A stretch of DNA of 64,000 bases from Chelativorans salis (GTDB lineage: Bacteria; Pseudomonadota; Alphaproteobacteria; Rhizobiales; Rhizobiaceae): positions 868,001-932,000 of the forward strand of contig NZ_JAOCZP010000001.1 in NCBI RefSeq assembly GCF_025336525.1. The letters run 5' to 3'. Below, one piece after another: positions 1 through 64,000 of this stretch; within the stretch, counting starts at the first letter, position 1; each line of letters opens with the position of its first letter. The position numbers were made by a program, and so were the translations under genes. The notes under the pieces are model-generated. The model made no database searches and was not told where the DNA came from. It saw nothing but the letters and a program-made list of their open reading frames with translations.

Positions 1-910
1 CACACGCCCAATCGGCGCGCAGCGCCTCCCCCGGCCCGAGAATCTTCTCGACCAGCACATAATCAAGCCCCGAGACCCGCTTGAGATGGGCCAGATATCC
101 CTTAGGATCGGCCAAACCGTCTATGTGGTCGATACGCAATCCATTCACGACGCCATCCTGTACCAGCCGGAGCGGAAGCTGATGGACATCGGCGAAGACC
201 GACGCATCCTCCACCCGCAGGCCGACAAGATCGGCAATCTCGAAGAAGCGGCGGTAAGTCAGCGCCTCGCGCGCCAGCCGCCAGTAGGCTAATCGCCAAA
301 TCTGGGCCTCGTGCAGGCGATGCAATCGCTGCTTATCCGCATTGACCCCAGCGACCGCTTTCTCCAAATCTCCTTCGCCCTCGTTGAGTAAAGAAAGGGA
401 GTTGGGCGCAAGCGGCAGCGATAGTTGATGATAGCCGAAGACAGGCTCTCCCGTTTCCTCGTCTATCCGGACCTCGAGCTTGCTCTTGTCCAGGGCCTCA
501 CCGTACGGCTCGCCGAGCACCGGCAGAAGCAGCTTCGGTGCCCGCCAATCGATGTCGAAATGCTGTGCGTAGGCGCTGTCCCGGCCGAGCTTCAGCACAT
601 CACGCCACCAGAAATTGGCAGTGGACACGGCCATGTGGTTGGGCACGATATCTAGTATGAGTCCGAGCCCGTTTTCCTTCAGTGCCTCTGCCAGTCGGGC
701 AAAGCCTTCTTCACCGCCGAGCACGGGGTCCAGGGTTTGGAAATCGATCACGTCATAGCCGTGGGTGGAGCCACCCGCCGCGGTGAAGATCGGAGAGGCG
801 TAGAGATGGCTGATGCCGAGATCGGCCAGATACGGAACAATCTCAGCCGCCCGCTCGAAGGTCATGCCATCGCGGAACTGCAAGCGATAGGTCGCGTGGG
901 GGATGCTCAT
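1..910 (-). CDS. treY: Malto-oligosyltrehalose synthase, partial (C-terminus beyond left edge)
   Basis: This is a GH13 enzyme that isomerises the reducing-end alpha-1,4 bond of malto-oligosaccharides to alpha,alpha-1,1, making maltooligosyltrehalose for TreZ. The reading frame begins at the ATG at 910-908 with MSIPHATYRLQFRDG, the usual TreY N-terminus. It continues through YASPIF, a Gly-Ser-Thr-His-Gly-Tyr-Asp-Val stretch, DIVPNHMA, and LRIDHIDGLADPKGYL, which holds the nucleophile-region Asp. About 303 residues are present; the family is usually 750-900 residues, so well over half lies outside the window. The start overlaps the malQ stop by 4 bp (ATGA), indicating translational coupling at the end of the visible glucan operon. 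The assignment is confident; completeness of the gene cannot be judged. Confidence 0.93.
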   Translation of the reverse strand, partial: MSIPHATYRLQFRDGMTFERAAEIVPYLADLGISHLYASPIFTAAGGSTHGYDVIDFQTLDPVLGGEEGFARLAEALKENGLGLILDIVPNHMAVSTANFWWRDVLKLGRDSAYAQHFDIDWRAPKLLLPVLGEPYGEALDKSKLEVRIDEETGEPVFGYHQLSLPLAPNSLSLLNEGEGDLEKAVAGVNADKQRLHRLHEAQIWRLAYWRLAREALTYRRFFEIADLVGLRVEDASVFADVHQLPLRLVQDGVVNGLRIDHIDGLADPKGYLAHLKRVSGLDYVLVEKILGPGEALRADWAC

Positions 911-2718
911 GGGGTGCGCGGTCTTTCTTTGAAAACGGCACGAAACACGGCTTGAGGAACGGGCGCTTCGTCTATCTCTTCCAGAAGGACTGGAATCCGG
1001 CGTCGCCAGTTCGGACTTTCGTCGACGGTGCCGGGGATATTCGGCTGTTCGGCAAGACCCACGAGATCCTCCATCTGGACAGCGACCAGTCGGGCGGGGG
1101 TACTTGCGACGAGCCGATGGAAGCCAGCCGCCACCGTCTCGTCGAAAGCCTCTGGAGCCTCGCAGCCCCTGGTTCGGAGCAAGGCCTTGGCCTGGCTTTT
1201 CTCCAGACGTCGTTTCTCACGCTCCTTTTTCGCGGCTATTTCATCGAACAGTCCGATCTCCTCGCGCGTATCGATATCGCTACCTCTCCACCAGCCGGCG
1301 AGTGTCGGCGTATCGTGGCTCCCCACGCATGCGAGAGCAGAACGTGGCCATTTCTCCGGCGGGACGAAATCGCCCGCATCGCGCTCGAAATAGAAGACGC
1401 GATAGCCAAGCAGGTTTGCGCGGTTCATCGCTGCGCGAAACCCCTTCGGCACGACACCCAGATCCTCACCAATGACGGTGGCGCCGGCTTGTCTCGTGAC
1501 TTCCGCCAAGATGCGCACGATGCCTTCCATCGGATAAAGGACATAGGCCCCCTCGCCCGCGGGAAAGCCTTCCGGAATCCAAAAAAGCCGGTAAAGGCCC
1601 ATGGCGTGATCGATGCGAAGTGCACCGGCATGGCGCAGAACGTTTTCATAGGAGCGCCGCAGGGGGGCGAAATCGCGATCAGCGATTTCCGACGGCGAAA
1701 GCGGCGCTAAGCCCCAGTTCTGGCCTTCCGGGTTGAACATGTCGGGCGGCGCCCCGATCTCGGCACCCACGATCGTCAGCGTGCGGTCGCTCCAGGTCGC
1801 CGCGCCATCGGGGGCGGTGCCGACCGCGAGGTCGAGATAAAGCCCGATGCGCATGCCCGCCTTGCGCACCCGTGATGCGGTATCACCAAGCTGCCAGTCA
1901 GCGATCCACTGCAGCCAGATCATGAATTCGATGTCGTCCGCATGCTCGCGGGCGAAGTGCTCGACAGACTTGCTGCCGGGTTCCTGATAGGCTTCCGGCC
2001 AGGAACGCCAGCCGGCCGAAAAGCCGTGCTCCACCATCTTACGGCTGATCGCCTCGAAAAGTGCGAAGCGCCGGAGTTCTTCTCCACCTTCTTCTCGAAA
2101 GGCGGCGAAGCGTCGATTATCGACGGCGCCTGTGCGCCGGTAGATTCGGCGAAGCGCGGCGAGCTTCAGCTGCGCCACGGCGCGGTAGTCGATGAGATCG
2201 CATTTCTCAAGGGCCGAGAGCGCCGCTTCGTCTGTATCCTGCCGAGGATCAAATCCATCGACCCGGTCGACGGCTATGTAGAGGGGATTCAGAAAATTGC
2301 GATCGCTCGGCGAAAAAGGGCTTGCCCTTTCCGGTTCTGCTAGGAAAAGCGCATGCAGCGGATTGACGCCCAGAAAGTCCGCTCCCTTTCGTGCAGCCAT
2401 CTCCCCGAGCCAGGCGAGATCCTCTAGATCACCAATGCCCCAGCTGCGGCGCGAACGGATGCTGTAGAGCTGGCAGGTGATACCCCATGCCCTACCCCTT
2501 TTCAGGAAATCCGGAACAAAGCAGTTCACGTCCTTCGGCGTTTTCGGCGGGGGCGGCCATGGCGGCGGTGGTGGAGGGTTCTTCTCCTCGTTACCGTCCA
2601 GAATCCTCAGGAGCGCCTTGATTGCTTCCTCGGACGCGTGCGCCGTCGTGCCGTCGATTGCGCGGTAGGTATGCACAATGCCGTGGGCGGCAGCCAACCT
2701 ATGGAGGGCATCGGTCAT
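907..2718 (-). CDS. malQ: 4-alpha-glucanotransferase (amylomaltase)
   Basis: This GH77 enzyme transfers alpha-1,4-glucan segments between malto-oligosaccharides in the cytoplasm. The 603-residue protein shows the GH77 signatures: ALRIDHAMGLYRLFWIPEG with the nucleophile Asp, VIGEDLGVVPKGFR with the acid/base Glu, and VGSHDTPTLAGWW with the transition-state Asp. Near residues 46-58 there is a proline-rich linker (NPPPPPPWPPPP) between a short N-terminal segment and the catalytic barrel. The length is on the short side for MalQ, so the N-terminal accessory region looks reduced. It overlaps treZ upstream and treY downstream by 4 bp each. Placed between TreZ and TreY, it probably lengthens or shortens chains so that short maltodextrins become usable by TreY and GlgX products are recycled (inference). 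Confidence 0.93.
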   Translation of the reverse strand: MTDALHRLAAAHGIVHTYRAIDGTTAHASEEAIKALLRILDGNEEKNPPPPPPWPPPPKTPKDVNCFVPDFLKRGRAWGITCQLYSIRSRRSWGIGDLEDLAWLGEMAARKGADFLGVNPLHALFLAEPERASPFSPSDRNFLNPLYIAVDRVDGFDPRQDTDEAALSALEKCDLIDYRAVAQLKLAALRRIYRRTGAVDNRRFAAFREEGGEELRRFALFEAISRKMVEHGFSAGWRSWPEAYQEPGSKSVEHFAREHADDIEFMIWLQWIADWQLGDTASRVRKAGMRIGLYLDLAVGTAPDGAATWSDRTLTIVGAEIGAPPDMFNPEGQNWGLAPLSPSEIADRDFAPLRRSYENVLRHAGALRIDHAMGLYRLFWIPEGFPAGEGAYVLYPMEGIVRILAEVTRQAGATVIGEDLGVVPKGFRAAMNRANLLGYRVFYFERDAGDFVPPEKWPRSALACVGSHDTPTLAGWWRGSDIDTREEIGLFDEIAAKKEREKRRLEKSQAKALLRTRGCEAPEAFDETVAAGFHRLVASTPARLVAVQMEDLVGLAEQPNIPGTVDESPNWRRRIPVLLEEIDEAPVPQAVFRAVFKERPRTP

Positions 2719-4532
2719 GGACCGGCTCCTGACGTGAAGACGGCGACGCTTCGCGGCGGAAGCCGCCCGTCTTGGAGCGCGGCAAGAAGATCGCTGCGGC
2801 TTTCGTAGATCATTTCCAGACCGTCCAGATTCTCGGCGAAAGCCGCGTCGTCCGTGCCGAAATTCGCGGTTAGCAGAAGCTGCCTGCGACCCGTCGGCCA
2901 GCGCACCAGGAACGAGCCCCTGCTCAGGCGTTGCGTGCGGCCCCGCATGGACCTCATGTCCGGCAAAAGCGGCACGATGTATCTACGGCGTATTTCAAGA
3001 AGCCGGCGGAAGAGAGCAAGCCGGCGCTTGCCTGCCTCGGTCCCGGCACGGTCCCAATCGAGAGCGGACGCCTCGAAGGTGGACGACGCGTTGGGGTCGG
3101 GAATATGCTCGGCAGTCTTCTCGCCGAAATGGCGGAAGGAAGCGAACTCGCGGCGCCTCCCCTCCCGCACGGCTTTGGCAAGGTCGCCGTGGAAATCGGT
3201 AAAGAAGAGGAAGGGATTTGTCTCTCCATATTCCTCCCCCATGAAGACGAGCGGAATCTGCGGGTTGAGCAGGAGGACGGCGGTCAAAAGCTCGACGGTT
3301 TCCTCGTCCGCAAGGGTGGTCAGCCTTTCGCCGAAGGCACGGTTGCCGATCTGGTCGTGGTTCTGCAGGAAATCAACGAAGGCGACCGGGGACTGGCCCG
3401 TGCTGGGCTCGCCGCGCGGCCGGCCTCCATGCGGTGCATAGGGTTCCCCCTGATAGCAAAAACCCTCTGCCAGCGCCCGCGCCAGATGCCCGACCGCATC
3501 TTCCGCAAAGCCCGCGTAATAACCGGCGTCTTCGCCCGTGGCGATGCAGTGAGCGGCATGGTGGAAATCGTCGTTCCACTCTGCTGTGAAAAGGATCGGC
3601 CGGTTTTTCTCATCATATGGGTGAAGCCCGACGATATTACGCTCGTCCTCCGTCATCAGGTGGGTTTCTCGATCGGTGAAGCGTTCGCGGATGTGCCGAG
3701 CCATTTCCTCGAGGATCGGCGTCTCGCTTTGATCCCCGATCTGGTCGATGGCGTCGAAACGCAGGCCGTCCAGGCGGAATTCCTCCAGCCAATAGATCGG
3801 GTTGTCGAGGAAGAAATCGCGTACCGCCGGCTCTTCAAAGCGGATGGCCGGCCCCCAGGGCGTCTGGCGTTCGGGGTCGAAAAACTCCGGCGCGTAGGTG
3901 CCGAGATAATTCCCGTCCGGTCCGAAATGGTTGTAGACCACGTCGAGGATCACCATCAGCCCGCGTTCATGGGCGGCGTCGACCAAGCGCTTCAACCCAG
4001 TTACGCCGCCATAGGCCGAATGCGGGCAATAAGGCAGAACGCCGTCATATCCCCATCCGCGCGTGCCGGAGAATTCAGCGACAGGCATGATCTCGATCGC
4101 AGTGAAGCCAATTTCGACCAGATGGTCGAGCTTTCGCTGGATACCCGCGAACCCGCCCGGCGGCGCGAAGGTGCCGGGGTGGAGTTCGTAGACCACCGCC
4201 TCTTCCCACGGCCTTCCCTTCCAATCCGGCACCTTCCAGTCATAGCCTGAGCTGGTCAGCAGGCTCGGGCCATGCACGCCGGCAGCCTGCGCGCGGGAAG
4301 CGGGATCCGGCACCGCCATACCATCGGGCAGGACGAACTGATATTGAGCTGCCTCTCCAAGTCCATCGACTGTAAGATCGAACCAGCCATCAGTGCGGCG
4401 GTTCATCCGACGCTCCTCCCTCTGACCGACCTTCAACAGGAGTCGGTCGAGCGCCGGCGCCCAGAGGCGGAAAACTGCGGAGCCGTTGTGGAGCTGAGCA
4501 CCCCAACGATATTCGTACTGCTTCTGCGTCAC
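2715..4532 (-). CDS. treZ: Malto-oligosyltrehalose trehalohydrolase
   Basis: This GH13 hydrolase releases trehalose from the maltooligosyltrehalose made by TreY. I chose the GTG at 4532-4530 (MTQKQYEYRWGA) because it overlaps the glgX stop as GTGA, the coupling pattern used throughout the operon. An in-frame start at 4649 would add about 39 low-quality residues overlapping glgX. The resulting protein is about 605 residues, normal for TreZ. Visible motifs are an N-terminal carbohydrate-binding-like region (VFRLWAPALDRLLLKV), DVVYNHFGPDGNYLG, GLRFDAIDQIGD with the nucleophile, LFTAEWNDDFHHAAH with the acid Glu, and FLQNHDQIGNRAFGERL. The NDDFHHAAH segment is characteristic of TreZ as opposed to GlgB. 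Confidence 0.95.
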   Translation of the reverse strand: MTQKQYEYRWGAQLHNGSAVFRLWAPALDRLLLKVGQREERRMNRRTDGWFDLTVDGLGEAAQYQFVLPDGMAVPDPASRAQAAGVHGPSLLTSSGYDWKVPDWKGRPWEEAVVYELHPGTFAPPGGFAGIQRKLDHLVEIGFTAIEIMPVAEFSGTRGWGYDGVLPYCPHSAYGGVTGLKRLVDAAHERGLMVILDVVYNHFGPDGNYLGTYAPEFFDPERQTPWGPAIRFEEPAVRDFFLDNPIYWLEEFRLDGLRFDAIDQIGDQSETPILEEMARHIRERFTDRETHLMTEDERNIVGLHPYDEKNRPILFTAEWNDDFHHAAHCIATGEDAGYYAGFAEDAVGHLARALAEGFCYQGEPYAPHGGRPRGEPSTGQSPVAFVDFLQNHDQIGNRAFGERLTTLADEETVELLTAVLLLNPQIPLVFMGEEYGETNPFLFFTDFHGDLAKAVREGRRREFASFRHFGEKTAEHIPDPNASSTFEASALDWDRAGTEAGKRRLALFRRLLEIRRRYIVPLLPDMRSMRGRTQRLSRGSFLVRWPTGRRQLLLTANFGTDDAAFAENLDGLEMIYESRSDLLAALQDGRLPPRSVAVFTSGAGP

Positions 4533-6604
4533 CGTCTGCGCCCTTCCAGAATGGCCATGGAGCGGTCGGCCAGCTGGATTTCGCCCGGGGTGCGGATGGC
4601 GTCCCAAACGGGCCACTGGCCGTTTTCGGTCCGCATGATGACCTGCCACCCCGGTACGCCTAGCTCTCGTGGGAGACGGAATTCCACCGGATCCGAAGAC
4701 GCGTTCAAAAGAATGAGCAGGGAGGACCTGTGCTCGTTGCTATGCATCAGGCCGAAGCTCTTCAGGCCTGGATCCTGCCAGTCCTCGTCGCTCATCTGTT
4801 CGCCGGACGGGCGCAGCCATGTAACGTCGAGAAAGCCGCCATCGACCGGTCGACCGTGCAGGAAATTCCGGCGGCGCAGGTGCGGGCTCGACCGCCGATA
4901 CGCGATCATCCGCCGGACGAACTGTATGAGGGCCCCGTCTTCCGGTGCATGCCCCTCCCAGGGCAGCCAGTTCATCTCGTTGTCCTGACAATAGGCGTTG
5001 TTGTTGCCATGCTGCGTGCGCCCCACCTCATCCCCCATCAGGATCATTGGCGTGCCTTGGGATAGAAGAAGCGTGGCAATCGCATTGCGGCGCATTTTCG
5101 CCCTGAGGGCGCGGATATCGGGATCATCGGTCAGGCCTTCTTCGCCGCAATTCCAGCTGCGGTTGTCGCCGTGGCCGTCTCGATTGTCCTCACGGTTCTC
5201 CTCGTTATGACGTTCATTGTAGGCGTAGAGGTCGGCGAGCGTGAAGCCGTCATGGGCGGTAACGAAATTGATGCTTGCCCAGGGGCGGCGCCCACGCCGG
5301 TCGAACATAGCGGCCGAGCCTAAAAGCCCGCTTGCCAGATCGGGCGCAATATGCTCGTCGCCGCGCCAGAAGGAACGGATCCAATCACGGCAGGCACCGT
5401 TCCACTCCGCCCAGCCGGGCGGGAAATTGCCGAGCTGGTATCCGTCCGGGCCGAGATCCCACGGCTCCGCGATGAGCTTGGCCCGCGAAAGTACCGGATC
5501 CTGCCGTACCGTATCGAAAAAGACCGATGATGGCTCAAAGCTGTCCCGTTCGCGGCCGAGGGCCGTAGCCAGGTCGAAGCGAAAGCCGTCGACATGGCAT
5601 TCCTCGACCCAGTATCGCAGCGAATCCATCACCATCTGGAGCACACGCGGATGCTTCAGGTTCAGCGTGTTTCCGCAGCCGGTCGTGTCGAAATAGTACC
5701 GTCGATCGTCACCCAGTATGTAATAGCTGGCGTTGTCGAGGCCGCGGAACGATAAGGTCGGCCCCAGTTCGTTGCCCTCCGCCGTATGATTGTACACGAC
5801 GTCGAGGATCACCTCGATGCCCGCCTCGTGCAGCTTGCGCACCATGCGCTTGAATTCATGCACGCCACCGCCCGGCGAGATGTAGCGAGAGGCCGTGGAA
5901 AAAAAGCCGATGGTGTTATAGCCCCAGTAGTTCGATAGACGCTTCTCCACCAGATAGCGGTCGTCGAAAAAGGTCTGAACGGGCATGAACTCGATGGCGG
6001 TAATGCCAAGCTTGACCAGATAGTCGATGACGCGCGAATCGGCGAGGCCGCCGAAAGTGCCGCGGAGCTGTTCCGGCACTTGCGGGTGCAGCGCCGTCAT
6101 GCCCTTCACATGGGCCTCGTAGATGATCGTGTCGCCCCAGAGCCTCTGCGGGCGAACGTCGTCGCCCCATGTGGTGGCCGTGTCGGTGACGACGCATTTT
6201 GGCATGACGAAAGCGGAGTCGCGCCTGTCCATCGAAAGGTCCTGGCGTGGCGAGCCGACGCGGTATCCGAAGCAGGCATCGTGCCAGCGCAAGTCTCCCA
6301 GGAGCAGCTTCGCGTACGGGTCGATCAACAGTTTGTTGGGGTTGAAGCGGTGGCCCCTGCTGGGTTCGTAAGGGCCGTGTGCGCGCAGCCCGTAGACCTG
6401 TCCCGGCCGCATATCGGGGAAATAGCCGTGCCAGACCTCATGCGTGTATTCCGGCAAGGCAATACGCTCGAGCTCCCGCTTCCCATTGGTGTCGAAAAGG
6501 CATAGCTCAATCTTTTCCGCATTGGCAGAAAAGACGGAAACATTCACGCCGGAACCATCCCAGGTGGCGCCGAGGGGATATGGAAGTCCATTGCGGACAC
6601 GCAC
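4529..6604 (-). CDS. glgX: Glycogen debranching enzyme (isoamylase type)
   Basis: This GH13 debranching enzyme hydrolyses alpha-1,6 linkages of limit dextrin or glycogen side chains, yielding malto-oligosaccharides. The 691-residue protein, about the family length, starts at a GTG (6604-6602) preceded by AAGGAAG. It has an N-terminal CBM48-like domain (NVSVFSANAEKIELCLFD), EAHVKGMT, EVILDVVYNHTAEGNE, DGFRFDLATALGRE with the nucleophile, AEPWDLGPDGYQLGNFP with the acid Glu, and NFVTAHDGFTLADL. These fit GlgX/TreX rather than pullulanase. It starts 18 bp after glgB, the only non-overlapping junction in the operon, and its stop overlaps treZ. In TreY/TreZ operons the isoamylase-type enzyme usually supplies linear chains for TreY. 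Confidence 0.95.
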   Translation of the reverse strand: MRVRNGLPYPLGATWDGSGVNVSVFSANAEKIELCLFDTNGKRELERIALPEYTHEVWHGYFPDMRPGQVYGLRAHGPYEPSRGHRFNPNKLLIDPYAKLLLGDLRWHDACFGYRVGSPRQDLSMDRRDSAFVMPKCVVTDTATTWGDDVRPQRLWGDTIIYEAHVKGMTALHPQVPEQLRGTFGGLADSRVIDYLVKLGITAIEFMPVQTFFDDRYLVEKRLSNYWGYNTIGFFSTASRYISPGGGVHEFKRMVRKLHEAGIEVILDVVYNHTAEGNELGPTLSFRGLDNASYYILGDDRRYYFDTTGCGNTLNLKHPRVLQMVMDSLRYWVEECHVDGFRFDLATALGRERDSFEPSSVFFDTVRQDPVLSRAKLIAEPWDLGPDGYQLGNFPPGWAEWNGACRDWIRSFWRGDEHIAPDLASGLLGSAAMFDRRGRRPWASINFVTAHDGFTLADLYAYNERHNEENREDNRDGHGDNRSWNCGEEGLTDDPDIRALRAKMRRNAIATLLLSQGTPMILMGDEVGRTQHGNNNAYCQDNEMNWLPWEGHAPEDGALIQFVRRMIAYRRSSPHLRRRNFLHGRPVDGGFLDVTWLRPSGEQMSDEDWQDPGLKSFGLMHSNEHRSSLLILLNASSDPVEFRLPRELGVPGWQVIMRTENGQWPVWDAIRTPGEIQLADRSMAILEGRRR

Positions 6605-6622
6605 GCCGTCTTCCTTTTCGGC

Positions 6623-8839
6623 CTATTGATCCCAGCTCAGCACCGTGGCCCCTAGTGGCGGCAGCCTGATAGAGGCCGAGGCGGGGCGGCCGTGCCACGG
6701 CTCCTCCACGGCGTCCACTATGCCGTTCGTGACGCCCGAGCCGCCATATCGTGGGTCGTCGCTGTTGAGTATCTCACGCCAGCGGCCCTTCCGTGGAAGG
6801 CCGATGCGATAGTCCTCCCGCACGATAGGCGTGAAGTTGCAAGCAACGAGGACAGGCGCAGAGTCGCCAGAACCCTTTCGCAGATAGACGAAGACGCTCA
6901 AATCCGGATTGGAGGCATCGATCCATTCGAACCCGTCGGCTTCGCAGTCCAACTCATGCAGCGCCTTTTGGTCCGCGTAGGTCGCATTGAGGTCGCGCAG
7001 GAGGTCACGCACGCCGCTATGGAGCGGGTCGTCGAGATGGTGCCAATCGAGCTGCCAATCGTGGTTCCACTCGCGCTCCTGCGCAAACTCGCCGCCCATG
7101 AACAGAAGCTTCTTGCCCGGATGCGTCCACATGAAGGTGAGGTAGGCGCGCAGGTTGGCGAATTTCTGCCAACGGTCGCCGGGCATGCGACCGATCAGCG
7201 ACCCTTTTCCGTAGACCACCTCGTCATGGCTCAATGGCAGGATGAAGTTTTCCGAAAAGGCATAGTGCAAGCCGAAGGTTATTTGGTCATGATGATGGCG
7301 CCGGTGGATCGGGTCGTGGCCGATATAATCCAGCGTGTCGTGCATCCAGCCCATGTTCCACTTGAAGCCAAAACCCAGCCCGCCCGCATATACGGGCCGT
7401 GAGACGCCGGGAAATGCCGTCGACTCTTCGGCCGCCGACGTTGCCCCCGCGTAATTGGCGAAGAGTGCCGTATTCGTCTCGCGCAGGAAGGCGATCGCCT
7501 CTAGGTTTTCGTTGCCGCCATGAATATTGGGCTCCCAGTCACCCGGTTGGCGGCTGTAATCGAGGTAGAGCATCGAGGCGACGGCATCCACGCGCAAGGC
7601 ATCGATGTGATACTGATCAAGCCAGAACATCGCATTGGCCGTTAGAAAGTTGGCGACCTCACGGCGGCCGAAATTGTAGATCAGCGTGTTCCAGTCGCGA
7701 TGAAAGCCTTTGCGGGGGTCCGCATGCTCATAGAGTGCAGTGCCGTCGAAATTGGCCAGACCATGCGCATCCGAGGGGAAATGGGCGGGAACCCAGTCGA
7801 TTATGACGCCCAGCCCCTCCTTGTGGCAGCGGTTCACGAACCGGGCGAAGCCGTCCGGATCACCGAAGCGGCTGGTCGGCGCATAAAGGCCGATCGGCTG
7901 ATAGCCCCACGAGCCGGAGAACGGGTGCTCGCTGACCGGCATACATTCGATGTGGGTGAAACCGAGATCCTTTACGTAGGGGACGAGTTGGTCCGCCAGT
8001 TCATCATAAGTGAGATAGGCGCCGTCGTCGCGGCGACGCCATGAGCCGAGGTGAACCTCGTAGATGGAAATGGGTGCGCTGCGGTCGTTTCGGGCGGAGC
8101 GCTCCTTCATCCAGCTCTCATCCTCCCACGCGCGGGCGGGCAAACCGTCGACGACGGAAGCAGTCGCCGGTGGTACTTCGCTCTTGAAGGCGACGGGGTC
8201 GGCCTTCGGCGGAAGGACTTGGCCTTGAGCGCCGATAATTTCGTATTTGTAGATTTCGCCCGGGCCGACCCCCGGCACAAAAATCTCCCACACGCCAATG
8301 CCGGGGTGGGGGCGCATGGTATGGCGGCGACCTTCCCAGAAGTTGAAGTTGCCAATGACGCTGACGCGGCTGGCATTGGGCGCCCATACGGCGAAGCGGG
8401 TTCCCGCCACACCGTCGCACTTCATCGGGTGCGCGCCCAGTTTCTCGTAGAGGCGTAGATGCCGGCCCTCCCCCAGAAGGTGCCGGTCGAGGTCGCCGAA
8501 GGTGCTCGAGAAGCGGTAGGCGTCCTCCTCCTCCCAGACGTCATCGCCACGGGAAAAGCGCAGCCGATAACGCGGTGGAGACTCGCCTTTCGACAGCAGC
8601 CCCTCAAAGAAGCCACGCGCGTGGCGCCGCAACAGCTTTGCCAGTGGCCTGCCGCTTTGGGAATCGATCGCCTCGGCCGTCTCGGCGTCGGGGCGCAGTA
8701 CACGCAACACTGTACCGGCAGGGCTTGCGTGCGGCCCAAGAACGGAGAATGGATCGCCATGCCGCCCCGCTACCAGCGCCGCAATGGCATGCGGATCATC
8801 AAGGCGCCAGGATTCCACCGTTTCGGCAGGGGATGTCAT
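6623..8839 (-). CDS. glgB: 1,4-alpha-glucan branching enzyme
   Basis: This enzyme cuts an alpha-1,4 chain and re-attaches it by an alpha-1,6 bond, creating branches in glycogen-like glucan. The 738 residues match full-length bacterial GlgB with an N1 domain, CBM48 ([20 protein letters not shown]), a GH13 barrel and a C-terminal beta domain. Diagnostic motifs are [28 protein letters not shown] with the nucleophile Asp, [13 protein letters not shown] with the acid Glu, and [15 protein letters not shown]. Its start overlaps the treS/maltokinase stop by 4 bp. Together with GlgE it would complete the GlgE route from maltose-1-phosphate to branched glucan. Confidence 0.97.
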
Positions 8840-11800
8840 GCCACGCCTCCATCGATCAGGTCGAGAATGCCCTGGATCGGGATACTCACCCAGTCTGGAC
8901 GGTTGGAAAGCTCGTAGTTGATCTCGTAGAAGCCTTTCTGCAGCAGGAACAGTTCCAGTAGCGCTTGCCGTGTTTGGGTGTCCTCCGGCAGGTTCTGCGC
9001 GTCCACCGCCGCCGACAAATAGCCCTCCAAGAACTCGCCCACCATGCGGTCGCGCCAGTGCCTGGCAATGGCCGCGCTGTCGCGCGCCTGGTTGGGCAGC
9101 CGCGAGGCGACCTGCCTCACCGCCGCCCAGGCTGCGTAGTCGAACGAACGCAGCATCCCCGCCACATCGCGAAGCGGCGAGCTTTTGCCGCGCCGCTCGG
9201 CCAAGGTGCGCCGCGGCTCACCCTCGAAATCAATGATGAAAAGGTCCTGCTCGGAGACGAGCACCTGACCCAGATGATAATCCCCATGGATGCGGGACTT
9301 CTTACCCGACGGTGCTATCTTCGCCAGCGCTTCCAACCGACGATCGATCTCGGGATCGAGTGCGCTCAACCGCTCCGCCATCTCTTTCGCTATGGGCGGA
9401 AGGTTTGCCATCGCGCGCCGAATCCCCGCACGTGCCTCCGCCACCTCCACACGCGCGTCCTCCAGCCATTCCTCAATGTCGGCGCGGTCGATCGGTTCGC
9501 AACGGAACGCCTCCCGATCCGTATCGACAGCAAACGCCGAATGCATCTCGCCGGTACACTCACCGAGCCGCCGGAGGAGATCGAGTGGATAAACGAGGGA
9601 GTCCGAGACAACGCCGGGCGGTGCACCTGGTATCGCTGCCGGCACACCGGACGGCGGGGCAAGGAACTCGTCCTCTATGCTCCGTTCAAGCGCATGGACG
9701 AACACGCTCCAAGCATCCCCCTGGTTTTCGACAAAGGCAGAAACGCTGCCAAGCACTGTCCGCTCGCCGTCCTCCTCGTCGTATTCGATCATTCCGAGAA
9801 AAGCTGGCGTATTGGCGAAGCCAGCCTCTTCCGTCAGGAACCGTGCCACCTCGACCTCGGGCTGATCGCCAGAGCGGAGCCTACGGAATATTTTCAAAAG
9901 TGCCTGCCGGCCAAAGGCAATCGATACGTTGCTTTGCTCACCCATCAGAGAGACTGGCGGTTCAGGGAACGTCATGGCTTGCAGTCGCTCATTTCCGTAA
10001 AAGCGCAAAACTCCTCCGGCGGCCGAATGTTCGCGATTTTCCTGCATGGCTCGCATGACCTCGGTGGCGAAGCGATCGTCATAGGAGCCGTCGATAAGCG
10101 CACCGAGCTGCGGGCCGCGCCGCACGCGCGCGAGCGTGGCCGAGAGCTTGGGCGCCCCGAACTGCACGTTCTCTTCACCCCAAAGCACGGTGAGCGGCAG
10201 CAAGTAGCGTTGGCTGCCGTCCGGCAGATCGATGTCCACCGTGCTAAGAAGTCCCGCTTCGTCCCCCAGCCGCGCAAGCTCGTTCACCTCGACCGAACGT
10301 ACCTTTTCACCCTTGGCACCGAACCAGCGTTGGCGCTGCAGAAACTGTGGCAGCACGTCCCGCGCCAGCTGTTGCCCCTCCCGGCCGACGAGCGCACGCT
10401 CAATGCGCCCGCCGATCAGTGTCAGCGTGACGAATTCGGGAAGCGGTTCGGGAACGTTGCTGTGCCAATCGGGCGCCTGCGCCTCGCTTGCCAGCAGGAA
10501 CCAGAAGGCACCATAACTCGACAGCGTGAGCATATAGGGAAGTTCGCCGATGGGCGGAAAAGGCGACTGGCTAATAAGTTCGACGGGAACGCAGCCGCGA
10601 TACTCGGAAAGATCGAGCTCCACCGCCTGGGCAGAGCGGGACAGGTTCACCACACACAGGATGGTCTCCTCGCCCTCGCTGCGCGTATAGGCGAGGATGC
10701 GTCTGTTTGCCGGGTAGAGCATGGTGAAATCGCCGTGCCCGAAGGCGCGATGCTGCTTGCGTACGGCAACCATGCGGCGGACCCAGTTGAGGAGCGAGGA
10801 TGAATCCGCCTCCTGGGCCTCGACATTGATGGTCTGGTATCCGTAGACCGGGTCCATGATCGGGGGCAGGTAGAGCATTTGGGGGTTGGCGCGCGAAAAG
10901 CCGCCATTGCGGTCCATCGACCACTGCATGGGCGTGCGGACACCGTCGCGGTCACCGAGATAGATGTTGTCGCCCATACCGAGCTCGTCACCATAATAGA
11001 TGATCGGCGTACCGGGCATGGACAGAAGCAGCGCATTCATCAGCTCCATCTTGCGCCGGTCGTTCTGCATCAGTGGTGCAAGCCGCCGGCGGATGCCGAG
11101 ATTGATGCGCGCGCGCACGTCCTCCGCATAGGTGCGCCAGAGATAGTCCCGCTCGCGGTCTGTCACCATCTCCAGCGTCAGCTCGTCATGATTGCGCAGG
11201 AAAATGGCCCACTGGCAGGGTTCCGGGATTTCCGGTGTCTGCCGCATGATGTCGGAAATCGGATGCCGGTCCTCCTGCGCCAGCGCCATGTAGATGCGCG
11301 GCATCAGGGGAAAGTGAAAGGCCATGTGGCATTCATCGCCTTCGCCGAAATAGGGCCTCGTATCCTCCGGCCACTGATTGGCTTCGGCAAGCAGCAGCCG
11401 GTCAGGATAGGCGTCGTCCAGCGCCTTGCGGATCTTCTTCAGGATCTCGTGGGTCTCGGGCAGGTTCTCATTGTTGGTACCGTCGCGCTCGATCAGGTAA
11501 GGGATGGCATCGAGCCGCAGCCCGTCGACGCCGGTGTGGAGCCAGAAGCACATTACTTTGATGACCTCTTCCAGCACCCGCGGGTTATCGAAGTTGAGGT
11601 CGGGCTGGTGGGAATAGAAGCGGTGCCAGAAGAATTGGCCGGCTACGGGATCCCAAGTCCAGTTGGACGTCTCGGTGTCGAGAAAGATGATGCGGGTGTC
11701 GGGATAGCGCTCGTCGTCATCGTTCCACACATAGAAATTGCGGGTTGCCGTACCCTTCTTGGCTCGTCGCGCGCGCTGGAACCAGGGGTGCTGATCGGAG

Positions 11801-12174
11801 GTGTGGTTGATGACGAGTTCTGTAATCACGCTGATTCCGCGCCGGTGCGCCTCGGCGACGAAACGGCGGAAATCGCGCATCGTGCCGTATGAGGGATTGA
11901 TGGAGCGGTAGTCGGCAATGTCATAGCCGTCGTCGCGCAGCGGCGAGGGATAGAAGGGCAAAAGCCAGATCGCATTCACGCCCAACCGTTCGACATAATC
12001 GAGCCGCTGCAGGAGACCGTTGAAGTCGCCTATGCCGTCACCGTTGGAATCGTGAAACGCCTTGATATGAAGCTGATAGATGATCGCGTCCTTGTACCAA
12101 TCGGGCGGACGTGAGCCTGCAGAGCGCGTGCCGGCCCGCGCCGTCGGCGCCAGCATCCTGTCGAAATTGTTCAT
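8836..12174 (-). CDS. treS: Trehalose synthase - maltokinase fusion
   Basis: This bifunctional 1112-residue protein first interconverts trehalose and maltose (TreS, GH13, roughly residues 25-570) and then phosphorylates maltose to alpha-maltose-1-phosphate (Mak/Pep2-like domain, roughly 590-1112). TreS evidence: [66 protein letters not shown] and [13 protein letters not shown]. Kinase evidence: [12 protein letters not shown] at its N-terminal cap, the catalytic loop [11 protein letters not shown] and the metal loop IIDFEGEP followed by a kinase-type helix. Both halves appear intact. TreS-Mak fusions are known from GlgE-pathway operons in many proteobacteria. It overlaps glgE and glgB by 4 bp each, so its product can be passed to GlgE. 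Confidence 0.95.
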
Positions 12175-14162
12175 CGGCTTGCTCCCGGTGCGATCAGCCG
12201 CCAGGCCATAAATGGACGCTGATGCGGATCGAGAAACATGTGCTGGATTTTGCCAGTCCAGGAGAAAGGCTGGCCCGTGACGAGATCGTCGGCCTCTACG
12301 GTAGCATCATCGGGAAGCCCGAATTCCCACAGCGGCACCTCGAAAGGTGCCTCCTGCGGGTGGTGCGGGTCGAGGGTCACAGCGAATAGGAGAAAATTCG
12401 ACAGGTCGTCCGTGAACTTACCATAGTAGAGGATGGCATCGTTCCAGGCATTGTAGAAGTTCAGGTTGGTGAACTGGCGCAGCGCAGCATTCTCGCGCCG
12501 CAACCGGTTGATAAAGGCGATATCTGCCTTGATGTTGCCCGGCTGGTCCCAGTCCCAAGCACGGATTTCGTATTTCTCGGAGTTGAGATACTCCTCCCGT
12601 CCCGGCAGCGCCTCGGCGTCGCAAAGCTCGAAACCATTGTAAATTCCATAGTTGGCGCCGAGTGTGGCGGCGAGGAACAGCCGCACCTGAAAGCCTGGCC
12701 TGCCGCTCGTCTGCAGATAGTAGGGATTGATGTCCGGCGTGTTCGCGAAGAAGTTCGGCCGCATGTAGTGGCGGCAGTCCTCGCGCGTGAGCTCAGTGAG
12801 ATATTCGGTCAGCTCCTGCTTGGTATTGCGCCAAGTGAAGTAGGAATAGGACTGGTTGAAGCCGACCTTTGCGAGCCGCTTCATCATCTTGGGTCGCGTG
12901 AATGCTTCGGCAAGGAAGATGGCGCCGGGATCCACCCGCCGCACGTCCTCTATCATCCACTCCCAGAAAGGCAGGGGCTTGGTGTGAGGATTGTCGACCC
13001 GGAAGATGCGTACGCCCTTGTCCAACCAGAAAAGAACGATGTCGCGTAGCGCGTACCACAGGCCGGGGATCGCATCGCGATAGAAGTGAACGTTGACGAT
13101 GTCCTCGTACTTCTTGGGCGGGTTCTCGGCGAACTTGATGGTGCCGTCCGGCCGCCAGTCGAACCATTCGGGGTGCTCCTTGATCCATGGATGGTCCGGG
13201 GAGCACTGGATGGCGAAATCGAGCGCAACCTCCAACCCGTGGTCGGCAGCTGCCTTTACGAGCCTCTCGAAATCCTCAAAACTGCCGAGTGCGGGGTGTA
13301 TGGCGTCATGCCCGCCCTCCTCCGACCCGATGGCATAGGGGCTGCCCGGATCCTCGGGCGCGGGCGTGAGGCTGTTGTTCCGACCCTTCCGGTTGGTACG
13401 GCCTATTGGGTGGATGGGCGGGAAATACAGCACATCGAAACCCAAGTCGCGCACATAAGGGAGCCTATCGATGACATCATCGAAGGTGCCATGCACATCC
13501 GCGCTACCCGACTGCGAACGCGGCATCAGTTCGTACCAGGCGGAAAAGCCCGCACGCTCGCGATCCACGAACACCGGGAAGCTCGTATCGCCGTGCGTCA
13601 CGTTCGCCCGTGGGCCGAGCTGCCGCATCAGGACCGACATGTCGTCGCTGATCAGAACCGCGAGCACATCGCCCTCAGAGGGCGAGGATCCGATTTCGTC
13701 CCACAGCGCCTCAAGCGCAGCGCGGTCCTTCGGCGATCCGGCGGCCTCTGCAAGCGCCTTCTCCACAAGAAGCCGCCCCTCCCGCAGGTCAAGCGAGATA
13801 TCCTGGGCTGCATCGTGCTTCTTGGTCACCTCCGCCCGCCATGTGGCGAAGAGATCACGCCAGGAGCGGATGCTGAATTCGTAGTGCCCGACCTTGTCGA
13901 AAGTGATCGTCGCGCGCCAGCGGTCGTTGACCGTTAGACGCATGGGCGTCTCGTGCCAGGACGCCTCGCCCCGACGGCGGTGCAGCAGCACCGCCGCGAT
14001 CACCTCGTGTCCATCGCAGAAGATGTCAGCCTCGACCCGGAACCGCTCGCCGACGATTGCCTTTGCAGCGAAGCGTCCTCCGTTGATTACCGGCTCCACC
14101 GCCTCTATTGCGATACGGCTTGCAGCTAGCTCCTGAAGAAGCTCTTGCCCCGGACGGTCCAT
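12171..14162 (-). CDS. glgE: Alpha-1,4-glucan:maltose-1-phosphate maltosyltransferase
   Basis: This GH13_3 transferase uses alpha-maltose-1-phosphate to extend alpha-1,4-glucan by two glucose units. The 663-residue protein shows the GlgE layout: an N-terminal beta domain with WHETPM and an RWRATITFDKVGHYEFSI stretch, then the barrel with VLYFPPIHPIGRTNRKGRNN, the nucleophile region VRIFRVDNPHTKPLPFWEW and the acid region AIFLAEAFTRPKMM. It ends with IYNGFELCD and the C-terminal beta domain. I chose the ATG at 14162-14160 (MDRPGQELL), which has GAGAG about 9 nt upstream; a TTG two codons upstream is too close to that site. It is the promoter-proximal gene of the operon; 104 bp separate it from the M48 protease gene upstream on the same strand. 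Confidence 0.95.
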   Translation of the reverse strand: MDRPGQELLQELAASRIAIEAVEPVINGGRFAAKAIVGERFRVEADIFCDGHEVIAAVLLHRRRGEASWHETPMRLTVNDRWRATITFDKVGHYEFSIRSWRDLFATWRAEVTKKHDAAQDISLDLREGRLLVEKALAEAAGSPKDRAALEALWDEIGSSPSEGDVLAVLISDDMSVLMRQLGPRANVTHGDTSFPVFVDRERAGFSAWYELMPRSQSGSADVHGTFDDVIDRLPYVRDLGFDVLYFPPIHPIGRTNRKGRNNSLTPAPEDPGSPYAIGSEEGGHDAIHPALGSFEDFERLVKAAADHGLEVALDFAIQCSPDHPWIKEHPEWFDWRPDGTIKFAENPPKKYEDIVNVHFYRDAIPGLWYALRDIVLFWLDKGVRIFRVDNPHTKPLPFWEWMIEDVRRVDPGAIFLAEAFTRPKMMKRLAKVGFNQSYSYFTWRNTKQELTEYLTELTREDCRHYMRPNFFANTPDINPYYLQTSGRPGFQVRLFLAATLGANYGIYNGFELCDAEALPGREEYLNSEKYEIRAWDWDQPGNIKADIAFINRLRRENAALRQFTNLNFYNAWNDAILYYGKFTDDLSNFLLFAVTLDPHHPQEAPFEVPLWEFGLPDDATVEADDLVTGQPFSWTGKIQHMFLDPHQRPFMAWRLIAPGASR

Positions 14163-14272
14163 TCTCAAAATCTCTCAACGAGAAAATCCTATGCCCGTCC
14201 AACGCGAATATACGCTGCCGGTTCCCCCTTTCCCGGCGAACCATTCTCTCTATGTCTGCATGACACCTGAAC

Positions 14273-15352
14273 CTAACCCCAAGGACCGAACAACTCGTGC
14301 CGCGTTTCGCGCAGGATTCGCTTGTCGCCCTTGGTGTAGATCGGATCCGTCGCGGGGTTGAATTGAGGATCGAGCGCCCGGACGCGATCATGAAGCGGCG
14401 GATGGGTGGAAAAAAGCCCGGCGAAGGAGCCTGTCGCCTGGGCGAAGAACATGTGCCGTGCTTCTTCGGCATGAGAGTTGTCGACATGGCTGCCTGCCGT
14501 CGTGGCGCCGATCTTCTTCAACGCGTTGGCAAGCCCCGTCGGATTGCGTGTGAATTGTACACCCGTGGCATCGGCCAGATACTCCCGCCGCCGGGACACC
14601 GCGCTCTGCAGGATACGCCCGCCGAGCACGCCGAGCAGGCCGAGCACGATCAGGCCGAGGCCGATGGCAAGAATGGGAACGGTGCCACGATTGCCTCTGC
14701 CGCGGCGCATGAAGATCGAGCTGCGCAGGAGGGCATGGCCGCTCGTGTAGAGGATGACCAGCCCGAACACCATGCCCATGAGACGCATGTTGAGGCGCGT
14801 GTCGTGATTGGCAATATGCGCCATTTCGTGCGCCACCACGCCCGTAAGCTCCTGCCTGTTGAGCTTGGCGAGTGCACCGTGCGTGACGCTGATCGCCGCC
14901 TTTTCAGGCGAGCCGCCGGCGGCGAAGGCGTTGATACCCTGCTCGTGCTTGACGACGAAGGCCCGCGGGCGCGGCAGGCCGGCGGCGATCGCCATTTCCT
15001 CGACCACATTGAGATAGCGCTTCTTGAACGGGTTCTGCGTGTCCTCCGTCACCTCCTCGGCACCCAGCGACGTCGCCACCCGTGCTCCGTCGCCGCCGAA
15101 ACTCACGATCTTGAAGAGAGCCACGCCGACGATCACCGCCATAATGCCAAGCGCGATCGCGATAGCCGGGGCCGGCTCCAGCCTGATCTCCCGCGCAGTG
15201 GGATCGCCGCCGAGGAAGGCCGCGATCAGCGCGCCCAGGAGAAGGCTGATGATCGCGACCATAACGATGAAGGCCAAGACGAGGACGACGCTCAGGTGTC
15301 GGGCGCGTTCCTGCTGAGCCCTGAAATCGAAGGCTGCCATTGGTGGAGCCAC
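14273..15352 (-). CDS. M48-family membrane metalloprotease (HtpX-like)
   Basis: This is a predicted inner-membrane zinc endopeptidase. The zinc-binding HExxH motif is visible in VVAHEMAHIANHDTRL, followed downstream by an AVSRRREYLADA segment that supplies the third ligand (Glu in EYLAD). N-terminal hydrophobic segments around residues 20-45 and 65-85 and another pair around 195-245 flank the catalytic centre, as in HtpX. The C-terminus carries THPPLHDRVRALD, typical of M48. The GTG at 15352-15350 is preceded by TGAGG at short spacing; an ATG at 15340 is an alternative start. It lies 6 bp after lemA, an association seen in many bacteria where LemA and an M48 protease are paired, possibly in envelope quality control. 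The substrate is unknown. Confidence 0.88.
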   Translation of the reverse strand: MAPPMAAFDFRAQQERARHLSVVLVLAFIVMVAIISLLLGALIAAFLGGDPTAREIRLEPAPAIAIALGIMAVIVGVALFKIVSFGGDGARVATSLGAEEVTEDTQNPFKKRYLNVVEEMAIAAGLPRPRAFVVKHEQGINAFAAGGSPEKAAISVTHGALAKLNRQELTGVVAHEMAHIANHDTRLNMRLMGMVFGLVILYTSGHALLRSSIFMRRGRGNRGTVPILAIGLGLIVLGLLGVLGGRILQSAVSRRREYLADATGVQFTRNPTGLANALKKIGATTAGSHVDNSHAEEARHMFFAQATGSFAGLFSTHPPLHDRVRALDPQFNPATDPIYTKGDKRILRETRHELFGPWG

Positions 15353-15358
15353 AAAGCC

Positions 15359-15961
15359 TCAGTCAAAGGAAACGCGCGGCGCCTGTTGGATCACCTCGCG
15401 ATCCTCGAACTCCAGCATGCCGATCTCACGAAAGCCAAAGGTGTTCGCAATGAAGTTCGACGGCACGCTCTGGACAGCGTTGTTATAGGCCATGCCGGCG
15501 TCGTTATAGGCCTGCCTGGCATATGCGACGCGGTTCTCCGTGGAGGTCAGTTCCTCCTGGAACTGGCGGAAGTTCTCACTCGCCTTTAGGTCGGGATAGG
15601 CTTCCGAAAGCGCGAAGAGCCGCCCGAGCAGCCCACCCAGAGCGCCCTCGGCTTGGCCCAGCTGCGACATGGCTTGCGGATCACCGACCGCGTTGCCGAT
15701 GGCCTCGCGGATCTGCTCGGCTTGGTTCCGCGCCTGGATGACGGCCTCGAGCGTCTCGCGCTCGTGCTTCATGTAGCCCTTCACCGTTTCCACGAGTTGC
15801 GGGATCAGATCATGACGGCGCTTCAACTGAACGTCGATCTGGGCGAAGGCGTTGATATAGGCATTCCTCAACCCGACCAGCCGATTGTAGAGAACGGCGA
15901 CGAAGCCGACGAGCGCCACGATTACGAGAAGGATGATGAGGAGTTCCAAGCTAGCCTCCAT
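15359..15961 (-). CDS. lemA: LemA family protein
   Basis: This is a 200-residue member of the LemA family, membrane-anchored proteins of unsettled molecular role. It has one N-terminal hydrophobic segment (residues about 6-26, LLIILLVIVALVGFVAVLYN). The helical family core follows: NAYINAFAQIDVQLKRRHDL, IPQLVETVKGYMKHE, then FRQFQEELTSTENRVAYARQ and YNDAGMAYNNAVQS. These are the conserved LemA signatures and the length is normal. It is the first gene of a two-gene operon with the M48 protease 6 bp downstream. The function in this organism cannot be stated from sequence. Confidence 0.92.
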   Translation of the reverse strand: MEASLELLIILLVIVALVGFVAVLYNRLVGLRNAYINAFAQIDVQLKRRHDLIPQLVETVKGYMKHERETLEAVIQARNQAEQIREAIGNAVGDPQAMSQLGQAEGALGGLLGRLFALSEAYPDLKASENFRQFQEELTSTENRVAYARQAYNDAGMAYNNAVQSVPSNFIANTFGFREIGMLEFEDREVIQQAPRVSFD

Positions 15962-16088
15962 GCTCCGGCGGAACCGCCGACGTGTTCTATCCTACGACTG
16001 GCAACTTTGAAATCGCCACGGATGCGCATGAACCGGAGCAGCCTTATACGACACGAGGACGCTCGGACAGGACCAGAAAAAGTGCGGC

Positions 16089-16829
16089 TCAGTTGGGCAA
16101 GATCCTGCCAAACCGCGCGGCATCCGCCGCGGCATAAGCAGCCACCTGTCGCTCGGTCTCGGCGTTGGCGCGTAGCGCCGCCACCACCTCCCCGAGCCGC
16201 GCCGCCGGAATTGCACAGGACAGGTCGTTGTTACTCATGCCCGTACGCACCCGGCTCAGCATGCAGCCGACGCTGATGGCGATCTCGCCGCCGTCCTTGG
16301 CAATCGCCATGATGTGGCACTGCGGCTTGCCCTCGAACCTAACCCCACCGAGCGCGTCGTCAAGCACCATCGCCTGCTTGGCATTGAGGCGAAGATAGAC
16401 GATGTCGGGCTCCACAGGCATCCGCTCGAGCGGGCCGTATACGATCGATGCCGGGCGATCCTTGACCGCAGGCACATGCGGGAAGTCCTCCATGCCGACC
16501 CAGCCGGAGCCGACAAGTGCTGCTACGTCGTTCTTGTCCGCCACCTCGCCAAGGCTCTTGAAGCCGTGAGTGTAGCTTCCGACGCTGCAATTGCCGTGAT
16601 CTTCGGCAACCGTGGAGAACACCTGATCGACGGCTTTCGTCCAGAACACGCAAGATGCCGGGACGGCCCCGGTGCGCCCGTCCTCCGTCGGCGCGGGACG
16701 CTCGCCGCCGATGGGGGCTGCGTCCGGCGTTGCGGCTTGGTCGCGGAAGGCGATGCCGATCGGCGGGACGGACAGATGCAGGACGCTCGAAAGTTCCTGC
16801 GAAAGCGCGGCGAACGATGTGGCTGCCAT
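16089..16829 (-). CDS. DUF169 family protein
   Basis: This is a 246-residue cytoplasmic protein of the DUF169 (COG2043) type, whose biochemical role is not established. Features include LSVPPIGIAFRD near the N-terminus, an ASCVFWTKAV segment with a conserved Cys, HGNCSVGSYTHGF, and a C-terminal GCMLSRVRTGMSNNDLSCAI stretch. The start is the ATG at 16829, with GAGGGAGG just upstream; an in-frame start further upstream would run into the permease gene. It sits 22 bp after the ABC permease, last in a four-gene operon with binding protein, ATPase and permease. Several conserved cysteines suggest cofactor or ligand binding, but that is a guess. Confidence 0.8.
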   Translation of the reverse strand: MAATSFAALSQELSSVLHLSVPPIGIAFRDQAATPDAAPIGGERPAPTEDGRTGAVPASCVFWTKAVDQVFSTVAEDHGNCSVGSYTHGFKSLGEVADKNDVAALVGSGWVGMEDFPHVPAVKDRPASIVYGPLERMPVEPDIVYLRLNAKQAMVLDDALGGVRFEGKPQCHIMAIAKDGGEIAISVGCMLSRVRTGMSNNDLSCAIPAARLGEVVAALRANAETERQVAAYAAADAARFGRILPN

Positions 16830-16851
16830 CAAAATCCTCCCTCGATGTGGT

Positions 16852-17613
16852 TCAGGCGTAGCGCCAGTGCAGCAGCCGGCGTTCGACGCGGCCGGCAAGC
16901 CCGAACAGGATGAGCACAAAACCCATGATGATGACGATCAGCGCGATGGTGAGCGCGGCGTTGTAGGTGCTCTGGGCGAAGGATAGGAGATAGCCGAGGC
17001 CGCGGCTGGAGGCCACGAACTCGCCCACCACCGCGCCCGTGAAGGCGAAGCCAACGGCGACCTTGAGGTTGCCAAGGATCCAAGCGGTCACCGAAGGAAC
17101 GTAGACCTCGCGCAAGAGCGTCATCCGTCCGCCGCCGAGCGTCCGCACCCGTTCCACGAGGCGGGCGTCGACCTCGCGAATCCCGCTGTAGACGGCAAAG
17201 AAGATGAGCACCGCCACCAGCACGAGGCTGACGGCGACCTTGGAGCCTAGCCCGATGCCGAACCAGATGATGAAAAGCGGCGCCAGGATGACCCGCGGGA
17301 TGGCGTTGAGCAGGATCATCACCGGCTCGATGATGTCCGCGACCGGGCGCACCATCGCCGCGCCGAAACCCAGCACCGCCCCGAGCAGGAGGCCGAAGGC
17401 AAGGCCGGCCAGGGCGGCCGATAGGGTGGCGATCAGGTGCTGCCAGATGCTGCCGTCGGCGAACAGCTCATAGAGGGCCAGTGCGATGGCGCTTGGCGGC
17501 GGCGCGTAAAACGGGCTGATCAGCCCCGCGCGGCCAAGGACTTCCCATGATATGAGGAGGACTGCCAAGGCAAATGCCTGACGGGCCCATGTCTTGTCGA
17601 ACAGCGCGCTCAT
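16852..17613 (-). CDS. ABC transporter permease (NitT/TauT type)
   Basis: This 253-residue integral membrane subunit of an importer has about six hydrophobic segments, from LISWEVLGRAGLI at the N-terminus to LTIALIVIIMGFVLILFGLA at the C-terminus. The EAA loop that docks to the ATPase appears as RVRTLGGGRMTLLREVYVPS. The arrangement matches SsuC/TauC-like permeases. Its start overlaps the end of the ATPase gene by one base. The substrate is not evident; the family carries sulfonates, nitrate, pyrimidine precursors and related small molecules. The downstream DUF169 gene is the only non-transport member of the operon. Confidence 0.9.
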   Translation of the reverse strand: MSALFDKTWARQAFALAVLLISWEVLGRAGLISPFYAPPPSAIALALYELFADGSIWQHLIATLSAALAGLAFGLLLGAVLGFGAAMVRPVADIIEPVMILLNAIPRVILAPLFIIWFGIGLGSKVAVSLVLVAVLIFFAVYSGIREVDARLVERVRTLGGGRMTLLREVYVPSVTAWILGNLKVAVGFAFTGAVVGEFVASSRGLGYLLSFAQSTYNAALTIALIVIIMGFVLILFGLAGRVERRLLHWRYA

Positions 17614-18461
17614 CAGTCCGCGGCCTCCTCGACCTCGATCGACAGGTCCTTCCAGATGCGCTGCAGAAGCGGCGCGAAGGTGGGATGGCCGCGTACGCCG
17701 ATCAGATCGCGCGGGCGCGGGATCTCGACCGGGTAGCGGTGGCTGATGCGGGCGCGCGGGCCGCGGGAGAGAAGGTTGACCACGTCGGAGAGCGCCTGCG
17801 CCTCCTCCAGATCGTGGGTGACGAGCAGCACGGCGATCCCCTCGCGCTCGACCCAGTCGAGCAGGTCCTGTGTGACGCGGTGGCGCACGATGGCGTCGAG
17901 TGAGGCGAAGGGCTCGTCCATCAGCAGGAGGCGGGGTTTGAGCGCCAGCACCTGGGCGAGCGCCACGCGCTTGCGCTGGCCGCCGGAGAGCTGGCGCGGG
18001 TAGCGCAGTTCGAGACCCTTCAGCCCGAGCCGTGCCATCCAGTCGGCCGCCTCCTCGCGCGCCGCGCCGACGGCCTTGCCGCGCAGGCGCAGGCCCAGCG
18101 CCACGTTGTCGCGCGCCGTCCGCCAGGGGAGCAGCGCATCGTCCTGGAACAGAAAGCCCATCTCGGTGGCCGGAATGCCCAGTTCGACGTTGCCGGAAAG
18201 CGGTGCATGCAGCCCGCTGATGGCCCTCAGGATCGTGCTCTTGCCTGAGCCGGATGGCCCGACGAGGCTGACGACCTCGCCTTCCCGCACTTCGAGCGAA
18301 ACGCCCTCGATGACCGGCTCGGCCTTGCCATAGCGCATGGCGAGATCGCGCACGGAGACGACCGTCCGCGCGTTCTTGCTGCCTGCTCGCGCACGCAGCT
18401 CCCGCCCGTCGTCGAAGGCCTCGTGGGCGACGGCGAGATTACCCTTCATCATATTGTTCAC
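17613..18461 (-). CDS. ABC transporter ATP-binding protein (NitT/TauT type)
   Basis: This is the ATPase subunit of the importer. Walker A is GPSGSGKSTILRA, the Q-loop is MGFLFQDDALLPWRT, the signature is LSGGQRKRVALAQVL, Walker B is RLLLMDEPFASLD, and the H-loop is LLVTHDLEEA. All catalytic residues look intact. I chose the GTG at 18461-18459, which overlaps the binding-protein stop as GTGA and has AGGAGG about 10 nt upstream. An ATG at 18452 is also in frame but is too far from that site. The chain is about 282 residues. Confidence 0.9.
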   Translation of the reverse strand: MNNMMKGNLAVAHEAFDDGRELRARAGSKNARTVVSVRDLAMRYGKAEPVIEGVSLEVREGEVVSLVGPSGSGKSTILRAISGLHAPLSGNVELGIPATEMGFLFQDDALLPWRTARDNVALGLRLRGKAVGAAREEAADWMARLGLKGLELRYPRQLSGGQRKRVALAQVLALKPRLLLMDEPFASLDAIVRHRVTQDLLDWVEREGIAVLLVTHDLEEAQALSDVVNLLSRGPRARISHRYPVEIPRPRDLIGVRGHPTFAPLLQRIWKDLSIEVEEAAD

Positions 18462-19507
18462 GCCGGAACGACCTCCTGGTCGAGAAGCTGGTCGAGGTCG
18501 ATATCCTGTTCGAGAATGCCGGCCATGCGCTGCGCGTCCACCACGCGCTGGCACGCCGCGCGATCGATGGCGACCTGTGTGGGATAGAGCGAGTCTTTGT
18601 AACGGGACACGATCTCATCGAAACGCTCGCCGTCGCCGCCAACGAGAAGCTCCGACGGCAGCGACTCGCGCAGGCGCTCGATCGGCGCTTCGCTCTGGTA
18701 GCGCAGGCCGGCCTCGAGCGCGCGCGCCACCGCCCGCATCTGCTCCAGCCGGTCCTCGCGCTCGTCCGCGCGATAGGCCACGCCCATGAACTCGTAGGGG
18801 CCGCCGAGATGCTCTTGGGCGTCGTCGATGTCCATAGCGTTGAACAGCACCCGTCCGCCCTCCTCGACAAGCAGCGAGAGCGCCGGCTCCTGCACCATCC
18901 CCGCGGCGACCTGGCCGCGCCGCAATCCCTCGTAAAGGTTCGGGCCAAGGACAGCGAAATTGATGGTGCTGGAATCGACGCCGGCCTGCGCCAGCAGGAA
19001 GAGCATCAGCGTGTGATCGGCGTTGCCGAGCGCGGAAACGCCTACCGTCCGGCCTTCGAGATCGGCAAGCGACGTGATCGCGTCGACCTCGCCCGGCGCG
19101 ACTGCAAGCGCGAAGAGCGGCAGGCGGCCGGTGGTGGCGAAGCGGCGAATGCCGCCGCCGTTGGCGAAGGCCTGCACCGCCACGTCGAAGGAGGTGGCGG
19201 CGTAATCGACCGCCCCGCCGACGAGCGCCTGCATGGCTGCATTGCCGCCGCGGGTGTAGACCAGTTCGACCTCGAGGCCTTCATTCTCGAAGAAGCCGTG
19301 GAAGCGGGTGACCTCATAGGGCGTGACGCAGAGAAGCTGGCTGCAAAAGGCGAGCGTCACCTTTTGCTGGGCCTTGGCGATGTGCGGCCGCGTAACCGCT
19401 GCGGCGCCGGCAAGGCTGCCCGCCGCTTTCAGCAGCGTACGGCGATTGGGCTTGGGGTCCGGCTTGGGCCAGATGACGTCCAGCTTAGTATCGTTGCAGC
19501 AAGTCAT
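18458..19507 (-). CDS. ABC transporter substrate-binding protein, Tat-type leader (NMT1/THI5-like)
   Basis: This is a periplasmic solute receptor of about 349 residues. The ATG at 19507 gives MTCCNDTKLD, followed by a twin-arginine-style leader (NRRTLLKAAGSLAGAAAVT) ending near PHIAKAQQ. The mature part has the NMT1/SsuA-like fold signature: FFENEGLEVELVYTRGGNAA, a QALVGGAVDYAATSFDVAVQ stretch, DLEGRTVGVSALGNADHTL and GMVQEPALSLL. An upstream in-frame extension to 19693 lacks leader character and was not used. It is the first gene of the operon; the 239 bp upstream (19508-19746) must hold its promoter, but I could not single one out. The ligand is unknown. Confidence 0.88.
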   Translation of the reverse strand: MTCCNDTKLDVIWPKPDPKPNRRTLLKAAGSLAGAAAVTRPHIAKAQQKVTLAFCSQLLCVTPYEVTRFHGFFENEGLEVELVYTRGGNAAMQALVGGAVDYAATSFDVAVQAFANGGGIRRFATTGRLPLFALAVAPGEVDAITSLADLEGRTVGVSALGNADHTLMLFLLAQAGVDSSTINFAVLGPNLYEGLRRGQVAAGMVQEPALSLLVEEGGRVLFNAMDIDDAQEHLGGPYEFMGVAYRADEREDRLEQMRAVARALEAGLRYQSEAPIERLRESLPSELLVGGDGERFDEIVSRYKDSLYPTQVAIDRAACQRVVDAQRMAGILEQDIDLDQLLDQEVVPA

Positions 19508-19746
19508 GATCGCTGGCTCCGAAGCATGAGGAATTAGCAGGGCCGGCAGGGATGGATACGTGTGCCTGGCTGCCTTGGCCTCGCACGTTTGGAAGCGATT
19601 ATGCCATGGGGCGCCGGAAAATGCGCGCATGCGCGTCCTCGAAACGGCAGTTTGAATGGAATACGATTTCGCTGCAAGCTCGCTGGGCAGCACTGCGGCC
19701 TCTCAAACGATGCAGACAGAGTTTTCAAGGGGTGGCCCCAAGGCGT

Positions 19747-20232
19747 TCACGATGTCGGAAAATCGTGCTTGTGGGCGATGGACCAGATTGTCTTGTTTAT
19801 CGCGACGAGCGAGGAGATGCTGTTCTTTATCTTCTCGACCTCCAGCTCATCGAGACTCTCGACCTTACCGTATTTGATGTCGTCCTTGCTTTCGAAAATG
19901 CGCATCAGTTGCGTGATACCGCGCCCGCTTTCGGGATCGAAGGAATAGATACAGTGGTTGAACTTGTTGCGAAGGCTGGCTTCTTTCGATAGTTGCCGAG
20001 TGACTTCAAGGATTTCCGACCTACACCCCGGTGGCGTCTTCCGCATCTTCGCGAGACGCTCGACGAGATCGATCCTGGCGCGCGGCGTGTTCAGTGTCAG
20101 GAAAATGATGATCGCCGTTTCCTTGTCCACTCCGGCAAGTCCCGCGATAAGGTAAATCAGCAGGCTTTCCGTGTTGGTCCAAGTGTAATTCAGTTGCCCT
20201 ACAAGAAGCAGGATATCCTGGAGTTTGGGCAT
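19747..20232 (-). CDS. Hypothetical protein (161 aa)
   Basis: I do not recognise a family. The ATG at 20232 opens a coherent 161-residue protein that looks real: balanced composition, a hydrophobic N-terminal third (LLLVGQLNYTWTNTESLLIY, then LIAGLAGVDKETAIIIFLTL), and charged helical segments (RIDLVERLAKMRK, LEVEKIKNSISSLVAINKTI). A central NKFNHCIYSFDPESGRG stretch resembles the NxxxH helix seen in some RNase- or kinase-like small proteins, but this is weak. Base composition is visibly more AT-rich than its neighbours, which may indicate transfer. It stands alone between the ABC operon and a gene-poor gap. Confidence 0.6.
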   Translation of the reverse strand: MPKLQDILLLVGQLNYTWTNTESLLIYLIAGLAGVDKETAIIIFLTLNTPRARIDLVERLAKMRKTPPGCRSEILEVTRQLSKEASLRNKFNHCIYSFDPESGRGITQLMRIFESKDDIKYGKVESLDELEVEKIKNSISSLVAINKTIWSIAHKHDFPTS

Positions 20233-20724
20233 CGATGCCAGCTTTCGATCTTCGGGGCTTCAGTCACGGCAGGATAGAATGTACGCCGAGCATTTTACAG
20301 CCGGAATAGACCGAACGGACTAGCCTTACGCCAGACCTAGAGCTTTATGGACAACCGCCTTCCAGATTAGGGGATCATCGATTGGATTAGATAAGGCTAC
20401 CTGATGGCCGACATCTACTTCACTTGCGGGCTCCCCACCCTCCAGCCTAGGCCGAACTGGTGTCTTCTGTCGGTTCACCACCAGCCACACACTGCCTCTC
20501 GTAGGCCGGGAAGCGGAAGCGGAAGCGGTCCGCCATCTCCCGGCGATAGGAACGGGAGGAACTGAACTGCACAATCGAAACTGAACGAAGGAGGTGGCGT
20601 CCGTCCGCGTCGATGCGCGTCCGGCCGCCAAACACAGCTTGTGAGATTAACGCCCGCGCAGCAAAGGCCCTAAGGAGATGAATAGCGGTTAAGCTGTCGC
20701 GGCCTCGAAAGAGAGGACACGATC
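20233..20724. other. 492-bp region without a convincing gene
   Basis: This lies between the 161-aa hypothetical gene and the Gln-Glu/Gly-rich gene. The minus strand has an open frame at 20326-20631 whose last 35 residues (EPASEVDVGHQVALSN, then PIDDPLIWKAVVHKALGLA) read like protein, but its first half is Arg/Ser/Ala-rich and typical of noise. It may be a decayed gene remnant. There is a short triple GGAAGC-type tandem at about 20510-20527. The promoter of the secretion locus should lie in the right-hand part. The ribosome site for the next gene (AGAGAGGA) is at 20710-20717. Confidence 0.5.
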
Positions 20725-22383
20725 ATGGGTACGTGGAACAACCTTTTTGGTTGGTATGATCAGGAGCAGGAGCAGGAGCAGGAACAGGAACAGGAACAGG
20801 AACAAGAACAAGAACAAGAACAAGAACAAGAACAAGAAAGCAAGCAGGAGCAGGAACAGGAGAGCAAATCCCTGAACCTCAATGGCAACGGCAATCTAAA
20901 CGGTAATCTGAATGGGAACGCCAATGCCAACCTGAACAAGAGCGTCAATATCAATAAGAACGAAACCGAGGTTGATGTGGACGTTGATGTCGACGTCGAT
21001 CTGGAAGGCTACATGCCCTCTGATGACGACTTCGCCGACATCGATATGAATGGCACCAACACCATTGAGGGCATGTTCAATACCAAATTTGAGGATGTTC
21101 TCAATGAATCCCTCAATGGCGCCGGTAACGACGTTGGTAACGTCATCAACCAAATCGCCAACATCTCCGATGACGACACGCTGAACAACGCCGAGGTCAA
21201 GAACGAAGACCAATTCTGGCAAGAGATCGATTCCCACGGCGGCTTCGCCAAGGCGGATGATGGGATCAATGCCGGCGGCGGTGGCGGCGGCGGCGGCGGA
21301 GATGCCGATGCCGATGGCGGCGAAGGCGGCGATGGCGGCCTGGCCTTCGGCGGCAACGGCGACGGCGGTGACGGCAACGGCGGTACTGCCACGAGCGCCG
21401 CGCTAGGCGGAATCGGCGTGGGCGGTCTGGCCGCCGGCGGTAATGCCGGAGCCACCGGCGGCACCAGCGGCTCCGCCAGCGGCGGCCAAGGTACTGGCGG
21501 GACGGGCGGCGCCGGCGGCGCAGGCACCGGTCTCGGTCTTGGGCTCGGATTGGGCCTGGGCATCGGCGCGGCGCTTGGAGGCAATAGCGGCAACAGCGAC
21601 GGCGGCACCGGTGGTGCTGGCGGCGCCGGGGGCGCGAGCGGTGATGCTGACGGCGGCGATACCGAAGACGATGCGGGCGATGGCGGGAACGCTATCGGCG
21701 GAGACGGCTTCAACGCACTGTTTGCCGGCATACCGATCCTCAATGACGGTGGCGATGCGGGGAACGCCGGGAACGGTGGAAGCAACGTAGGCGGTCCCGG
21801 CGGCACCACGACCGGTGGCGCGGGCGGCAACGGCGGTAACGCAAATGGCGGCACCACCGGCGAGGGCGGCGACGCGCTCGGTGCCGGCCTGGGCGGCGGG
21901 TTCGGCGCGGGCGTGGGCGCTGGCTTCGGCGGTGACGGTGGGAACGGCACCGGTGGTGTCGGCGGAGCGGCCACGAGCGGCGATGCGTATGGCGGCTATG
22001 CCGATGCCGGCGATGCCGCAGCTGGCGGCGGCCAGGGCGGTCAAGCGCTTAGCGGCGCCTGGGCTGACGCTGATGGCGGCGACGGCTTCGGCGGCTGGGC
22101 GCAGGCCGGCGGCGGCGGCGCTGGAGGAAACGGCGGCATCGCCACGACCGGCTTTGGCGGCAATGGCGGTGCCGGTGGAATGTGGGGCTCCAACAATGGC
22201 GATGACGGCTACGTCAGCGGCCATAGCACCGCAACAGCGGACTCCATCGTCAACACCAGCGCCTTCAACCAGGAGATCGTGATGGGTGCAAACCTGCAGC
22301 AGAACGCGATCGACATGACCGTGGTTGGCGGCAACCTCACCAGCAACGTTGCAGGCGAGGATTTCGACGACGCCGCTGCCTAA
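20725..22383 (+). CDS. Low-complexity (Gln-Glu)n / Gly-rich protein, putative type I secretion cargo
   Basis: No named family was recognised. The 552-residue protein has four zones. Residues 1-12 ([12 protein letters not shown]) are followed by 13 consecutive Gln-Glu dipeptides (13-38) and three more after an Ser-Lys break. Next come alternating tracts: [25 protein letters not shown], and five Val-Asp repeats at 83-92. A mixed acidic Asn/Asp-rich part (about 95-180) precedes a Gly-rich domain (184-486) with GG plus Ala/Asn/Asp/Thr, without clear RTX nonapeptides. A non-repetitive acidic C-terminus (487-552) contains [18 protein letters not shown] and [14 protein letters not shown] and ends DDAAA. 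There is no Sec or Tat leader and no cysteine-rich region. AGAGAGGA lies upstream of the ATG. It heads a locus encoding an ABC exporter and adaptor, so export with a C-terminal signal is inferred. Confidence 0.8.
20761..20838 (+). repeat. Hexanucleotide tandem repeat encoding (Gln-Glu)13
   Basis: Thirteen in-frame 6-bp units are of three kinds in blocks: CAGGAG, then CAGGAA, then CAAGAA. A 6-bp AGCAAG interruption and three further units (to about 20862) follow. Because each unit is 6 bp, gain or loss of units would change protein length without shifting the frame. Confidence 0.95.
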
Positions 22384-22392
22384 AGGCGCTCC

Positions 22393-22412
22393 GGTTCGCC
22401 CCTGGGCGAACC
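22393..22412 (+). terminator. Hairpin 1 of 3 after the Gly-rich gene
   Basis: A perfect inverted repeat, GGTTCGCC / GGCGAACC, with a 4-nt loop lies 10 bp after the stop codon at 22381-22383. It has no following U-run. It is the first of three consecutive hairpins in the 209-bp gap between the two putative cargo genes, so it may act in transcript processing, stability or partial termination. Confidence 0.6.
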
Positions 22413-22421
22413 TAACAACCA

Positions 22422-22447
22422 GGACTGCGCGGTTCTCCGCGCAGTCC
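22422..22447 (+). terminator. Hairpin 2 of 3 after the Gly-rich gene
   Basis: An 11-bp perfect stem GGACTGCGCGG / CCGCGCAGTCC with a TTCT loop, GC-rich and very stable. It lacks a U-run directly behind it. This is the strongest of the three hairpins and the likeliest transcription-attenuating or mRNA-protecting element between the two cargo genes. Confidence 0.7.
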
Positions 22448-22451
22448 ACCT

Positions 22452-22476
22452 GGATCGGATCACCGTTATCCGATCC
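22452..22476 (+). terminator. Hairpin 3 of 3 after the Gly-rich gene
   Basis: A perfect 9-bp stem GGATCGGAT / ATCCGATCC with a 7-nt loop, followed after AACC by TTTT (22481-22484). It could be a weak intrinsic terminator. The downstream repeat-protein gene begins at 22593. Confidence 0.6.
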
Positions 22477-22592
22477 AACCTTTTGCCTGGTTGCAATTCC
22501 GGACGGAGAACCAGTTCCTACTTTTCCTGGAATTGCTCCAGCCGAGTATGACCGGCCACGCAGCCAGCCGACCTCGTCAGGAGCTATGTGTC

Positions 22593-24557
22593 ATGCACAT
22601 GGACAGGATTACGGAAGCCATTGCACACTTTATCGGCCTGTTCGAGATTACGGTCGAAGAAGCGCGGCTTCGCGATGCATATGACGAGTTTCGAGCCAAG
22701 GAGACAGGCGATCCCGATCTTGCCGACCTGAACGCGACCGCGATACCGTTCGCCGCTCCCTTTCGGTTCGCCGGTTTTGAGCCCGATCTCGCCTATCGCG
22801 CTCCTCCGCCCGAGTGGGTCGTCGTTCACCCGTGGAGCTATCTCAGCTTTGTTCCCCCGGATATCACGCTGCCGGGAGCATACGAGATAGCCACTCCGAT
22901 CCCCTTCTCCCTGCCGGTAATAAACTACACCTCCCACAAGACCATCTTACCGGCGGTGGAGACGCTGGGATCCTTCGCGAACTACATCAAGCAGGACATC
23001 GGCCTGTCGGACAATGACTACTTCGGCGTCGGTGGGCACGGCCTGTACTTCAATCCGGCCCCTGCCAGCAATATCCATGTCATGGCGCTGACCGGTGCGG
23101 CCACCACCCTAATGCCTATTCTCGAACTTGAAATGCCTGGCTCTTCCGCGGAAGCCGCGGGATTTATGACGACTGCTTCGGAGCTTTTGGATGAATTTCC
23201 CGAGGATCCTGAGGGCAACGCGTTTGTGAAAAAGTCCGAAACCATCGAGGGGACGTTCGAAAACGGCGTAGAAGTCGACGAGGCCTCCAAGCTTGAAGAC
23301 TACTACACGTTCGATGAAGAGCCGGAAGGGGCTCCTTCGGGGAATGTCCAGCTTACGGAGAACGGGCCCGTCATCGAGCAGTCGGTCGAGGTAGAAACCG
23401 GTGGCAACACCCTGCTCAACAATGCCGTTCTGCAGAATTACTGGACCTCGTCACCGGTGATGGCCGTCGTTGGCGATCACATCGAGATCAACGCGATCTT
23501 CCAGATCAACGCGTGGTGCGACAATGACTATATTTCCTCCACGGTGGGCGGATGGATACATGACACCAGCCCGACGCAGGCGTTCAATATCGCAAAATTT
23601 GAGCGCTTCGACTCCTTTGGCGATGATACGTCGAACGGGGCGATGAGTTTCCCTAAACATTGGGTTATCAAGGAAATCGACGGCGATCTCATGATGATGA
23701 ACTGGCTCGAGCAGTTTATCTTCATGATGGACAACGACGTCGGTATTCTCTCCTCTTCAGGTGTCACCACACGCGTCTATTCCGGTGACAACAAAGCCTT
23801 CAACGACATTTCGATCGAGGAGATCGGCTTCGGCTATGATCTCATCATAGTCGGCGGAAACGTCTTCGACGCGAACATCATTCATCAGCTGAACGTTCTC
23901 AGTGACAACGACATTGTCGGTACCGTCGGTGGTTTCCAGACGACGGGTGACGGCTCTATTTCAACGTCGGGAAATCTGCTCTGGAATCAGGCCCACATCT
24001 ACAATGTGGGCGGAGCAGACCGGTTTGAAACAATGCCGGCCCATTATCTTGATGCCGCGAAGAATCTTGCAGCCGGCAACAACCACCTGAACGGTGAAGT
24101 GCTGTCGGATTCCGCCTTTGCCGGATACGGCGCACTGCGCGTGCTTCACATCAAGGGCGATCTCGTCAATCTTCAGTACATCAAGCAGACGAATATTCTG
24201 GGCGACAGCGACCAACTTGCCTTGGCGATGCATGCGAAGGATGCATACCCGGATGCCGCATGGTCGGTCTCCACCGGCGGCAACGCGCTGCTGAACAACG
24301 CTGCTATCCAAGATCTGGATTCGGTCGGGAAAACCTATGTCGGCGGCGGCCACTACTCGAACGAGGTCCTCGTACAAGCGGACATCATATCCACCGAACC
24401 GGATTTCGGCGGTCAGGACCCGAACGTGCTGGTCAACGAAGCTGTCGCGTTTCTCGATGACGACATGATGGACAACCGCGATCAGCCGCAGGGCGACCAC
24501 GGCCAGTACGATGCGGATTATCTGCAGTCGGATGGCCTGAGCACGATGATCGGATAA
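22593..24557 (+). CDS. Repeat protein with Asp-Asn-Asp motifs, putative type I secretion cargo
   Basis: No named family was recognised. I chose the ATG at 22593 (MHMDRITEAIAHFIG) because AGGAG lies 9 nt upstream; in-frame starts at 22491 and 22548 lack such a site. The 654-residue acidic protein has no signal peptide. An N-terminal helical part (1-60) precedes a Pro-rich segment and four diverged copies of a motif Q-x-N/I-x-x-x-D-N/S-D at about residues 140, 310, 438 and 538. Three or four of a paired T/G-GGN-x-L-x-N-x-A-x-I/L motif occur (near 270, 422 and 560). The pattern alternates hydrophobic and polar residues, as in stacked beta repeats. VVGGN/IVGGN pieces resemble the C-terminus of the preceding Gly-rich protein. 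It sits directly before the exporter genes. A secreted structural or adhesive protein is inferred. Confidence 0.8.
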   Translation: MHMDRITEAIAHFIGLFEITVEEARLRDAYDEFRAKETGDPDLADLNATAIPFAAPFRFAGFEPDLAYRAPPPEWVVVHPWSYLSFVPPDITLPGAYEIATPIPFSLPVINYTSHKTILPAVETLGSFANYIKQDIGLSDNDYFGVGGHGLYFNPAPASNIHVMALTGAATTLMPILELEMPGSSAEAAGFMTTASELLDEFPEDPEGNAFVKKSETIEGTFENGVEVDEASKLEDYYTFDEEPEGAPSGNVQLTENGPVIEQSVEVETGGNTLLNNAVLQNYWTSSPVMAVVGDHIEINAIFQINAWCDNDYISSTVGGWIHDTSPTQAFNIAKFERFDSFGDDTSNGAMSFPKHWVIKEIDGDLMMMNWLEQFIFMMDNDVGILSSSGVTTRVYSGDNKAFNDISIEEIGFGYDLIIVGGNVFDANIIHQLNVLSDNDIVGTVGGFQTTGDGSISTSGNLLWNQAHIYNVGGADRFETMPAHYLDAAKNLAAGNNHLNGEVLSDSAFAGYGALRVLHIKGDLVNLQYIKQTNILGDSDQLALAMHAKDAYPDAAWSVSTGGNALLNNAAIQDLDSVGKTYVGGGHYSNEVLVQADIISTEPDFGGQDPNVLVNEAVAFLDDDMMDNRDQPQGDHGQYDADYLQSDGLSTMIG

Positions 24558-24656
24558 CGGATTTTCTGGGCGGCATCGGTGGAATACGAACGCGGCACAT
24601 CACCAGGCTCGCCCGGCAAAATGCCAGGGTGCGCCGCCCCTCAACCAGAGGCTGCT

Positions 24657-26915
24657 ATGCGGCAATTGACGGCAAGTGAGGCAAAGATCGACCAAGGGAT
24701 GTCAGAGATCGATCGTTTGGTGCAGGAAATATTCGAGGAGGCGGCGTTGAAACGAGCCAGCGATCTGGCGAAACGCGAAGCCGCACGACCAATATCTGCT
24801 TCGAAGCAGCACGCGGCTGACGGCTCGAGGGACACGAGGCAGAATCTCGCCGAGCCATATCAGCATGCCTACATCCCAGAACGTGACGAGCCTCGACCCC
24901 AGGAGATTCGGCAAGAGGCCCCGCGGCGGGAGCCAGCCGAAGGGCGAGAAGGGGCAGAAGAACGCCGCCCCAGGGATAATGGCTCAGCCTCCACAAAGAC
25001 ACCGCATATACAGGAAATACCGAAGCCGGCTATGAAGCATGACGACCGCCCCGAAGGCATCGTCACCATCGAAGGAGACCGCAACCCGATCAAGGCGCGC
25101 GAGCGCGCGGCCGACCAAGCGGGCGATTCCGGCCGTGGCAAAGGACCGAGCGGCAAGGGACCCGGCGGCGGTGATGGCGTTTTTCACAAGCGGCTCGGGC
25201 CTGTGGATTTTGCCGCCAGTCTCAAGGCTGGTTTGACAGCGGTCCGGCAGAATCTCTTGGTCGTCATGGTCTTCACGGTGGCGAGCAACGCCCTGGTGCT
25301 GGCGATTCCGATCTATCTTTTCCAGATTTCGGACCGCATCCTGACGAGCCGATCGATCGACACCCTGGTGATGCTGACGGTTGTCATCGTCGGCGCAGTC
25401 ATTCTGCAGGCGGTATTCGACGCGATCCGGCGCTTCATTCTCATGCGGACGGCCGTCGAGTTTGCCGCACAATTGGGTTCGCCTATCCTCAGTGCCGCAG
25501 CGCGGGCTTCTTTGCATGGAAGCGGTCGCGAGTATCAGACGCTCGGTGATCTGCAACAGGTCCGTTCATTCCTTGTCTCGCGCACGCTGCTTTCCTTCCT
25601 CGATGCGCCGATCGCCCCACTGTTCGTGCTCGCGGTATTCTTGATCCATCCGCATCTCGGGTCGATCGTCGTGGTGACGGCGCTTTTGCTGCTTGTTTTT
25701 ACACTCATCAACCAGCGCGCCACGGCAGGGCCGTTCGGAGAAGCGAACACTGCGCAGGTCAAGGCCAACCTCCACCTGGAGTCCATGTCCCGCAATTCGC
25801 AGATCATCAATGCTCTGGCGATGATACCGGAGGCCGTGCAAATCTGGGGCAAGGATACGGCTGGTTCCTTGAAATCGCAGGTCGTTGCACAGGACCGCAA
25901 CATCGTCTTTGCTGCCCTGTCTAAAGGCTCGCGGCTCCTCACGCAGGTCGCAATGCTCGGCTGGGGCGCCTATTTGGCGATCGAAGGCGAGATCACCGGC
26001 GGCATGGTGATTGCTGCATCCATCATCGCAGGCCGCGCACTGGCGCCAATCGAGGGCGCCATCGAGGGGTGGAACCAATACAGTCAGTCCCGCTCGGCTT
26101 TCGAACGCATATCGACGCTGCTGAAGACATCCCCGCTCAATTTCGAGCGCCTGAACCTACCGCGGCCGGAGGGGCGCCTGGATGTGGAAAGGCTGCTTTA
26201 TGTGCCTCAGGGAACGAAGAGGGTCGTTCTCAACGGTATATCCTTCGCATTGACGCCGGGGGACTCTCTGGCCGTCATCGGAAATTCCGGCGCCGGCAAG
26301 ACGACGCTCGGCAAGATGCTTGTCGGGTCCATCCTTCCAACTTCAGGTAGCGTCAGGCTCGATCTCATGGATTTGCGCAACTGGGACCAGCGGCAGTTCG
26401 GCGAGAATATCGGCTACCTTCCGCAGGATGTTCAGCTCTTTCCCGGCACGATCAAGGCCAATATCGCACGCATGCGCGAGGATGCGACGGACGCGCAGAT
26501 CTACCAGGCGGCGAAGCTTGCGGACGTCCATGAGATGATCGCGACGTTGCCGCACGGCTATGAGACGGTCGTTGCCGGGGACGGGACGCCGCTTTCCGGT
26601 GGCCAAAAGCAGCGCATCGCGCTTGCCAGGGCCTTCTTCGGCAATCCGCGTTTGGTTGTACTCGATGAGCCTAACTCCAATCTGGACAGCGCTGGGGAAG
26701 AAGCGCTGGTGCGCGCGCTCGAGCACGCCAGGGAAAACAAGATCACCGTGATCACGATTACGCAGCGGCCGGCATTGCTCAACAATGTCGACAAGATCCT
26801 GCTTCTGGTGAACGGCACCGTTGCTCTGTTCGGTGTGCGCAAAGACGTTCTGCAAGCGCTTTCGACGCGCGGGGTGAGCATAGAGAACGGTTCCTTCGGG
26901 CACCAGATAAGCTGA
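24657..26915 (+). CDS. Type I secretion ABC exporter (PrtD-like) with long disordered N-terminus
   Basis: This is an inner-membrane ABC transporter and ATPase driving one-step export. I chose the ATG at 24657 (AGAGG 7 nt upstream); a GTG at 24579 would add 26 residues. Residues 1 to about 180 are charged, low-complexity and probably disordered (KREAARPISASK, EERRPRDNGSAS, GKGPSGKGPGGGDG). They do not resemble a C39 peptidase or the peptidase-like domain of HlyB. The membrane domain follows (LVVMVFTVASNALVLAIPIY, then LFQISDRILTSRSIDTLVML), as in PrtD/AprD. The ATPase domain has Walker A GNSGAGKTT (about 542-550), signature LSGGQKQR (646-653) and Walker B RLVVLDEPNSNLD. The expected H-loop His is Gln703 (TITQRPALLNNVD), an unusual change. 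The gene starts 99 bp after the second cargo gene and precedes the adaptor by 13 bp. Confidence 0.88.
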   Translation: MRQLTASEAKIDQGMSEIDRLVQEIFEEAALKRASDLAKREAARPISASKQHAADGSRDTRQNLAEPYQHAYIPERDEPRPQEIRQEAPRREPAEGREGAEERRPRDNGSASTKTPHIQEIPKPAMKHDDRPEGIVTIEGDRNPIKARERAADQAGDSGRGKGPSGKGPGGGDGVFHKRLGPVDFAASLKAGLTAVRQNLLVVMVFTVASNALVLAIPIYLFQISDRILTSRSIDTLVMLTVVIVGAVILQAVFDAIRRFILMRTAVEFAAQLGSPILSAAARASLHGSGREYQTLGDLQQVRSFLVSRTLLSFLDAPIAPLFVLAVFLIHPHLGSIVVVTALLLLVFTLINQRATAGPFGEANTAQVKANLHLESMSRNSQIINALAMIPEAVQIWGKDTAGSLKSQVVAQDRNIVFAALSKGSRLLTQVAMLGWGAYLAIEGEITGGMVIAASIIAGRALAPIEGAIEGWNQYSQSRSAFERISTLLKTSPLNFERLNLPRPEGRLDVERLLYVPQGTKRVVLNGISFALTPGDSLAVIGNSGAGKTTLGKMLVGSILPTSGSVRLDLMDLRNWDQRQFGENIGYLPQDVQLFPGTIKANIARMREDATDAQIYQAAKLADVHEMIATLPHGYETVVAGDGTPLSGGQKQRIALARAFFGNPRLVVLDEPNSNLDSAGEEALVRALEHARENKITVITITQRPALLNNVDKILLLVNGTVALFGVRKDVLQALSTRGVSIENGSFGHQIS

Positions 26916-26928
26916 GGGCGATCGCGAA

Positions 26929-28266
26929 ATGTCCGACATTGCGAAAGTTCACGACATCGAATGGTACTCCGACGTCCCACGCTCGATCCGGAAGCAGACG
27001 ACGGTGGGTCTCGTGCTCCTTGCCCTCACATTCGGGGGGTTCGGAGGTTGGGCCGTTACAGCTCCGCTTGCGGCGGCAGTTATCTCGCAGGGAAGTTTCG
27101 TTGCCACTGGACAAAACAAGGTTGTCCAACATTTCGAGGGAGGGATTATCAAGGAAATCCTGGTGAACGAAGGTGATCGGGTCGAGGTCGGCCAGCCACT
27201 GGTACGCCTCGACGAGACGGCAGCGCTGGCCAGGGAACGCGAGTTGTTCTTGCGGCGCATCAGGCTTGAGGCCATTGCCGCACGGCTCACTTCCCAGTTC
27301 GCCGGATCCGATGAGCTGGTGTTTCCAGCTCTCGTGGCAGACAATGAGGGCGATGTCGATATTGCACCGATGCTGGAAGGGCAGCGGCTCAATTTCGAAG
27401 CCTGGAAATCCAAACGTGACAGCGAGATAGCTTTACTCGAACGAAATATCGAGGCGTTGCGGTACCGCGCTGAAGGGTATGAGAAGCAGCGCGATGCGAC
27501 GGCGCTTCAGTTGAAGCTTTTGCGGGAAGAGGCGGAAGGGAAGGATATCCTTTTGAAGCAGGGCCTGATCCGCAAGACGGAGATAAAGGCCATCCAGAGG
27601 GCGATCGCTGAGGCGACCGGCCAGATCGGTCGTTTGACGGCGGAGGTTTCCGAGACCTACTCGCAGATCGGCAAACAGGAGCAGGAAATCGTCCAGGCCG
27701 AGAATGCTTATCGGCAGGCCGCGCTAGATGAACTGGAAGGTATCCAGGGGGAACTCGATTCCGTTCGGGAGCAATCTCGGGCAGCGGAAAACATCCTACA
27801 GCGAGCGACGATAAATGCGCCAGTTGCCGGAACCGTGGTGCGCTTGAACTATCACACCCCAGGCGGTGTGATCGAGAGCGGTAAAGGCATACTGGAAATC
27901 CTGCCAGCCGGAGCACCACTCATCATCGAAGCGCAGATACCGAGAACCGAGATCGATAGCGTAAGACGCGGGCAGAAGGCGACTGTGCGACTGACAGCGC
28001 TCAACCAGCGCACAACGCCTGTCCTGAATGGCGACGTCTTTTACGTTTCCGCTGACGCACTGCCTGGGCAGAAGGCTGAGCAGGATCAGGAAGTTTACCT
28101 CGCGCGCGTCCGCCTACCGCCAAGCGAACTGGCAAAGGTTAGAGGTTTTCGCCCGACTCCAGGAATGCCGGCGGAAATCCTTATTCAAACAGCCGAGCGT
28201 ACATTCTTCAGCTATATCACCAGGCCGATCGCGGATAGCATGTCGCGTGCGTTCTCCGAGCGCTGA
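26929..28266 (+). CDS. Type I secretion membrane-fusion adaptor (HlyD/PrtE-like)
   Basis: This 445-residue periplasmic adaptor would connect the ABC exporter to an outer-membrane TolC-type channel. It has a short cytoplasmic N-terminus, one membrane segment (about 24-48, TVGLVLLALTFGGFGGWAVT) and a split lipoyl/barrel domain opening with VQHFEGGIIKEILVNEGDRV. A long coiled-coil hairpin (about 95-290; LLRE, ETYSQIGKQEQEIVQAE, ELEGIQGELDSVREQ) follows. The returning lipoyl half INAPVAGTVVRLNYHTPGG and C-terminal barrel include GMPAEILIQTAERTFFSYI, the classic PrtE/HlyD ending. It starts 13 bp after the exporter. No TolC homologue is seen in the window, so the outer-membrane channel must be encoded elsewhere. 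Confidence 0.92.
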   Translation: MSDIAKVHDIEWYSDVPRSIRKQTTVGLVLLALTFGGFGGWAVTAPLAAAVISQGSFVATGQNKVVQHFEGGIIKEILVNEGDRVEVGQPLVRLDETAALARERELFLRRIRLEAIAARLTSQFAGSDELVFPALVADNEGDVDIAPMLEGQRLNFEAWKSKRDSEIALLERNIEALRYRAEGYEKQRDATALQLKLLREEAEGKDILLKQGLIRKTEIKAIQRAIAEATGQIGRLTAEVSETYSQIGKQEQEIVQAENAYRQAALDELEGIQGELDSVREQSRAAENILQRATINAPVAGTVVRLNYHTPGGVIESGKGILEILPAGAPLIIEAQIPRTEIDSVRRGQKATVRLTALNQRTTPVLNGDVFYVSADALPGQKAEQDQEVYLARVRLPPSELAKVRGFRPTPGMPAEILIQTAERTFFSYITRPIADSMSRAFSER

Positions 28267-28463
28267 CGTCGGACCGGTTGCGCAGCCTTGCATTTACCAG
28301 CTTTCCGGAGGACCGCGGGGGCAACCGTTTCGAACGGTGCTGCTTGGCTGTCCGACAGCCTATGTACCGGTCGCACCGCAGGCCATTTCGAGGCGGTCAG
28401 CGAGGCCGGTTGAGCGGGAATGGCGCACGCCCGTCCCATGTAAAGACGCTTGTGCGGCTACCT

Positions 28464-28830
28464 TCAAGAATAGCAATGCAAGTTCAGCTTGTTGCCGTCC
28501 AGATCCGCGAAAATAGGCACCGTAGAAGCTCTTGCCGCGCGGCCCTGGTGCGCCCTCATCGGATGCGCCTAGTCGTAATGCCAGCGCGTGCAACCTGTCG
28601 ACCACGGCAGTATCGTCCACGCTCAAGGCTACTATGGTGCCATTGCCGGCCGTCGCAGCCGCACGGTCGTAGGGCATGCTCAAAACGAACAACGGCCCGT
28701 TCTCGAAGCGCCAGGCCACCAGACTGCCGGTGCGATATGCGCGTTCAGCGCCCATTTCGAAAAGTAGCTTGTCATAGAAGGTGGCGGAACGTTCAAGTTC
28801 ATTCGTACCCAGGGTGACGTAGCCGATCAT
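28464..28830 (-). pseudogene. VOC/glyoxalase-family protein, frameshifted near its C-terminus
   Basis: The ATG at 28830 opens MIGYVTLGTNELERSATFYD, the typical start of a small VOC-fold (glyoxalase/bleomycin-resistance-like) protein. The normal core continues: WRFENGPLFVLSMPYDR, GNGTIVALSVDD, AVVDRLHALALRLG and GKSFYGAYF. The expected final strand is F-A-D-x-D-G-N-K-L-N, which carries a family metal-site region. That segment is present, but in the next frame: reading TTTT as TTT at complementary positions 28510-28513 restores FADLDGNKLNLHCYS and a stop at 28464, giving about 121 residues. Without the correction the frame runs on to 28360 with noise. It is either a true one-base insertion or a sequencing error. 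The same strand carries a methyltransferase gene upstream. Confidence 0.8.
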
Positions 28831-28984
28831 TTCGATACCTCTTCGTGCTGAGCCGGTTGATGCGCAATTCCATGGTAGCCAGACGACAATGATCGATTTG
28901 GCGCATATGGCGCTGCTGCCGTCACACAATTCGTTGTCCTTGCACGATGCAGAGCCGGAATCGAGGCCGTGAAGCGCCATCGGG

Positions 28985-29776
28985 TCAGGAAAGTGGCTTT
29001 CGCGCACAGACGGCATAGCGGCACTGCATCGCCCGCTCGAACGCCTTGAGAAAGGCCATACGCCGCGCCTGCGCGCGGTGGATCGCGCCAAGCCGCGGAT
29101 CGATCACCGGTGCCTCGAAACCCGCTTCGGTGAGAAGTCGGCTTATATCTTCCGCTCTGACGCCCTGGGAGAAGTAGACGCGGGAAAGGATGCTGCGGTG
29201 TCTGGCCTGCAACTCGGAATCGATTTCGGGCCCAGGCTTTGCCTTTCCAGCACGGAGGCTTTCAATCGCCTTGCGGAGGCGGCTCGCCCAGGTCTCCGTG
29301 ACGAAGTCGCCGTCGACGATCAGCAGGCGCCCACCGGGCTTCAGGAGCGAGAACCATTCGGTGAAGGCCGCCCGCGGATTGACCAGGGTCCAGACCAAAT
29401 GGCGGGTGACGATGACGTCATAGCTCTCCTTTTCTTCCAGTGTCCGTTCCGCATCGCCTAGCAAAAAGCGGATGCCGCTTTCCTTTTCCATCGCCTTCGC
29501 GCGCGCTTTGGCGAGCATCGGCTCCGACCAATCGAGCCCGGTGACGGCGAAGCCCAGATCGTGCATGAGGTGTGAGATGACACCCGTGCCGCAGGCAAGA
29601 TCAAGCGCCCGCTTCCCCTCCCCCGGTCCCAGATGCTTCAGGATCAGCCTGTGCCAGGCGGCGCGCTCCTCTTCCGAGAAGATCTCGTGCCCCACCGAAA
29701 GATCGAATGTCTCGGCGCGCGCCGACCAGTAGTCTCGTATCTCCTCGCGCAACGAATAGTTGGCGTGTTCCGTCAT
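28985..29776 (-). CDS. Class I SAM-dependent methyltransferase
   Basis: This is a 263-residue Rossmann-fold methyltransferase. SAM-binding motif I is RALDLACGTGVISHLMHDLG, followed by AVTGLDWSEPMLAKARAKA (motif II acidic residue) and the acidic IRFLLGDAERT region. DVIVTRHLVWTLVNPRAAF and GGRLLIVDGDF are the motif IV/post-motif strands. The substrate is not evident. It is divergently transcribed from the iron-siderophore binding-protein gene across a 112-bp spacer containing an AT-rich dyad, and could be co-regulated with it. Such methyltransferases are often found beside metallophore-uptake operons, but a biosynthetic role is only a possibility here. Confidence 0.88.
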   Translation of the reverse strand: MTEHANYSLREEIRDYWSARAETFDLSVGHEIFSEEERAAWHRLILKHLGPGEGKRALDLACGTGVISHLMHDLGFAVTGLDWSEPMLAKARAKAMEKESGIRFLLGDAERTLEEKESYDVIVTRHLVWTLVNPRAAFTEWFSLLKPGGRLLIVDGDFVTETWASRLRKAIESLRAGKAKPGPEIDSELQARHRSILSRVYFSQGVRAEDISRLLTEAGFEAPVIDPRLGAIHRAQARRMAFLKAFERAMQCRYAVCARKPLS

Positions 29777-29808
29777 TCCGGCTCCCGCTGTTTCATCACT
29801 TTGGAATC

Positions 29809-29853
29809 GCTATAAAAGATATTTCTTGAGAAAAGAAGTCGTATTTTATAAGC
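29809..29853. promoter_or_regulatory. AT-rich dyad between methyltransferase and iron-uptake operon
   Basis: Outer arms GCTATAAAA (29809-29817) and TTTTATAAGC (29844-29853) enclose an inner near-palindrome TTTCTTGAGAAA (29822-29833). The element sits centrally between divergent starts at 29776 and 29889, where an iron-responsive regulator (Irr, RirA or Fur/Mur type in this order) would be expected. The match to a specific box was not established. Confidence 0.45.
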
Positions 29854-29888
29854 CCACCTGCACAATCAACTTTTTAAGCGAGAGTGCC

Positions 29889-31028
29889 ATGGATTTCCGC
29901 AAGGTCGCAGCAGGTACAGCGGCAGCCGTGTTCGTCGTCTTATCGACCATGTTTGATGCGAGCGCCGAGACGGTCACGGTGACCGACGTCACCGGCCGCG
30001 AGGTCGAAGTCAACGTGCCCGTCGAAAGGGTGATCCTGGGCGAAGGCCGGCAGATATATCTCGTGGCGGCGCTCGACACGGAGGAACCATTCAAACGGAT
30101 CGTGGGCTGGCGCGACGACTTCAAGAGCGCCGATCCAGACAATTATGCGCTCTATCTCGAGAAGTTCCTCGAGATGGCAAAGCTGCCAACCTTCGGCGGC
30201 TTCAAGGACGGCACCTTCGATGTCGAGCAGGCCGTTTCGCTGAACCCAGACGTCATCTTGATGAACATCGAGTCCAAGCAGGCGACCGAGGACGCGAAAT
30301 ATATCGAGAAGCTCGCCGCTGCCGGCATCCCGCTTGTCTATGTCGATTTCCGCGAGCACCCCTTCATCAACACCGAGCCAAGCATGCGCCTGTTCGGCAA
30401 GCTCTTCGGCAAAGAGGAACGCGCCGAGGAGTTCATTGCCTGGCGCCATGCTGAGATCGAGCGCGTGACCGACGTCATCGAGAGGGAGAATCCCGAGCGC
30501 CCCAAGGTGTTCATCGAGCGCGCCGGCGGCTACTCGGAAGACTGCTGCATGAGCTTCGGCAAGGACAATTTCGGCAAGTATGTCGAGTTGGCGGGCGGCG
30601 AGAATATCGCCAAGGATATCATTCCCGGCACCTTCGGCACGGTCAACCCGGAGCAGATCATCGCCTCCGACCCCGATCAGTTCATCACGACCGGCGGGTG
30701 GTGGGAGGCCTATGTGCCGGGCGGCGCCTGGGTCGGCGTCGGCCCCGGCCGCGACGAGGCGGAGGCCCTGCGCAAGCTCAAGGGGCTTACCGAGCGCCCG
30801 GCCTTCACCGGCGTCAAGGCGGTAGAGAACGGGCAGGTGCATGCCATCTGGCACCAGTTCTACAACAGCCCCTATCAGTTCGTGGCCATCCAGCAGATGG
30901 CGAAGTGGTTGCATCCCGAGCTCTTCGCCGATCTCGATCCGGAAGCGACCTTCAAGGAACTGCACGTGCGGTTCCTGCCCGTCGCCTACGAGCCTGGCCA
31001 CTGGGTTTCGCTTTCCGATGGCGAGTGA
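29889..31028 (+). CDS. Iron-siderophore ABC transporter substrate-binding protein 1
   Basis: This is a periplasmic receptor of the FepB/FecB/BtuF cluster, about 379 residues. I chose the ATG at 29889 (MDFRKVAAGTAAAVFVV), which gives a clean Sec signal peptide cut near ASAE; the frame is open upstream but without leader character. The mature protein opens with TVTVTDVTGREVEVNVPVER, the usual type III binding-protein start. LNPDVILMNIESKQ, LVYVDFREHPFINTE, RLFGKLFGKEERAEEF and RAGGYSEDCCMSFGKDNFGK follow. The Asp-Cys-Cys motif is also present in the second binding protein of this operon. The stop overlaps the permease gene start by 11 bp. The likely ligand is a ferric siderophore or other iron complex; the exact ligand is unknown. 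Confidence 0.9.
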   Translation: MDFRKVAAGTAAAVFVVLSTMFDASAETVTVTDVTGREVEVNVPVERVILGEGRQIYLVAALDTEEPFKRIVGWRDDFKSADPDNYALYLEKFLEMAKLPTFGGFKDGTFDVEQAVSLNPDVILMNIESKQATEDAKYIEKLAAAGIPLVYVDFREHPFINTEPSMRLFGKLFGKEERAEEFIAWRHAEIERVTDVIERENPERPKVFIERAGGYSEDCCMSFGKDNFGKYVELAGGENIAKDIIPGTFGTVNPEQIIASDPDQFITTGGWWEAYVPGGAWVGVGPGRDEAEALRKLKGLTERPAFTGVKAVENGQVHAIWHQFYNSPYQFVAIQQMAKWLHPELFADLDPEATFKELHVRFLPVAYEPGHWVSLSDGE

Positions 31029-32094
31029 TCGGGCAGCCGTCGCTGCACATGATACCGGCGGAGGGCGCGGGCACTACCGCGCCCTCGTCTGGCGACGGCA
31101 GCTAATTCTCGCAGGGTTGGGGGCTGCCCTACTCGTCAGCCTCTGTGTCGACCTGGCGCTCGGCCCCGCCCGCTATGGTCTCGGCGAGGTGGTCCAGGGG
31201 CTGTTCGCTCCCGATACCGTTTCGCAGCAGGTGCGCGTGGTTCTGTGGGATATCCGCATGCCCGTGGCGCTGATGGCCGTCGTGGTCGGCGCGGCCTTGA
31301 GCGTGGCGGGCGCGCAGATGCAGACCATCCTCAACAACCCCCTCGCAAGCCCCTTCACGCTCGGCATTTCCGCCGCTGCCAGCTTCGGCGCCGCCCTCGC
31401 GCTCGCCTTCGGCGTGGTGCTCATCCCCGCAGCTATCGAATATGTGGTGCCGGTCAACGCCTTCGTGATGGCGATGCTCGCCGCCCTTCTCATTCACATG
31501 CTCAGCGTCAAGCGCGGTGTGACGGTGGAGACCATCGTGCTGCTGGGCATCGCGCTGGTCTTCACCTTCAATGCACTCCTGTCGCTCGTCCAGTTCCTCT
31601 CCTCTGCCGAAGCGCTCGCGGCCGTCGTCTTCTGGACCATGGGCAGCCTGACCAAGGCCACCTGGCCGAAGCTCGGCCTCACCACGCTCGTGCTTCTGGC
31701 CGTCCTGCCGATTTTCGCCCGACGCGCCTGGGCGCTGACGGCACTGCGGCTGGGCGAGGACAAGGCCGCAAGCTTCGGCATCAAGGTCGCGCGCCTCAGG
31801 CTCGAGACGCTGATGATGGTCAGCCTGCTCGCTGCCATTCCCGTCGCCTTTGTCGGCACGATCGGTTTCATCGGGCTGGTTGGTCCCCACATCGCCCGCA
31901 TGATCATCGGTGAGGACCAGCGCTTCTTCCTGCCTGCTTCCGCGCTTTCGGGTGCGTTAATCCTCTCGGCCAGCTCCGTGGTCAGCAAGCTGCTCATTCC
32001 CGGCACGATCTTCCCGATCGGCATCGTCACATCACTGATCGGAATCCCGTTCTTCATTTCCCTCATCCTGTCCAGTGCGAGGCGCTCATGGTGA
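31018..32094 (+). CDS. FecCD-type ABC transporter permease
   Basis: This 358-residue integral membrane protein of the FecCD/BtuC family has about nine to ten hydrophobic helices. Characteristic features are DIRMPVALMAVVVGAALSVA, GAQMQTILNNPLASPFTLGI, SAAASFGAALALAFG and the ATPase-coupling region GLVGPHIARMIIGEDQR. I chose the ATG at 31018, which overlaps the end of the binding-protein gene; earlier in-frame starts lie inside that gene. Only one permease gene is present, so the transporter would be a homodimer (BtuC2-like). It is followed by the ATPase gene with a 7-bp overlap. Confidence 0.93.
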   Translation: MASDRAAVAAHDTGGGRGHYRALVWRRQLILAGLGAALLVSLCVDLALGPARYGLGEVVQGLFAPDTVSQQVRVVLWDIRMPVALMAVVVGAALSVAGAQMQTILNNPLASPFTLGISAAASFGAALALAFGVVLIPAAIEYVVPVNAFVMAMLAALLIHMLSVKRGVTVETIVLLGIALVFTFNALLSLVQFLSSAEALAAVVFWTMGSLTKATWPKLGLTTLVLLAVLPIFARRAWALTALRLGEDKAASFGIKVARLRLETLMMVSLLAAIPVAFVGTIGFIGLVGPHIARMIIGEDQRFFLPASALSGALILSASSVVSKLLIPGTIFPIGIVTSLIGIPFFISLILSSARRSW

Positions 32095-32939
32095 CGATCA
32101 GGCTCGAAACGCTCGGCGCGCACTACGGCAGAAAGCTTCTGCTCGAAGACGTGACGACGCCGGCGTTCAAGAGCGGCGACATGGTGGCCGTGATCGGCCC
32201 GAACGCCGCCGGCAAATCTACGCTCTTTAAGCGCGTCGCAGGCCTCTTAAAGGGGCCGGGCGAGGTGCAGGTGGAGGGCGCGCGCCGGGGGCGGAACAGC
32301 ATCTGCTACATGCCGCAGGACACTTCGGCCAATGCTGTGCTCACGGTTTACGAATCCGTGCTGCTCGCCCGCAAGCAGGGTGCGGGTTGGTCCGTCGGCG
32401 ACGATGATCTCGCCCGCATCGACGAGATCATGAAAGCGCTCGGTATCGCTGACACCGCTTTCAGGAATATCGGCGAGCTTTCCGGCGGTCAGCGGCAGCT
32501 CGCGAGCCTTGCGCAGACGCTGGTGCGCGAGCCGGAAATCCTGCTGATGGACGAGCCGACCTCCGCGCTCGACCTTTCCCGGCAGGTGGAGGTGCTTGGC
32601 CTCATGCAGGACCTTGCCCGCGCGCGCGGCATGATCGTTCTCATCGCCTTGCATGACCTCAACCACGCCCTGCGCTTCTGCGACCAAGCGATGGTCGTCG
32701 CCGGCGGGCAGCTCGTCGCCTGCGGCCCCTCCTCCGAAATCATCACGCCGGCGCTTCTCAGCGAGGTCTACCACGTCGAGGCGCGCATCGAGCCCTGCTC
32801 GCGCGGGATTGGGCATGTCATCGTAGACGGAGTGGCGGCCCAGCGCCGGACATTCGCCTCGCCGGCCACCGAAACCAGTATCCGCAATGTAGATCGGGAG
32901 AACAGGAAATGTGGAGCAATGGCCGCACAGGCATCGTGA
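32088..32939 (+). CDS. FecE-type ABC transporter ATP-binding protein
   Basis: This 283-residue ATPase of the iron-complex importer has Walker A GPNAAGKSTLFK, Q-loop CYMPQDTSANAVLT, signature LSGGQRQLASLAQTL, Walker B EILLMDEPTSALD and the H-loop in LIALHDLNHALRF. All are intact. The C-terminal ~30 residues (RTFASPATETSIRNVDREN) are an extra tail, and its last 31 bp overlap the start of the second binding-protein gene. Translation coupling from binding protein to permease to ATPase to second binding protein is therefore continuous. Confidence 0.93.
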   Translation: MVTIRLETLGAHYGRKLLLEDVTTPAFKSGDMVAVIGPNAAGKSTLFKRVAGLLKGPGEVQVEGARRGRNSICYMPQDTSANAVLTVYESVLLARKQGAGWSVGDDDLARIDEIMKALGIADTAFRNIGELSGGQRQLASLAQTLVREPEILLMDEPTSALDLSRQVEVLGLMQDLARARGMIVLIALHDLNHALRFCDQAMVVAGGQLVACGPSSEIITPALLSEVYHVEARIEPCSRGIGHVIVDGVAAQRRTFASPATETSIRNVDRENRKCGAMAAQAS

Positions 32940-34066
32940 AGACAGCCGCAGCGGTTCTGGTCGCAGCGGCAAACCTCGCCCTCTATACCGCCGAAGCCCT
33001 GGCCGAGACCGTCACCGTGACCGATGTGGCCGGTCGAGAGGTTGAGGTTGAGGTGCCCGTCGAGCGCGTCATCCTCGGCGAGGGGCGGCAGCTCTACATC
33101 GTGGCAGCGCTCGATCGGGAAGACCCAACCAGGCGCATCGCCGGCTGGCGCAACGACCTCATCCAGGCCGACCCGAAGACCTACGAAGCCTATCTTACCA
33201 AGTTCCCCAAGCTGGCCGAAATCCCCAGTTTCGCCGGCTACGAGGAAAGCCTGATCGACATCGAGACCACGATCGCACAGAAGCCCGATGTCGTCTTCCT
33301 GAACCTCGAAACCATGCAGGCGACGGCGGACGCGCAATATATCGAGAAGCTGGGCGCGCTCGGAACCCCGGTCGTCTATATCGATTTCCGCCACCAGCCG
33401 ATGGAAAACACCGAGCCGACCATCCGGCTCTTCGGCAAGCTCTTCGGGCAGGAAGAGCGCGCGGAGGCGCTGATCGCCTTCCGCGATAGGCAGATCAGGC
33501 GCGTCACGGACGTGATCGCCGCCGAGAACCCGGAACGCCCCGCCGTCTTCATCGACCGGGCCGGCGGCTACTATGAGGATTGCTGCCATACCTTCGGAAA
33601 CGAGAATTTCGGCCGTTTCGTCGAGCTTGCCGGCGGTAGCAATATCGCAAAGACCCTCGTCCCCGGCACCTTCGGTCAGCTCAATGCCGAGCAGGTCATC
33701 GCCGCCGATCCCGCCCACATCCTCGTCACCACCGCCGACTGGGAAGCTTATGTCCAAGACGGCAGCTGGGTGCCGGTAGGCCCGGGCGCGAATCCGGAAG
33801 AGGTGGAGCGCAAGCTCGCATTCTACCCCACCCGCCCCGCCTATACGGGCATCAAAGCCCAGAAGACGAAGGCGTTTCACGCTATGTGGCACCAGTTCTA
33901 CAACAGCCCCTACCAGTTCGTGGCGGTCCAGCAGCTCGCCAAATGGTTTCACCCGGAGCTGTTTGCCAACCTCGACCCGGACGAGACCTTCCGGCAGTTG
34001 CACGACGAGTTCCTGCCGATCGGCTACCAGCCCGGCTATTGGGGATCACTGGCGGAGATCGAATAG
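32909..34066 (+). CDS. Iron-siderophore ABC transporter substrate-binding protein 2
   Basis: This 385-residue paralogue of the protein at 29889-31028 is by eye more than half identical along its length. It has the same TVTVTDVAGREVEVEVPVER opening after a signal peptide (about 1-32, ending AEALAE), the same LFGKLFGQEERAE and RAGGYYEDCCHTFG segments, and the same WHQFYNSPYQFVAVQQLAKW C-terminal stretch. The ATG at 32909 has GGAG 8 nt upstream and overlaps the ATPase gene by 31 bp. Two receptors sharing one permease/ATPase pair suggests either two related ligands or a two-affinity system (inference). Confidence 0.9.
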   Translation: MWSNGRTGIVKTAAAVLVAAANLALYTAEALAETVTVTDVAGREVEVEVPVERVILGEGRQLYIVAALDREDPTRRIAGWRNDLIQADPKTYEAYLTKFPKLAEIPSFAGYEESLIDIETTIAQKPDVVFLNLETMQATADAQYIEKLGALGTPVVYIDFRHQPMENTEPTIRLFGKLFGQEERAEALIAFRDRQIRRVTDVIAAENPERPAVFIDRAGGYYEDCCHTFGNENFGRFVELAGGSNIAKTLVPGTFGQLNAEQVIAADPAHILVTTADWEAYVQDGSWVPVGPGANPEEVERKLAFYPTRPAYTGIKAQKTKAFHAMWHQFYNSPYQFVAVQQLAKWFHPELFANLDPDETFRQLHDEFLPIGYQPGYWGSLAEIE

Positions 34067-34174
34067 GGTCGCCGCCGAGCGGCAAGACACCGGCTTGGCG
34101 CCTCCAATGGACGCCCGGAACTGATGCGATCGGATGCCGTTGTCCATGAAAGGCACGCGCATCGGGAGAGACTC

Positions 34175-34408
34175 ATGAACGCGCAAACGTTCCGCCAATG
34201 GCTGACGGAGAGAGGCTGCACGTTCGAAGAAACCGAGCGCAAGCGCGGTGAAGGCTTCGTTTCCGTTGTCGTAAGGCGCAAAGGGCGCCGCAGCGAGATG
34301 CCGTACGCATCATCCAGGATGGATCTTCAGGAAGAGGATGTGCGACGGATTATGCGTGAACTCGATCTGCCCTTTGACGAATTGCCCGGCCCTCAGAGCA
34401 GAATGTAG
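34175..34408 (+). CDS. HicA-like small protein, no adjacent HicB
   Basis: This is a 77-residue ORF from the ATG at 34175 (GGGAGAG upstream). The pattern FRQWLTERGCTFEETER, VSVVVRRKGRRSEMPYASS and EEDVRRIMRELDLPF resembles the alpha-beta-beta-beta-alpha order of HicA dsRBD-like toxins (RRWL-GCTFE, basic strands, C-terminal RRI-helix). The Gly-Ser-His catalytic histidine expected in active HicA is not visible, and no HicB antitoxin follows; Ku is next. It could be a degenerate or regulatory HicA-fold protein, or simply a small unrelated protein. Confidence 0.45.
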   Translation: MNAQTFRQWLTERGCTFEETERKRGEGFVSVVVRRKGRRSEMPYASSRMDLQEEDVRRIMRELDLPFDELPGPQSRM

Positions 34409-34515
34409 CGGACCTTTCGAGGGGGCAGCTACCACTCTGTCGGGCAGGCGCAACACCCAAGAGGAACCCCAGTACCAGATTGCGCGTTTCTTTTATTCTG
34501 TCCGGAGTATGAGAA

Positions 34516-35325
34516 ATGGCGCCACGCCCCTACTGGAAAGGTTATCTCAAGCTCTCCCTCGTCACTTGTCCCGTCTCGCTGACGCCGGCTACCTCCGAGC
34601 GTGAGAAGGTGCGCTTTCACACGATCAACAGCGAAACGGGGCAGAGGGTTCGCAGCCGATATGTCGATGCGGAAACCGGCAAGCCAGTGGCCGAAGAAGA
34701 CGAAGTTAAGGGCTATGAGACCGAAGAGGGCCGTCACGTCATCATTGAGGATGAAGAATTCCAGGCGGTTGGATTGGAAAGCACCCGCACAATCGACATC
34801 AACCAGTTCGTTCCCGCCGACTCCATCGAGTGGTTTTGGTACGACAAGCCCTATTATCTGATGCCCGACGACGAGGTGGCCCAGGAAGCGTTCGCGGTCA
34901 TCCGCGAAGCGATGGCAGCGACTGGCACGGTCGGCATTTCACGGCTTGTGCTGTCACGCCGGGAGCGGGCTGTGATGCTGGAGCCGCGCGGCAAGGGCAT
35001 TGTTCTGTGGACTTTGCGCTATGGCGACGAGGTGCGTGATCCGAAAGAGATTTTCGGCGACGTGGAAGAGAAGAAGGCTGAGCCAAGGCTTGTCTCGCTC
35101 GTCGAAACTCTCATAGACGACCTGACGAAGCCATGGGATCCCTCCATGGCCACCGACCCGGTGCAGGAGCGCCTGAAGGAGATCATCGCAAGCAAGCAGA
35201 AGAAGAAGGCCAAGAAGCCGGCCAAAGCCAAAAAGGGAGAAGAGCCGGAGCCTCCGAGCAATGTCGTCAACATCATGGACGCACTGAAGAAATCAATCTC
35301 GCAGGAAAAGAAGAAGAGTGGCTGA
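34516..35325 (+). CDS. ku: Non-homologous end-joining protein Ku (copy 1)
   Basis: This is a bacterial Ku of 269 residues that would bind DNA double-strand ends as a homodimer and recruit LigD. It opens MAPRPYWKGYLKLSLVTCPV with the usual Ku-core strands, then RFHTINSETGQRVRSRYVD, KGYETEEGRHVIIEDEEFQ, IEWFWYDKPYYLMPDDE and ERAVMLEPRGKGIVLWTLRY. The C-terminal tail is Lys-rich (KQKKKAKKPAKAKKG), as expected for the DNA-binding and LigD-interacting extension. The gene is convergent with ligD; the two stop codons abut (TGA followed by TCA). Confidence 0.96.
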   Translation: MAPRPYWKGYLKLSLVTCPVSLTPATSEREKVRFHTINSETGQRVRSRYVDAETGKPVAEEDEVKGYETEEGRHVIIEDEEFQAVGLESTRTIDINQFVPADSIEWFWYDKPYYLMPDDEVAQEAFAVIREAMAATGTVGISRLVLSRRERAVMLEPRGKGIVLWTLRYGDEVRDPKEIFGDVEEKKAEPRLVSLVETLIDDLTKPWDPSMATDPVQERLKEIIASKQKKKAKKPAKAKKGEEPEPPSNVVNIMDALKKSISQEKKKSG

Positions 35326-37806
35326 TCAGGCTGCTTTCTTCAGCCGGCCGTCAAGCGGGACAGCGGCTTTTCGGAAATCCTCCCACGGATCCGCCCGGAG
35401 CGCGGCCAACCGCGTCCGGGCATTCTCCACCGTGAAATAGTCCGGTCCGATCGCCGCGCTAAGCTCGTCCCAATCAAGCGGCATCGAGACGGCAGCCCGT
35501 TGCCTTGCCCGTGTCGAATAAGGGGCGATGGCCGTGGCACCCCGACCGTTGCGGAGATAGTCTACGAGGATCTTGCCCTTCCGTTTGGATTTGGTGACGG
35601 TTGCGACGAAGCGCTCAGGGCTGTCTGATGCCATTGCCTCGGCGACACTCTTTGCGAAAGTCTTTACCGCATCCCACTCCGCCCGTGGCACGAGTGGTGC
35701 CACCACATGCAGGCCCTTACCCCCGGAGGTTTTGACGAAGCTTTCAAGGCCAGCATCCGCCAGCCGCTGCCGCACCTCGAGCGCCGCGTCAATCACCTCG
35801 CTCCACTCCACACCTGGACCCGGATCGAGGTCCATGTTGATGAGATCGGGTCTTTCGAGGTCGTTGAGTTGCGATCCCCACGGGTGGATCTCCAGGGTGC
35901 CCCCCTGGACGAGCCCGAGCAGACCGGGCAGACCGTCAATCGCAATGACCGGTTCGTCGTCCTTCGGGTCGTATCCCTGCAGGATCTCCTTGGACTGGCC
36001 GCGCCAGACATGCTTCTGGAAAAAGCATTGGCCTCCGACGCCGTCAGGACAACGCACCAGGGCCAACGGCCGGTTGGCGATGAACGGCCCGATCCGCGGC
36101 CAGACTTCTGAATAGTAGTCGGCAAGCCCCTGCTTGGTCACGCCGGCATCTTGCCAGTAGAGCCGATCGGGATGGGTGAGGCGTACCGGAGGGGGAGTCT
36201 TCTCGACAGGCGCCTTTGCCTTCGATTCCCGGATGACATCTTCCGGCTTCTTGTCCTCGCGCAGACCTCGAAACGAGGCGTGCCTTATGACGCCGTCAGC
36301 GGTCCACGTCCCGAATTCGACCTCCGCCACCAGTTCCGGGCGCACGAACTTGGCCTCACGTGCTTCCTCGGCAGAAAGCTTATGCGCGAACGGACTCTTC
36401 TGCTGCTTCAGACGGTCCAGCCGCTTGAAGAGGTCCTCGGCGACTTTCCGGCTAAACCCGGTGCCGACGCGACCGGCATACGCAAGCTTTCCGTCGTCGA
36501 AATAGCCGAGCGCGAGTGAGCCGATAGCCCTTTGAGATGTGGTCGAAGGCACGAAACCGCCGATGACGAACTCCTGGCGCTCGGAGCACTTGGATTTGAT
36601 CCAGCCCTTTCCCCTTCCCGAATGGTACGGCGCATCACTATCCTTCGACACGATACCTTCCAGGCTGAGGCGACATGCATGGCGCAGTATCATCTCGCCG
36701 TTCTCTTCGAAATGATCGCTGTAGCTCAGAACCGGCGCTGCGCCTTGCATCAAGACACCCAGGGCTGCCTTTCGCTCTATCAAGGGAGCGGGCCGAAGAT
36801 CGTGGCCGTCGAGGTAGAGCAGGTCGAACAGGTAGAAGACGAGCCGATCCGTTCTGCCGGCTGCGAGATCGGCTTGGAGCGCGGAGAAATCGGAAGCGCC
36901 GCCAGCACCCTCGACGATGACTTCGCCGTCTAGGATCGCACCCCTGGTCGGCAGAGCCGAGAGCGCTGCAATGATATCCTTGCCGAAGCGGTCAGTCCAA
37001 TCGAGCCCGCTGCGCGTAAACAGCTTCGCCTTGCCGCCATGAATGTGCGCCTGCAGGCGGTAGCCGTCGAATTTGATCTCGTGCAGCCACTTTTTCGCCG
37101 TGGGCGGCGCGCTCTTCAGCGTGGCGAGTGCCGGCTCGATGAAACCAGGATAGCCTGATTTCTTCGCCCGCTTCGGCAGTTCACGCTTCTGCTTTTTCGG
37201 CCTCTCGATCTTGCCTGTCTTAGATGACCAGCCCGGCGCCTCGCCTTCGAGTTCCTCGACCACCCTGCCGGTCTTCACGGATTCGGGCCTTTCATCGAGA
37301 ATGTCCGGATCACCTTCGCTGCGTGCAAAGTCGTCGTTGCCCTTGATCAGCAGCCAGTTTTCCTTCTTCTCTCTGGGTTTGTGGGCCATCCGCACCAAGT
37401 GCCAGCGGCCACCAAGCTTCTCACCCTCGATCTCGAAATCGAGGTGCCCCTTGGCGTAGCTCTTCCTTGCGTCGCCGATTGGTGCCCAGCGTCCTCGGTC
37501 CCACACGATGACCGAGCCCCCGCCATACTCCCCCTTCGGAATGGTGCCTTCAAAGTCGGCGTATTCGAGCGGGTGGTCCTCGACGTGGACGGCGAGACGC
37601 TTCTCGCCCGGTACCAGGCTCGGCCCCTTGGTTATCGCCCAACTCTTCAGCACGCCGTCCATCTCCAGGCGCAGATCGTAGTGAAGACGGCGCGCGGCGT
37701 GCTTCTGGATGAGATAGCCGTCGCCAGCCGCCGCTTTCGCGCCCCTACCGCGTGGCTCCGGCGTGGCCTTGAAATCTCGCTTTTTGCGGTAGCTGCTCAG
37801 AGCCAT
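35326..37806 (-). CDS. ligD: ATP-dependent DNA ligase D (phosphoesterase-ligase-polymerase)
   Basis: This multifunctional 826-residue NHEJ enzyme has three domains. An N-terminal 3'-phosphoesterase domain (about 30-160) contains IQKHAARRLHYDLRLEMDG and HPLEYADFEGTIPKGEYGGG. The ATP-dependent ligase domain (about 225-530) holds the lysine nucleophile in LHEIKFDGYRLQAHI (near 245) and an LDGEVIVEG segment. The C-terminal primase-polymerase domain (about 545-826) contains NMDLDPGPGVEW with the catalytic Asp pair and SGGKGLHVVAPL. Domain order PE-LIG-POL is that of Pseudomonas LigD. It starts exactly after the stop of the second ku gene, so ku2 and ligD form an operon. Confidence 0.97.
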   Translation of the reverse strand: MALSSYRKKRDFKATPEPRGRGAKAAAGDGYLIQKHAARRLHYDLRLEMDGVLKSWAITKGPSLVPGEKRLAVHVEDHPLEYADFEGTIPKGEYGGGSVIVWDRGRWAPIGDARKSYAKGHLDFEIEGEKLGGRWHLVRMAHKPREKKENWLLIKGNDDFARSEGDPDILDERPESVKTGRVVEELEGEAPGWSSKTGKIERPKKQKRELPKRAKKSGYPGFIEPALATLKSAPPTAKKWLHEIKFDGYRLQAHIHGGKAKLFTRSGLDWTDRFGKDIIAALSALPTRGAILDGEVIVEGAGGASDFSALQADLAAGRTDRLVFYLFDLLYLDGHDLRPAPLIERKAALGVLMQGAAPVLSYSDHFEENGEMILRHACRLSLEGIVSKDSDAPYHSGRGKGWIKSKCSERQEFVIGGFVPSTTSQRAIGSLALGYFDDGKLAYAGRVGTGFSRKVAEDLFKRLDRLKQQKSPFAHKLSAEEAREAKFVRPELVAEVEFGTWTADGVIRHASFRGLREDKKPEDVIRESKAKAPVEKTPPPVRLTHPDRLYWQDAGVTKQGLADYYSEVWPRIGPFIANRPLALVRCPDGVGGQCFFQKHVWRGQSKEILQGYDPKDDEPVIAIDGLPGLLGLVQGGTLEIHPWGSQLNDLERPDLINMDLDPGPGVEWSEVIDAALEVRQRLADAGLESFVKTSGGKGLHVVAPLVPRAEWDAVKTFAKSVAEAMASDSPERFVATVTKSKRKGKILVDYLRNGRGATAIAPYSTRARQRAAVSMPLDWDELSAAIGPDYFTVENARTRLAALRADPWEDFRKAAVPLDGRLKKAA

Positions 37807-38655
37807 TTAACCAGCCTTGCGGCGCTGGGCCGGCTCGGCTTTCTTTCGCCTGGCGGTACTGGGCTTCTTCTGCTCCGTCTTGGCCGCCTTGGCGCTCTCA
37901 CGCAGCGCATCCATGAGGTTGACGACCTTTGTCTCTTTCGGCCGCTTCGGCGCCTTGATCTCGCGGCCCTCCATCTTTGCCTTGACCAGCTCGGCGAGAG
38001 CTTGGTCATAGCGGTCGTCGAACGTGCGCGGATCGAAGTCACCGGCTTTGGTTTCGATGATGTGTTTCGCAAGGTCGAGCATCTCGCCCTCGATCTTCAT
38101 GTCGGGCAGATCTTCGAACACCTCCTCTGCTGATCGGATTTCGTAATCGAAGTTAAGGGTGTTGGCCACCAGTCCCGGCCCCTGGGAACGCAGAAGGACG
38201 GTGCGGACGCGCCGGAACAAGACAGCGCGAGCGAGCGCTGCAACTTTCTTGCGCCGCATGCCCTCTCTTATGACCGCAAAGGATTCGCCCAGAATGCCGT
38301 CCGGTGGCGCCAGAAAGTAGGGCCTGTCGAAGTAGACCGTGTCGACATCCGGACATGGAATGAAAGCCTCGATCCGCAGCGTTTTGTCGCTCTCCGGAAC
38401 CGCTTCGGCAATCTCATCCGGCTGAAGGATCACATACTGGTCATCGTCGGTCTCATAGCCCTTGACCTGCCGGTCGCGCTCGACCGGTTCTTCCGTCTCC
38501 TCGTCGAAGTACTGACGGTGGACGCGATGGCCCGTCTTCCGGTTCAGCACATGAAAGGAGATGCGCTTTGAAGTTGTTGCACCGGCATAGAGCGAAACCG
38601 GAAAAGCCAACTCCGCTAGCTTCACATACCCTTTCCATGTTGCCCTGGGCGCCAT
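37807..38655 (-). CDS. ku: Non-homologous end-joining protein Ku (copy 2)
   Basis: This is a second Ku, 282 residues from the ATG at 38655 (MAPRATWKGYVKLAELAFPV). The Ku core is seen in FHVLNRKTGHRVHRQYFDEE, KGYETDDDQYVILQPDEI, DTVYFDRPYFLAPPD and RTVLLRSQGPGLVANTLNFD. The C-terminus is Lys/Arg-rich (EQKKPSTARRKKAEPAQRRK). An upstream in-frame start at 38727 lacks a plausible ribosome site. It is clearly diverged from copy 1. Several rhizobia carry more than one Ku with different combinations of partners, so a heterodimer or condition-specific use is possible. The stop codon abuts the ligD start. Confidence 0.95.
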   Translation of the reverse strand: MAPRATWKGYVKLAELAFPVSLYAGATTSKRISFHVLNRKTGHRVHRQYFDEETEEPVERDRQVKGYETDDDQYVILQPDEIAEAVPESDKTLRIEAFIPCPDVDTVYFDRPYFLAPPDGILGESFAVIREGMRRKKVAALARAVLFRRVRTVLLRSQGPGLVANTLNFDYEIRSAEEVFEDLPDMKIEGEMLDLAKHIIETKAGDFDPRTFDDRYDQALAELVKAKMEGREIKAPKRPKETKVVNLMDALRESAKAAKTEQKKPSTARRKKAEPAQRRKAG

Positions 38656-38794
38656 GGCGTCAACTCCACTCAATACACGCAAAGTCAACGCTGGTCGGCT
38701 AGAGATGTTCCGCCGACATCGCTCCAATGCCAGGCCGGTTTAGGGCGGGATCCAATGAGAGGCCGGCGCCTGGTCTACTCGCTGAACAGAGCAA

Positions 38795-39379
38795 TCACTT
38801 CTGTCTCGCCGAGACCACGCGTACCTTGGTGGCCAGTGGACCGGTGTCGCCCACTTCCTCTACATAATGGACCTCGTCGCCCACCCGGAGCTCGTCAAAG
38901 TTGCCCTGCAGCACGGCATTGCGGTGGAAGTAGAGGCTGCCGCCCTCCTTCGTCAGCAGGAAGCCGTGGTCCTCGTTAGGGTAGAGCTGCGCCACTTGGC
39001 CGAGGAACTGGTTCTGGGCGTCGTGTGGCGGACTTTTCTCGCGATCCTCACGCGCCTCCTTCAGCCGAGCGAGCCGGCGCTCGGCGAGTTCGAAGGCATC
39101 GTTGATCGCGTTGCCGAGTTCTGGCGTCTGGAACTTCTGCTGGAGGCGATCCGGCTCGTAGGCGACAACGAGCGGGGCCGTGCCGGGCAGGCTTATTTCG
39201 ATGCGCACCACCGGTGGTACCGTGCCCTCAACGTTGCGTGCTCGCTGGTCCACCGTCACACGGCAGCCGATGATGCGGTCATAGAAGGACTGTAGCTTGT
39301 CGACGCGGGCGCGTATCTCCGCCTCAGCCCAGTCGGATTTCTCGGCTCTGTGGAAGGCGATCTGCAGGGGGATTTCCAT
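38795..39379 (-). CDS. HPF/RaiA-type ribosome-associated protein fused to a cold-shock-like domain
   Basis: The protein is about 194 residues from the ATG at 39379 (MEIPLQIAFHRAEKSDW). The N-terminal ~100 residues resemble the HPF/RaiA beta-alpha-beta fold (IRARVDKLQSFYDRIIGCRV, then PVVRIEISLPGTAPLVVA and INDAFELAERRLARLKEA). The C-terminal ~60 residues read as a cold-shock/S1-like OB fold (GQVAQLYPNEDHGFLLTKEG, SLYFHRNAVL, LRVGDEVHYVEEVGD). Such a fusion is known in some proteobacterial genomes and differs from the usual HPF C-terminal dimerisation domain. It may bind ribosomes or RNA under stress. It is encoded near DNA-repair genes but on its own promoter. Confidence 0.85.
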   Translation of the reverse strand: MEIPLQIAFHRAEKSDWAEAEIRARVDKLQSFYDRIIGCRVTVDQRARNVEGTVPPVVRIEISLPGTAPLVVAYEPDRLQQKFQTPELGNAINDAFELAERRLARLKEAREDREKSPPHDAQNQFLGQVAQLYPNEDHGFLLTKEGGSLYFHRNAVLQGNFDELRVGDEVHYVEEVGDTGPLATKVRVVSARQK

Positions 39380-39495
39380 TCTGTCCTCATGCGTCCTCGC
39401 CGCCTCCAACGCGCGCCGGCGGGACTTGTTCCCACGACGGCACTGGAGGGAACACGCTGTGGCGGGGTGCGTTAGAATAGAAGACGCAAGGGAGA

Positions 39496-39885
39496 ATGGC
39501 CGTGAACGACAAGCCCAAAGCGACAGTGGAGCCGTTCGGTGGAACGGTAACGGTGAGCTTCTCAGACGCCATCGTCGCTTCCACGAGGGAGGCGCTTCTG
39601 CTGCGGGAGGTAGGGCACGAACCTGTATTCTACATCCCCTTCCGCGATATCTACTTCGACTTTCTTTTTGAATCGCCCACGGAATATCGCTGTCCGATCA
39701 AGGGCAAGGCGCGCTACTGGAATGTCGAGGCGGTAGGCGAGGCGGAGGAGGATGTCATGTGGTCCTACGATCTGCCGAAACCCGAGGTGAGTGCCATCCG
39801 CCAGCACGGCGCATTCGACCCCGAGAAGGTCCGCATCGATGTGGTGCCGCAGGAGGACCTGCTGCATACCCCACACGCACCGTGA
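39496..39885 (+). CDS. DUF427 domain-containing protein
   Basis: This 129-residue protein of the DUF427 family has unknown biochemical function. The family pattern is clear: GGTVTVSFSDAIVASTREAL, EPVFYIPFRDIYFDFLFE, TEYRCPIKGKARYWNVEA and EDVMWSYDLPKPEVSAIRQH. GGGAG lies upstream of the ATG. It is divergent from the HPF-CSD fusion and followed 15 bp downstream by a small membrane-protein gene. Confidence 0.9.
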   Translation: MAVNDKPKATVEPFGGTVTVSFSDAIVASTREALLLREVGHEPVFYIPFRDIYFDFLFESPTEYRCPIKGKARYWNVEAVGEAEEDVMWSYDLPKPEVSAIRQHGAFDPEKVRIDVVPQEDLLHTPHAP

Positions 39886-39900
39886 GCCGAGGACCACCGC

Positions 39901-40209
39901 ATGAAAGCACGCAAGGCGAACCGTCGCTCCGGGGATCCGCCGACCGTGGAGCGCTTGCGCGCAGACATCGACAGCGGCAGAACGCGGGAAAAGGTGCGCT
40001 ATCCCGATCCAGCCGCCGCCGCCCTTGGCGCCGATGACGAAGCGGCGGGCAAACCGCCGACGGCCGACGAGCGGCGCAAAGCTTTCGAGGACAAGGAGCG
40101 CCGACCACCGCCGCCGCGGCGGGAGCCGGGCGTTCTTTTCCTCTACGTGCTACTGGTGGGCGGCGTGGCGCTCGTCATCCTCGGTGCGCTCCTGCTCCTG
40201 ACGACGTGA
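39901..40209 (+). CDS. Small hypothetical protein with C-terminal membrane helix
   Basis: I do not recognise a family. The 102 residues have a charged, Arg/Asp/Pro-rich N-terminal two-thirds ([48 protein letters not shown]). One hydrophobic segment closes the protein (VLFLYVLLVGGVALVILGAL, about 77-99). It is probably a cytoplasmic-tail, single-pass inner-membrane protein. It starts 15 bp after the DUF427 gene, so it is likely co-transcribed. Confidence 0.6.
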   Translation: MKARKANRRSGDPPTVERLRADIDSGRTREKVRYPDPAAAALGADDEAAGKPPTADERRKAFEDKERRPPPPRREPGVLFLYVLLVGGVALVILGALLLLTT

Positions 40210-40228
40210 TGATGACGTGGAGAGCGCG

Positions 40229-40411
40229 ATGTCCACACCCCCGCGCCCAATGCCTGAACGCGACCCTCCCCCACCGCCGATGCCGCCTCCTGCTCCCGAG
40301 CCCCAGCCGGTGCGCGAGCCCGATCCGGATGGCCAGCCGGATGAAACACCGCTGCCCAACCCCGACGAGATCGACGAGCCGCCGCAGACATGCACCGCTG
40401 CCGGGCATTGA
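40229..40411 (+). CDS. Small proline-rich hypothetical protein
   Basis: The ATG at 40229 opens a 60-residue protein that is mostly Pro, Glu and Asp (RPMPERDPPPPPMPPPAPEP, QPVREPDPDGQPDE), ending PPQTCTAAGH. A weak ribosome site (GGAGAG) precedes it. It follows the small membrane-protein gene by 19 bp. High GC makes chance open frames common here, so its reality is uncertain. Confidence 0.35.
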   Translation: MSTPPRPMPERDPPPPPMPPPAPEPQPVREPDPDGQPDETPLPNPDEIDEPPQTCTAAGH

Positions 40412-40477
40412 GGAGATCATCGATCAGGTTGCTCACTGCGCCTTCGACCGCTGCGGATCGCCCAAGCAATGCTGAGG

Positions 40478-41170
40478 CTATTCGGCTGCTTCATGAAGCG
40501 GGATAAGGCGGCGGCCGACCTGTTGCAGATGCAGGCGCATGGCCGCGGCGGCGCCGGCAAGGTCGCGCTCGGCTATGGCATCGACGATCCGCTCATGGTC
40601 TGTGAAGCTGTGATGGTCTGCCGGCGGGCGGGTGCCGTCGGAGCGCAGGCGGCCCCACACCACCGTGCGACGCACCGCGTTGAGCACGTCGAAAAGGCCG
40701 AGTAAGACGTTGTTCCGGCTCGCTTGCGCGATCTGCCGGTGAAGCAAGTTGTCGATATTCTCGTATTGCCGCCAGGTCTCCGCGACTCGCGTCTGCGCCA
40801 TCGACTGGCGCATGGCGACGATATCGTCGAGGGTGGCGTGCAACGCTGCCTCGCGTGAGATCTCAGGCTCGATGATCAGCCGAGCCCGCATCACGTCGGC
40901 AGGGCTGGTGCGGCCGGCGATCTCGGAAATGCCGATCGTCTCCTCGATCGGGCCGCTGCCGACGAAGGTTCCCTTGCCGACATGGCGCCAGATGCGGCCG
41001 TCCCTTTCGAGTATCGCCAGCGCCTTGCGCAGGTCGCCACGCGACACGCCCAGGCTCTCGCAGAGCTCCCGCTCGGGCGGGAGGCGCGTCTCGCCGGAAA
41101 GATCCATCTGCGCGAGATAAGCTTGAAGCTGCACCAATGCGGCGTGACCGCCGTTTGCCAGATTCTCCAT
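40478..41170 (-). CDS. GntR-family (FadR subfamily) transcriptional regulator
   Basis: This is a 230-residue DNA-binding regulator. The N-terminal winged helix-turn-helix is clear: LPPERELCESLGVSRGDLRK, then ALAILERDGRIWRHVGKGTF. A helical FCD effector domain follows, with PADVMRARLIIEPEISREAA, NIDNLLHRQIAQASRNNVLL, a Ser-Phe-Thr-Asp-His-Glu-Arg-Ile stretch and a final AAAAMRLHLQQVGRRL. The start is placed at the ATG 41170-41168 (MENLANGGHA); a TTG four codons upstream lies inside a perfect palindrome that looks like the operator. It is divergent from the ABC importer operon at 41351-45446 and most likely controls it. The effector is unknown. Confidence 0.9.
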   Translation of the reverse strand: MENLANGGHAALVQLQAYLAQMDLSGETRLPPERELCESLGVSRGDLRKALAILERDGRIWRHVGKGTFVGSGPIEETIGISEIAGRTSPADVMRARLIIEPEISREAALHATLDDIVAMRQSMAQTRVAETWRQYENIDNLLHRQIAQASRNNVLLGLFDVLNAVRRTVVWGRLRSDGTRPPADHHSFTDHERIVDAIAERDLAGAAAAMRLHLQQVGRRLIPLHEAAE

Positions 41171-41183
41171 TGGTTTAACCAAT
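41169..41183. promoter_or_regulatory. Perfect palindromic GntR/FadR-type operator
   Basis: ATTGGTT-T-AACCAAT is a perfect 15-bp palindrome. Its centre TGGTTTAACCA (41171-41181) matches the FadR-subfamily consensus TNGTNNNACNA exactly. It overlaps the regulator's start region, which suggests autoregulation. Confidence 0.7.
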
Positions 41184-41304
41184 TCGCCGTTGATTCCTGG
41201 CTGTTGCTGTTAAAGCGATTGCAGCCGCCCGTCAATCGACCAATACGTCCGTTGGACCACCTCGGTTGGCCTCCAATTCGCTTGACCAATCTGGCTTCTT
41301 TCTT

Positions 41305-41335
41305 TAACCATTATGATTATTGGTTACAAGACCAA
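41305..41335. promoter_or_regulatory. Second cluster of operator-like half-sites before the ABC operon
   Basis: TAACCA (41305-41310) and TGGTTA (41321-41326) form an inverted repeat. The right arm also pairs as TTGGT (41320-41324) with ACCAA (41331-41335). These repeat the half-sites of the palindrome at 41169-41183 and lie 16-46 bp before the binding-protein start. Confidence 0.5.
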
Positions 41336-41350
41336 GGGAGGAGACGACAA

Positions 41351-42340
41351 ATGTCCACGAGACGCGCAATGTTTGCTGCCGTCCTGGCTGCGGCGATCGG
41401 GAGCGCCTTGCCACTAGGCGCCGCGGAGGCCGGCGACATGAGGATTGCCTTCGGTGATCTGCCCGGCATCGAGTCGATCCAGACGCTCGCCGCCATCGAG
41501 CGCACCAAGGAGCGCGGAGTGAATGTCGAGCTGATCATCCTCAACGATGAAGACCTTGCGGCGCAGGCGATTGTCGGTGGTCAAGCAGATGTGGGCATCG
41601 GCGCACCCTATACGCTGATCCAAAAGGTGGGCGTGCCGATCCGCATCTTCGCACAAATCTCGACATTGCGGTTCTTTCCCGTCGTCAACAGCGAGTTCTA
41701 CAAGGGCTGGGAGGATCTCGACGGACAGGAGATCGCCGTTCATGCTCGCGGCTCGGGCACCGAAGCCGTCATGCTCCTGATGGCCAAGAACCACGGCATC
41801 ACCTATGGCAATATCAGCTACGTTCCCGGCTCGGAAGTGCGGCGTGGCGCGCTTCTCCAGGGCACGGTGAAGGCCTCGATCGTCGACGCAGCCAACCGGC
41901 GTGCGCTCGAAGCCGAGGCGCCCGGGAAATTTGTCGTTCTGCCAGTGGAGGATCTCGGGGCCACTGACGAGGCCGTATTCGCTACCGTCGATTACCTGGA
42001 GAACAACGCGGCCGATGTGGACATTCTGGTCGAGGAACTGCTCAAGACCGGGCGTGAGATTACGGAGAATCCGGCCGTCGCAGTGGAATTCCGCAACACC
42101 TATAAGCTGCTGCCGGATCTGGGCGCAGAGGCGGATACGGAGATCGAGGAATACTACAGAGAGACCGCCGAGGCCGGCGCGCTGGCAGTCAATGGCGGGG
42201 GTGCCGAGGCGGCCGCCGACGATTTCGAGTTCTTCGCGCTCGCCGGACAGATCGAGGGCGATCCGGCATCGCTGGAGGTCGAGGACTTCTGGGACCTCCG
42301 GCCGCTCGATCGCGCCCTTGCAAAGCTCGGCACGAACTAG
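41351..42340 (+). CDS. ABC transporter substrate-binding protein (NitT/TauT type)
   Basis: This is a periplasmic receptor of 329 residues, first in the operon. The ATG at 41351 is preceded by GGGAGGAG. A Sec-like leader (MSTRRAMFAAVLAAAIGSAL, cut near AEAGD) is followed by the mature receptor: MRIAFGDLPGIESIQTLAAI, NVELIILNDEDLAAQAIVGG, a QADVGIGAPYTLIQKVGVPI stretch and DLDGQEIAVHARGSGTEAV. This is the SsuA/NMT1-like periplasmic-binding fold. No ligand can be named; the downstream FAH-family hydrolase hints at an organic acid or a compound degraded to one. Confidence 0.88.
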   Translation: MSTRRAMFAAVLAAAIGSALPLGAAEAGDMRIAFGDLPGIESIQTLAAIERTKERGVNVELIILNDEDLAAQAIVGGQADVGIGAPYTLIQKVGVPIRIFAQISTLRFFPVVNSEFYKGWEDLDGQEIAVHARGSGTEAVMLLMAKNHGITYGNISYVPGSEVRRGALLQGTVKASIVDAANRRALEAEAPGKFVVLPVEDLGATDEAVFATVDYLENNAADVDILVEELLKTGREITENPAVAVEFRNTYKLLPDLGAEADTEIEEYYRETAEAGALAVNGGGAEAAADDFEFFALAGQIEGDPASLEVEDFWDLRPLDRALAKLGTN

Positions 42341-42353
42341 GTTGCCCGAGCCG

Positions 42354-43181
42354 ATGGCGACAAATATCAGAGCGGAGAGCGAGGCAACCCACCTTGCTCT
42401 CCCTGTCAGCAGCGACACGGCGGGAAGGCTGAGGGATCGGCCGATCATCCTCCGCCTCGTATCGATCGCTCTCTTCGCGGGGATCTGGGAGATTGCCGGA
42501 CGGATTCCCGTCAGCTTCGCCTTCCCCACCTTTTCCGATACGATCGCCGCGTTCTTTGGGCTGATCGCGGATGGAAGTATGCCGACAGCCTATCTTTCGA
42601 CGCTGCAGCCACTGGTGCTGGGGATCCTGTTGTCGGCCTTTCTCGGCGTCGGCATCGGGATCGTCTGCGGCCTGTCGCGCACCGGAGAATGGCTCTTGAT
42701 CCCCGTCTTCATCGTGCTTCAGGCTGCCCCTGTTGCCGCTTTCATTCCGCTTGTCACCTTCGTCTACGGCATCGGCATGACCGCGAAGACCATCGCGGTG
42801 ATGATCCTGGCCCTGCCGGTGATCGTGCTTAACACGTACAAGGCGGTGCGAAACGTCAACGAGTCGCTTCTCGTAATGTGCCGTTCCTTCCTCGGCACGC
42901 GCTGGCAGACCATCACCAGAATCGTTCTTCCCGACGCAAGCCCCGTTATCTTCGCTGGTCTTCGCCTCGGCGTCGCTGCCGGCTTTGTCGGCGTCGTGCT
43001 GGCCGAGCTTCTGATTACGCCGACGGGGATCGGTGATCTCATCACTTTCCACCGGTCACGTGCGGACTATGCTGAGATGTACGCAACCATAGCCTCCATC
43101 ATCGCCCTCTCGACCCTCACGCTCGTCTTCCTGCAGTGGATCGAAGTGCGCGTCTTCCGGCCAGAGAAAAGGGGAACCTGA
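42354..43181 (+). CDS. ABC transporter permease 1 (NitT/TauT type)
   Basis: This is a 275-residue membrane subunit from the ATG at 42354 (a TTG at 42342 is an alternative). About six membrane segments run from RLVSIALFAGIWEIAGRI to SIIALSTLTLVFLQWIEV. The EAA-type coupling loop is MCRSFLGTRWQTITRIVLPD, followed by AGLRLGVAAGFVGVVLAELL. It starts 13 bp after the binding-protein stop and ends 1 bp before the ATPase start. Confidence 0.9.
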   Translation: MATNIRAESEATHLALPVSSDTAGRLRDRPIILRLVSIALFAGIWEIAGRIPVSFAFPTFSDTIAAFFGLIADGSMPTAYLSTLQPLVLGILLSAFLGVGIGIVCGLSRTGEWLLIPVFIVLQAAPVAAFIPLVTFVYGIGMTAKTIAVMILALPVIVLNTYKAVRNVNESLLVMCRSFLGTRWQTITRIVLPDASPVIFAGLRLGVAAGFVGVVLAELLITPTGIGDLITFHRSRADYAEMYATIASIIALSTLTLVFLQWIEVRVFRPEKRGT

Positions 43182-43182
43182 G

Positions 43183-43986
43183 ATGGCCGTCACAGCAGTG
43201 CGAGAAAAACCATCCGCGATCCACACCTCGTTGGAGGCGATCGTCGAGGTGAAGGGAATCTGCAAGTCCTACGGAAATGTCGAGGCGCTGCGCGACATCA
43301 ACCTCGACTTTCCGCGCGGCAAGCTGACAAGTCTTCTGGGGCCGAGCGGCTGCGGCAAGACCACGCTCCTGAAGATCATCGCGGGCCTGATAGGCGCCAG
43401 CGCAGGCTCCGTCACGGTCGACGGAAAACGTGTCAGTGGCCCGGGGCCGGAGCGCGCCTTCGTGTTCCAGGATTTTGCCCTGATGCCCTGGGCGACGGTG
43501 TTGCGCAACGTGGCCTTCGGCCTGGAGCTGCGCGGAACGGGCAAGGCCGAGCGCGACGAGATCGCACGTCGCTACATCGCTCAGGTCGGACTTTCAGGCT
43601 TCGAGGACAAATATCCGCACGAACTTTCCGGCGGCATGCGCCAGCGCGTGGGGCTTGCCCGGGCGTTGTCCGTGGATGCCGAGGTCCTGCTTCTCGACGA
43701 ACCTTTTTCTGCCGTCGATGAACAGAACCGGCGGAAATTCCAGGAGGACCTGATCCGATTGCGGAGTGCGCAGAATAAAACCTTCATCTTCGTCACGCAC
43801 TCCATTGAGGAGGCTGTCTATATCTCCGACCGCATCGTGCTCCTGTCGCCGCGGCCCGGCCGGGTGTCCCAGGTTATCGAGCCGGACATCGACCGTTCGG
43901 GCGACCCGGACCGCATCCACCGCGACAAGCATTATCTCGATACCGTCGAGGAGATATGGCAAGGGCTGAAGCAATATGTGGAGTGA
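43183..43986 (+). CDS. ABC transporter ATP-binding protein (NitT/TauT type)
   Basis: This 267-residue ATPase of the SsuB/TauB family has Walker A GPSGCGKTTLLKI, Q-loop AFVFQDFALMPWATV, signature LSGGMRQRVGLARAL, Walker B EVLLLDEPFSAVD and H-loop FVTHSIEEAVYISDR. All catalytic residues are present. The start (ATG 43183) follows AGGGGAA. It lies between two permease genes and probably serves a heterodimeric membrane domain. Confidence 0.93.
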   Translation: MAVTAVREKPSAIHTSLEAIVEVKGICKSYGNVEALRDINLDFPRGKLTSLLGPSGCGKTTLLKIIAGLIGASAGSVTVDGKRVSGPGPERAFVFQDFALMPWATVLRNVAFGLELRGTGKAERDEIARRYIAQVGLSGFEDKYPHELSGGMRQRVGLARALSVDAEVLLLDEPFSAVDEQNRRKFQEDLIRLRSAQNKTFIFVTHSIEEAVYISDRIVLLSPRPGRVSQVIEPDIDRSGDPDRIHRDKHYLDTVEEIWQGLKQYVE

Positions 43987-43992
43987 TCGCTC

Positions 43993-44748
43993 GTGACACT
44001 GTTCGGCTACCGCATTCCGATGATGGCGTCGCTTCTCGTCTGGTGCGTTGCGTGGGAGATCGTCGGCCGGTTAGACCTCGTCTTCCTGCTCCCGCCCTTC
44101 AGTGATGTCCTCGCTGCCGCCTTCCAGCTCGTGCAATCCCCCTCTTGGCAGGATGCCACGGTGACGACGCTACGCGCCTTCACCATCGGCATTGCCCTAG
44201 CGATCGCACTCGGTATTCCGCTGGGAATTCTCATGGGGCGGATAAAGATCGCCGATGATCTTCTGGGCATGTGGGTCAACATCTTCGCCAGCGCGCCGCT
44301 CTCGGCGCTCGTTCCGGTGCTGATGATCCTGTTCGGGTTCGGGGAGAGAACGATCATTGCGGCGGTGTTTCTTTTCGCCGTCTGGATCATCGTTCTGGAC
44401 ACCCGCGCCGGCGTGCGCCACGTCTCGCCCTCGCTCATCGAGATGGCGCGGTCTTATGGGGCGACGAAGCCCGCGCTTTACGCCAAAATCATCCTTTGGG
44501 CCGCCCTCCCCGAAATCCTCGCCGGCATCCGGCTCGGTCTCATCCGCGGCGTCAAGGGCGTCGTCATCGGCCAATTGCTCGTCGCCATCGTCGGCTATGG
44601 CGCCCTCTTCGAGACCTTCTCGCGCAACTTCCGCATGGCGGAATTCTGGGCCCTTACCATCATCCTTTTCGCCTTTGCGATGCTGATTGCGGAGCTTATC
44701 GAGCGGATCGAAGGCAAAGTCGAATATTACGCAGGAGCAAGACAATGA
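43993..44748 (+). CDS. ABC transporter permease 2 (NitT/TauT type)
   Basis: This 251-residue membrane protein starts at a GTG (43993) 6 bp after the ATPase stop. Hydrophobic segments include ASLLVWCVAWEIVGRLDLVF and FWALTIILFAFAMLIAELIE. The EAA-like coupling loop is MARSYGATKPALYAKIILWA. It is clearly homologous in design to permease 1, implying a heterodimer with one ATPase type. The stop overlaps the FAH hydrolase start (ATGA). Confidence 0.9.
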   Translation: MTLFGYRIPMMASLLVWCVAWEIVGRLDLVFLLPPFSDVLAAAFQLVQSPSWQDATVTTLRAFTIGIALAIALGIPLGILMGRIKIADDLLGMWVNIFASAPLSALVPVLMILFGFGERTIIAAVFLFAVWIIVLDTRAGVRHVSPSLIEMARSYGATKPALYAKIILWAALPEILAGIRLGLIRGVKGVVIGQLLVAIVGYGALFETFSRNFRMAEFWALTIILFAFAMLIAELIERIEGKVEYYAGARQ

Positions 44749-45446
44749 ATATTCAGGGTGCGGCAACCTTCGTCATCGAGCCCACGGCCATCCCGGCTAT
44801 TCCCGTGGCGGGTTCCGAGAAGCTCTTCCCGGTGCACCGCGTCTATTGCGTCGGACGCAACTATGCCGCGCACGCAGTGGAAATGGGTCACGACCCCGAC
44901 AAGGAGCCGCCCTTCTTCTTTCAGAAGAACCCCGACAACCTCGATACGAGCGGAGCCTTTCCTTATCCTCCGGCATCGAACGACGTTCATTACGAAATCG
45001 AAATGATGGTGGCCCTGAAGAACGGCGGCAGGGATATTCCCGTCGAAAGGGCGCTGGACTGCGTTTACGGCTATGGCGTCGCACTCGACATGACGCGGCG
45101 TGATCTGCAGGGAAAAGCGAAAGACATGGGCCGCCCGTGGGAGGTCGGAAAGGCCTTCGAGTCCTCGGCTCCGTGCACCGCTCTGGTGCCGGCTGCCACG
45201 GCCGGCCACCCCAGCGAGGGGGCTATCTGGCTCGACCTCAACGGTGATCGCAGGCAAACGGGCGACCTTAACCAGATGATCTGGAAGGTGCCTGAGATGA
45301 TCAGCTATCTGTCCGGCCTATTCACACTCGCTCCGGGCGACATCATCCTTTCCGGAACGCCCGCGGGTGTTGGCGCGGTCGAGCGCGGCGACGTACTGAA
45401 GGGCCATATTGAAGGTATCGGTGATCTTGAGGTGCGGGTCGTCTGA
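44745..45446 (+). CDS. Fumarylacetoacetate hydrolase family protein (fumarylpyruvate hydrolase-like)
   Basis: This 233-residue metal-dependent enzyme would cleave or hydrolyse a C-C bond in a beta-diketo acid. Family motifs are FPVHRVYCVGRNYAAHAVEM, PFFFQKNPDNL, the metal-binding HYEIEMMVAL and YGYGVALDMTRRDLQGKAKD, and PGDIILSGTPAGVGAVERGD. The first of these resembles the N-terminus of fumarylpyruvate hydrolases of the gentisate pathway. The rest of that pathway is not visible here, so the substrate is undetermined. It overlaps the permease gene by 4 bp and is thus part of the transporter operon, suggesting it acts on the imported compound or its product. Confidence 0.88.
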   Translation: MNIQGAATFVIEPTAIPAIPVAGSEKLFPVHRVYCVGRNYAAHAVEMGHDPDKEPPFFFQKNPDNLDTSGAFPYPPASNDVHYEIEMMVALKNGGRDIPVERALDCVYGYGVALDMTRRDLQGKAKDMGRPWEVGKAFESSAPCTALVPAATAGHPSEGAIWLDLNGDRRQTGDLNQMIWKVPEMISYLSGLFTLAPGDIILSGTPAGVGAVERGDVLKGHIEGIGDLEVRVV

Positions 45447-45496
45447 GGGCGGCGTCGGCCCATCGCACGAATTGGGGATTGGCAGGGCGCGATTGC

Positions 45497-46510
45497 CTAT
45501 TTCCTTACCGATTTGAGCTTTGCGGGACGCTGCGGCGCCGGCTGCGGGATGCGCGCCGATCCGGCTGGCTTGCCCGCCACGGGACGAATAGTGCGCCGGG
45601 CGGAAGCCTGCGGCTCCGCCCGGGCGTTGTCCTCCTGCAGCGCGTCGAACAGCCAATCGATGAACACGTTGACAATGGGCGCAGCCCTGAGATCTTTCCG
45701 ACAGGCGACATAGAAGGCATCGACCGCCGGCACTGCCAGGTTGAAAGGGGCGACGAGCTGTCCCTTCGCCAGCAGATTCGCCGCCGTCATCGTGTCCCCA
45801 AGCGCGACCCCGTGACCGTGCACTGCCGCCTCGATCCCCAGGCGGGCGTCGGACAGGAAAAGCTGCTGACTGGGCTTGAGGTCCAGCGCATCGGCGGCGG
45901 CGAGCCAGGTATGCCACTCCCGCCCGTCATCGGCGTGCAGCATGACATGATTGCTCATGTCGCGGATGGTGCGGATCGGGCGGTTGTTGATCAGCGTCGG
46001 GCTGACGACGGGGAAGAGGTCGAGCGAGGTCCACAGTTTCACCCAGCAATCGGTCCAGCTTCCGTTGCCATAGACGATGGCGACATCGACGTCGGGTGAA
46101 AAGATGTTGGCTGGATCGTTCGAAGCATCGAGCGTCAGTCGGATATCCGGATATCGAGCTATGAAGCTGCCGATGCGCGGTATGAGCCAGAACGACAGCA
46201 GTGCCGGGACGCAAGTGAGCGATAGCGTGCCGGCAGTGGTCGGCCGCGTCATACGCGCCGTCGCGGCCGCTATTTCCTCGAAGGCAGAGGAAACCGCCGG
46301 TAGCAGTTCCGCCCCGTGCGCCGTCAGCTTCAGGCGCTGCCCCGCCCGCTCGAACAATTTGACGTCAAGCGAGACTTCCAGCGCCCGGATCTGATGGCTC
46401 ACTGCACCGTGTGTCACGTGCAACTCGCCTGCCGCCTTCGTCAGCGAGCCGTGCCGCGCCGCCGCCTCGAAAGCGCGCAGGGGATTGAGCGGAGGCAGGC
46501 GTCTGGTCAT
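45497..46510 (-). CDS. LysR-family transcriptional regulator (GcvA-like)
   Basis: This is a 337-residue LTTR. The N-terminal helix-turn-helix is LNPLRAFEAAARHGSLTKAA and GELHVTHGAVSHQIRALE, followed by the linker helix and an effector domain (PTTAGTLSLTCVPALLSFWL onward, with PDVDVAIVYGNGSWTDC). The last ~45 residues form an unusual basic, Pro/Arg-rich tail (AEPQASARRTIRPVAGKPAG through KLKSVRK) beyond the normal LTTR end. The gene is divergent from the agmatinase-family gene across 170 bp and is its likely regulator. The FAH hydrolase operon converges on it from the other side. Confidence 0.93.
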   Translation of the reverse strand: MTRRLPPLNPLRAFEAAARHGSLTKAAGELHVTHGAVSHQIRALEVSLDVKLFERAGQRLKLTAHGAELLPAVSSAFEEIAAATARMTRPTTAGTLSLTCVPALLSFWLIPRIGSFIARYPDIRLTLDASNDPANIFSPDVDVAIVYGNGSWTDCWVKLWTSLDLFPVVSPTLINNRPIRTIRDMSNHVMLHADDGREWHTWLAAADALDLKPSQQLFLSDARLGIEAAVHGHGVALGDTMTAANLLAKGQLVAPFNLAVPAVDAFYVACRKDLRAAPIVNVFIDWLFDALQEDNARAEPQASARRTIRPVAGKPAGSARIPQPAPQRPAKLKSVRK

Positions 46511-46560
46511 CGATTCGTACTGTTGTTAGTTTTTCTCACATAAAAGCCTATAACATTATC

Positions 46561-46576
46561 AATTGCATTTTCAATT
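46561..46576. promoter_or_regulatory. Inverted repeat between LysR gene and ureohydrolase gene
   Basis: AATTG (46561-46565) and CAATT (46572-46576) form an inverted repeat with a 6-bp spacer in the 170-bp divergent region. It is a possible LysR-type binding site; the T-N11-A core was not established. Confidence 0.35.
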
Positions 46577-46680
46577 CTGCTGTATCAGCATTCAATGATC
46601 TTGAAGGATTCCTGACCGAACGCGTGAGCCCTGCCCTGGGCGGCGCTCACCTGCCGGTCAAGGCAGCAAGGAGCGGGCTG

Positions 46681-47742
46681 ATGGCCTGGCATCACGAGAA
46701 GCTCGAAGCGCTCAGGAAGAAATATGGCGAAGGCCATGGCGGAGAACTGTTCGATCCACGCTTCCGCCGCGTCGCCGATAAGATCTTCTCTGAGACAGGC
46801 ACCCGCCTCGCACCCTATGCCGGCGTCCCCACTTTCCTGACGGCGCCTTACCGTCAGGTCGACACCACCAATCCCGATTTCGGCGATCTTCAGGTTGCTC
46901 TCCTCGGTATTCCCATGGATCTCGGCGTGACCAATCGGCCGGGCTCCCGCTTCGGACCTCGCGCAATGCGCACGATCGAGCGCATCGGGCCCTACAACCA
47001 CGTGCTCGACTGTGCTCCCGTTTTCGACCTGCGCGTGGCGGATATCGGCGACGTGCCTTTCGCCAGCCGCTACCGGCTGGAGCAATGCCATGACGATATC
47101 GAGCGCTACGTGAGCAGGATGATCGATGCGGGCGTCGTGCCGCTCTCGGTCGGCGGGGATCATTCGATCACCCACCCGATCTTGAAGGCGGTCGGCGGCA
47201 AGCGACCGGTCGGGATGATCCATATTGATGCGCACTGCGACACCGGCGGCGCCTTCGACCAGACCAAGTTCCATCACGGAGGGCCGTTCCGCAATGCCGT
47301 GCTCGACGGCGTGCTCGATCCGACCCGCACGATCCAGATCGGCATCCGCGGTGCGGCCGAATATCTGTGGGAGTTCTCCTATGAATCGGGCATGACGGTA
47401 ATTCATGCCGAGGAGATCTCGTCGATGGGGATTCCGGCGATTATCGAGAAGACAAAGGAGATAGTCGGCGATGGCCCAACCTATCTCTCCTTCGATATCG
47501 ACAGCCTCGATCCGGCCTTCGCGCCGGGTACCGGTACACCGGAAGTGGGTGGGCTTACCACGCGCGAGGTGCTGGAACTCATGCGCGGCCTTAAGGGCGT
47601 AAATTTGGTCGGCGGCGACGTCGTCGAGGTCGCGCCGCAATACGATTCAACAGCCAATACCGCCCACGCCGGCGCGCAAGTTCTGTTCGAGATTCTCAGC
47701 CTGATGGTGTTCAGCCCCGCCATAGCCGGCAAGTCAGGCTGA
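46681..47742 (+). CDS. Agmatinase-family ureohydrolase
   Basis: This 353-residue manganese-dependent hydrolase of the arginase/agmatinase fold releases urea from a guanidino compound. Metal ligands are visible in GGDHSITHPI, MIHIDAHCDTGG and LSFDIDSLDPAFAPGTGTPE. GIPMDLGVTNRPGSRFGPRA is the family's N-terminal signature. I chose the ATG at 46681; an upstream in-frame start at 46624 adds 19 residues. Agmatine, guanidinobutyrate or guanidinopropionate are all possible substrates. The following genes encode a Pot-type importer and a nitrilase-type amidase, supporting a polyamine or guanidino catabolic role (inference). Confidence 0.88.
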   Translation: MAWHHEKLEALRKKYGEGHGGELFDPRFRRVADKIFSETGTRLAPYAGVPTFLTAPYRQVDTTNPDFGDLQVALLGIPMDLGVTNRPGSRFGPRAMRTIERIGPYNHVLDCAPVFDLRVADIGDVPFASRYRLEQCHDDIERYVSRMIDAGVVPLSVGGDHSITHPILKAVGGKRPVGMIHIDAHCDTGGAFDQTKFHHGGPFRNAVLDGVLDPTRTIQIGIRGAAEYLWEFSYESGMTVIHAEEISSMGIPAIIEKTKEIVGDGPTYLSFDIDSLDPAFAPGTGTPEVGGLTTREVLELMRGLKGVNLVGGDVVEVAPQYDSTANTAHAGAQVLFEILSLMVFSPAIAGKSG

Positions 47743-47752
47743 GGCTGATAGG

Positions 47753-47761
47753 TGCTATAAT
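47753..47761 (+). promoter_or_regulatory. Extended -10 promoter for the Pot-type operon
   Basis: TGCTATAAT is a consensus extended -10 element (TGnTATAAT) 47 bp before the binding-protein start. No good -35 hexamer is seen 17 bp upstream, as is usual for extended -10 promoters. Confidence 0.5.
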
Positions 47762-47807
47762 AAAAGTCAGGGAACCAGGCCGAAAAGGCCTCTACAGGAG
47801 AACGAAG

Positions 47808-48896
47808 ATGAAGGAACTTCACAAGACAGCGATCAGCCGACGTAAGATATTGGCCGCGGGCGCGGCTGGCGCGGGCATGCTTGCAATGCCCTCCATTCTG
47901 CGCGCACAGGACCGGTCGCTGAAGGTCGGCGTCTACGGGGGTTATTTCAAGGATTCCTTCGACGAAAACATCTTCCCGGAGTTCACAAAGGCGTCAGGCA
48001 TTGAGGTGGAGTCGGTCGCTGAACCGACCGGCGAGGCCTGGCTGGTGCAGCTCGAGCAGGCGGCCCGCGCCGGGCAGGCGCCGGCCGATCTTTCGATGAT
48101 GTCCCAGACATCGACGCTGAAGGGCCAGGAAACCGAGCTGTGGACCCCACTCGACCCCACCAAGATCGGGAACTACGACGACCTGCTTGAGCACTTTATC
48201 GCGAAATATCCAGATGGCCGCGTCGCCGGCATTGGCGCCGTTGCCTGGTATATCACGCTGGTCACCAACACCGATGTCTATCCCGAGGCGCCGGACTCTT
48301 GGGCAGTTCTCTGGGATCCTGCGAACGAGGACAAGCTCGGCCTTTTGGCGCTGGTGTCCAACTCCTTCCTGCTTGAGGTGACCGCCAAGACATTCATGGG
48401 CGGAACAGATGCGCTCGATACCGAAGAGGGCCAGCTCGAAGCATTCGAAAAGCTTGCCGAGGTCAAGCCGAACGTGCGGCTATGGTATCGCGACGAAGCG
48501 CAGTTCGAGCAGGCGCTGAAGTCGGGTGAGATCCCGATGGGTCAGTACTATCATGACGTCACAGGTCTTGCCGCTGCCGATGGCTTCCCGGTGCGCTCCA
48601 CGTTCCCGAAAGAAGGCGGCATCCAGGATTCCGGCAACTGGGTGTTGTCGCGGGCGTCCGACAAGGTCGAGGAGGCACATGTTTTCATCGACTACATGAG
48701 CCAGCCCGAGATCCAGAGCCTCATGTCGCGCAAGGTCGGCACGGCTCCCACGCTGGAGCGCGACAAGCTCGACCTCACCGACGAGGAATTCGCGGCTGTA
48801 TCGTCGGATATCGACCCGATCATCCCGCGCTACGACCTCTACACCAGCAAATCCGACTGGCTGAACCAGAAGTGGACGGAGATGATCGTCGGGTGA
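47808..48896 (+). CDS. ABC transporter substrate-binding protein (PotD/spermidine-putrescine type), Tat-type leader
   Basis: This is a 362-residue periplasmic receptor. A twin-arginine leader (SRRKILAAGAAGAGMLAMPS) ends near ILRAQD. The mature protein fits cluster D binding proteins: LKVGVYGGYFKDSFDENIFP, EFTKASGIEVE, DSWAVLWDPANEDKLGLLAL, GEIPMGQYYHDVTG and AHVFIDYMSQPEIQSLM. ACAGGAGAA precedes the ATG. Polyamine or another small organic cation is the likely ligand class; iron is less likely. A 7-bp-stem hairpin follows at 48901, which may lower expression of downstream genes relative to this receptor. Confidence 0.88.
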   Translation: MKELHKTAISRRKILAAGAAGAGMLAMPSILRAQDRSLKVGVYGGYFKDSFDENIFPEFTKASGIEVESVAEPTGEAWLVQLEQAARAGQAPADLSMMSQTSTLKGQETELWTPLDPTKIGNYDDLLEHFIAKYPDGRVAGIGAVAWYITLVTNTDVYPEAPDSWAVLWDPANEDKLGLLALVSNSFLLEVTAKTFMGGTDALDTEEGQLEAFEKLAEVKPNVRLWYRDEAQFEQALKSGEIPMGQYYHDVTGLAAADGFPVRSTFPKEGGIQDSGNWVLSRASDKVEEAHVFIDYMSQPEIQSLMSRKVGTAPTLERDKLDLTDEEFAAVSSDIDPIIPRYDLYTSKSDWLNQKWTEMIVG

Positions 48897-48900
48897 CTCG

Positions 48901-48926
48901 ATCGGCCATTTTTCGGGAGGGCCGAT
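48901..48926 (+). terminator. Hairpin after binding-protein gene
   Basis: ATCGGCC / GGCCGAT perfect 7-bp stem with a 12-nt loop 4 bp after the binding-protein stop. There is no U-run behind it. It is typical of stabilising hairpins after highly expressed ABC receptor genes. Confidence 0.5.
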
Positions 48927-49058
48927 GACCGACGGATTCAGTAGGAGTTGATGCGAACGGGCCGGGCGCATGTGCTTCCGTCCGGAATAATACCTCCTGG
49001 CTGGCGCCGCGCTAATTTGGAAGCGGCAGCGGAACGGCCATCACGGTGGGACTTGCTT

Positions 49059-50096
49059 ATGTCGGGATTGCATTTGAAGGACCTGTCGAAGCGCTTCGGC
49101 AATTTCACCGCGGTCGACGATGTCGAACTCACCGTGCCGCACGGCACCTTCGTCTGCATGCTCGGCCCTTCGGGCTGTGGCAAGACCACGCTCCTGCGCA
49201 TGATCGCCGGACTGGAGGAGCCATCGGCCGGCTCTGTTGTGCTGGACGACGAGGACTTGACGCCGGTACCCACGCACAAGCGCAATTTCGGCATGGTGTT
49301 CCAGTCGCTGGCGCTCTTTCCGCACCTGACAGTGGGAGAGAACATCGCCTATCCGCTGCGCATCCGCGGCATCGACAAGGACAAGCGGAGAAAGCGCGTC
49401 GAAGAGCTTCTTGCCCTCGTCCATCTGCCAGACTATGCCGCCCGCCCCGTGTCCAAGCTTTCCGGCGGACAGCGCCAGCGCGTGGCGATTGCCCGTGCAC
49501 TTGCCCTCTCGCCGCGTCTCTTCCTGCTCGACGAGCCGCTCTCCGCCCTCGACGCCAAGCTGCGCGAAGCGATGCAGGTGGAGCTGCGCCAGCTCCAGCA
49601 AAAGCTCGGCATCACCACAATCGTGGTGACACATGACCAGCGCGAGGCCATGACCATGGCCGACCTCGTGGTGGTGATGGGCGAAGGGCGCATCAGGCAA
49701 GCGGCGTCTCCAATGGAGATCTACCGCAAACCGGCAGATGCTTTCGTTGCCGACTTCATCGGCTCGACCAACCTGCTTGAGGTGGAAGCGGACAGCGTCG
49801 GTCGTGCCGTTTTCCTGGGGCAGCCCATCGCTGGCCTCTCCCTGCCCGAAGGGATGGCCAAGGGCCTTGTCTCCATCCGCCCCGAGAACGTGCATCTGAC
49901 GGAAAACACAAACGGCGCCATTCGTGGCAGGGTCACCTTCATTCGCGATCTCGGCGGCACCATCGAAACCTTCGTGGAGGCGGGCGGTACGATAATCGTC
50001 GCCGTGACAACGCCTCGCGAGCGCAGCAATGTGGAGGCAGGTGCCGAGGTAGGAGTAACGCTGCCAGCGGAAAGCTGCGTGGTGCTCCAGCAATGA
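49059..50096 (+). CDS. potA: ABC transporter ATP-binding protein (PotA type)
   Basis: This 345-residue ATPase with a C-terminal TOBE-like domain starts at the ATG 49059 (GGTGGGA upstream); a longer frame from 48948 has no leader character. Walker A is GPSGCGKTTLLRM, Q-loop GMVFQSLALFPHLTV, signature LSGGQRQRVAIARAL, Walker B RLFLLDEPLSALD, H-loop VVTHDQREAMTMADL. The TOBE-like region includes FIGSTNLLEV and VSIRPENVHLTE. It overlaps the permease gene by 4 bp. Confidence 0.9.
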   Translation: MSGLHLKDLSKRFGNFTAVDDVELTVPHGTFVCMLGPSGCGKTTLLRMIAGLEEPSAGSVVLDDEDLTPVPTHKRNFGMVFQSLALFPHLTVGENIAYPLRIRGIDKDKRRKRVEELLALVHLPDYAARPVSKLSGGQRQRVAIARALALSPRLFLLDEPLSALDAKLREAMQVELRQLQQKLGITTIVVTHDQREAMTMADLVVVMGEGRIRQAASPMEIYRKPADAFVADFIGSTNLLEVEADSVGRAVFLGQPIAGLSLPEGMAKGLVSIRPENVHLTENTNGAIRGRVTFIRDLGGTIETFVEAGGTIIVAVTTPRERSNVEAGAEVGVTLPAESCVVLQQ

Positions 50097-50950
50097 GACG
50101 CGAACCGCCCCGAACGATTGCCGACTACGCGCCGCTGGCCTTCCCAGCCATCATGCTGATCGTCTTCTTCGTGGTCCCGTTCTCCACCATGATCGCTGTC
50201 AGTTTCTTTCGGCGGCAGCAAGGCGGCTTCTACACGCCCGATTTCGTAATCGACAACTACGGGCGTTTCCTGAGCGCCTTCTTCGGCGGAGTACTCGGCT
50301 TTTCGCTGGCGCTCGCTATCATGGTCGCCGTCATTTGCGTGGGGATTGCCTTCCCGTTCACCTATCTTCTGACCAAGACCTCACGGCGCGTGCAAATTGT
50401 GTGGCTCGTCTGCCTGCTGTCGGTCCTCTCGCTCTCCGAAGTCATCATCGGCTTTGCCTGGTCGACGCTCCTTTCGCGCACGGCCGGCATCACCAATCTG
50501 CTCGTGGCCGCAGGGCTGATGTCGGAGCCGCAGGCCCTGCTGCCTGGCTTTGGAGCGGTACTGACTGGCATGGTCTACCAGGCGCTGCCGTACACCATCC
50601 TAATGCTCTACCCGGCCCTCGTCCGGCTCGACACGACGCTTCTGGAGGCTGCGCGTACGCTGGGCGCCTCCCCCCTGCGCGGCTTTATCAATATCATCGT
50701 GCCGACGCTCAGGAACACGATCATCGCCACGCTGATCATGGTCTTCGTCTTCGCTCTCGGCTCCTACTTGCTGCCGCAGATCCTCGGGCGGCCGCAGCAC
50801 TGGACGCTGTCGGTGCTCATCACCGACCAGGCGATCTACCAGTCCAACATGCCCTTTGCTGCGGCAATGGCTGTGTTCCTGGTTCTGATCTCGCTGGCGC
50901 TGGTGGGGCTGACACTGCTTGCGGGCGGGCGTAGGGAGGCTACCGCATGA
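50093..50950 (+). CDS. potB: ABC transporter permease (PotB type)
   Basis: This 285-residue membrane subunit has about six helices, the first at PLAFPAIMLIVFFVVPFSTM. A large periplasmic loop (FFRRQQGGFYTPDFVIDNYG) follows, as in PotB. The coupling EAA loop is AARTLGASPLRGFINIIVPT. It is translationally coupled at both ends (ATGA overlaps). Confidence 0.9.
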   Translation: MRREPPRTIADYAPLAFPAIMLIVFFVVPFSTMIAVSFFRRQQGGFYTPDFVIDNYGRFLSAFFGGVLGFSLALAIMVAVICVGIAFPFTYLLTKTSRRVQIVWLVCLLSVLSLSEVIIGFAWSTLLSRTAGITNLLVAAGLMSEPQALLPGFGAVLTGMVYQALPYTILMLYPALVRLDTTLLEAARTLGASPLRGFINIIVPTLRNTIIATLIMVFVFALGSYLLPQILGRPQHWTLSVLITDQAIYQSNMPFAAAMAVFLVLISLALVGLTLLAGGRREATA

Positions 50951-51750
50951 TCGATGCATTCATGCGCAGAATCGGCTTTGCTGTCGTCGCGCTCTTTCTG
51001 GCGGGGCCGCTAATCGTCGTTGCTGGCGTCTCGATCAACGAGAAGCAGTCACTGACCTTCCCGCCCGAAGGCTTTTCCATGGCCTGGTATGGGCAGATCT
51101 TCACCGATTCAGGCTGGCGTGCCGCGCTCGTCGCGTCCATCCTGCTTGCCGCGCTCTCGGCCGCGCTTGCGGTTTTGATCGCGCTGCCGCTCGTCTGGTT
51201 CCTATGGCGGCGCATAGCGCCATGGGCAAATGCGTTCCGCCTGCTCGGTGTCGCGCCATTCATCTTGCCGCCGGTCATCACCGCACTCGGCCTGCTCACC
51301 TTCTGGGCGACGGTCGGCTTCTATGGCCAGTCGTGGACGGCGGTGATCAGCCACGCGATCTTCTTCGTGACGCTGCCCCTGGTCACGCTTTCGCTCGGTT
51401 TCTCCTCGATCGACCGCTCATTGGTCGAGGCTGCCGCGACCATGGGTGCAGATGATCGCCTCGTGCTGCGCACCGTAGTCCTGCCGCTGATCCTGCCCTA
51501 TCTCGTCTCCGGCTATGCCTTCGCCTTCGTGCTGTCACTCAACGAGTATATCGTCGCCTACATGACCGTCGGCTTCACCATGGAGACGCTGCCGATAAAG
51601 ATCTTCAACGCGCTGCGCTACGGCTACACTCCGACGATGGCCTCGGTCTCGGTGTTCTTCGTGGTGATCGCGGCCGTCGTTTTCGCGCTGATCGCCCGCT
51701 TCGGCGACCTGCCACGGCTGCTCGGGGCCATGGCTTCGGACCAGAGCTGA
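50947..51750 (+). CDS. potC: ABC transporter permease (PotC type)
   Basis: This 267-residue membrane subunit opens FAVVALFLAGPLIVVAGVSI-like after a short N-terminus, with the PotC-type motif FSMAWYGQIFTDSGWRAAL. The EAA loop reads EAAATMGADDRLVLRTVVLP. It has about six helices and ends with LPRLLGAMASDQS. It overlaps the amidase gene by one base (TGATG). Confidence 0.9.
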   Translation: MIDAFMRRIGFAVVALFLAGPLIVVAGVSINEKQSLTFPPEGFSMAWYGQIFTDSGWRAALVASILLAALSAALAVLIALPLVWFLWRRIAPWANAFRLLGVAPFILPPVITALGLLTFWATVGFYGQSWTAVISHAIFFVTLPLVTLSLGFSSIDRSLVEAAATMGADDRLVLRTVVLPLILPYLVSGYAFAFVLSLNEYIVAYMTVGFTMETLPIKIFNALRYGYTPTMASVSVFFVVIAAVVFALIARFGDLPRLLGAMASDQS

Positions 51751-52523
51751 TGCGTATCGCCGCGTTCCAGATGAAGGCAGCCGGGGGCGATCAGGCGGCA
51801 AATCTCGCCCGCATCGAGAAAGCTGCCCGTGAAGCCTCAGCGGATGGTGCGGAACTGCTGGTTGCGCCTGAGCTCGCAGTGCCGGGTTACGGCGCCGGAG
51901 ACGAGATGCGCAACCTGGCTGAGCCACCGGGCGGCGAGGTCGTCGCAAGGCTTGCTCTGATCTCGCTTGAGGCGGGGGTCGCCATCCTCGCAGGCTTTGC
52001 CGAGGCGGCGGAAGGCTCAACCTATAACAGTGCAGTTTTCGCCGATGGGCGGAAGGAGCCGGTCATCTACCGAAAGTCGCACCTCTACGGCGATTACGAG
52101 CGCAACCTGTTCGCCGCCGAACGGCCCTCGGCCTGCATCGTGGAGCATGGTGGCCTCAGGATCGGCATCCTGATCTGCTACGATGTCGAGTTTCCGGAGA
52201 ATGTCCGCCGGCTGGCGCAGGCCGGCGCAGAGCTCATCGCGGTGCCGACTGCGTTGCCTGCAAGCGATCACGCCGAACTGATTGCCCGAAAGATGATCCC
52301 GGTACGTGCCTTCGAGAACCAGGTCTTCGTCGCCTACGTCAACCATTGCGGCACCGATGAACTGTTCTCCTATGCCGGCCTTTCCGCGATTGCAGCACCC
52401 AATGGAAACCTCCTTGCGGAGGCTGACGAGAAGTCCGATACACTCCTCTTCGCCGATATCCGGCCGGAGGATTTCGCCGCCTCGGCGGCGGCAAATCCTT
52501 ACCTGCGTGACCTGCAGTTTTAG
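51750..52523 (+). CDS. Nitrilase-superfamily carbon-nitrogen hydrolase
   Basis: This 257-residue amidase would hydrolyse a C-N bond using a Glu-Lys-Cys triad. All three appear: Glu in LLVAPELAVPGYG, Lys in YRKSHLYGDYERN, Cys in GILICYDVEFPENVRR. The sequence fits the R-amidase/N-carbamoylputrescine or agmatine-type branch rather than aliphatic nitrilases (YGAG, RAFENQVFVAYVNHCGTD). It is translationally coupled to the last permease gene, so it is likely to act on the imported compound or on a urea/amide product of the ureohydrolase upstream. Confidence 0.87.
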   Translation: MRIAAFQMKAAGGDQAANLARIEKAAREASADGAELLVAPELAVPGYGAGDEMRNLAEPPGGEVVARLALISLEAGVAILAGFAEAAEGSTYNSAVFADGRKEPVIYRKSHLYGDYERNLFAAERPSACIVEHGGLRIGILICYDVEFPENVRRLAQAGAELIAVPTALPASDHAELIARKMIPVRAFENQVFVAYVNHCGTDELFSYAGLSAIAAPNGNLLAEADEKSDTLLFADIRPEDFAASAAANPYLRDLQF

Positions 52524-52696
52524 GTTTAACCCCTCCTACGGCGGGCGTTTTCGAAGCAGCCTGACCATGGCGCGGCAGAGTTCCGGCAGGACCAAAGTAC
52601 TAACTTCCCATCCTTGACCCTGCTCAGTTCTGCGCCTCTAATATCGGCCGAGTTTCATGAAAACTCGTAGGCGAGGTACATTCAGGAGGAGACTTC

Positions 52697-52789
52697 ATGA
52701 CGTGGTCCACACCGACGATCCGGGAATATGAATGCGGCATGGAAATCTGCCGCTATGCCCCCGCCGATGACGGCGATCCGCAGTTCTAA
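52697..52789 (+). CDS. pqqA: PQQ precursor peptide PqqA
   Basis: This is a 30-residue peptide, MTWSTPTIREYECGMEICRY followed by a ten-residue tail ending DPQF. Glu16 and Tyr20 (E-x3-Y in MEICRY) are the two residues that PqqE crosslinks and that become the PQQ skeleton; both are at the positions expected. AGGAGGA at 52684-52690 gives a strong ribosome site. It lies 38 bp before pqqB. The long tail and two Cys (13 and 18) are noteworthy relative to the short enterobacterial PqqA. Confidence 0.9.
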   Translation: MTWSTPTIREYECGMEICRYAPADDGDPQF

Positions 52790-52827
52790 GCGGCAGACAC
52801 ACGACAATTAAAAAGAGAACGTTACCA

Positions 52828-53721
52828 ATGCGCGCTGTCGTGCTGGGCGCGGCAGCGGGCGGTGGTTTTCCGCAATGGAATTGCGGTTGCCGCAATTGCA
52901 GGGCCGTCCGGGAAGACGCCGAAGGTTTTCTGCCGCGAACTCAGTCTTCCCTCGCGGTGTCGGCGGACGGCAAACGGTGGGCTGTGTTGAACGCCTCTCC
53001 GGATATTCGTGAGCAGATCAATCTGACGCCGGCACTGCATCCGACCGGTTTGCGTGCGTCGCCGATTGCCAGCGTCCTCATTACGAATGGCGACCTCGAT
53101 CATATCGCAGGCCTGCTGACCCTGCGTGAGAAGCAGCCATTCAAGCTCTTCGTTACGCGCGAAATTGCCGACATTCTCGCAGCCAACCCTGTCTTCCGCG
53201 CGCTCGATGCGGATTGCGTCGAGCAGATATGCATCGGGCTGGAAGAGGAATTCGAACTCCTTCCCAATGTAAAGGCGCGGCTATTTGCCGTGCCGGGGAA
53301 AGTGCCGCTCTATGCTGAAACCGGCGAAGTAAAGACGGATATCGAGGGCGAGCAGACGGTCGGTGTGGAAATCGACGGCGATGCGAAAGCCTATTACATC
53401 CCCGGCTGCGCCAGGATGACCCGGCAGTTGGCCGAGCGGCTCGCCGGCGCGCCGCTGGTCTTCTTCGACGGCACCGTCTGGCGTGACGATGAAATGCAGC
53501 GTGCCGGCGTCGGCGACAAGACGGGAGCCCGGATGGGGCATATGGCTATGAGCGGACCGCTGGGTTCGATCGAGGCCTTTGCCAGGCTCGGGGCGGGACG
53601 GAAGGTCTTCATCCACATCAACAACACCAATCCCGTGCTCGACCCCGCTTCAGCCGAGCGCAAGGCGGCCGAGGAAGCCGGCTGGGAAATCGGCTACGAT
53701 CAGATGGAGTTGAGCTGGTGA
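52828..53721 (+). CDS. pqqB: PqqB (metallo-beta-lactamase-fold PQQ biosynthesis protein)
   Basis: This 297-residue protein opens RAVVLGAAAGGGFPQWNCGC, a diagnostic PqqB N-terminus, followed by CRNCRAVREDAEGFLPRTQS. Metallo-beta-lactamase-like motifs such as VLITNGDLDHIAGLLTLREK and YIPGCARMTRQLAERL follow, with a C-terminal FIHINNTNPVLD. The protein acts in the late oxidation or handling steps of PQQ formation in known systems. The stop overlaps pqqC as GTGA. Confidence 0.96.
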   Translation: MRAVVLGAAAGGGFPQWNCGCRNCRAVREDAEGFLPRTQSSLAVSADGKRWAVLNASPDIREQINLTPALHPTGLRASPIASVLITNGDLDHIAGLLTLREKQPFKLFVTREIADILAANPVFRALDADCVEQICIGLEEEFELLPNVKARLFAVPGKVPLYAETGEVKTDIEGEQTVGVEIDGDAKAYYIPGCARMTRQLAERLAGAPLVFFDGTVWRDDEMQRAGVGDKTGARMGHMAMSGPLGSIEAFARLGAGRKVFIHINNTNPVLDPASAERKAAEEAGWEIGYDQMELSW

Positions 53722-54470
53722 CACAGCAGCCTGTCAGACTGTCGCGCGAGGACTTCGAGGCGCGCCTGCGCCGCATCGGTGAGGAGCGCTATCATGATAA
53801 GCACCCCTTCCATCACCGGCTTCATTCCGGGCAGTGCACGCCCGACCAGGTGCGCGCGTGGGTGATCAACCGCTACATGTATCAGAGCCGCATTCCGATG
53901 AAGGATGCAGCACTTCTGTCGCGCTGCGAGGATCCGACGCTGCGGCGTATCTGGCGCTCACGCATTGAAGACCATGATGGCAGTGCTGAACGCCCCGGCG
54001 GGATTGAGCGTTGGCTGAAGCTTGCCGCCGCTGTCGGTCTCGACCGGGACTATGTCGCCTCTGCCGGCGGCGTGCTCCCGGCGACGCGCTTTGCCGTCGA
54101 GTCCTATGTCCGCTTCGTCCGCGAGCGGAGCCTGCTCGAAGCTATCGCCTCTTCGCTGACGGAGCTTTTCGCGCCCAAGATCCACACCAAGCGTATCGCC
54201 GGACTGCTTGAGCATTACGACTTCGCCAACGAGGACAGCATCAGCTATTTCCGCAACAGGCTCGATGAGGCGCCGAAGGATGTCGCCTTCGGGCTCACTT
54301 ACGTGCTCGATCATGCCAACACCGCAGAGAAGCAGGAGGCGGCCGCTGCGGCGCTGACATTCAAGACCGATGTGCTTTGGGCCATGCTGGACGCGCTTTA
54401 TTCGGCCTATGTGGAGCCAGGACACATCCCACCCGGCGCCTGGCGCCCCGGAAAGGGATTGCGCGCATGA
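53718..54470 (+). CDS. pqqC: PqqC (pyrroloquinoline-quinone synthase)
   Basis: This 250-residue protein catalyses the final ring closure and eight-electron oxidation to PQQ. It starts at a GTG overlapping the pqqB stop. Helical PqqC motifs are present: RYHDKHPFHHRLHSGQCTPD, RNRLDEAPKDVAFGLTYVLD, and HIPPGAWRPGKG near the C-terminus. The stop overlaps pqqD by 4 bp. Confidence 0.96.
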   Translation: MTQQPVRLSREDFEARLRRIGEERYHDKHPFHHRLHSGQCTPDQVRAWVINRYMYQSRIPMKDAALLSRCEDPTLRRIWRSRIEDHDGSAERPGGIERWLKLAAAVGLDRDYVASAGGVLPATRFAVESYVRFVRERSLLEAIASSLTELFAPKIHTKRIAGLLEHYDFANEDSISYFRNRLDEAPKDVAFGLTYVLDHANTAEKQEAAAAALTFKTDVLWAMLDALYSAYVEPGHIPPGAWRPGKGLRA

Positions 54471-54757
54471 CCACAGAGTTTCCGGAAACGGCTCGGCCAC
54501 GTCTTTTGAAAGGAGTGCGCAGCCGCTTCGACCAAGCGCGCGACACATGGTTGCTGCTTGCGCCAGAACGCACACTTGAGCTCGACGCGGTGGCGGCTGC
54601 GATCCTCGCCGAGGTCGATGGCGAACGCAGCTTCAGCGAAATCGTCGATATTCTGGCTGCCAAATACAATGCGCCGAAGGAGAGGATTTCGGCGGATGTC
54701 AGAACGTTCCTGTCGTCGCTGGTGGAGCGCCGGATGTTGGAGGTCGATGTTCCATGA
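54467..54757 (+). CDS. pqqD: PqqD (PQQ peptide chaperone)
   Basis: This 96-residue RiPP recognition protein binds PqqA and presents it to PqqE. The ATG at 54467 overlaps the pqqC stop. Pattern: RPRLLKGVRSRFDQARDTWL, APERTLELDAVAAAIL and ERSFSEIVDILAAKYNAPK, the winged-helix order of PqqD. Its stop overlaps the pqqE start. Confidence 0.95.
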   Translation: MTTEFPETARPRLLKGVRSRFDQARDTWLLLAPERTLELDAVAAAILAEVDGERSFSEIVDILAAKYNAPKERISADVRTFLSSLVERRMLEVDVP

Positions 54758-55899
54758 CGCAGGTTTCCACCACGCAGGCAGGCCCGCGCATCAAGGTGCC
54801 GATGGCAATGCTTGCCGAACTGACGCATCGCTGTCCCCTCGCCTGCCCTTACTGCTCGAATCCGGTCGATATGGTAGGCCGCTCCGGTGAGCTTTCCACG
54901 CAGGAATGGACGAACGTATTCCGGCAAGCCGCCGATCTGGGCGTGCTGCATCTGCATCTTTCCGGCGGCGAGCCGGCGGCACGGCCTGATCTGGAGGAAC
55001 TGGTTGCCGCTTCGACGGAGGCCGAACTCTACTCCAACCTGATCACCTCCGGCGTTGGCCTCACTGCGGCGCGACTGGAAAAACTTGCCGCAAACGGCCT
55101 CGACCACCTGCAGCTTTCGTTGCAGGGCATCGATCACGAAACAGCCGACCTCTATGGCGGCTACAGGGGCGGCTTCGACAAGAAGATCGCGGTTGCCGGA
55201 TGGACCGTGGCGCTTGGCCTTCCGCTGACCATCAACGCCGTCATGCACCGGCACAACCTGCCGACGCTGGACCGGATGATCGATCTTGCTGTCGAACTCG
55301 GTGCCCGCCGGCTGGAGGTGGCGACGGTTCAGTTTCACGGCTGGGCGGAAAAGAACAAAGCAGCGCTGATGCCAACGCGCGAGCAGGTCCAAAAGGCCGG
55401 AGAGACGGTTCATGCGGCGCGGCTGCGGCTGAAGGGCGTGCTCGTCATCGACTATGTTCCCGCCGACTATTACGCCACTTATCCGAAAGCTTGTATGGGC
55501 GGGTGGGCAAGCACCAGCTTGAACGTAGCCCCGGACGGGCAGGTTCTGCCCTGCCATGCGGCGCCGACCATCCCGTGGCTAACATTCGACAATGTGCGCG
55601 AGCGTCCGCTGAAGGAGATCTGGACGCACAGCGAGGCCTTCAACTCCTTCCGCGGGGATGAATGGATGCAGGAACCCTGCCGGTCTTGTGCGCGCAAGGC
55701 GGTCGATTTCGGCGGATGCCGGTGCCAAGCCATGGCGCTCGCGGGCGATGCCGCCGCCACCGACCCTGCCTGCTCGAAATCACCACTCCACGCGGACCTT
55801 TTGGCTGCCGCAGAGGTGGCGTCCGGCACGCGGGACGCCGATCTGATCTACCGCCGGATGGCTACGCCGAAGCAGCTTGCGCGCACCCAAAACGCCTAA
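54754..55899 (+). CDS. pqqE: PqqE (radical SAM PqqA crosslinking enzyme)
   Basis: This 381-residue radical SAM enzyme forms the Glu-Tyr crosslink in PqqA. The SAM [4Fe-4S] site is CPLACPYCSNP near residue 30, followed by LHLHLSGGEPAARPDLEEL. The SPASM-type auxiliary cluster region is seen as CMGGWASTSLNVAPDGQVLP and EPCRSCARKAVDFGGC. Every expected element is present. No pqqF protease and no PQQ-dependent dehydrogenase are in the window. Confidence 0.97.
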   Translation: MTQVSTTQAGPRIKVPMAMLAELTHRCPLACPYCSNPVDMVGRSGELSTQEWTNVFRQAADLGVLHLHLSGGEPAARPDLEELVAASTEAELYSNLITSGVGLTAARLEKLAANGLDHLQLSLQGIDHETADLYGGYRGGFDKKIAVAGWTVALGLPLTINAVMHRHNLPTLDRMIDLAVELGARRLEVATVQFHGWAEKNKAALMPTREQVQKAGETVHAARLRLKGVLVIDYVPADYYATYPKACMGGWASTSLNVAPDGQVLPCHAAPTIPWLTFDNVRERPLKEIWTHSEAFNSFRGDEWMQEPCRSCARKAVDFGGCRCQAMALAGDAAATDPACSKSPLHADLLAAAEVASGTRDADLIYRRMATPKQLARTQNA

Positions 55900-55945
55900 G
55901 CGCTACTGCGGCATCCCGGCGTTGCCGAGACCGGAGGGGGCGGGG

Positions 55946-56815
55946 TTACACGAACTTCCGGAACAGCCGCGTCCTGTCGAAGAGCTCTTCCAATTCATTC
56001 ATGCGCGCCCGCGTCGTCTCCCAGGTGCGCGTCTCGATAGCCGCTATCAGCGCCTCGGCGATGAACAGAATGACGGCGGTGGAATCCCACGCCGAGGGCA
56101 CTTCGATGCGCGCGTGGAAGCGGTGGGCGGCGTGGCGCGCGGCGGGCGAGCCCCACTGGTCAGTGAAGAGTACGATGGTCACGTCGCGCGCCCGCGCCAT
56201 CTCGGTTAGGCGCAGGATATCGTGCTCGTAGCGGCGGATGTCGAAGGCGACGAGAATGTCGCCCGGCCGCATATTGAGCACGTAGTGCGGCCAGCTGTTG
56301 GAGTTGGAGGCGATCTGCGTGACGCCGGGGCGGATGACCTGCATGTGAGTGAAAAAGTGGTCGGCCATGGAGCGGGTGATGCGCCCGCCCACCACATGTA
56401 CGTTGCGGGACTGATCGGAAAGAAGTTCCGCCACTGCGTCAAAGGTGCGCTTGTCGATCTGGTTCAGCGTCTGGCGGATATTCTCCGTCACAGCGTCGGC
56501 GAAGCGGCTCAGGAGGTGGCCTTCCAGTGCGCTTTCGGCCCATTGGTCATGCTTTGTGATGGGATTGGAGATAGTTGCCTGCAACTCCGCCCGAAGGGTC
56601 GCCTGCATCTCGGGAAAGCCGCCGAAGCCCAGCTTCTTGGCCATGCGCACCACCGTCGGCGTCGACACACCCGCCGACTCGGCCACCGTTGTGATGCTCT
56701 CCAGCCCGAGCATCGGGTAGTTGTCGATGAGCGCGTTGGCAAGCTGTCTTTCGGCACGCGTCAGCGCGTCAAACGCGCCGCGCAGGCGCTCGACCACCGT
56801 CTTCGGTCCGTCCAT
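55946..56815 (-). CDS. RpiR-family (MurR-like) transcriptional regulator
   Basis: This 289-residue regulator starts at the ATG 56815, which has GGAGGG about 10-12 nt upstream. The N-terminal HTH_6 reads LTRAERQLANALIDNYPMLG and SAGVSTPTVVRMAKKLGFGG. The C-terminal SIS-like half includes RNVHVVGGRITRSMADHFFT and MRPGDILVAFDIRRYEHDIL. Members often sense sugar phosphates or other metabolites. It is divergent from the FGase-TRAP-GS-ALDH operon across 107 bp and is its probable regulator. Confidence 0.92.
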   Translation of the reverse strand: MDGPKTVVERLRGAFDALTRAERQLANALIDNYPMLGLESITTVAESAGVSTPTVVRMAKKLGFGGFPEMQATLRAELQATISNPITKHDQWAESALEGHLLSRFADAVTENIRQTLNQIDKRTFDAVAELLSDQSRNVHVVGGRITRSMADHFFTHMQVIRPGVTQIASNSNSWPHYVLNMRPGDILVAFDIRRYEHDILRLTEMARARDVTIVLFTDQWGSPAARHAAHRFHARIEVPSAWDSTAVILFIAEALIAAIETRTWETTRARMNELEELFDRTRLFRKFV

Positions 56816-56922
56816 CCCCTGCAATCCCTCCGCCTTCCGCTGCCGGTCAAAGTGGCAATTGCGCAAAATCTAGACATTCAGGAATAGCTTGTAACAAAAA
56901 TTTCAGAATTAATCTTGACCGC

Positions 56923-57765
56923 ATGGATAGATATGAAAAGATATTTTCTGTTTCGGCAAGAGGGGCCGCGCTGGTGGGCAGGCAAGTGGGACGAGAAGGT
57001 GCCGGTGAAACGGGGGTCGTTGAGACGATCAACGCCGAAGGTGCGGGGCCGGTGGTGCTGGCCTGCGAGCATGCCTCCAACGTCATTCCGGCAGAGTTTA
57101 CCGATCTCGGCTTGGGCGCGGAAGCACTGGAAAGCCACATTGCTTGGGATCCCGGTGCCCGCGCCGTGGCGCTTCGCTTGTCCGCGCTTCTCGATGCGCC
57201 CCTCGTCGCTCAGCATGTCTCGCGTCTCGTCTATGACTGCAACCGTCCGCCGCACGCTGCGGATGCCACGCCGGCACAGAGTGAGACCTACACAATCCCC
57301 GGCAATGCAGGTCTGACCGCGGAAGAGCGCACACGTCGCGCCAAGTTCTACTACGAGCCGTTTCGCACCGCGCTTGCCGCCTGCCTGGATGCACGCCTCG
57401 CAGGGACGGGCGCACCGGCGCTCGTGACCATCCACTCTTTCACACCTGTCTATTTCGGCATGCCGCGCGATGTCGGCCTCGGCATATTGCACGACCGCGA
57501 CCGCCGCCTAGCCGACGCGCTCCTGGCTTCGCTTGCGGGCGAGAGCGGCTGGATCGTCCGCCGCAACGAGCCCTACGGACCCGAGGACGGTGTGACGCAC
57601 ACGCTGGCCGACCAGGCGCTGCCGCGCGGCATCGACAATGTAATGATCGAAATCCGCAACGACTTGATCGCCGACACCGCGGGACAGGAGAAGGTCGCCC
57701 GTTTGTTGGGACGGCACCTGCAGAAGGCACTTGCCGCGCCGGCTGGCGAGATGGTGGCGAAATGA
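56923..57765 (+). CDS. N-formylglutamate amidohydrolase-family protein
   Basis: This 280-residue protein belongs to the HutG/N-formylglutamate deformylase family. The core reads PVVLACEHASNVIPAEFTDL, LVAQHVSRLVYDCNRPPHAA, LVTIHSFTPVYFGMPRDVG and IDNVMIEIRNDLIAD, with the family's conserved Glu, His and Arg residues. It begins a separate operon beside a TRAP transporter and a glutamine synthetase-like ligase, not a histidine-degradation operon. Hydrolysis of a gamma-glutamyl amide rather than formylglutamate is therefore an attractive possibility, but it is inference. Confidence 0.87.
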   Translation: MDRYEKIFSVSARGAALVGRQVGREGAGETGVVETINAEGAGPVVLACEHASNVIPAEFTDLGLGAEALESHIAWDPGARAVALRLSALLDAPLVAQHVSRLVYDCNRPPHAADATPAQSETYTIPGNAGLTAEERTRRAKFYYEPFRTALAACLDARLAGTGAPALVTIHSFTPVYFGMPRDVGLGILHDRDRRLADALLASLAGESGWIVRRNEPYGPEDGVTHTLADQALPRGIDNVMIEIRNDLIADTAGQEKVARLLGRHLQKALAAPAGEMVAK

Positions 57766-57819
57766 ATGGTACGATGAACAGAGCGGACGGCTTCACCGGA
57801 AACCAATGGACGGCACGCC

Positions 57820-58329
57820 ATGCCTGATATCGTGCGGCGCTACGTCAGTCTCATCGACCGCGTGAACCGCGTCGTCGGCCTTTTCGCCATGTATCTGATC
57901 GTGGCGATGATCGGCATCCTGCTCTACTCTTCGGTCATGAAGGCGGTCGCTATACCGCCGCTGTGGACCCTGGAGATGGCGCAGTTCGTCATGGCCGCCT
58001 ACTACATGCTCGGCGGCGGCTGGTCGCTGCAGAATGATTCCCACGTGCGTATGGACCTCATCTATTCGACCTGGTCGCCGCGCCGGCGCGCGATGGTCGA
58101 CACCCTCACCATCCTGTTCCTCATCTTCTATCTCGGCGTCATGCTCTATGGCGGCTTCTCCTCGACCGCCTATGCAATCCGCTACGGCGAGACGAGCTAT
58201 TCGTCATGGGCGCCGTACATGGCGCCGATCAAGATCATCATGTGCATCGGCATCGCGCTGATGCTTCTTCAGGCTTTCGCCCAGTTCTTCCGCGACCTGG
58301 CGCTGGCGCGCGGGGAGGAACTGTCGTGA
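57820..58329 (+). CDS. TRAP transporter small membrane subunit (DctQ-like)
   Basis: This 169-residue, four-helix membrane protein contains ALEMAQFVMAAYYMLGGGWS-like core residues (LEMAQFVMAAYYMLGGGWSL) and the HVRMDLIYSTWSPRRRAMVD stretch typical of DctQ. It connects the periplasmic receptor with DctM. It overlaps DctM as GTGA. Confidence 0.9.
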   Translation: MPDIVRRYVSLIDRVNRVVGLFAMYLIVAMIGILLYSSVMKAVAIPPLWTLEMAQFVMAAYYMLGGGWSLQNDSHVRMDLIYSTWSPRRRAMVDTLTILFLIFYLGVMLYGGFSSTAYAIRYGETSYSSWAPYMAPIKIIMCIGIALMLLQAFAQFFRDLALARGEELS

Positions 58330-59648
58330 GCTACGAGATGACCGCCATCCTCATGTTCTCGGGCATGATGGGCCTGCTGCTCACCGGCCAGCGCGTCTTC
58401 GGCGCCATCGGCTTCATCGCCGTCGCTTTCGCGCTTCTATTATGGGGAACCGGCGGCTCGGAGATCGCCTTCTCCTCGGCCATGAAGCTGATGAAGTGGT
58501 ACGCGCTGCTGACCCTGCCGCTCTTCATCTATATGGGCTACATGCTGTCTGAATCGGGCATCGCCGACGATCTCTACAAGATGTTCCATGTCTGGTTCGG
58601 TCCCGTGCGCGGCGGGCTGGCTATCGGGACGATCGCCCTCATGGTCGTTATCTCCGCCATGAACGGGCTCTCGGTCGCGGGCATGGCTATCGGCGCCACG
58701 ATTGCGCTGCCGGAACTCCTGCGCCGCGGCTACGACAAGGTGATGGTGACGGGCGTCATCCAGGCTGGCTCCTCCCTGGGCATTCTGGTGCCCCCCAGCG
58801 TGGTGCTTGTGCTCTATGCCATGATCGCGCGCCAGCCCGTCGGGCAATTGTGGCTCGCCGGCGTCTTTCCTGGCCTGATGATGGCTGGCCTGTTCATCCT
58901 CTACATCGCCGTGCGCTGTTGGCTTCAGCCCAATCTCGGCCCCGTGCTTTCCGCCGAAGAGCGCCGCATTCCGTGGAGTGTTAAGCTCAGCCTACTGTCG
59001 GCCGGCATCCTGCCCTTCTTCATCTTCATGGCCATGACGGGCCTTTTCGTCATGGGCTATACCAGCCTGGTGGAAAGCTCGGCCATCGGCGCCGTCTCAG
59101 CCACGCTCGCAGCCGCCATCCGCGGCAGGCTCACCCGTGCCGTCTTCCACACAACGGTGAGGAAGACGCTCGCCATCTCCTGCATGTTCATGTGGATCAT
59201 CGTCGCGGCGCTGTGCTTCGGCGCCGTCTTCGACGGGCTTGGCGCGGTCAGGGCCATCGAGAACTTTTTTCTGGAGCAGCTCGGCCTGTCGCCATGGGAA
59301 GTGCTGATCCTGATGCAGCTTTCCTACCTCATCATGGGCATGTTCCTGGACGACACGGCGATGCTGGTCATCGTGGCGCCGCTTTACATACCGCTGGTGA
59401 AGGCGCTGGGCTTCGACCTGATTTGGTACGGCGTTCTCTACACCATCACCTGCCAGATCGCCTACATGACGCCGCCCTTCGGCTACAACCTCTTCCTCAT
59501 GCGCGCCATGGCTCCCCCGGAGGTGAGCCTGGGGGATATCTACCGATCGATCATACCCTTTGTGGCGGTGATGGTCCTTGCGCTCGTCATGGTCATGGCA
59601 TTCCCGCAGATCGCACTGTGGCTGCCCCAGCACTACTATATCCGCTGA
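58326..59648 (+). CDS. TRAP transporter large permease (DctM-like)
   Basis: This 440-residue membrane protein starts at a GTG overlapping the DctQ stop. It has about 12 hydrophobic segments, with family motifs WYALLTLPLFIYMGYMLSES, IQAGSSLGILVPPSVVLVLY and GMFLDDTAMLVIVAPLYIPL. The latter two are the sodium/substrate-binding hairpin regions of DctM. It uses an ion gradient rather than ATP. Confidence 0.93.
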   Translation: MSYEMTAILMFSGMMGLLLTGQRVFGAIGFIAVAFALLLWGTGGSEIAFSSAMKLMKWYALLTLPLFIYMGYMLSESGIADDLYKMFHVWFGPVRGGLAIGTIALMVVISAMNGLSVAGMAIGATIALPELLRRGYDKVMVTGVIQAGSSLGILVPPSVVLVLYAMIARQPVGQLWLAGVFPGLMMAGLFILYIAVRCWLQPNLGPVLSAEERRIPWSVKLSLLSAGILPFFIFMAMTGLFVMGYTSLVESSAIGAVSATLAAAIRGRLTRAVFHTTVRKTLAISCMFMWIIVAALCFGAVFDGLGAVRAIENFFLEQLGLSPWEVLILMQLSYLIMGMFLDDTAMLVIVAPLYIPLVKALGFDLIWYGVLYTITCQIAYMTPPFGYNLFLMRAMAPPEVSLGDIYRSIIPFVAVMVLALVMVMAFPQIALWLPQHYYIR

Positions 59649-59718
59649 CGGAGGCGACGGAACGGAGGAGGCAAGAAAAGCGGCACGAAACCGAAAAGCA
59701 ACCAGAGGAGAACGAGAC

Positions 59719-60768
59719 ATGCAAAACCGAAGGCAATTCCTGAAGAAGGCGGGGATCACGACCGCCGCCGCCGGCTCCGCCACGCTGGCAGCCCCTTACG
59801 TGAGGGCGCAATCGCCCATCCGCTGGCGGCTGCAGACTTACGCAGGTCCGGCGCTCGCCGAGCACGTCATCAAGCCCGCAATCGACGCCTTCAACAAGGC
59901 GGCGAACGGCGAGATGGAGATCGAGCTCTACTTTGCCGACCAGCTTGTGCCCACGGGCGAGCTTTTCCGGGCCATGCAGAACGGGACGATCGACGCCGTG
60001 CAGTCGGACGACGATTCCATGGCAGCCCCTGTCGACGTCTCCGTCTTCGGCGGCTACTTCCCCTTCGCTACGCGCTATTCGCTCGACGTGCCGGCGCTCT
60101 TCTACAAGCACGGGCTCGCGGAGATCTGGCAGGAGGCCTATGGTGAGGTGGAGAACGTCACCTGGCTTTCGGCCGGTGCCTGGGACCCCTGCCACTTCAA
60201 CACCAAGGACCCGATCAACAGCTTGGCAGACCTTGAGGGCAAGCGCGTCTTCACCTTCCCGACCGCCGGCCGGTTCCTGTCGCGCTTCGGCGTCGTGCCG
60301 GTGACGCTGCCGTGGGAGGATGTCGAAGTGGCCGTGCAGACGGGCGAACTCGACGGCATCGCATGGTCGGGCATCACTGAAGACTACACGGTGGGCTGGG
60401 CCGACGTGACGCCCTACTTCCTCACCAACAACATCTGCGGCGCCTGGATCGGCCACTTCTTCGCCAACACAGAACGCTGGAACGAGGTGCCCGAGCATCT
60501 GCAAGAGCTTTTCCGCCTGGCGACGGATTCCTCACACTATTACCGCCAGCACTGGTACTGGGCCGGCGAGGCGGATCTGCGCGTCAACGGCGAGAAGATG
60601 CAACTCACCACCATTCCCGACGAAGAGTGGGAGACGGTGGAAGCCGAGGCCGAGAAGTTCTGGGACGAGATCGCCGCCGAGGGCGGACGGCGCGAGAGCG
60701 TGGTGAAGATCCTGCGCGACTATCGCGAGCTGATGCGCAAAGCGGGCCCACCCTACCGCTACGGCTGA
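59719..60768 (+). CDS. TRAP transporter solute receptor (DctP-like), Tat-type leader
   Basis: This is a 349-residue periplasmic receptor with a twin-arginine leader (NRRQFLKKAGITTAAAGS) cut near RAQS. The mature protein has the TRAP pattern PALAEHVIKPAIDAFNKAA, FADQLVPTGELFRAMQNG, DLEGKRVFTFPTAGRFLSRF and GELDGIAWSGITEDYTVGWA. AGAGGAGAA precedes the ATG. It is encoded after DctM and followed by a hairpin. Ligand unknown; the neighbouring genes suggest an amine, amino alcohol or related organic compound. Confidence 0.9.
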   Translation: MQNRRQFLKKAGITTAAAGSATLAAPYVRAQSPIRWRLQTYAGPALAEHVIKPAIDAFNKAANGEMEIELYFADQLVPTGELFRAMQNGTIDAVQSDDDSMAAPVDVSVFGGYFPFATRYSLDVPALFYKHGLAEIWQEAYGEVENVTWLSAGAWDPCHFNTKDPINSLADLEGKRVFTFPTAGRFLSRFGVVPVTLPWEDVEVAVQTGELDGIAWSGITEDYTVGWADVTPYFLTNNICGAWIGHFFANTERWNEVPEHLQELFRLATDSSHYYRQHWYWAGEADLRVNGEKMQLTTIPDEEWETVEAEAEKFWDEIAAEGGRRESVVKILRDYRELMRKAGPPYRYG

Positions 60769-60790
60769 AGCCGCAATGGCTGATGGCGCG

Positions 60791-60814
60791 GACCCGGGAT
60801 ATTTGTCCCGGGTC
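60791..60814 (+). terminator. Hairpin between TRAP receptor and glutamine synthetase-like gene
   Basis: GACCCGGGA / TCCCGGGTC perfect 9-bp stem with a 6-nt loop, without a U-run. Probably an mRNA-stabilising or partly attenuating element between dctP and the enzyme genes. Confidence 0.55.
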
Positions 60815-60852
60815 TGAAGCCAGGCCGACAACCACACGACAGGACGAGTTGA

Positions 60853-62220
60853 ATGGCGGGAAAACTGACGCTGGAAGATCTGAAGTCGGCAGCGGCCTCA
60901 GGCGAGATCGACACGGTACTTGTTGCGCTTGTCGACATGCAGGGCCGCCTCATGGGCAAGCGCTTCCATATCGACTTCTTCCTCGAAAGCGCGTTTGAGG
61001 AGACGCATAGCTGCAACTATTTGCTCGCCACGGACCTGGAGATGTTCACGGTCGAGGGCTACCGCGCGACGAGCTGGGCCGCCGGCTACGGCGACTACAC
61101 CATGAAGCCCGACCTTTCGACGCTGCGCCGCATTCCCTGGCTCGAAGGCACCGCACTGGTGATCTGCGACGTGCTCGACCATCACACCCACGCCGAGGTC
61201 GCACACTCCCCGCGCGCCGTCCTGAAGAAGCAGGTCGCGCGGCTCGAAGCCATGGGCATGAAGGCCATGATGGCCTCGGAGCTGGAGTTCTTCCTGTTCC
61301 GCGACAGTTTTGAGGAAGTGCACGCGAAGGGCTACCGTGGCCTGGAGCGCATCAGCACTTACAACGAGGACTACCACATCTTCCAGACCACCAAGGAAGA
61401 GGCGGTCATGCGGGCGATCCGCAACGGGCTCAACGGCGCCGACGTTCCAGTGGAAAATTCCAAGGGCGAAGCCGATGCCGGCCAGGAGGAGATCAACGTC
61501 CGTTATACCGACGCACTGACCATGGCCGACCGGCACGCCATCGTGAAGAACGGCTGTAAGGAGATCGCCTGGCAGAACGGCCGCGCCATCAGCTTCATGG
61601 CGAAGTGGGACAACAACGCCGCCGGCAATTCCTCTCACATCCACCAGTCGCTCTGGTCGCTGGAGGGAAAGCCGCTTTTTTATGATCCCGATGCCGAACA
61701 TGGCATGTCGGAGACGATGCGGCGCTATCTCGCCGGCCTCCTCGCCCATGCGGGTGAGATCACCTATTTCCTGGCGCCGTACATCAACTCCTACAAGCGC
61801 TTCGCCGCCGGAACCTTCGCGCCGACAAAGGCGATCTGGTCCATGGACAACCGCACGGCCGGCTACCGCGTATGCGGCGCTGACACCAAGGCGGTGCGGG
61901 CGGAATGCCGCGTCGGCGGCGCCGACCTGAACCCGCACCTGGCCTTTGCCGCACTGATCGCCGCTGGGCTGGACGGCATCGAGAACAAGCTCCCGCTGGA
62001 GCCAGCCTTCGTCGGCGACGCCTACCATGGGCACAACATCCGCGAAATCCCGTCGACTTTGCGCGACGCGACGGCAGCCCTGGACGGTTCGAAAATGCTG
62101 CGCGAAGCGCTCAGCGACGAGGTGATAGACCACTACGTCCACGCAGCCCGCTGGGAACAGACTGAATTCGACCGCCGCGTGACCGACTGGGAAGTCAGGC
62201 GCGGCTTTGAAAGAGCATGA
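60853..62220 (+). CDS. Glutamine synthetase family protein (gamma-glutamyl-amine ligase type)
   Basis: This 455-residue ATP-dependent ligase has the GS fold. AGGA lies 9 nt before the ATG. Motifs are VDMQGRLMGKRFHIDFF, SELEFFLFRDSFEE (metal Glu), ADAGQEEINVRYTDAL (metal Glu), GNSSHIHQSLWSLEGKP (metal/ATP region) and NRTAGYRVCG. The architecture resembles PuuA/GlnT-type enzymes, which glutamylate amines, rather than the main GlnA, although the sequence alone cannot prove it. Placed with an aldehyde dehydrogenase and an alcohol dehydrogenase, it likely makes a gamma-glutamyl derivative of an imported amine (inference). Confidence 0.88.
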   Translation: MAGKLTLEDLKSAAASGEIDTVLVALVDMQGRLMGKRFHIDFFLESAFEETHSCNYLLATDLEMFTVEGYRATSWAAGYGDYTMKPDLSTLRRIPWLEGTALVICDVLDHHTHAEVAHSPRAVLKKQVARLEAMGMKAMMASELEFFLFRDSFEEVHAKGYRGLERISTYNEDYHIFQTTKEEAVMRAIRNGLNGADVPVENSKGEADAGQEEINVRYTDALTMADRHAIVKNGCKEIAWQNGRAISFMAKWDNNAAGNSSHIHQSLWSLEGKPLFYDPDAEHGMSETMRRYLAGLLAHAGEITYFLAPYINSYKRFAAGTFAPTKAIWSMDNRTAGYRVCGADTKAVRAECRVGGADLNPHLAFAALIAAGLDGIENKLPLEPAFVGDAYHGHNIREIPSTLRDATAALDGSKMLREALSDEVIDHYVHAARWEQTEFDRRVTDWEVRRGFERA

Positions 62221-62221
62221 C

Positions 62222-63610
62222 ATGACACAGACACTGAAGTGCATCTCCCCCATAGACGGGTCCGTCTATGCCGAGCGCCCGGTAATGCCCGCGGACGAGG
62301 CGGCGGGCCTCGTCGCCAAGGCGCGCCAGGCGCAGAAGGCCTGGGCGCGCCGGCCGCTCGAGGAGCGGATCGCGCTCGTCAAGGCGGGTGTGGCGCGGCT
62401 CAACGAAATGGCGGATGAGGTGGTGCCGGAGCTTGCCTGGCAGATGGGCCGGCCGGTGCGCTATGGTGGAGAGTTCGGCGGCGTCAACGAGCGCGCTGAT
62501 TACATGGCCTCCATTGCCGCGCGCGCGCTCGCCCCTATCGGGATCGAGAATTCGGATCTTTTCAGCCGTACTATCAGGCGTGAGCCGCACGGCGTGGTCC
62601 TCGTCATCGCGCCGTGGAACTATCCCTATATGACGGCCATCAACACCGTCGTGCCGGCGCTGATCGCCGGTAATGCGGTGGCCCTCAAGCACGCGACGCA
62701 GACCCTGCTCGTCGGAGAGCGCATCGTGCGCGCCTTCCATGAGGCGGGCGTGCCCGAGGATGTCTTCGTCAACCTGTTCCTGGACCACGCCGGCACCGAG
62801 GCGCTGATCGCGGCGAGACACTTCGGCTTCGTCAATTTCACCGGTTCCGTCGGCGGCGGTCAGGCCATCGAACGCGCGGCGGCCGGTAGATTCACGGGGC
62901 TCGGGCTCGAACTCGGGGGCAAGGACCCGGCCTACGTGATGGAGGATGCCGACGTCGACTGGGCCGTCGACGTGCTGATGGACGGCGCCATGTACAATGC
63001 CGGCCAGTGCTGCTGCGGCATCGAGAGGCTCTACGTCGCCGCTCCACTCTTCAACACCTTCGTGGAAAAGTCGGTCGCTTGGGTGGAGAAGCTGAAGCTT
63101 GGCAACCCGCTTGACCGGGAGATCACCATCGGCCCGATGGCCAACCGGCGCTTCGCCGATGAGGTGCGCGGCCAGACGCGGGACGCCGTGGCGCAGGGCG
63201 CCCGTGCGCTGATCGACGCAAAGCTCTTCCCCGAGGATGATGGCGGCACCTACCTCATGCCGCAGATCCTTGTCGACGTTAACCACCAGATGCGCGTGAT
63301 GCGCGACGAAAGCTTCGGTCCGGTCGTCGGCATCATGCCGGTGAAGGACGACGCGGAAGCGCTGATGCTTATGAATGACAGCCCCTATGGGCTGACCGCC
63401 TCATTGTGGACGGCCGATCCCGAGCGCGCTGAACATCTCGGCGTGGAGCTCGAGACGGGAACCGTGTTCATGAATCGAGCCGACTATCTGGATCCGGCAC
63501 TCTGCTGGACCGGCTGCAAAAACACCGGCCGTGGTGGTGCACTGTCGGAGATCGGCTACCACAACCTCACCCGCCCCAAATCCTACCACCTGAGGAAGCG
63601 TCAAGCATGA
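62222..63610 (+). CDS. Aldehyde dehydrogenase
   Basis: This NAD(P)-dependent aldehyde dehydrogenase starts at the ATG 62222 (MTQTLKCISPIDG); a second in-frame ATG at 62207 overlaps the preceding gene. It has 462 residues. Visible motifs are VLVIAPWNYPYMTAINTVVP, NFTGSVGGGQAIE (NAD binding), GLGLELGGKDPAYVMEDAD with the general-base Glu, and MYNAGQCCCGIERLYV with the catalytic Cys. Intact ALDH architecture. It overlaps the following alcohol dehydrogenase gene by 4 bp. Confidence 0.94.
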   Translation: MTQTLKCISPIDGSVYAERPVMPADEAAGLVAKARQAQKAWARRPLEERIALVKAGVARLNEMADEVVPELAWQMGRPVRYGGEFGGVNERADYMASIAARALAPIGIENSDLFSRTIRREPHGVVLVIAPWNYPYMTAINTVVPALIAGNAVALKHATQTLLVGERIVRAFHEAGVPEDVFVNLFLDHAGTEALIAARHFGFVNFTGSVGGGQAIERAAAGRFTGLGLELGGKDPAYVMEDADVDWAVDVLMDGAMYNAGQCCCGIERLYVAAPLFNTFVEKSVAWVEKLKLGNPLDREITIGPMANRRFADEVRGQTRDAVAQGARALIDAKLFPEDDGGTYLMPQILVDVNHQMRVMRDESFGPVVGIMPVKDDAEALMLMNDSPYGLTASLWTADPERAEHLGVELETGTVFMNRADYLDPALCWTGCKNTGRGGALSEIGYHNLTRPKSYHLRKRQA

Positions 63611-64000
63611 GTGTCTCCGTCAACTGGTCCTACCCGACATCCATCCGCTTCGGTGCGGGCCGTATCAGCGAGTTGGCGGATGCCTGCAAGGCGGCCGGCA
63701 TGAGGCGCCCTCTCCTCGTCACGGACCGGGGGCTGGCGCCCTTGCCGATCACGGGGAAGGCGCTCGACATTCTGGAGGACGCCGGCCTCGGCCGAGCGAT
63801 CTTCTGCGAGGTGGACCCGAACCCCAACGACAACAACCTTGCCGCCGGCATCGCTGCTTTCAAGGCCGGCGGGCATGACGGTGTGGTCGCCTTCGGCGGA
63901 GGCTCCGGCCTCGATCTAGGCAAGCTCATCGCCTTCATGGCCGGCCAGACGCGGCCCGTGTGGGACTTCGAGGATATTGGCGACTGGTGGACCCGGGCCG
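63607..64000 (+). CDS. Iron-containing alcohol dehydrogenase, partial (C-terminus beyond right edge)
   Basis: A group III (iron-type) dehydrogenase that oxidises an alcohol to an aldehyde, start ATG 63607 overlapping the ALDH stop. The 131 visible residues show SIRFGAGRISELADACKAAG, RPLLVTDRGLAPLPITGKAL and the dinucleotide-binding FGGGSGLDLGKLIAF; the metal-binding histidines lie outside the window. With the upstream ALDH this would oxidise an alcohol to the acid in two steps. Confidence 0.9.
   Translation, partial: MSVSVNWSYPTSIRFGAGRISELADACKAAGMRRPLLVTDRGLAPLPITGKALDILEDAGLGRAIFCEVDPNPNDNNLAAGIAAFKAGGHDGVVAFGGGSGLDLGKLIAFMAGQTRPVWDFEDIGDWWTRA

Follow-up and report, generated by a model that had tools for sequence, protein, structure and literature searches.

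A putative dedicated type I secretion locus with two acidic, non-RTX cargo candidates in Chelativorans salis and other Alphaproteobacteria

Introduction

The Caulobacter S-layer protein RsaA, an RTX-type, calcium-binding and abundant surface protein, is exported by the PrtD-type system RsaDE and is encoded just ahead of this exporter of its own. Curli are formed from the subunits CsgA and CsgB, with CsgD as the regulator. The nearest precedent that we found for the locus described here is BapA-BapBCD of Paracoccus denitrificans; in its published description, BapA is a very acidic protein of 2,211 aa made up largely of an alternating Asp-Ala repeat, and bapA lies directly upstream of the type I secretion system BapBCD, in a cluster that includes an outer-membrane protein gene (PMC5588039). 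According to the same description, P. denitrificans mutants lacking BapA or its secretion system are biofilm-deficient, and BapA is a calcium-linked adhesin candidate (PMC5588039). For Rhizobium leguminosarum, the PrsDE system is described as secreting at least thirteen proteins encoded in diverse regions of the genome, and toaDE and tobDE as PrsDE-like systems for which no cargo is known close by (PMC2275737).

We analyzed a window of 64,000 nucleotides (the whole stretch of DNA under study) from Chelativorans salis, in which four same-strand genes, A to D, lie within 7.5 kb (20725-28266). Computation established the four genes and their conserved order, the joint occurrence of B and C, and a hairpin between A and B. 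As in BapA-BapBCD, an acidic protein with alternating dipeptides (A) is encoded upstream of a type I exporter, here with B intervening; unlike that system, from whose published description the likeness is drawn, the locus has two cargo candidates instead of one and no outer-membrane protein gene in the cluster, the sole TIGR01844 match being on another contig. With PrsDE, toaDE, and tobDE of rhizobia it shares, by description, the genes for a PrtD-type ABC protein and an adaptor, but the exporter C, unlike PrsDE, is linked to two neighbors without an RTX match and has an added N-terminal extension. Putative surface protein genes stand just before their own PrtD-type exporter, as for RsaA-RsaDE, although A and B, unlike RsaA, have no Pfam RTX-repeat match. 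The resemblance to curli and Fap is a works-like analogy, consisting of a possible major and minor subunit and of a divergent LuxR-type regulator in relatives; unlike those systems, the locus has no amyloid family match, and the proposed route is type I export, not the Csg or Fap machinery. No description of an A-B-C-D locus was recognized in our literature search, which covered only a minority of subscription journals.

Results

Gene A (20725-22383, + strand; 552 aa) is followed by B (22593-24557, +; ∼654 aa), C (24579-26915, +; 778 aa, with an uncertain GTG start codon), and D (26929-28266, +). The start listed for B is a TTG at 22491, and conservation points instead to an ATG at 22593 or 22599. 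C matched TIGR01842 (PrtD) with 712 bits (cut-off 510) over residues 219-761, and D matched TIGR01843 with 376 bits (cut-off 209), which assigns them as a PrtD-type ABC exporter and an HlyD-type periplasmic adaptor, respectively. These data confirm the arrangement given in a preliminary description of the window, namely, a Gln-Glu/Gly-rich protein and a repeat protein encoded directly before such an exporter and adaptor. That description had also found no TolC homologue in the window, which is correct; the genome contains a single TIGR01844 match, above the cut-off and on a different contig. A low-complexity N-terminal extension of ∼200 aa precedes the PrtD domain of C, and extensions also occur in relatives; a motif within it was rejected as a signature because its pattern matched just 46 of 72 proteins. 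By our own reading of the gene list, the flanks seem unrelated to the locus: upstream lies an uptake cluster of the substrate-binding/ABC kind, and downstream lies an iron-uptake-like gene set.

The gene order was conserved among the loci collected. C and D were downstream of B in 76 of 76 fetched loci, comprising 67 of the 69 places from a search of the family (the two omitted being the C. salis genome itself and G001), eight from a search of relatives, and one from a class sample. Wherever sequence upstream of B was available (75 loci), A or the end of A lay directly before B. Calls of A relied on composition, with extra weight given to its C-terminal motif, and the 75 include 71 that passed this filter, one below the threshold that was accepted on inspection (L141), and three whose contigs start within A and leave its C-terminal end readable (L092, L116, and L118); another locus, with 20 bases upstream of B and with B cut by the contig end (L167), was excluded from the A count and kept in the B counts. 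In a separate scan, B, C, and D occurred together in 14 of 14 named genome loci. They were also adjacent and in order in nine of nine loci fetched from plasmid records (Sulfitobacter, two Paracoccus, Sinorhizobium meliloti, Ensifer, Pararhizobium, Qingshengfaniella, Shinella, and Cereibacter), 32 plasmid records in all matching B. Five further loci from a phylum sample kept the A-B-C-D order, one of them (L180) holding only the end of A; three of the five are in other families of the order and one is in another family of the class.

B and the orthologous exporter occurred in the same 67 of 297 family genomes (34 of 109 genera), at neighboring places. Neither was found in the remaining 230 genomes at the limits used, where absence means "not found" because few candidates per genome were scored (at most four for the exporter core; for B, at most four in the family, three in the class, and two in the phylum). 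The exporter-core limit of E ≤ 1e-150 was chosen to exclude paralogues; the other two PrtD proteins of the C. salis genome, 40-41% identical to C, fall outside it, and the orthologues in family genomes are 61-97% identical to C. With the C. salis genome included in each count, B was present in 13 of 16 genomes of the genus, two of 385 in a class sample, and eight of 398 in a phylum sample, all eight being within the class. The B family contains at least 354 proteins at E ≤ 0.001 in a large protein collection in which the candidates sharing most words were scored (the best 120 of the 354 being listed). The closest named relatives of B are Chelativorans proteins, 87-88% identical. Thus the cargo genes were not, for the most part, separate from the exporter, and at these limits no family genome was found to have the orthologous exporter but lack B. 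Because C and D follow B in every locus and the exporter shares the genomes of B, neither of the two computable results contrary to a dedicated system was encountered, and the putative assignment as a dedicated export locus is well supported, more strongly than the window by itself could provide.

The N-terminus of A in the window consists of 13 Gln-Glu pairs, followed by Asn-X and Val-Asp stretches and then by a Gly-rich body; the protein contains 164 Gly among its 552 residues, no Cys, and no Arg (pI 4.05). Identical hexamers, arranged in blocks, encode the 13 pairs, and slippage is therefore the probable origin of the expanded run. Side-by-side inspection of the orthologues revealed a common plan, in which alternating dipeptides, often with Gln in every second place (QE, QG, QD, or QQ), lead into an alternating Asn stretch (NGNLNGN), a Val/Asp stretch with the end ..P.DDDFADID, the segment DIL..AL.GAGNDVG.V..Q.....D.D.L, a Gly-rich body that is variable and absent in some relatives, and a conserved C-terminal domain (..AFNQ.IV.GANLQ.N..D.TVVGG....GEDD). 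GA[ND][LVIM] was present in 71 of 71 collected A proteins. Some relatives have Ser/Asp/Lys/Glu or Asp/Asn/Ser repeats in place of the Gln stretch, and one A protein (L122) has an Ala-Asp run similar to that of BapA. In 55 of 72 A proteins the longest period-2 alternation was greater than in any of 200 shuffles, and in the other 17 it was not; the alternating residue was Asn in 32 proteins, Gln in 13, Gly in 10, Ala in 5, Thr and Asp in 4 each, Ser in 3, and Arg in 1. Cys was absent from 65 of 70 A proteins (the composition count dropped one partial A, L133, from the 71). The collected proteins had a median pI of 4.05 for A and 4.06 for B, and both are acidic and poor in Lys/Arg and Cys. Signal peptides were judged by eye to be absent from both.

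Protein B is built from an N-terminal helix followed by four to five beta repeats. In the window it contains the motif G.N...N four times (once with Ser for Gly) and Q.....D.D five times, and these nine occurrences compare with a mean of 0.57 and a maximum of 5 in 2000 shuffles, for motifs that, like the tail pattern below, were defined only after the sequences and alignment had been viewed. Many invariant columns of the B alignment coincide with the two motifs. The tail has the form D-x-hydrophobic-Q/H-x-hydrophobic-hydrophobic-A/G, a loose version of which fits 73 of 76 proteins. The AlphaFold model of B (pLDDT 72.7, pTM 0.70; 157 of 655 residues score under 50) consists largely of beta structure, in long strands at regular intervals, and a Foldseek search for B placed FapC and CsgA among the top rows, none of them significant. 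Family searches gave little for either protein: A had only two Pfam rows at E ≤ 1, both far under the curated cut-offs, B had no Pfam match at E ≤ 1, and neither had an NCBIfam match at E ≤ 0.1. The suggestion in the preliminary description that the cargo is not RTX-like agrees with the lack of a Pfam hemolysin-type (RTX, glycine-rich calcium-binding nonapeptide) repeat in A or B at E ≤ 1. Neither Pfam nor NCBIfam assigned the two proteins to a toxin or enzyme family, and no Pfam match to curlin or another amyloid family was obtained for A or B of the window or for four scanned A homologues.

A hairpin with a perfect 11-bp stem and a 4-nt loop lies between A and B (22422-22447), and on the + strand it is not followed by a T-run. 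Stems of 9 bp or more were present in 69 of 72 A-B gaps (the window included), compared with 6 of 71 control stretches at the end of B, 8 of 70 upstream of A, and 18 of 71 inside A, the last being a high control value, and with 52 of 720 mononucleotide shuffles. The folding energy was below the mean of the gap's own shuffles in 71 of 72 cases and beyond two standard deviations in 63 of 72, with 12 shuffles per gap; all of the hairpin shuffles keep base rather than dinucleotide composition. A GCGC anchor is shared by 51 of the 69 stems, and the outer and inner pairs vary in both arms, one arm changing in step with the other. At one stem position the pairs were AT (23), GC (12), CG (8), and TA (6), counts that are biased toward pairing by a scan that takes the best stem per gap, such that the controls and shuffles are the real test. 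These features favor an RNA element over a palindromic protein-binding site, short of proof because such a site would also show changes in two arms. Rfam gave no match for the hairpin at E ≤ 1. At least five T residues within ten bases after the stem were found for 4 of 69 stems and, because most stems lack a T-run, a partial terminator or mRNA-stabilizing element is likelier than a full stop. We propose that the hairpin is an mRNA-stabilizing, processing, or partial-termination element that puts A above B; it would suit a design that yields more A than B, C, or D, and A is probably produced in excess of B.

Divergent from A, gene U (19747-20232, − strand) encodes a conserved 161-aa protein with no Pfam family that is 50-69% identical to a regulator-adjacent protein in four other genera. 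Among the 68 loci whose upstream sequence extends for 4 kb or more, U was found in 53 (on the strand opposite to A in 51) and a LuxR-type regulator in 46 (opposite in 45), a regulator being counted wherever a tblastn match at E ≤ 1e-10 fell in the upstream part of the fetched sequence, with one on the + strand and two more over 3.8 kb away; both genes occurred in 35 loci and neither in 4. In three regulators that we inspected, a LuxR-type DNA-binding domain is present but Pfam gave no receiver-domain match, although the records of all three carry the annotation "response regulator." No LuxR-type regulator was found beside U in the window, and the best match to the regulator elsewhere in the C. 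salis genome covered the DNA-binding end only (42% over 77 residues).

Discussion

We consider it fairly probable that the locus is one transcription unit that produces an extracellular polymer and exports it through the dedicated C-D pair. A and B would be made in the cytoplasm without signal peptides, C would be dedicated to them and probably recognizes their conserved C-termini, and both proteins would leave the cell through D and a TolC-type protein whose gene lies elsewhere in the genome. Outside, A, the proposed major exported subunit, would self-associate through its alternating Gln-X, Asn-X, and Val-Asp stretches and its Gly-rich body, with the conserved domain at its end, and B, the proposed second exported protein, would be a minor beta-repeat partner serving A as nucleator or anchor; the hairpin that follows A would keep the A messenger above those of B, C, and D. 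Export of A and B is supported indirectly by the co-occurrence with the exporter, the acidic and Cys-poor nature of the cargo, and the conserved C-termini. These same properties, together with the BapA precedent, point to a surface or matrix polymer as the most likely product, and a dedicated, non-RTX type I locus for such a polymer is our best reading. The preliminary description of one locus that produces and exports a surface, fiber-like, or matrix material is thereby supported in part: the dedicated type I locus stands (C and D next to B in 76 of 76 loci; B and the exporter in the same 67 of 297 genomes), and we infer, as before, the role on the surface or in a biofilm matrix.

A more specific version of this polymer reading is attractive by analogy and is put forward tentatively, as a possibility clearly behind the general one. 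The locus may encode a novel two-component functional amyloid (or silk-like fiber) of Alphaproteobacteria with its own type I system, in which A would be the fiber subunit with beta ladders formed from the alternating Q-X, N-X, and V-D stretches, B would be the beta-repeat nucleator, a CsgD-like LuxR regulator would switch on the system in most relatives, and the hairpin would set the A:B ratio. This version draws on the alternation, the Q/N content, the possible major-minor layout, and the nonsignificant structural hint from the model of B.

The strong acidity of A and B is also what would be expected if C-D exported them as soluble or loosely attached polyanions that act as adhesins or bind calcium, exopolysaccharide, or plant surfaces, and not as subunits of a polymer. 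The published description of BapA as a calcium-linked adhesin candidate (PMC5588039) is in keeping with this rather unlikely alternative, as are the glycosyltransferase and galE genes that border the locus in Sulfitobacter. An assembling subunit agrees somewhat better, however, with an alternation that is kept while the residue changes between species, and an abundant one with the high-A design suggested by the hairpin, neither point being decisive. Adjacent genes need not share a fate and a clear hydrophobic C-terminal tail is present on B only, so that one of the two proteins might be exported with the other serving as a cytoplasmic chaperone or escort; we regard this as improbable, given that A and B are both acidic with few Lys/Arg, that conserved C-terminal regions are found on both, and that the low-complexity body of A is, in our judgment, unlike a chaperone. 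Type I systems can export bacteriocins, and the distribution of the locus is patchy (67 of 297 family genomes), as might suit a contact-dependent toxin or bacteriocin; C has no Pfam match to a C39 peptidase at E ≤ 1, however, and the absence of toxin and enzyme families from A and B also argues against this very improbable explanation. A chance neighborhood, with the exporter belonging to something else, is scarcely credible in view of the adjacency in 76 of 76 loci and the shared 67 of 297 genomes, and nothing was found in its favor.

If the polymer reading is correct, an extracellular protein material has gone unrecognized in 67 of 297 genomes of the family and in rhizobial and marine relatives, and the locus adds a non-RTX class of type I cargo and a new route to matrix fibers. 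Given this link between exporter and cargo, a single pair of knock-outs would suffice to probe the whole idea. The interchangeable dipeptide repeats (QE, QG, QD, NG, and AD) would provide a natural series for studying the effect of alternation by itself in a secreted protein. Two minor observations concern the surroundings and the distribution of the locus. A methyltransferase, recognized by Pfam, lies between the flanking clusters in the window. The P. denitrificans record HAMBI_2443, which is titled a plasmid, also carries the locus (L172).

Upstream region

The gene for U, a conserved 161-aa protein, lies on the minus strand at 19747–20232, divergent from gene A, which encodes one of the proposed exported proteins. 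A Pfam search with U from the window matched no family. Its conserved stretches are NYTWTNTE and RNKYNH; the latter follows the pattern R-N-x-x-x-H and may resemble the HEPN nuclease motif. A LuxR-type regulator was not found at 20233–20724 in the window, whereas one is present upstream in 46 of 68 relatives. One genus was mixed in this respect: among the loci fetched from relatives encoding B, the regulator was present in L158, L161, and L162, and none was seen in L159, L160, and L163. This presence/absence pattern suggests putative repeated loss of the regulator within that genus.

N-terminal extension of the exporter

Exporter C carries an extra, low-complexity N-terminal extension (24579–25230). 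By our own measure, this extension spans 57 to 324 aa in 72 relatives, and in many of them a segment resembling FHKRL.P.DF closes it, followed by the PrtD domain.

Occurrence in other records

The locus is present in the Paracoccus denitrificans HAMBI_2443 record (L172). According to PMC5588039, TXSScan assigns P. denitrificans a single type I system, in a strain that may differ from HAMBI_2443. Such loci may have been overlooked because a TolC gene is absent locally.

In Sulfitobacter, a copy of B occurred on each of two plasmid records bearing the same organism name (H15/H16 and H19/H20), possibly reflecting duplication or plasmid rearrangement. The Sinorhizobium meliloti locus L018 lies in a 3.7-Mb record titled pSymB (CP090106), which may be chromosomal, judging by its size and the tyrosine-catabolism neighbors of the locus, the title possibly being a mislabel. 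The sequence of this locus does encode the exporter, with 72% identity, but the record's listed gene table omits the gene.
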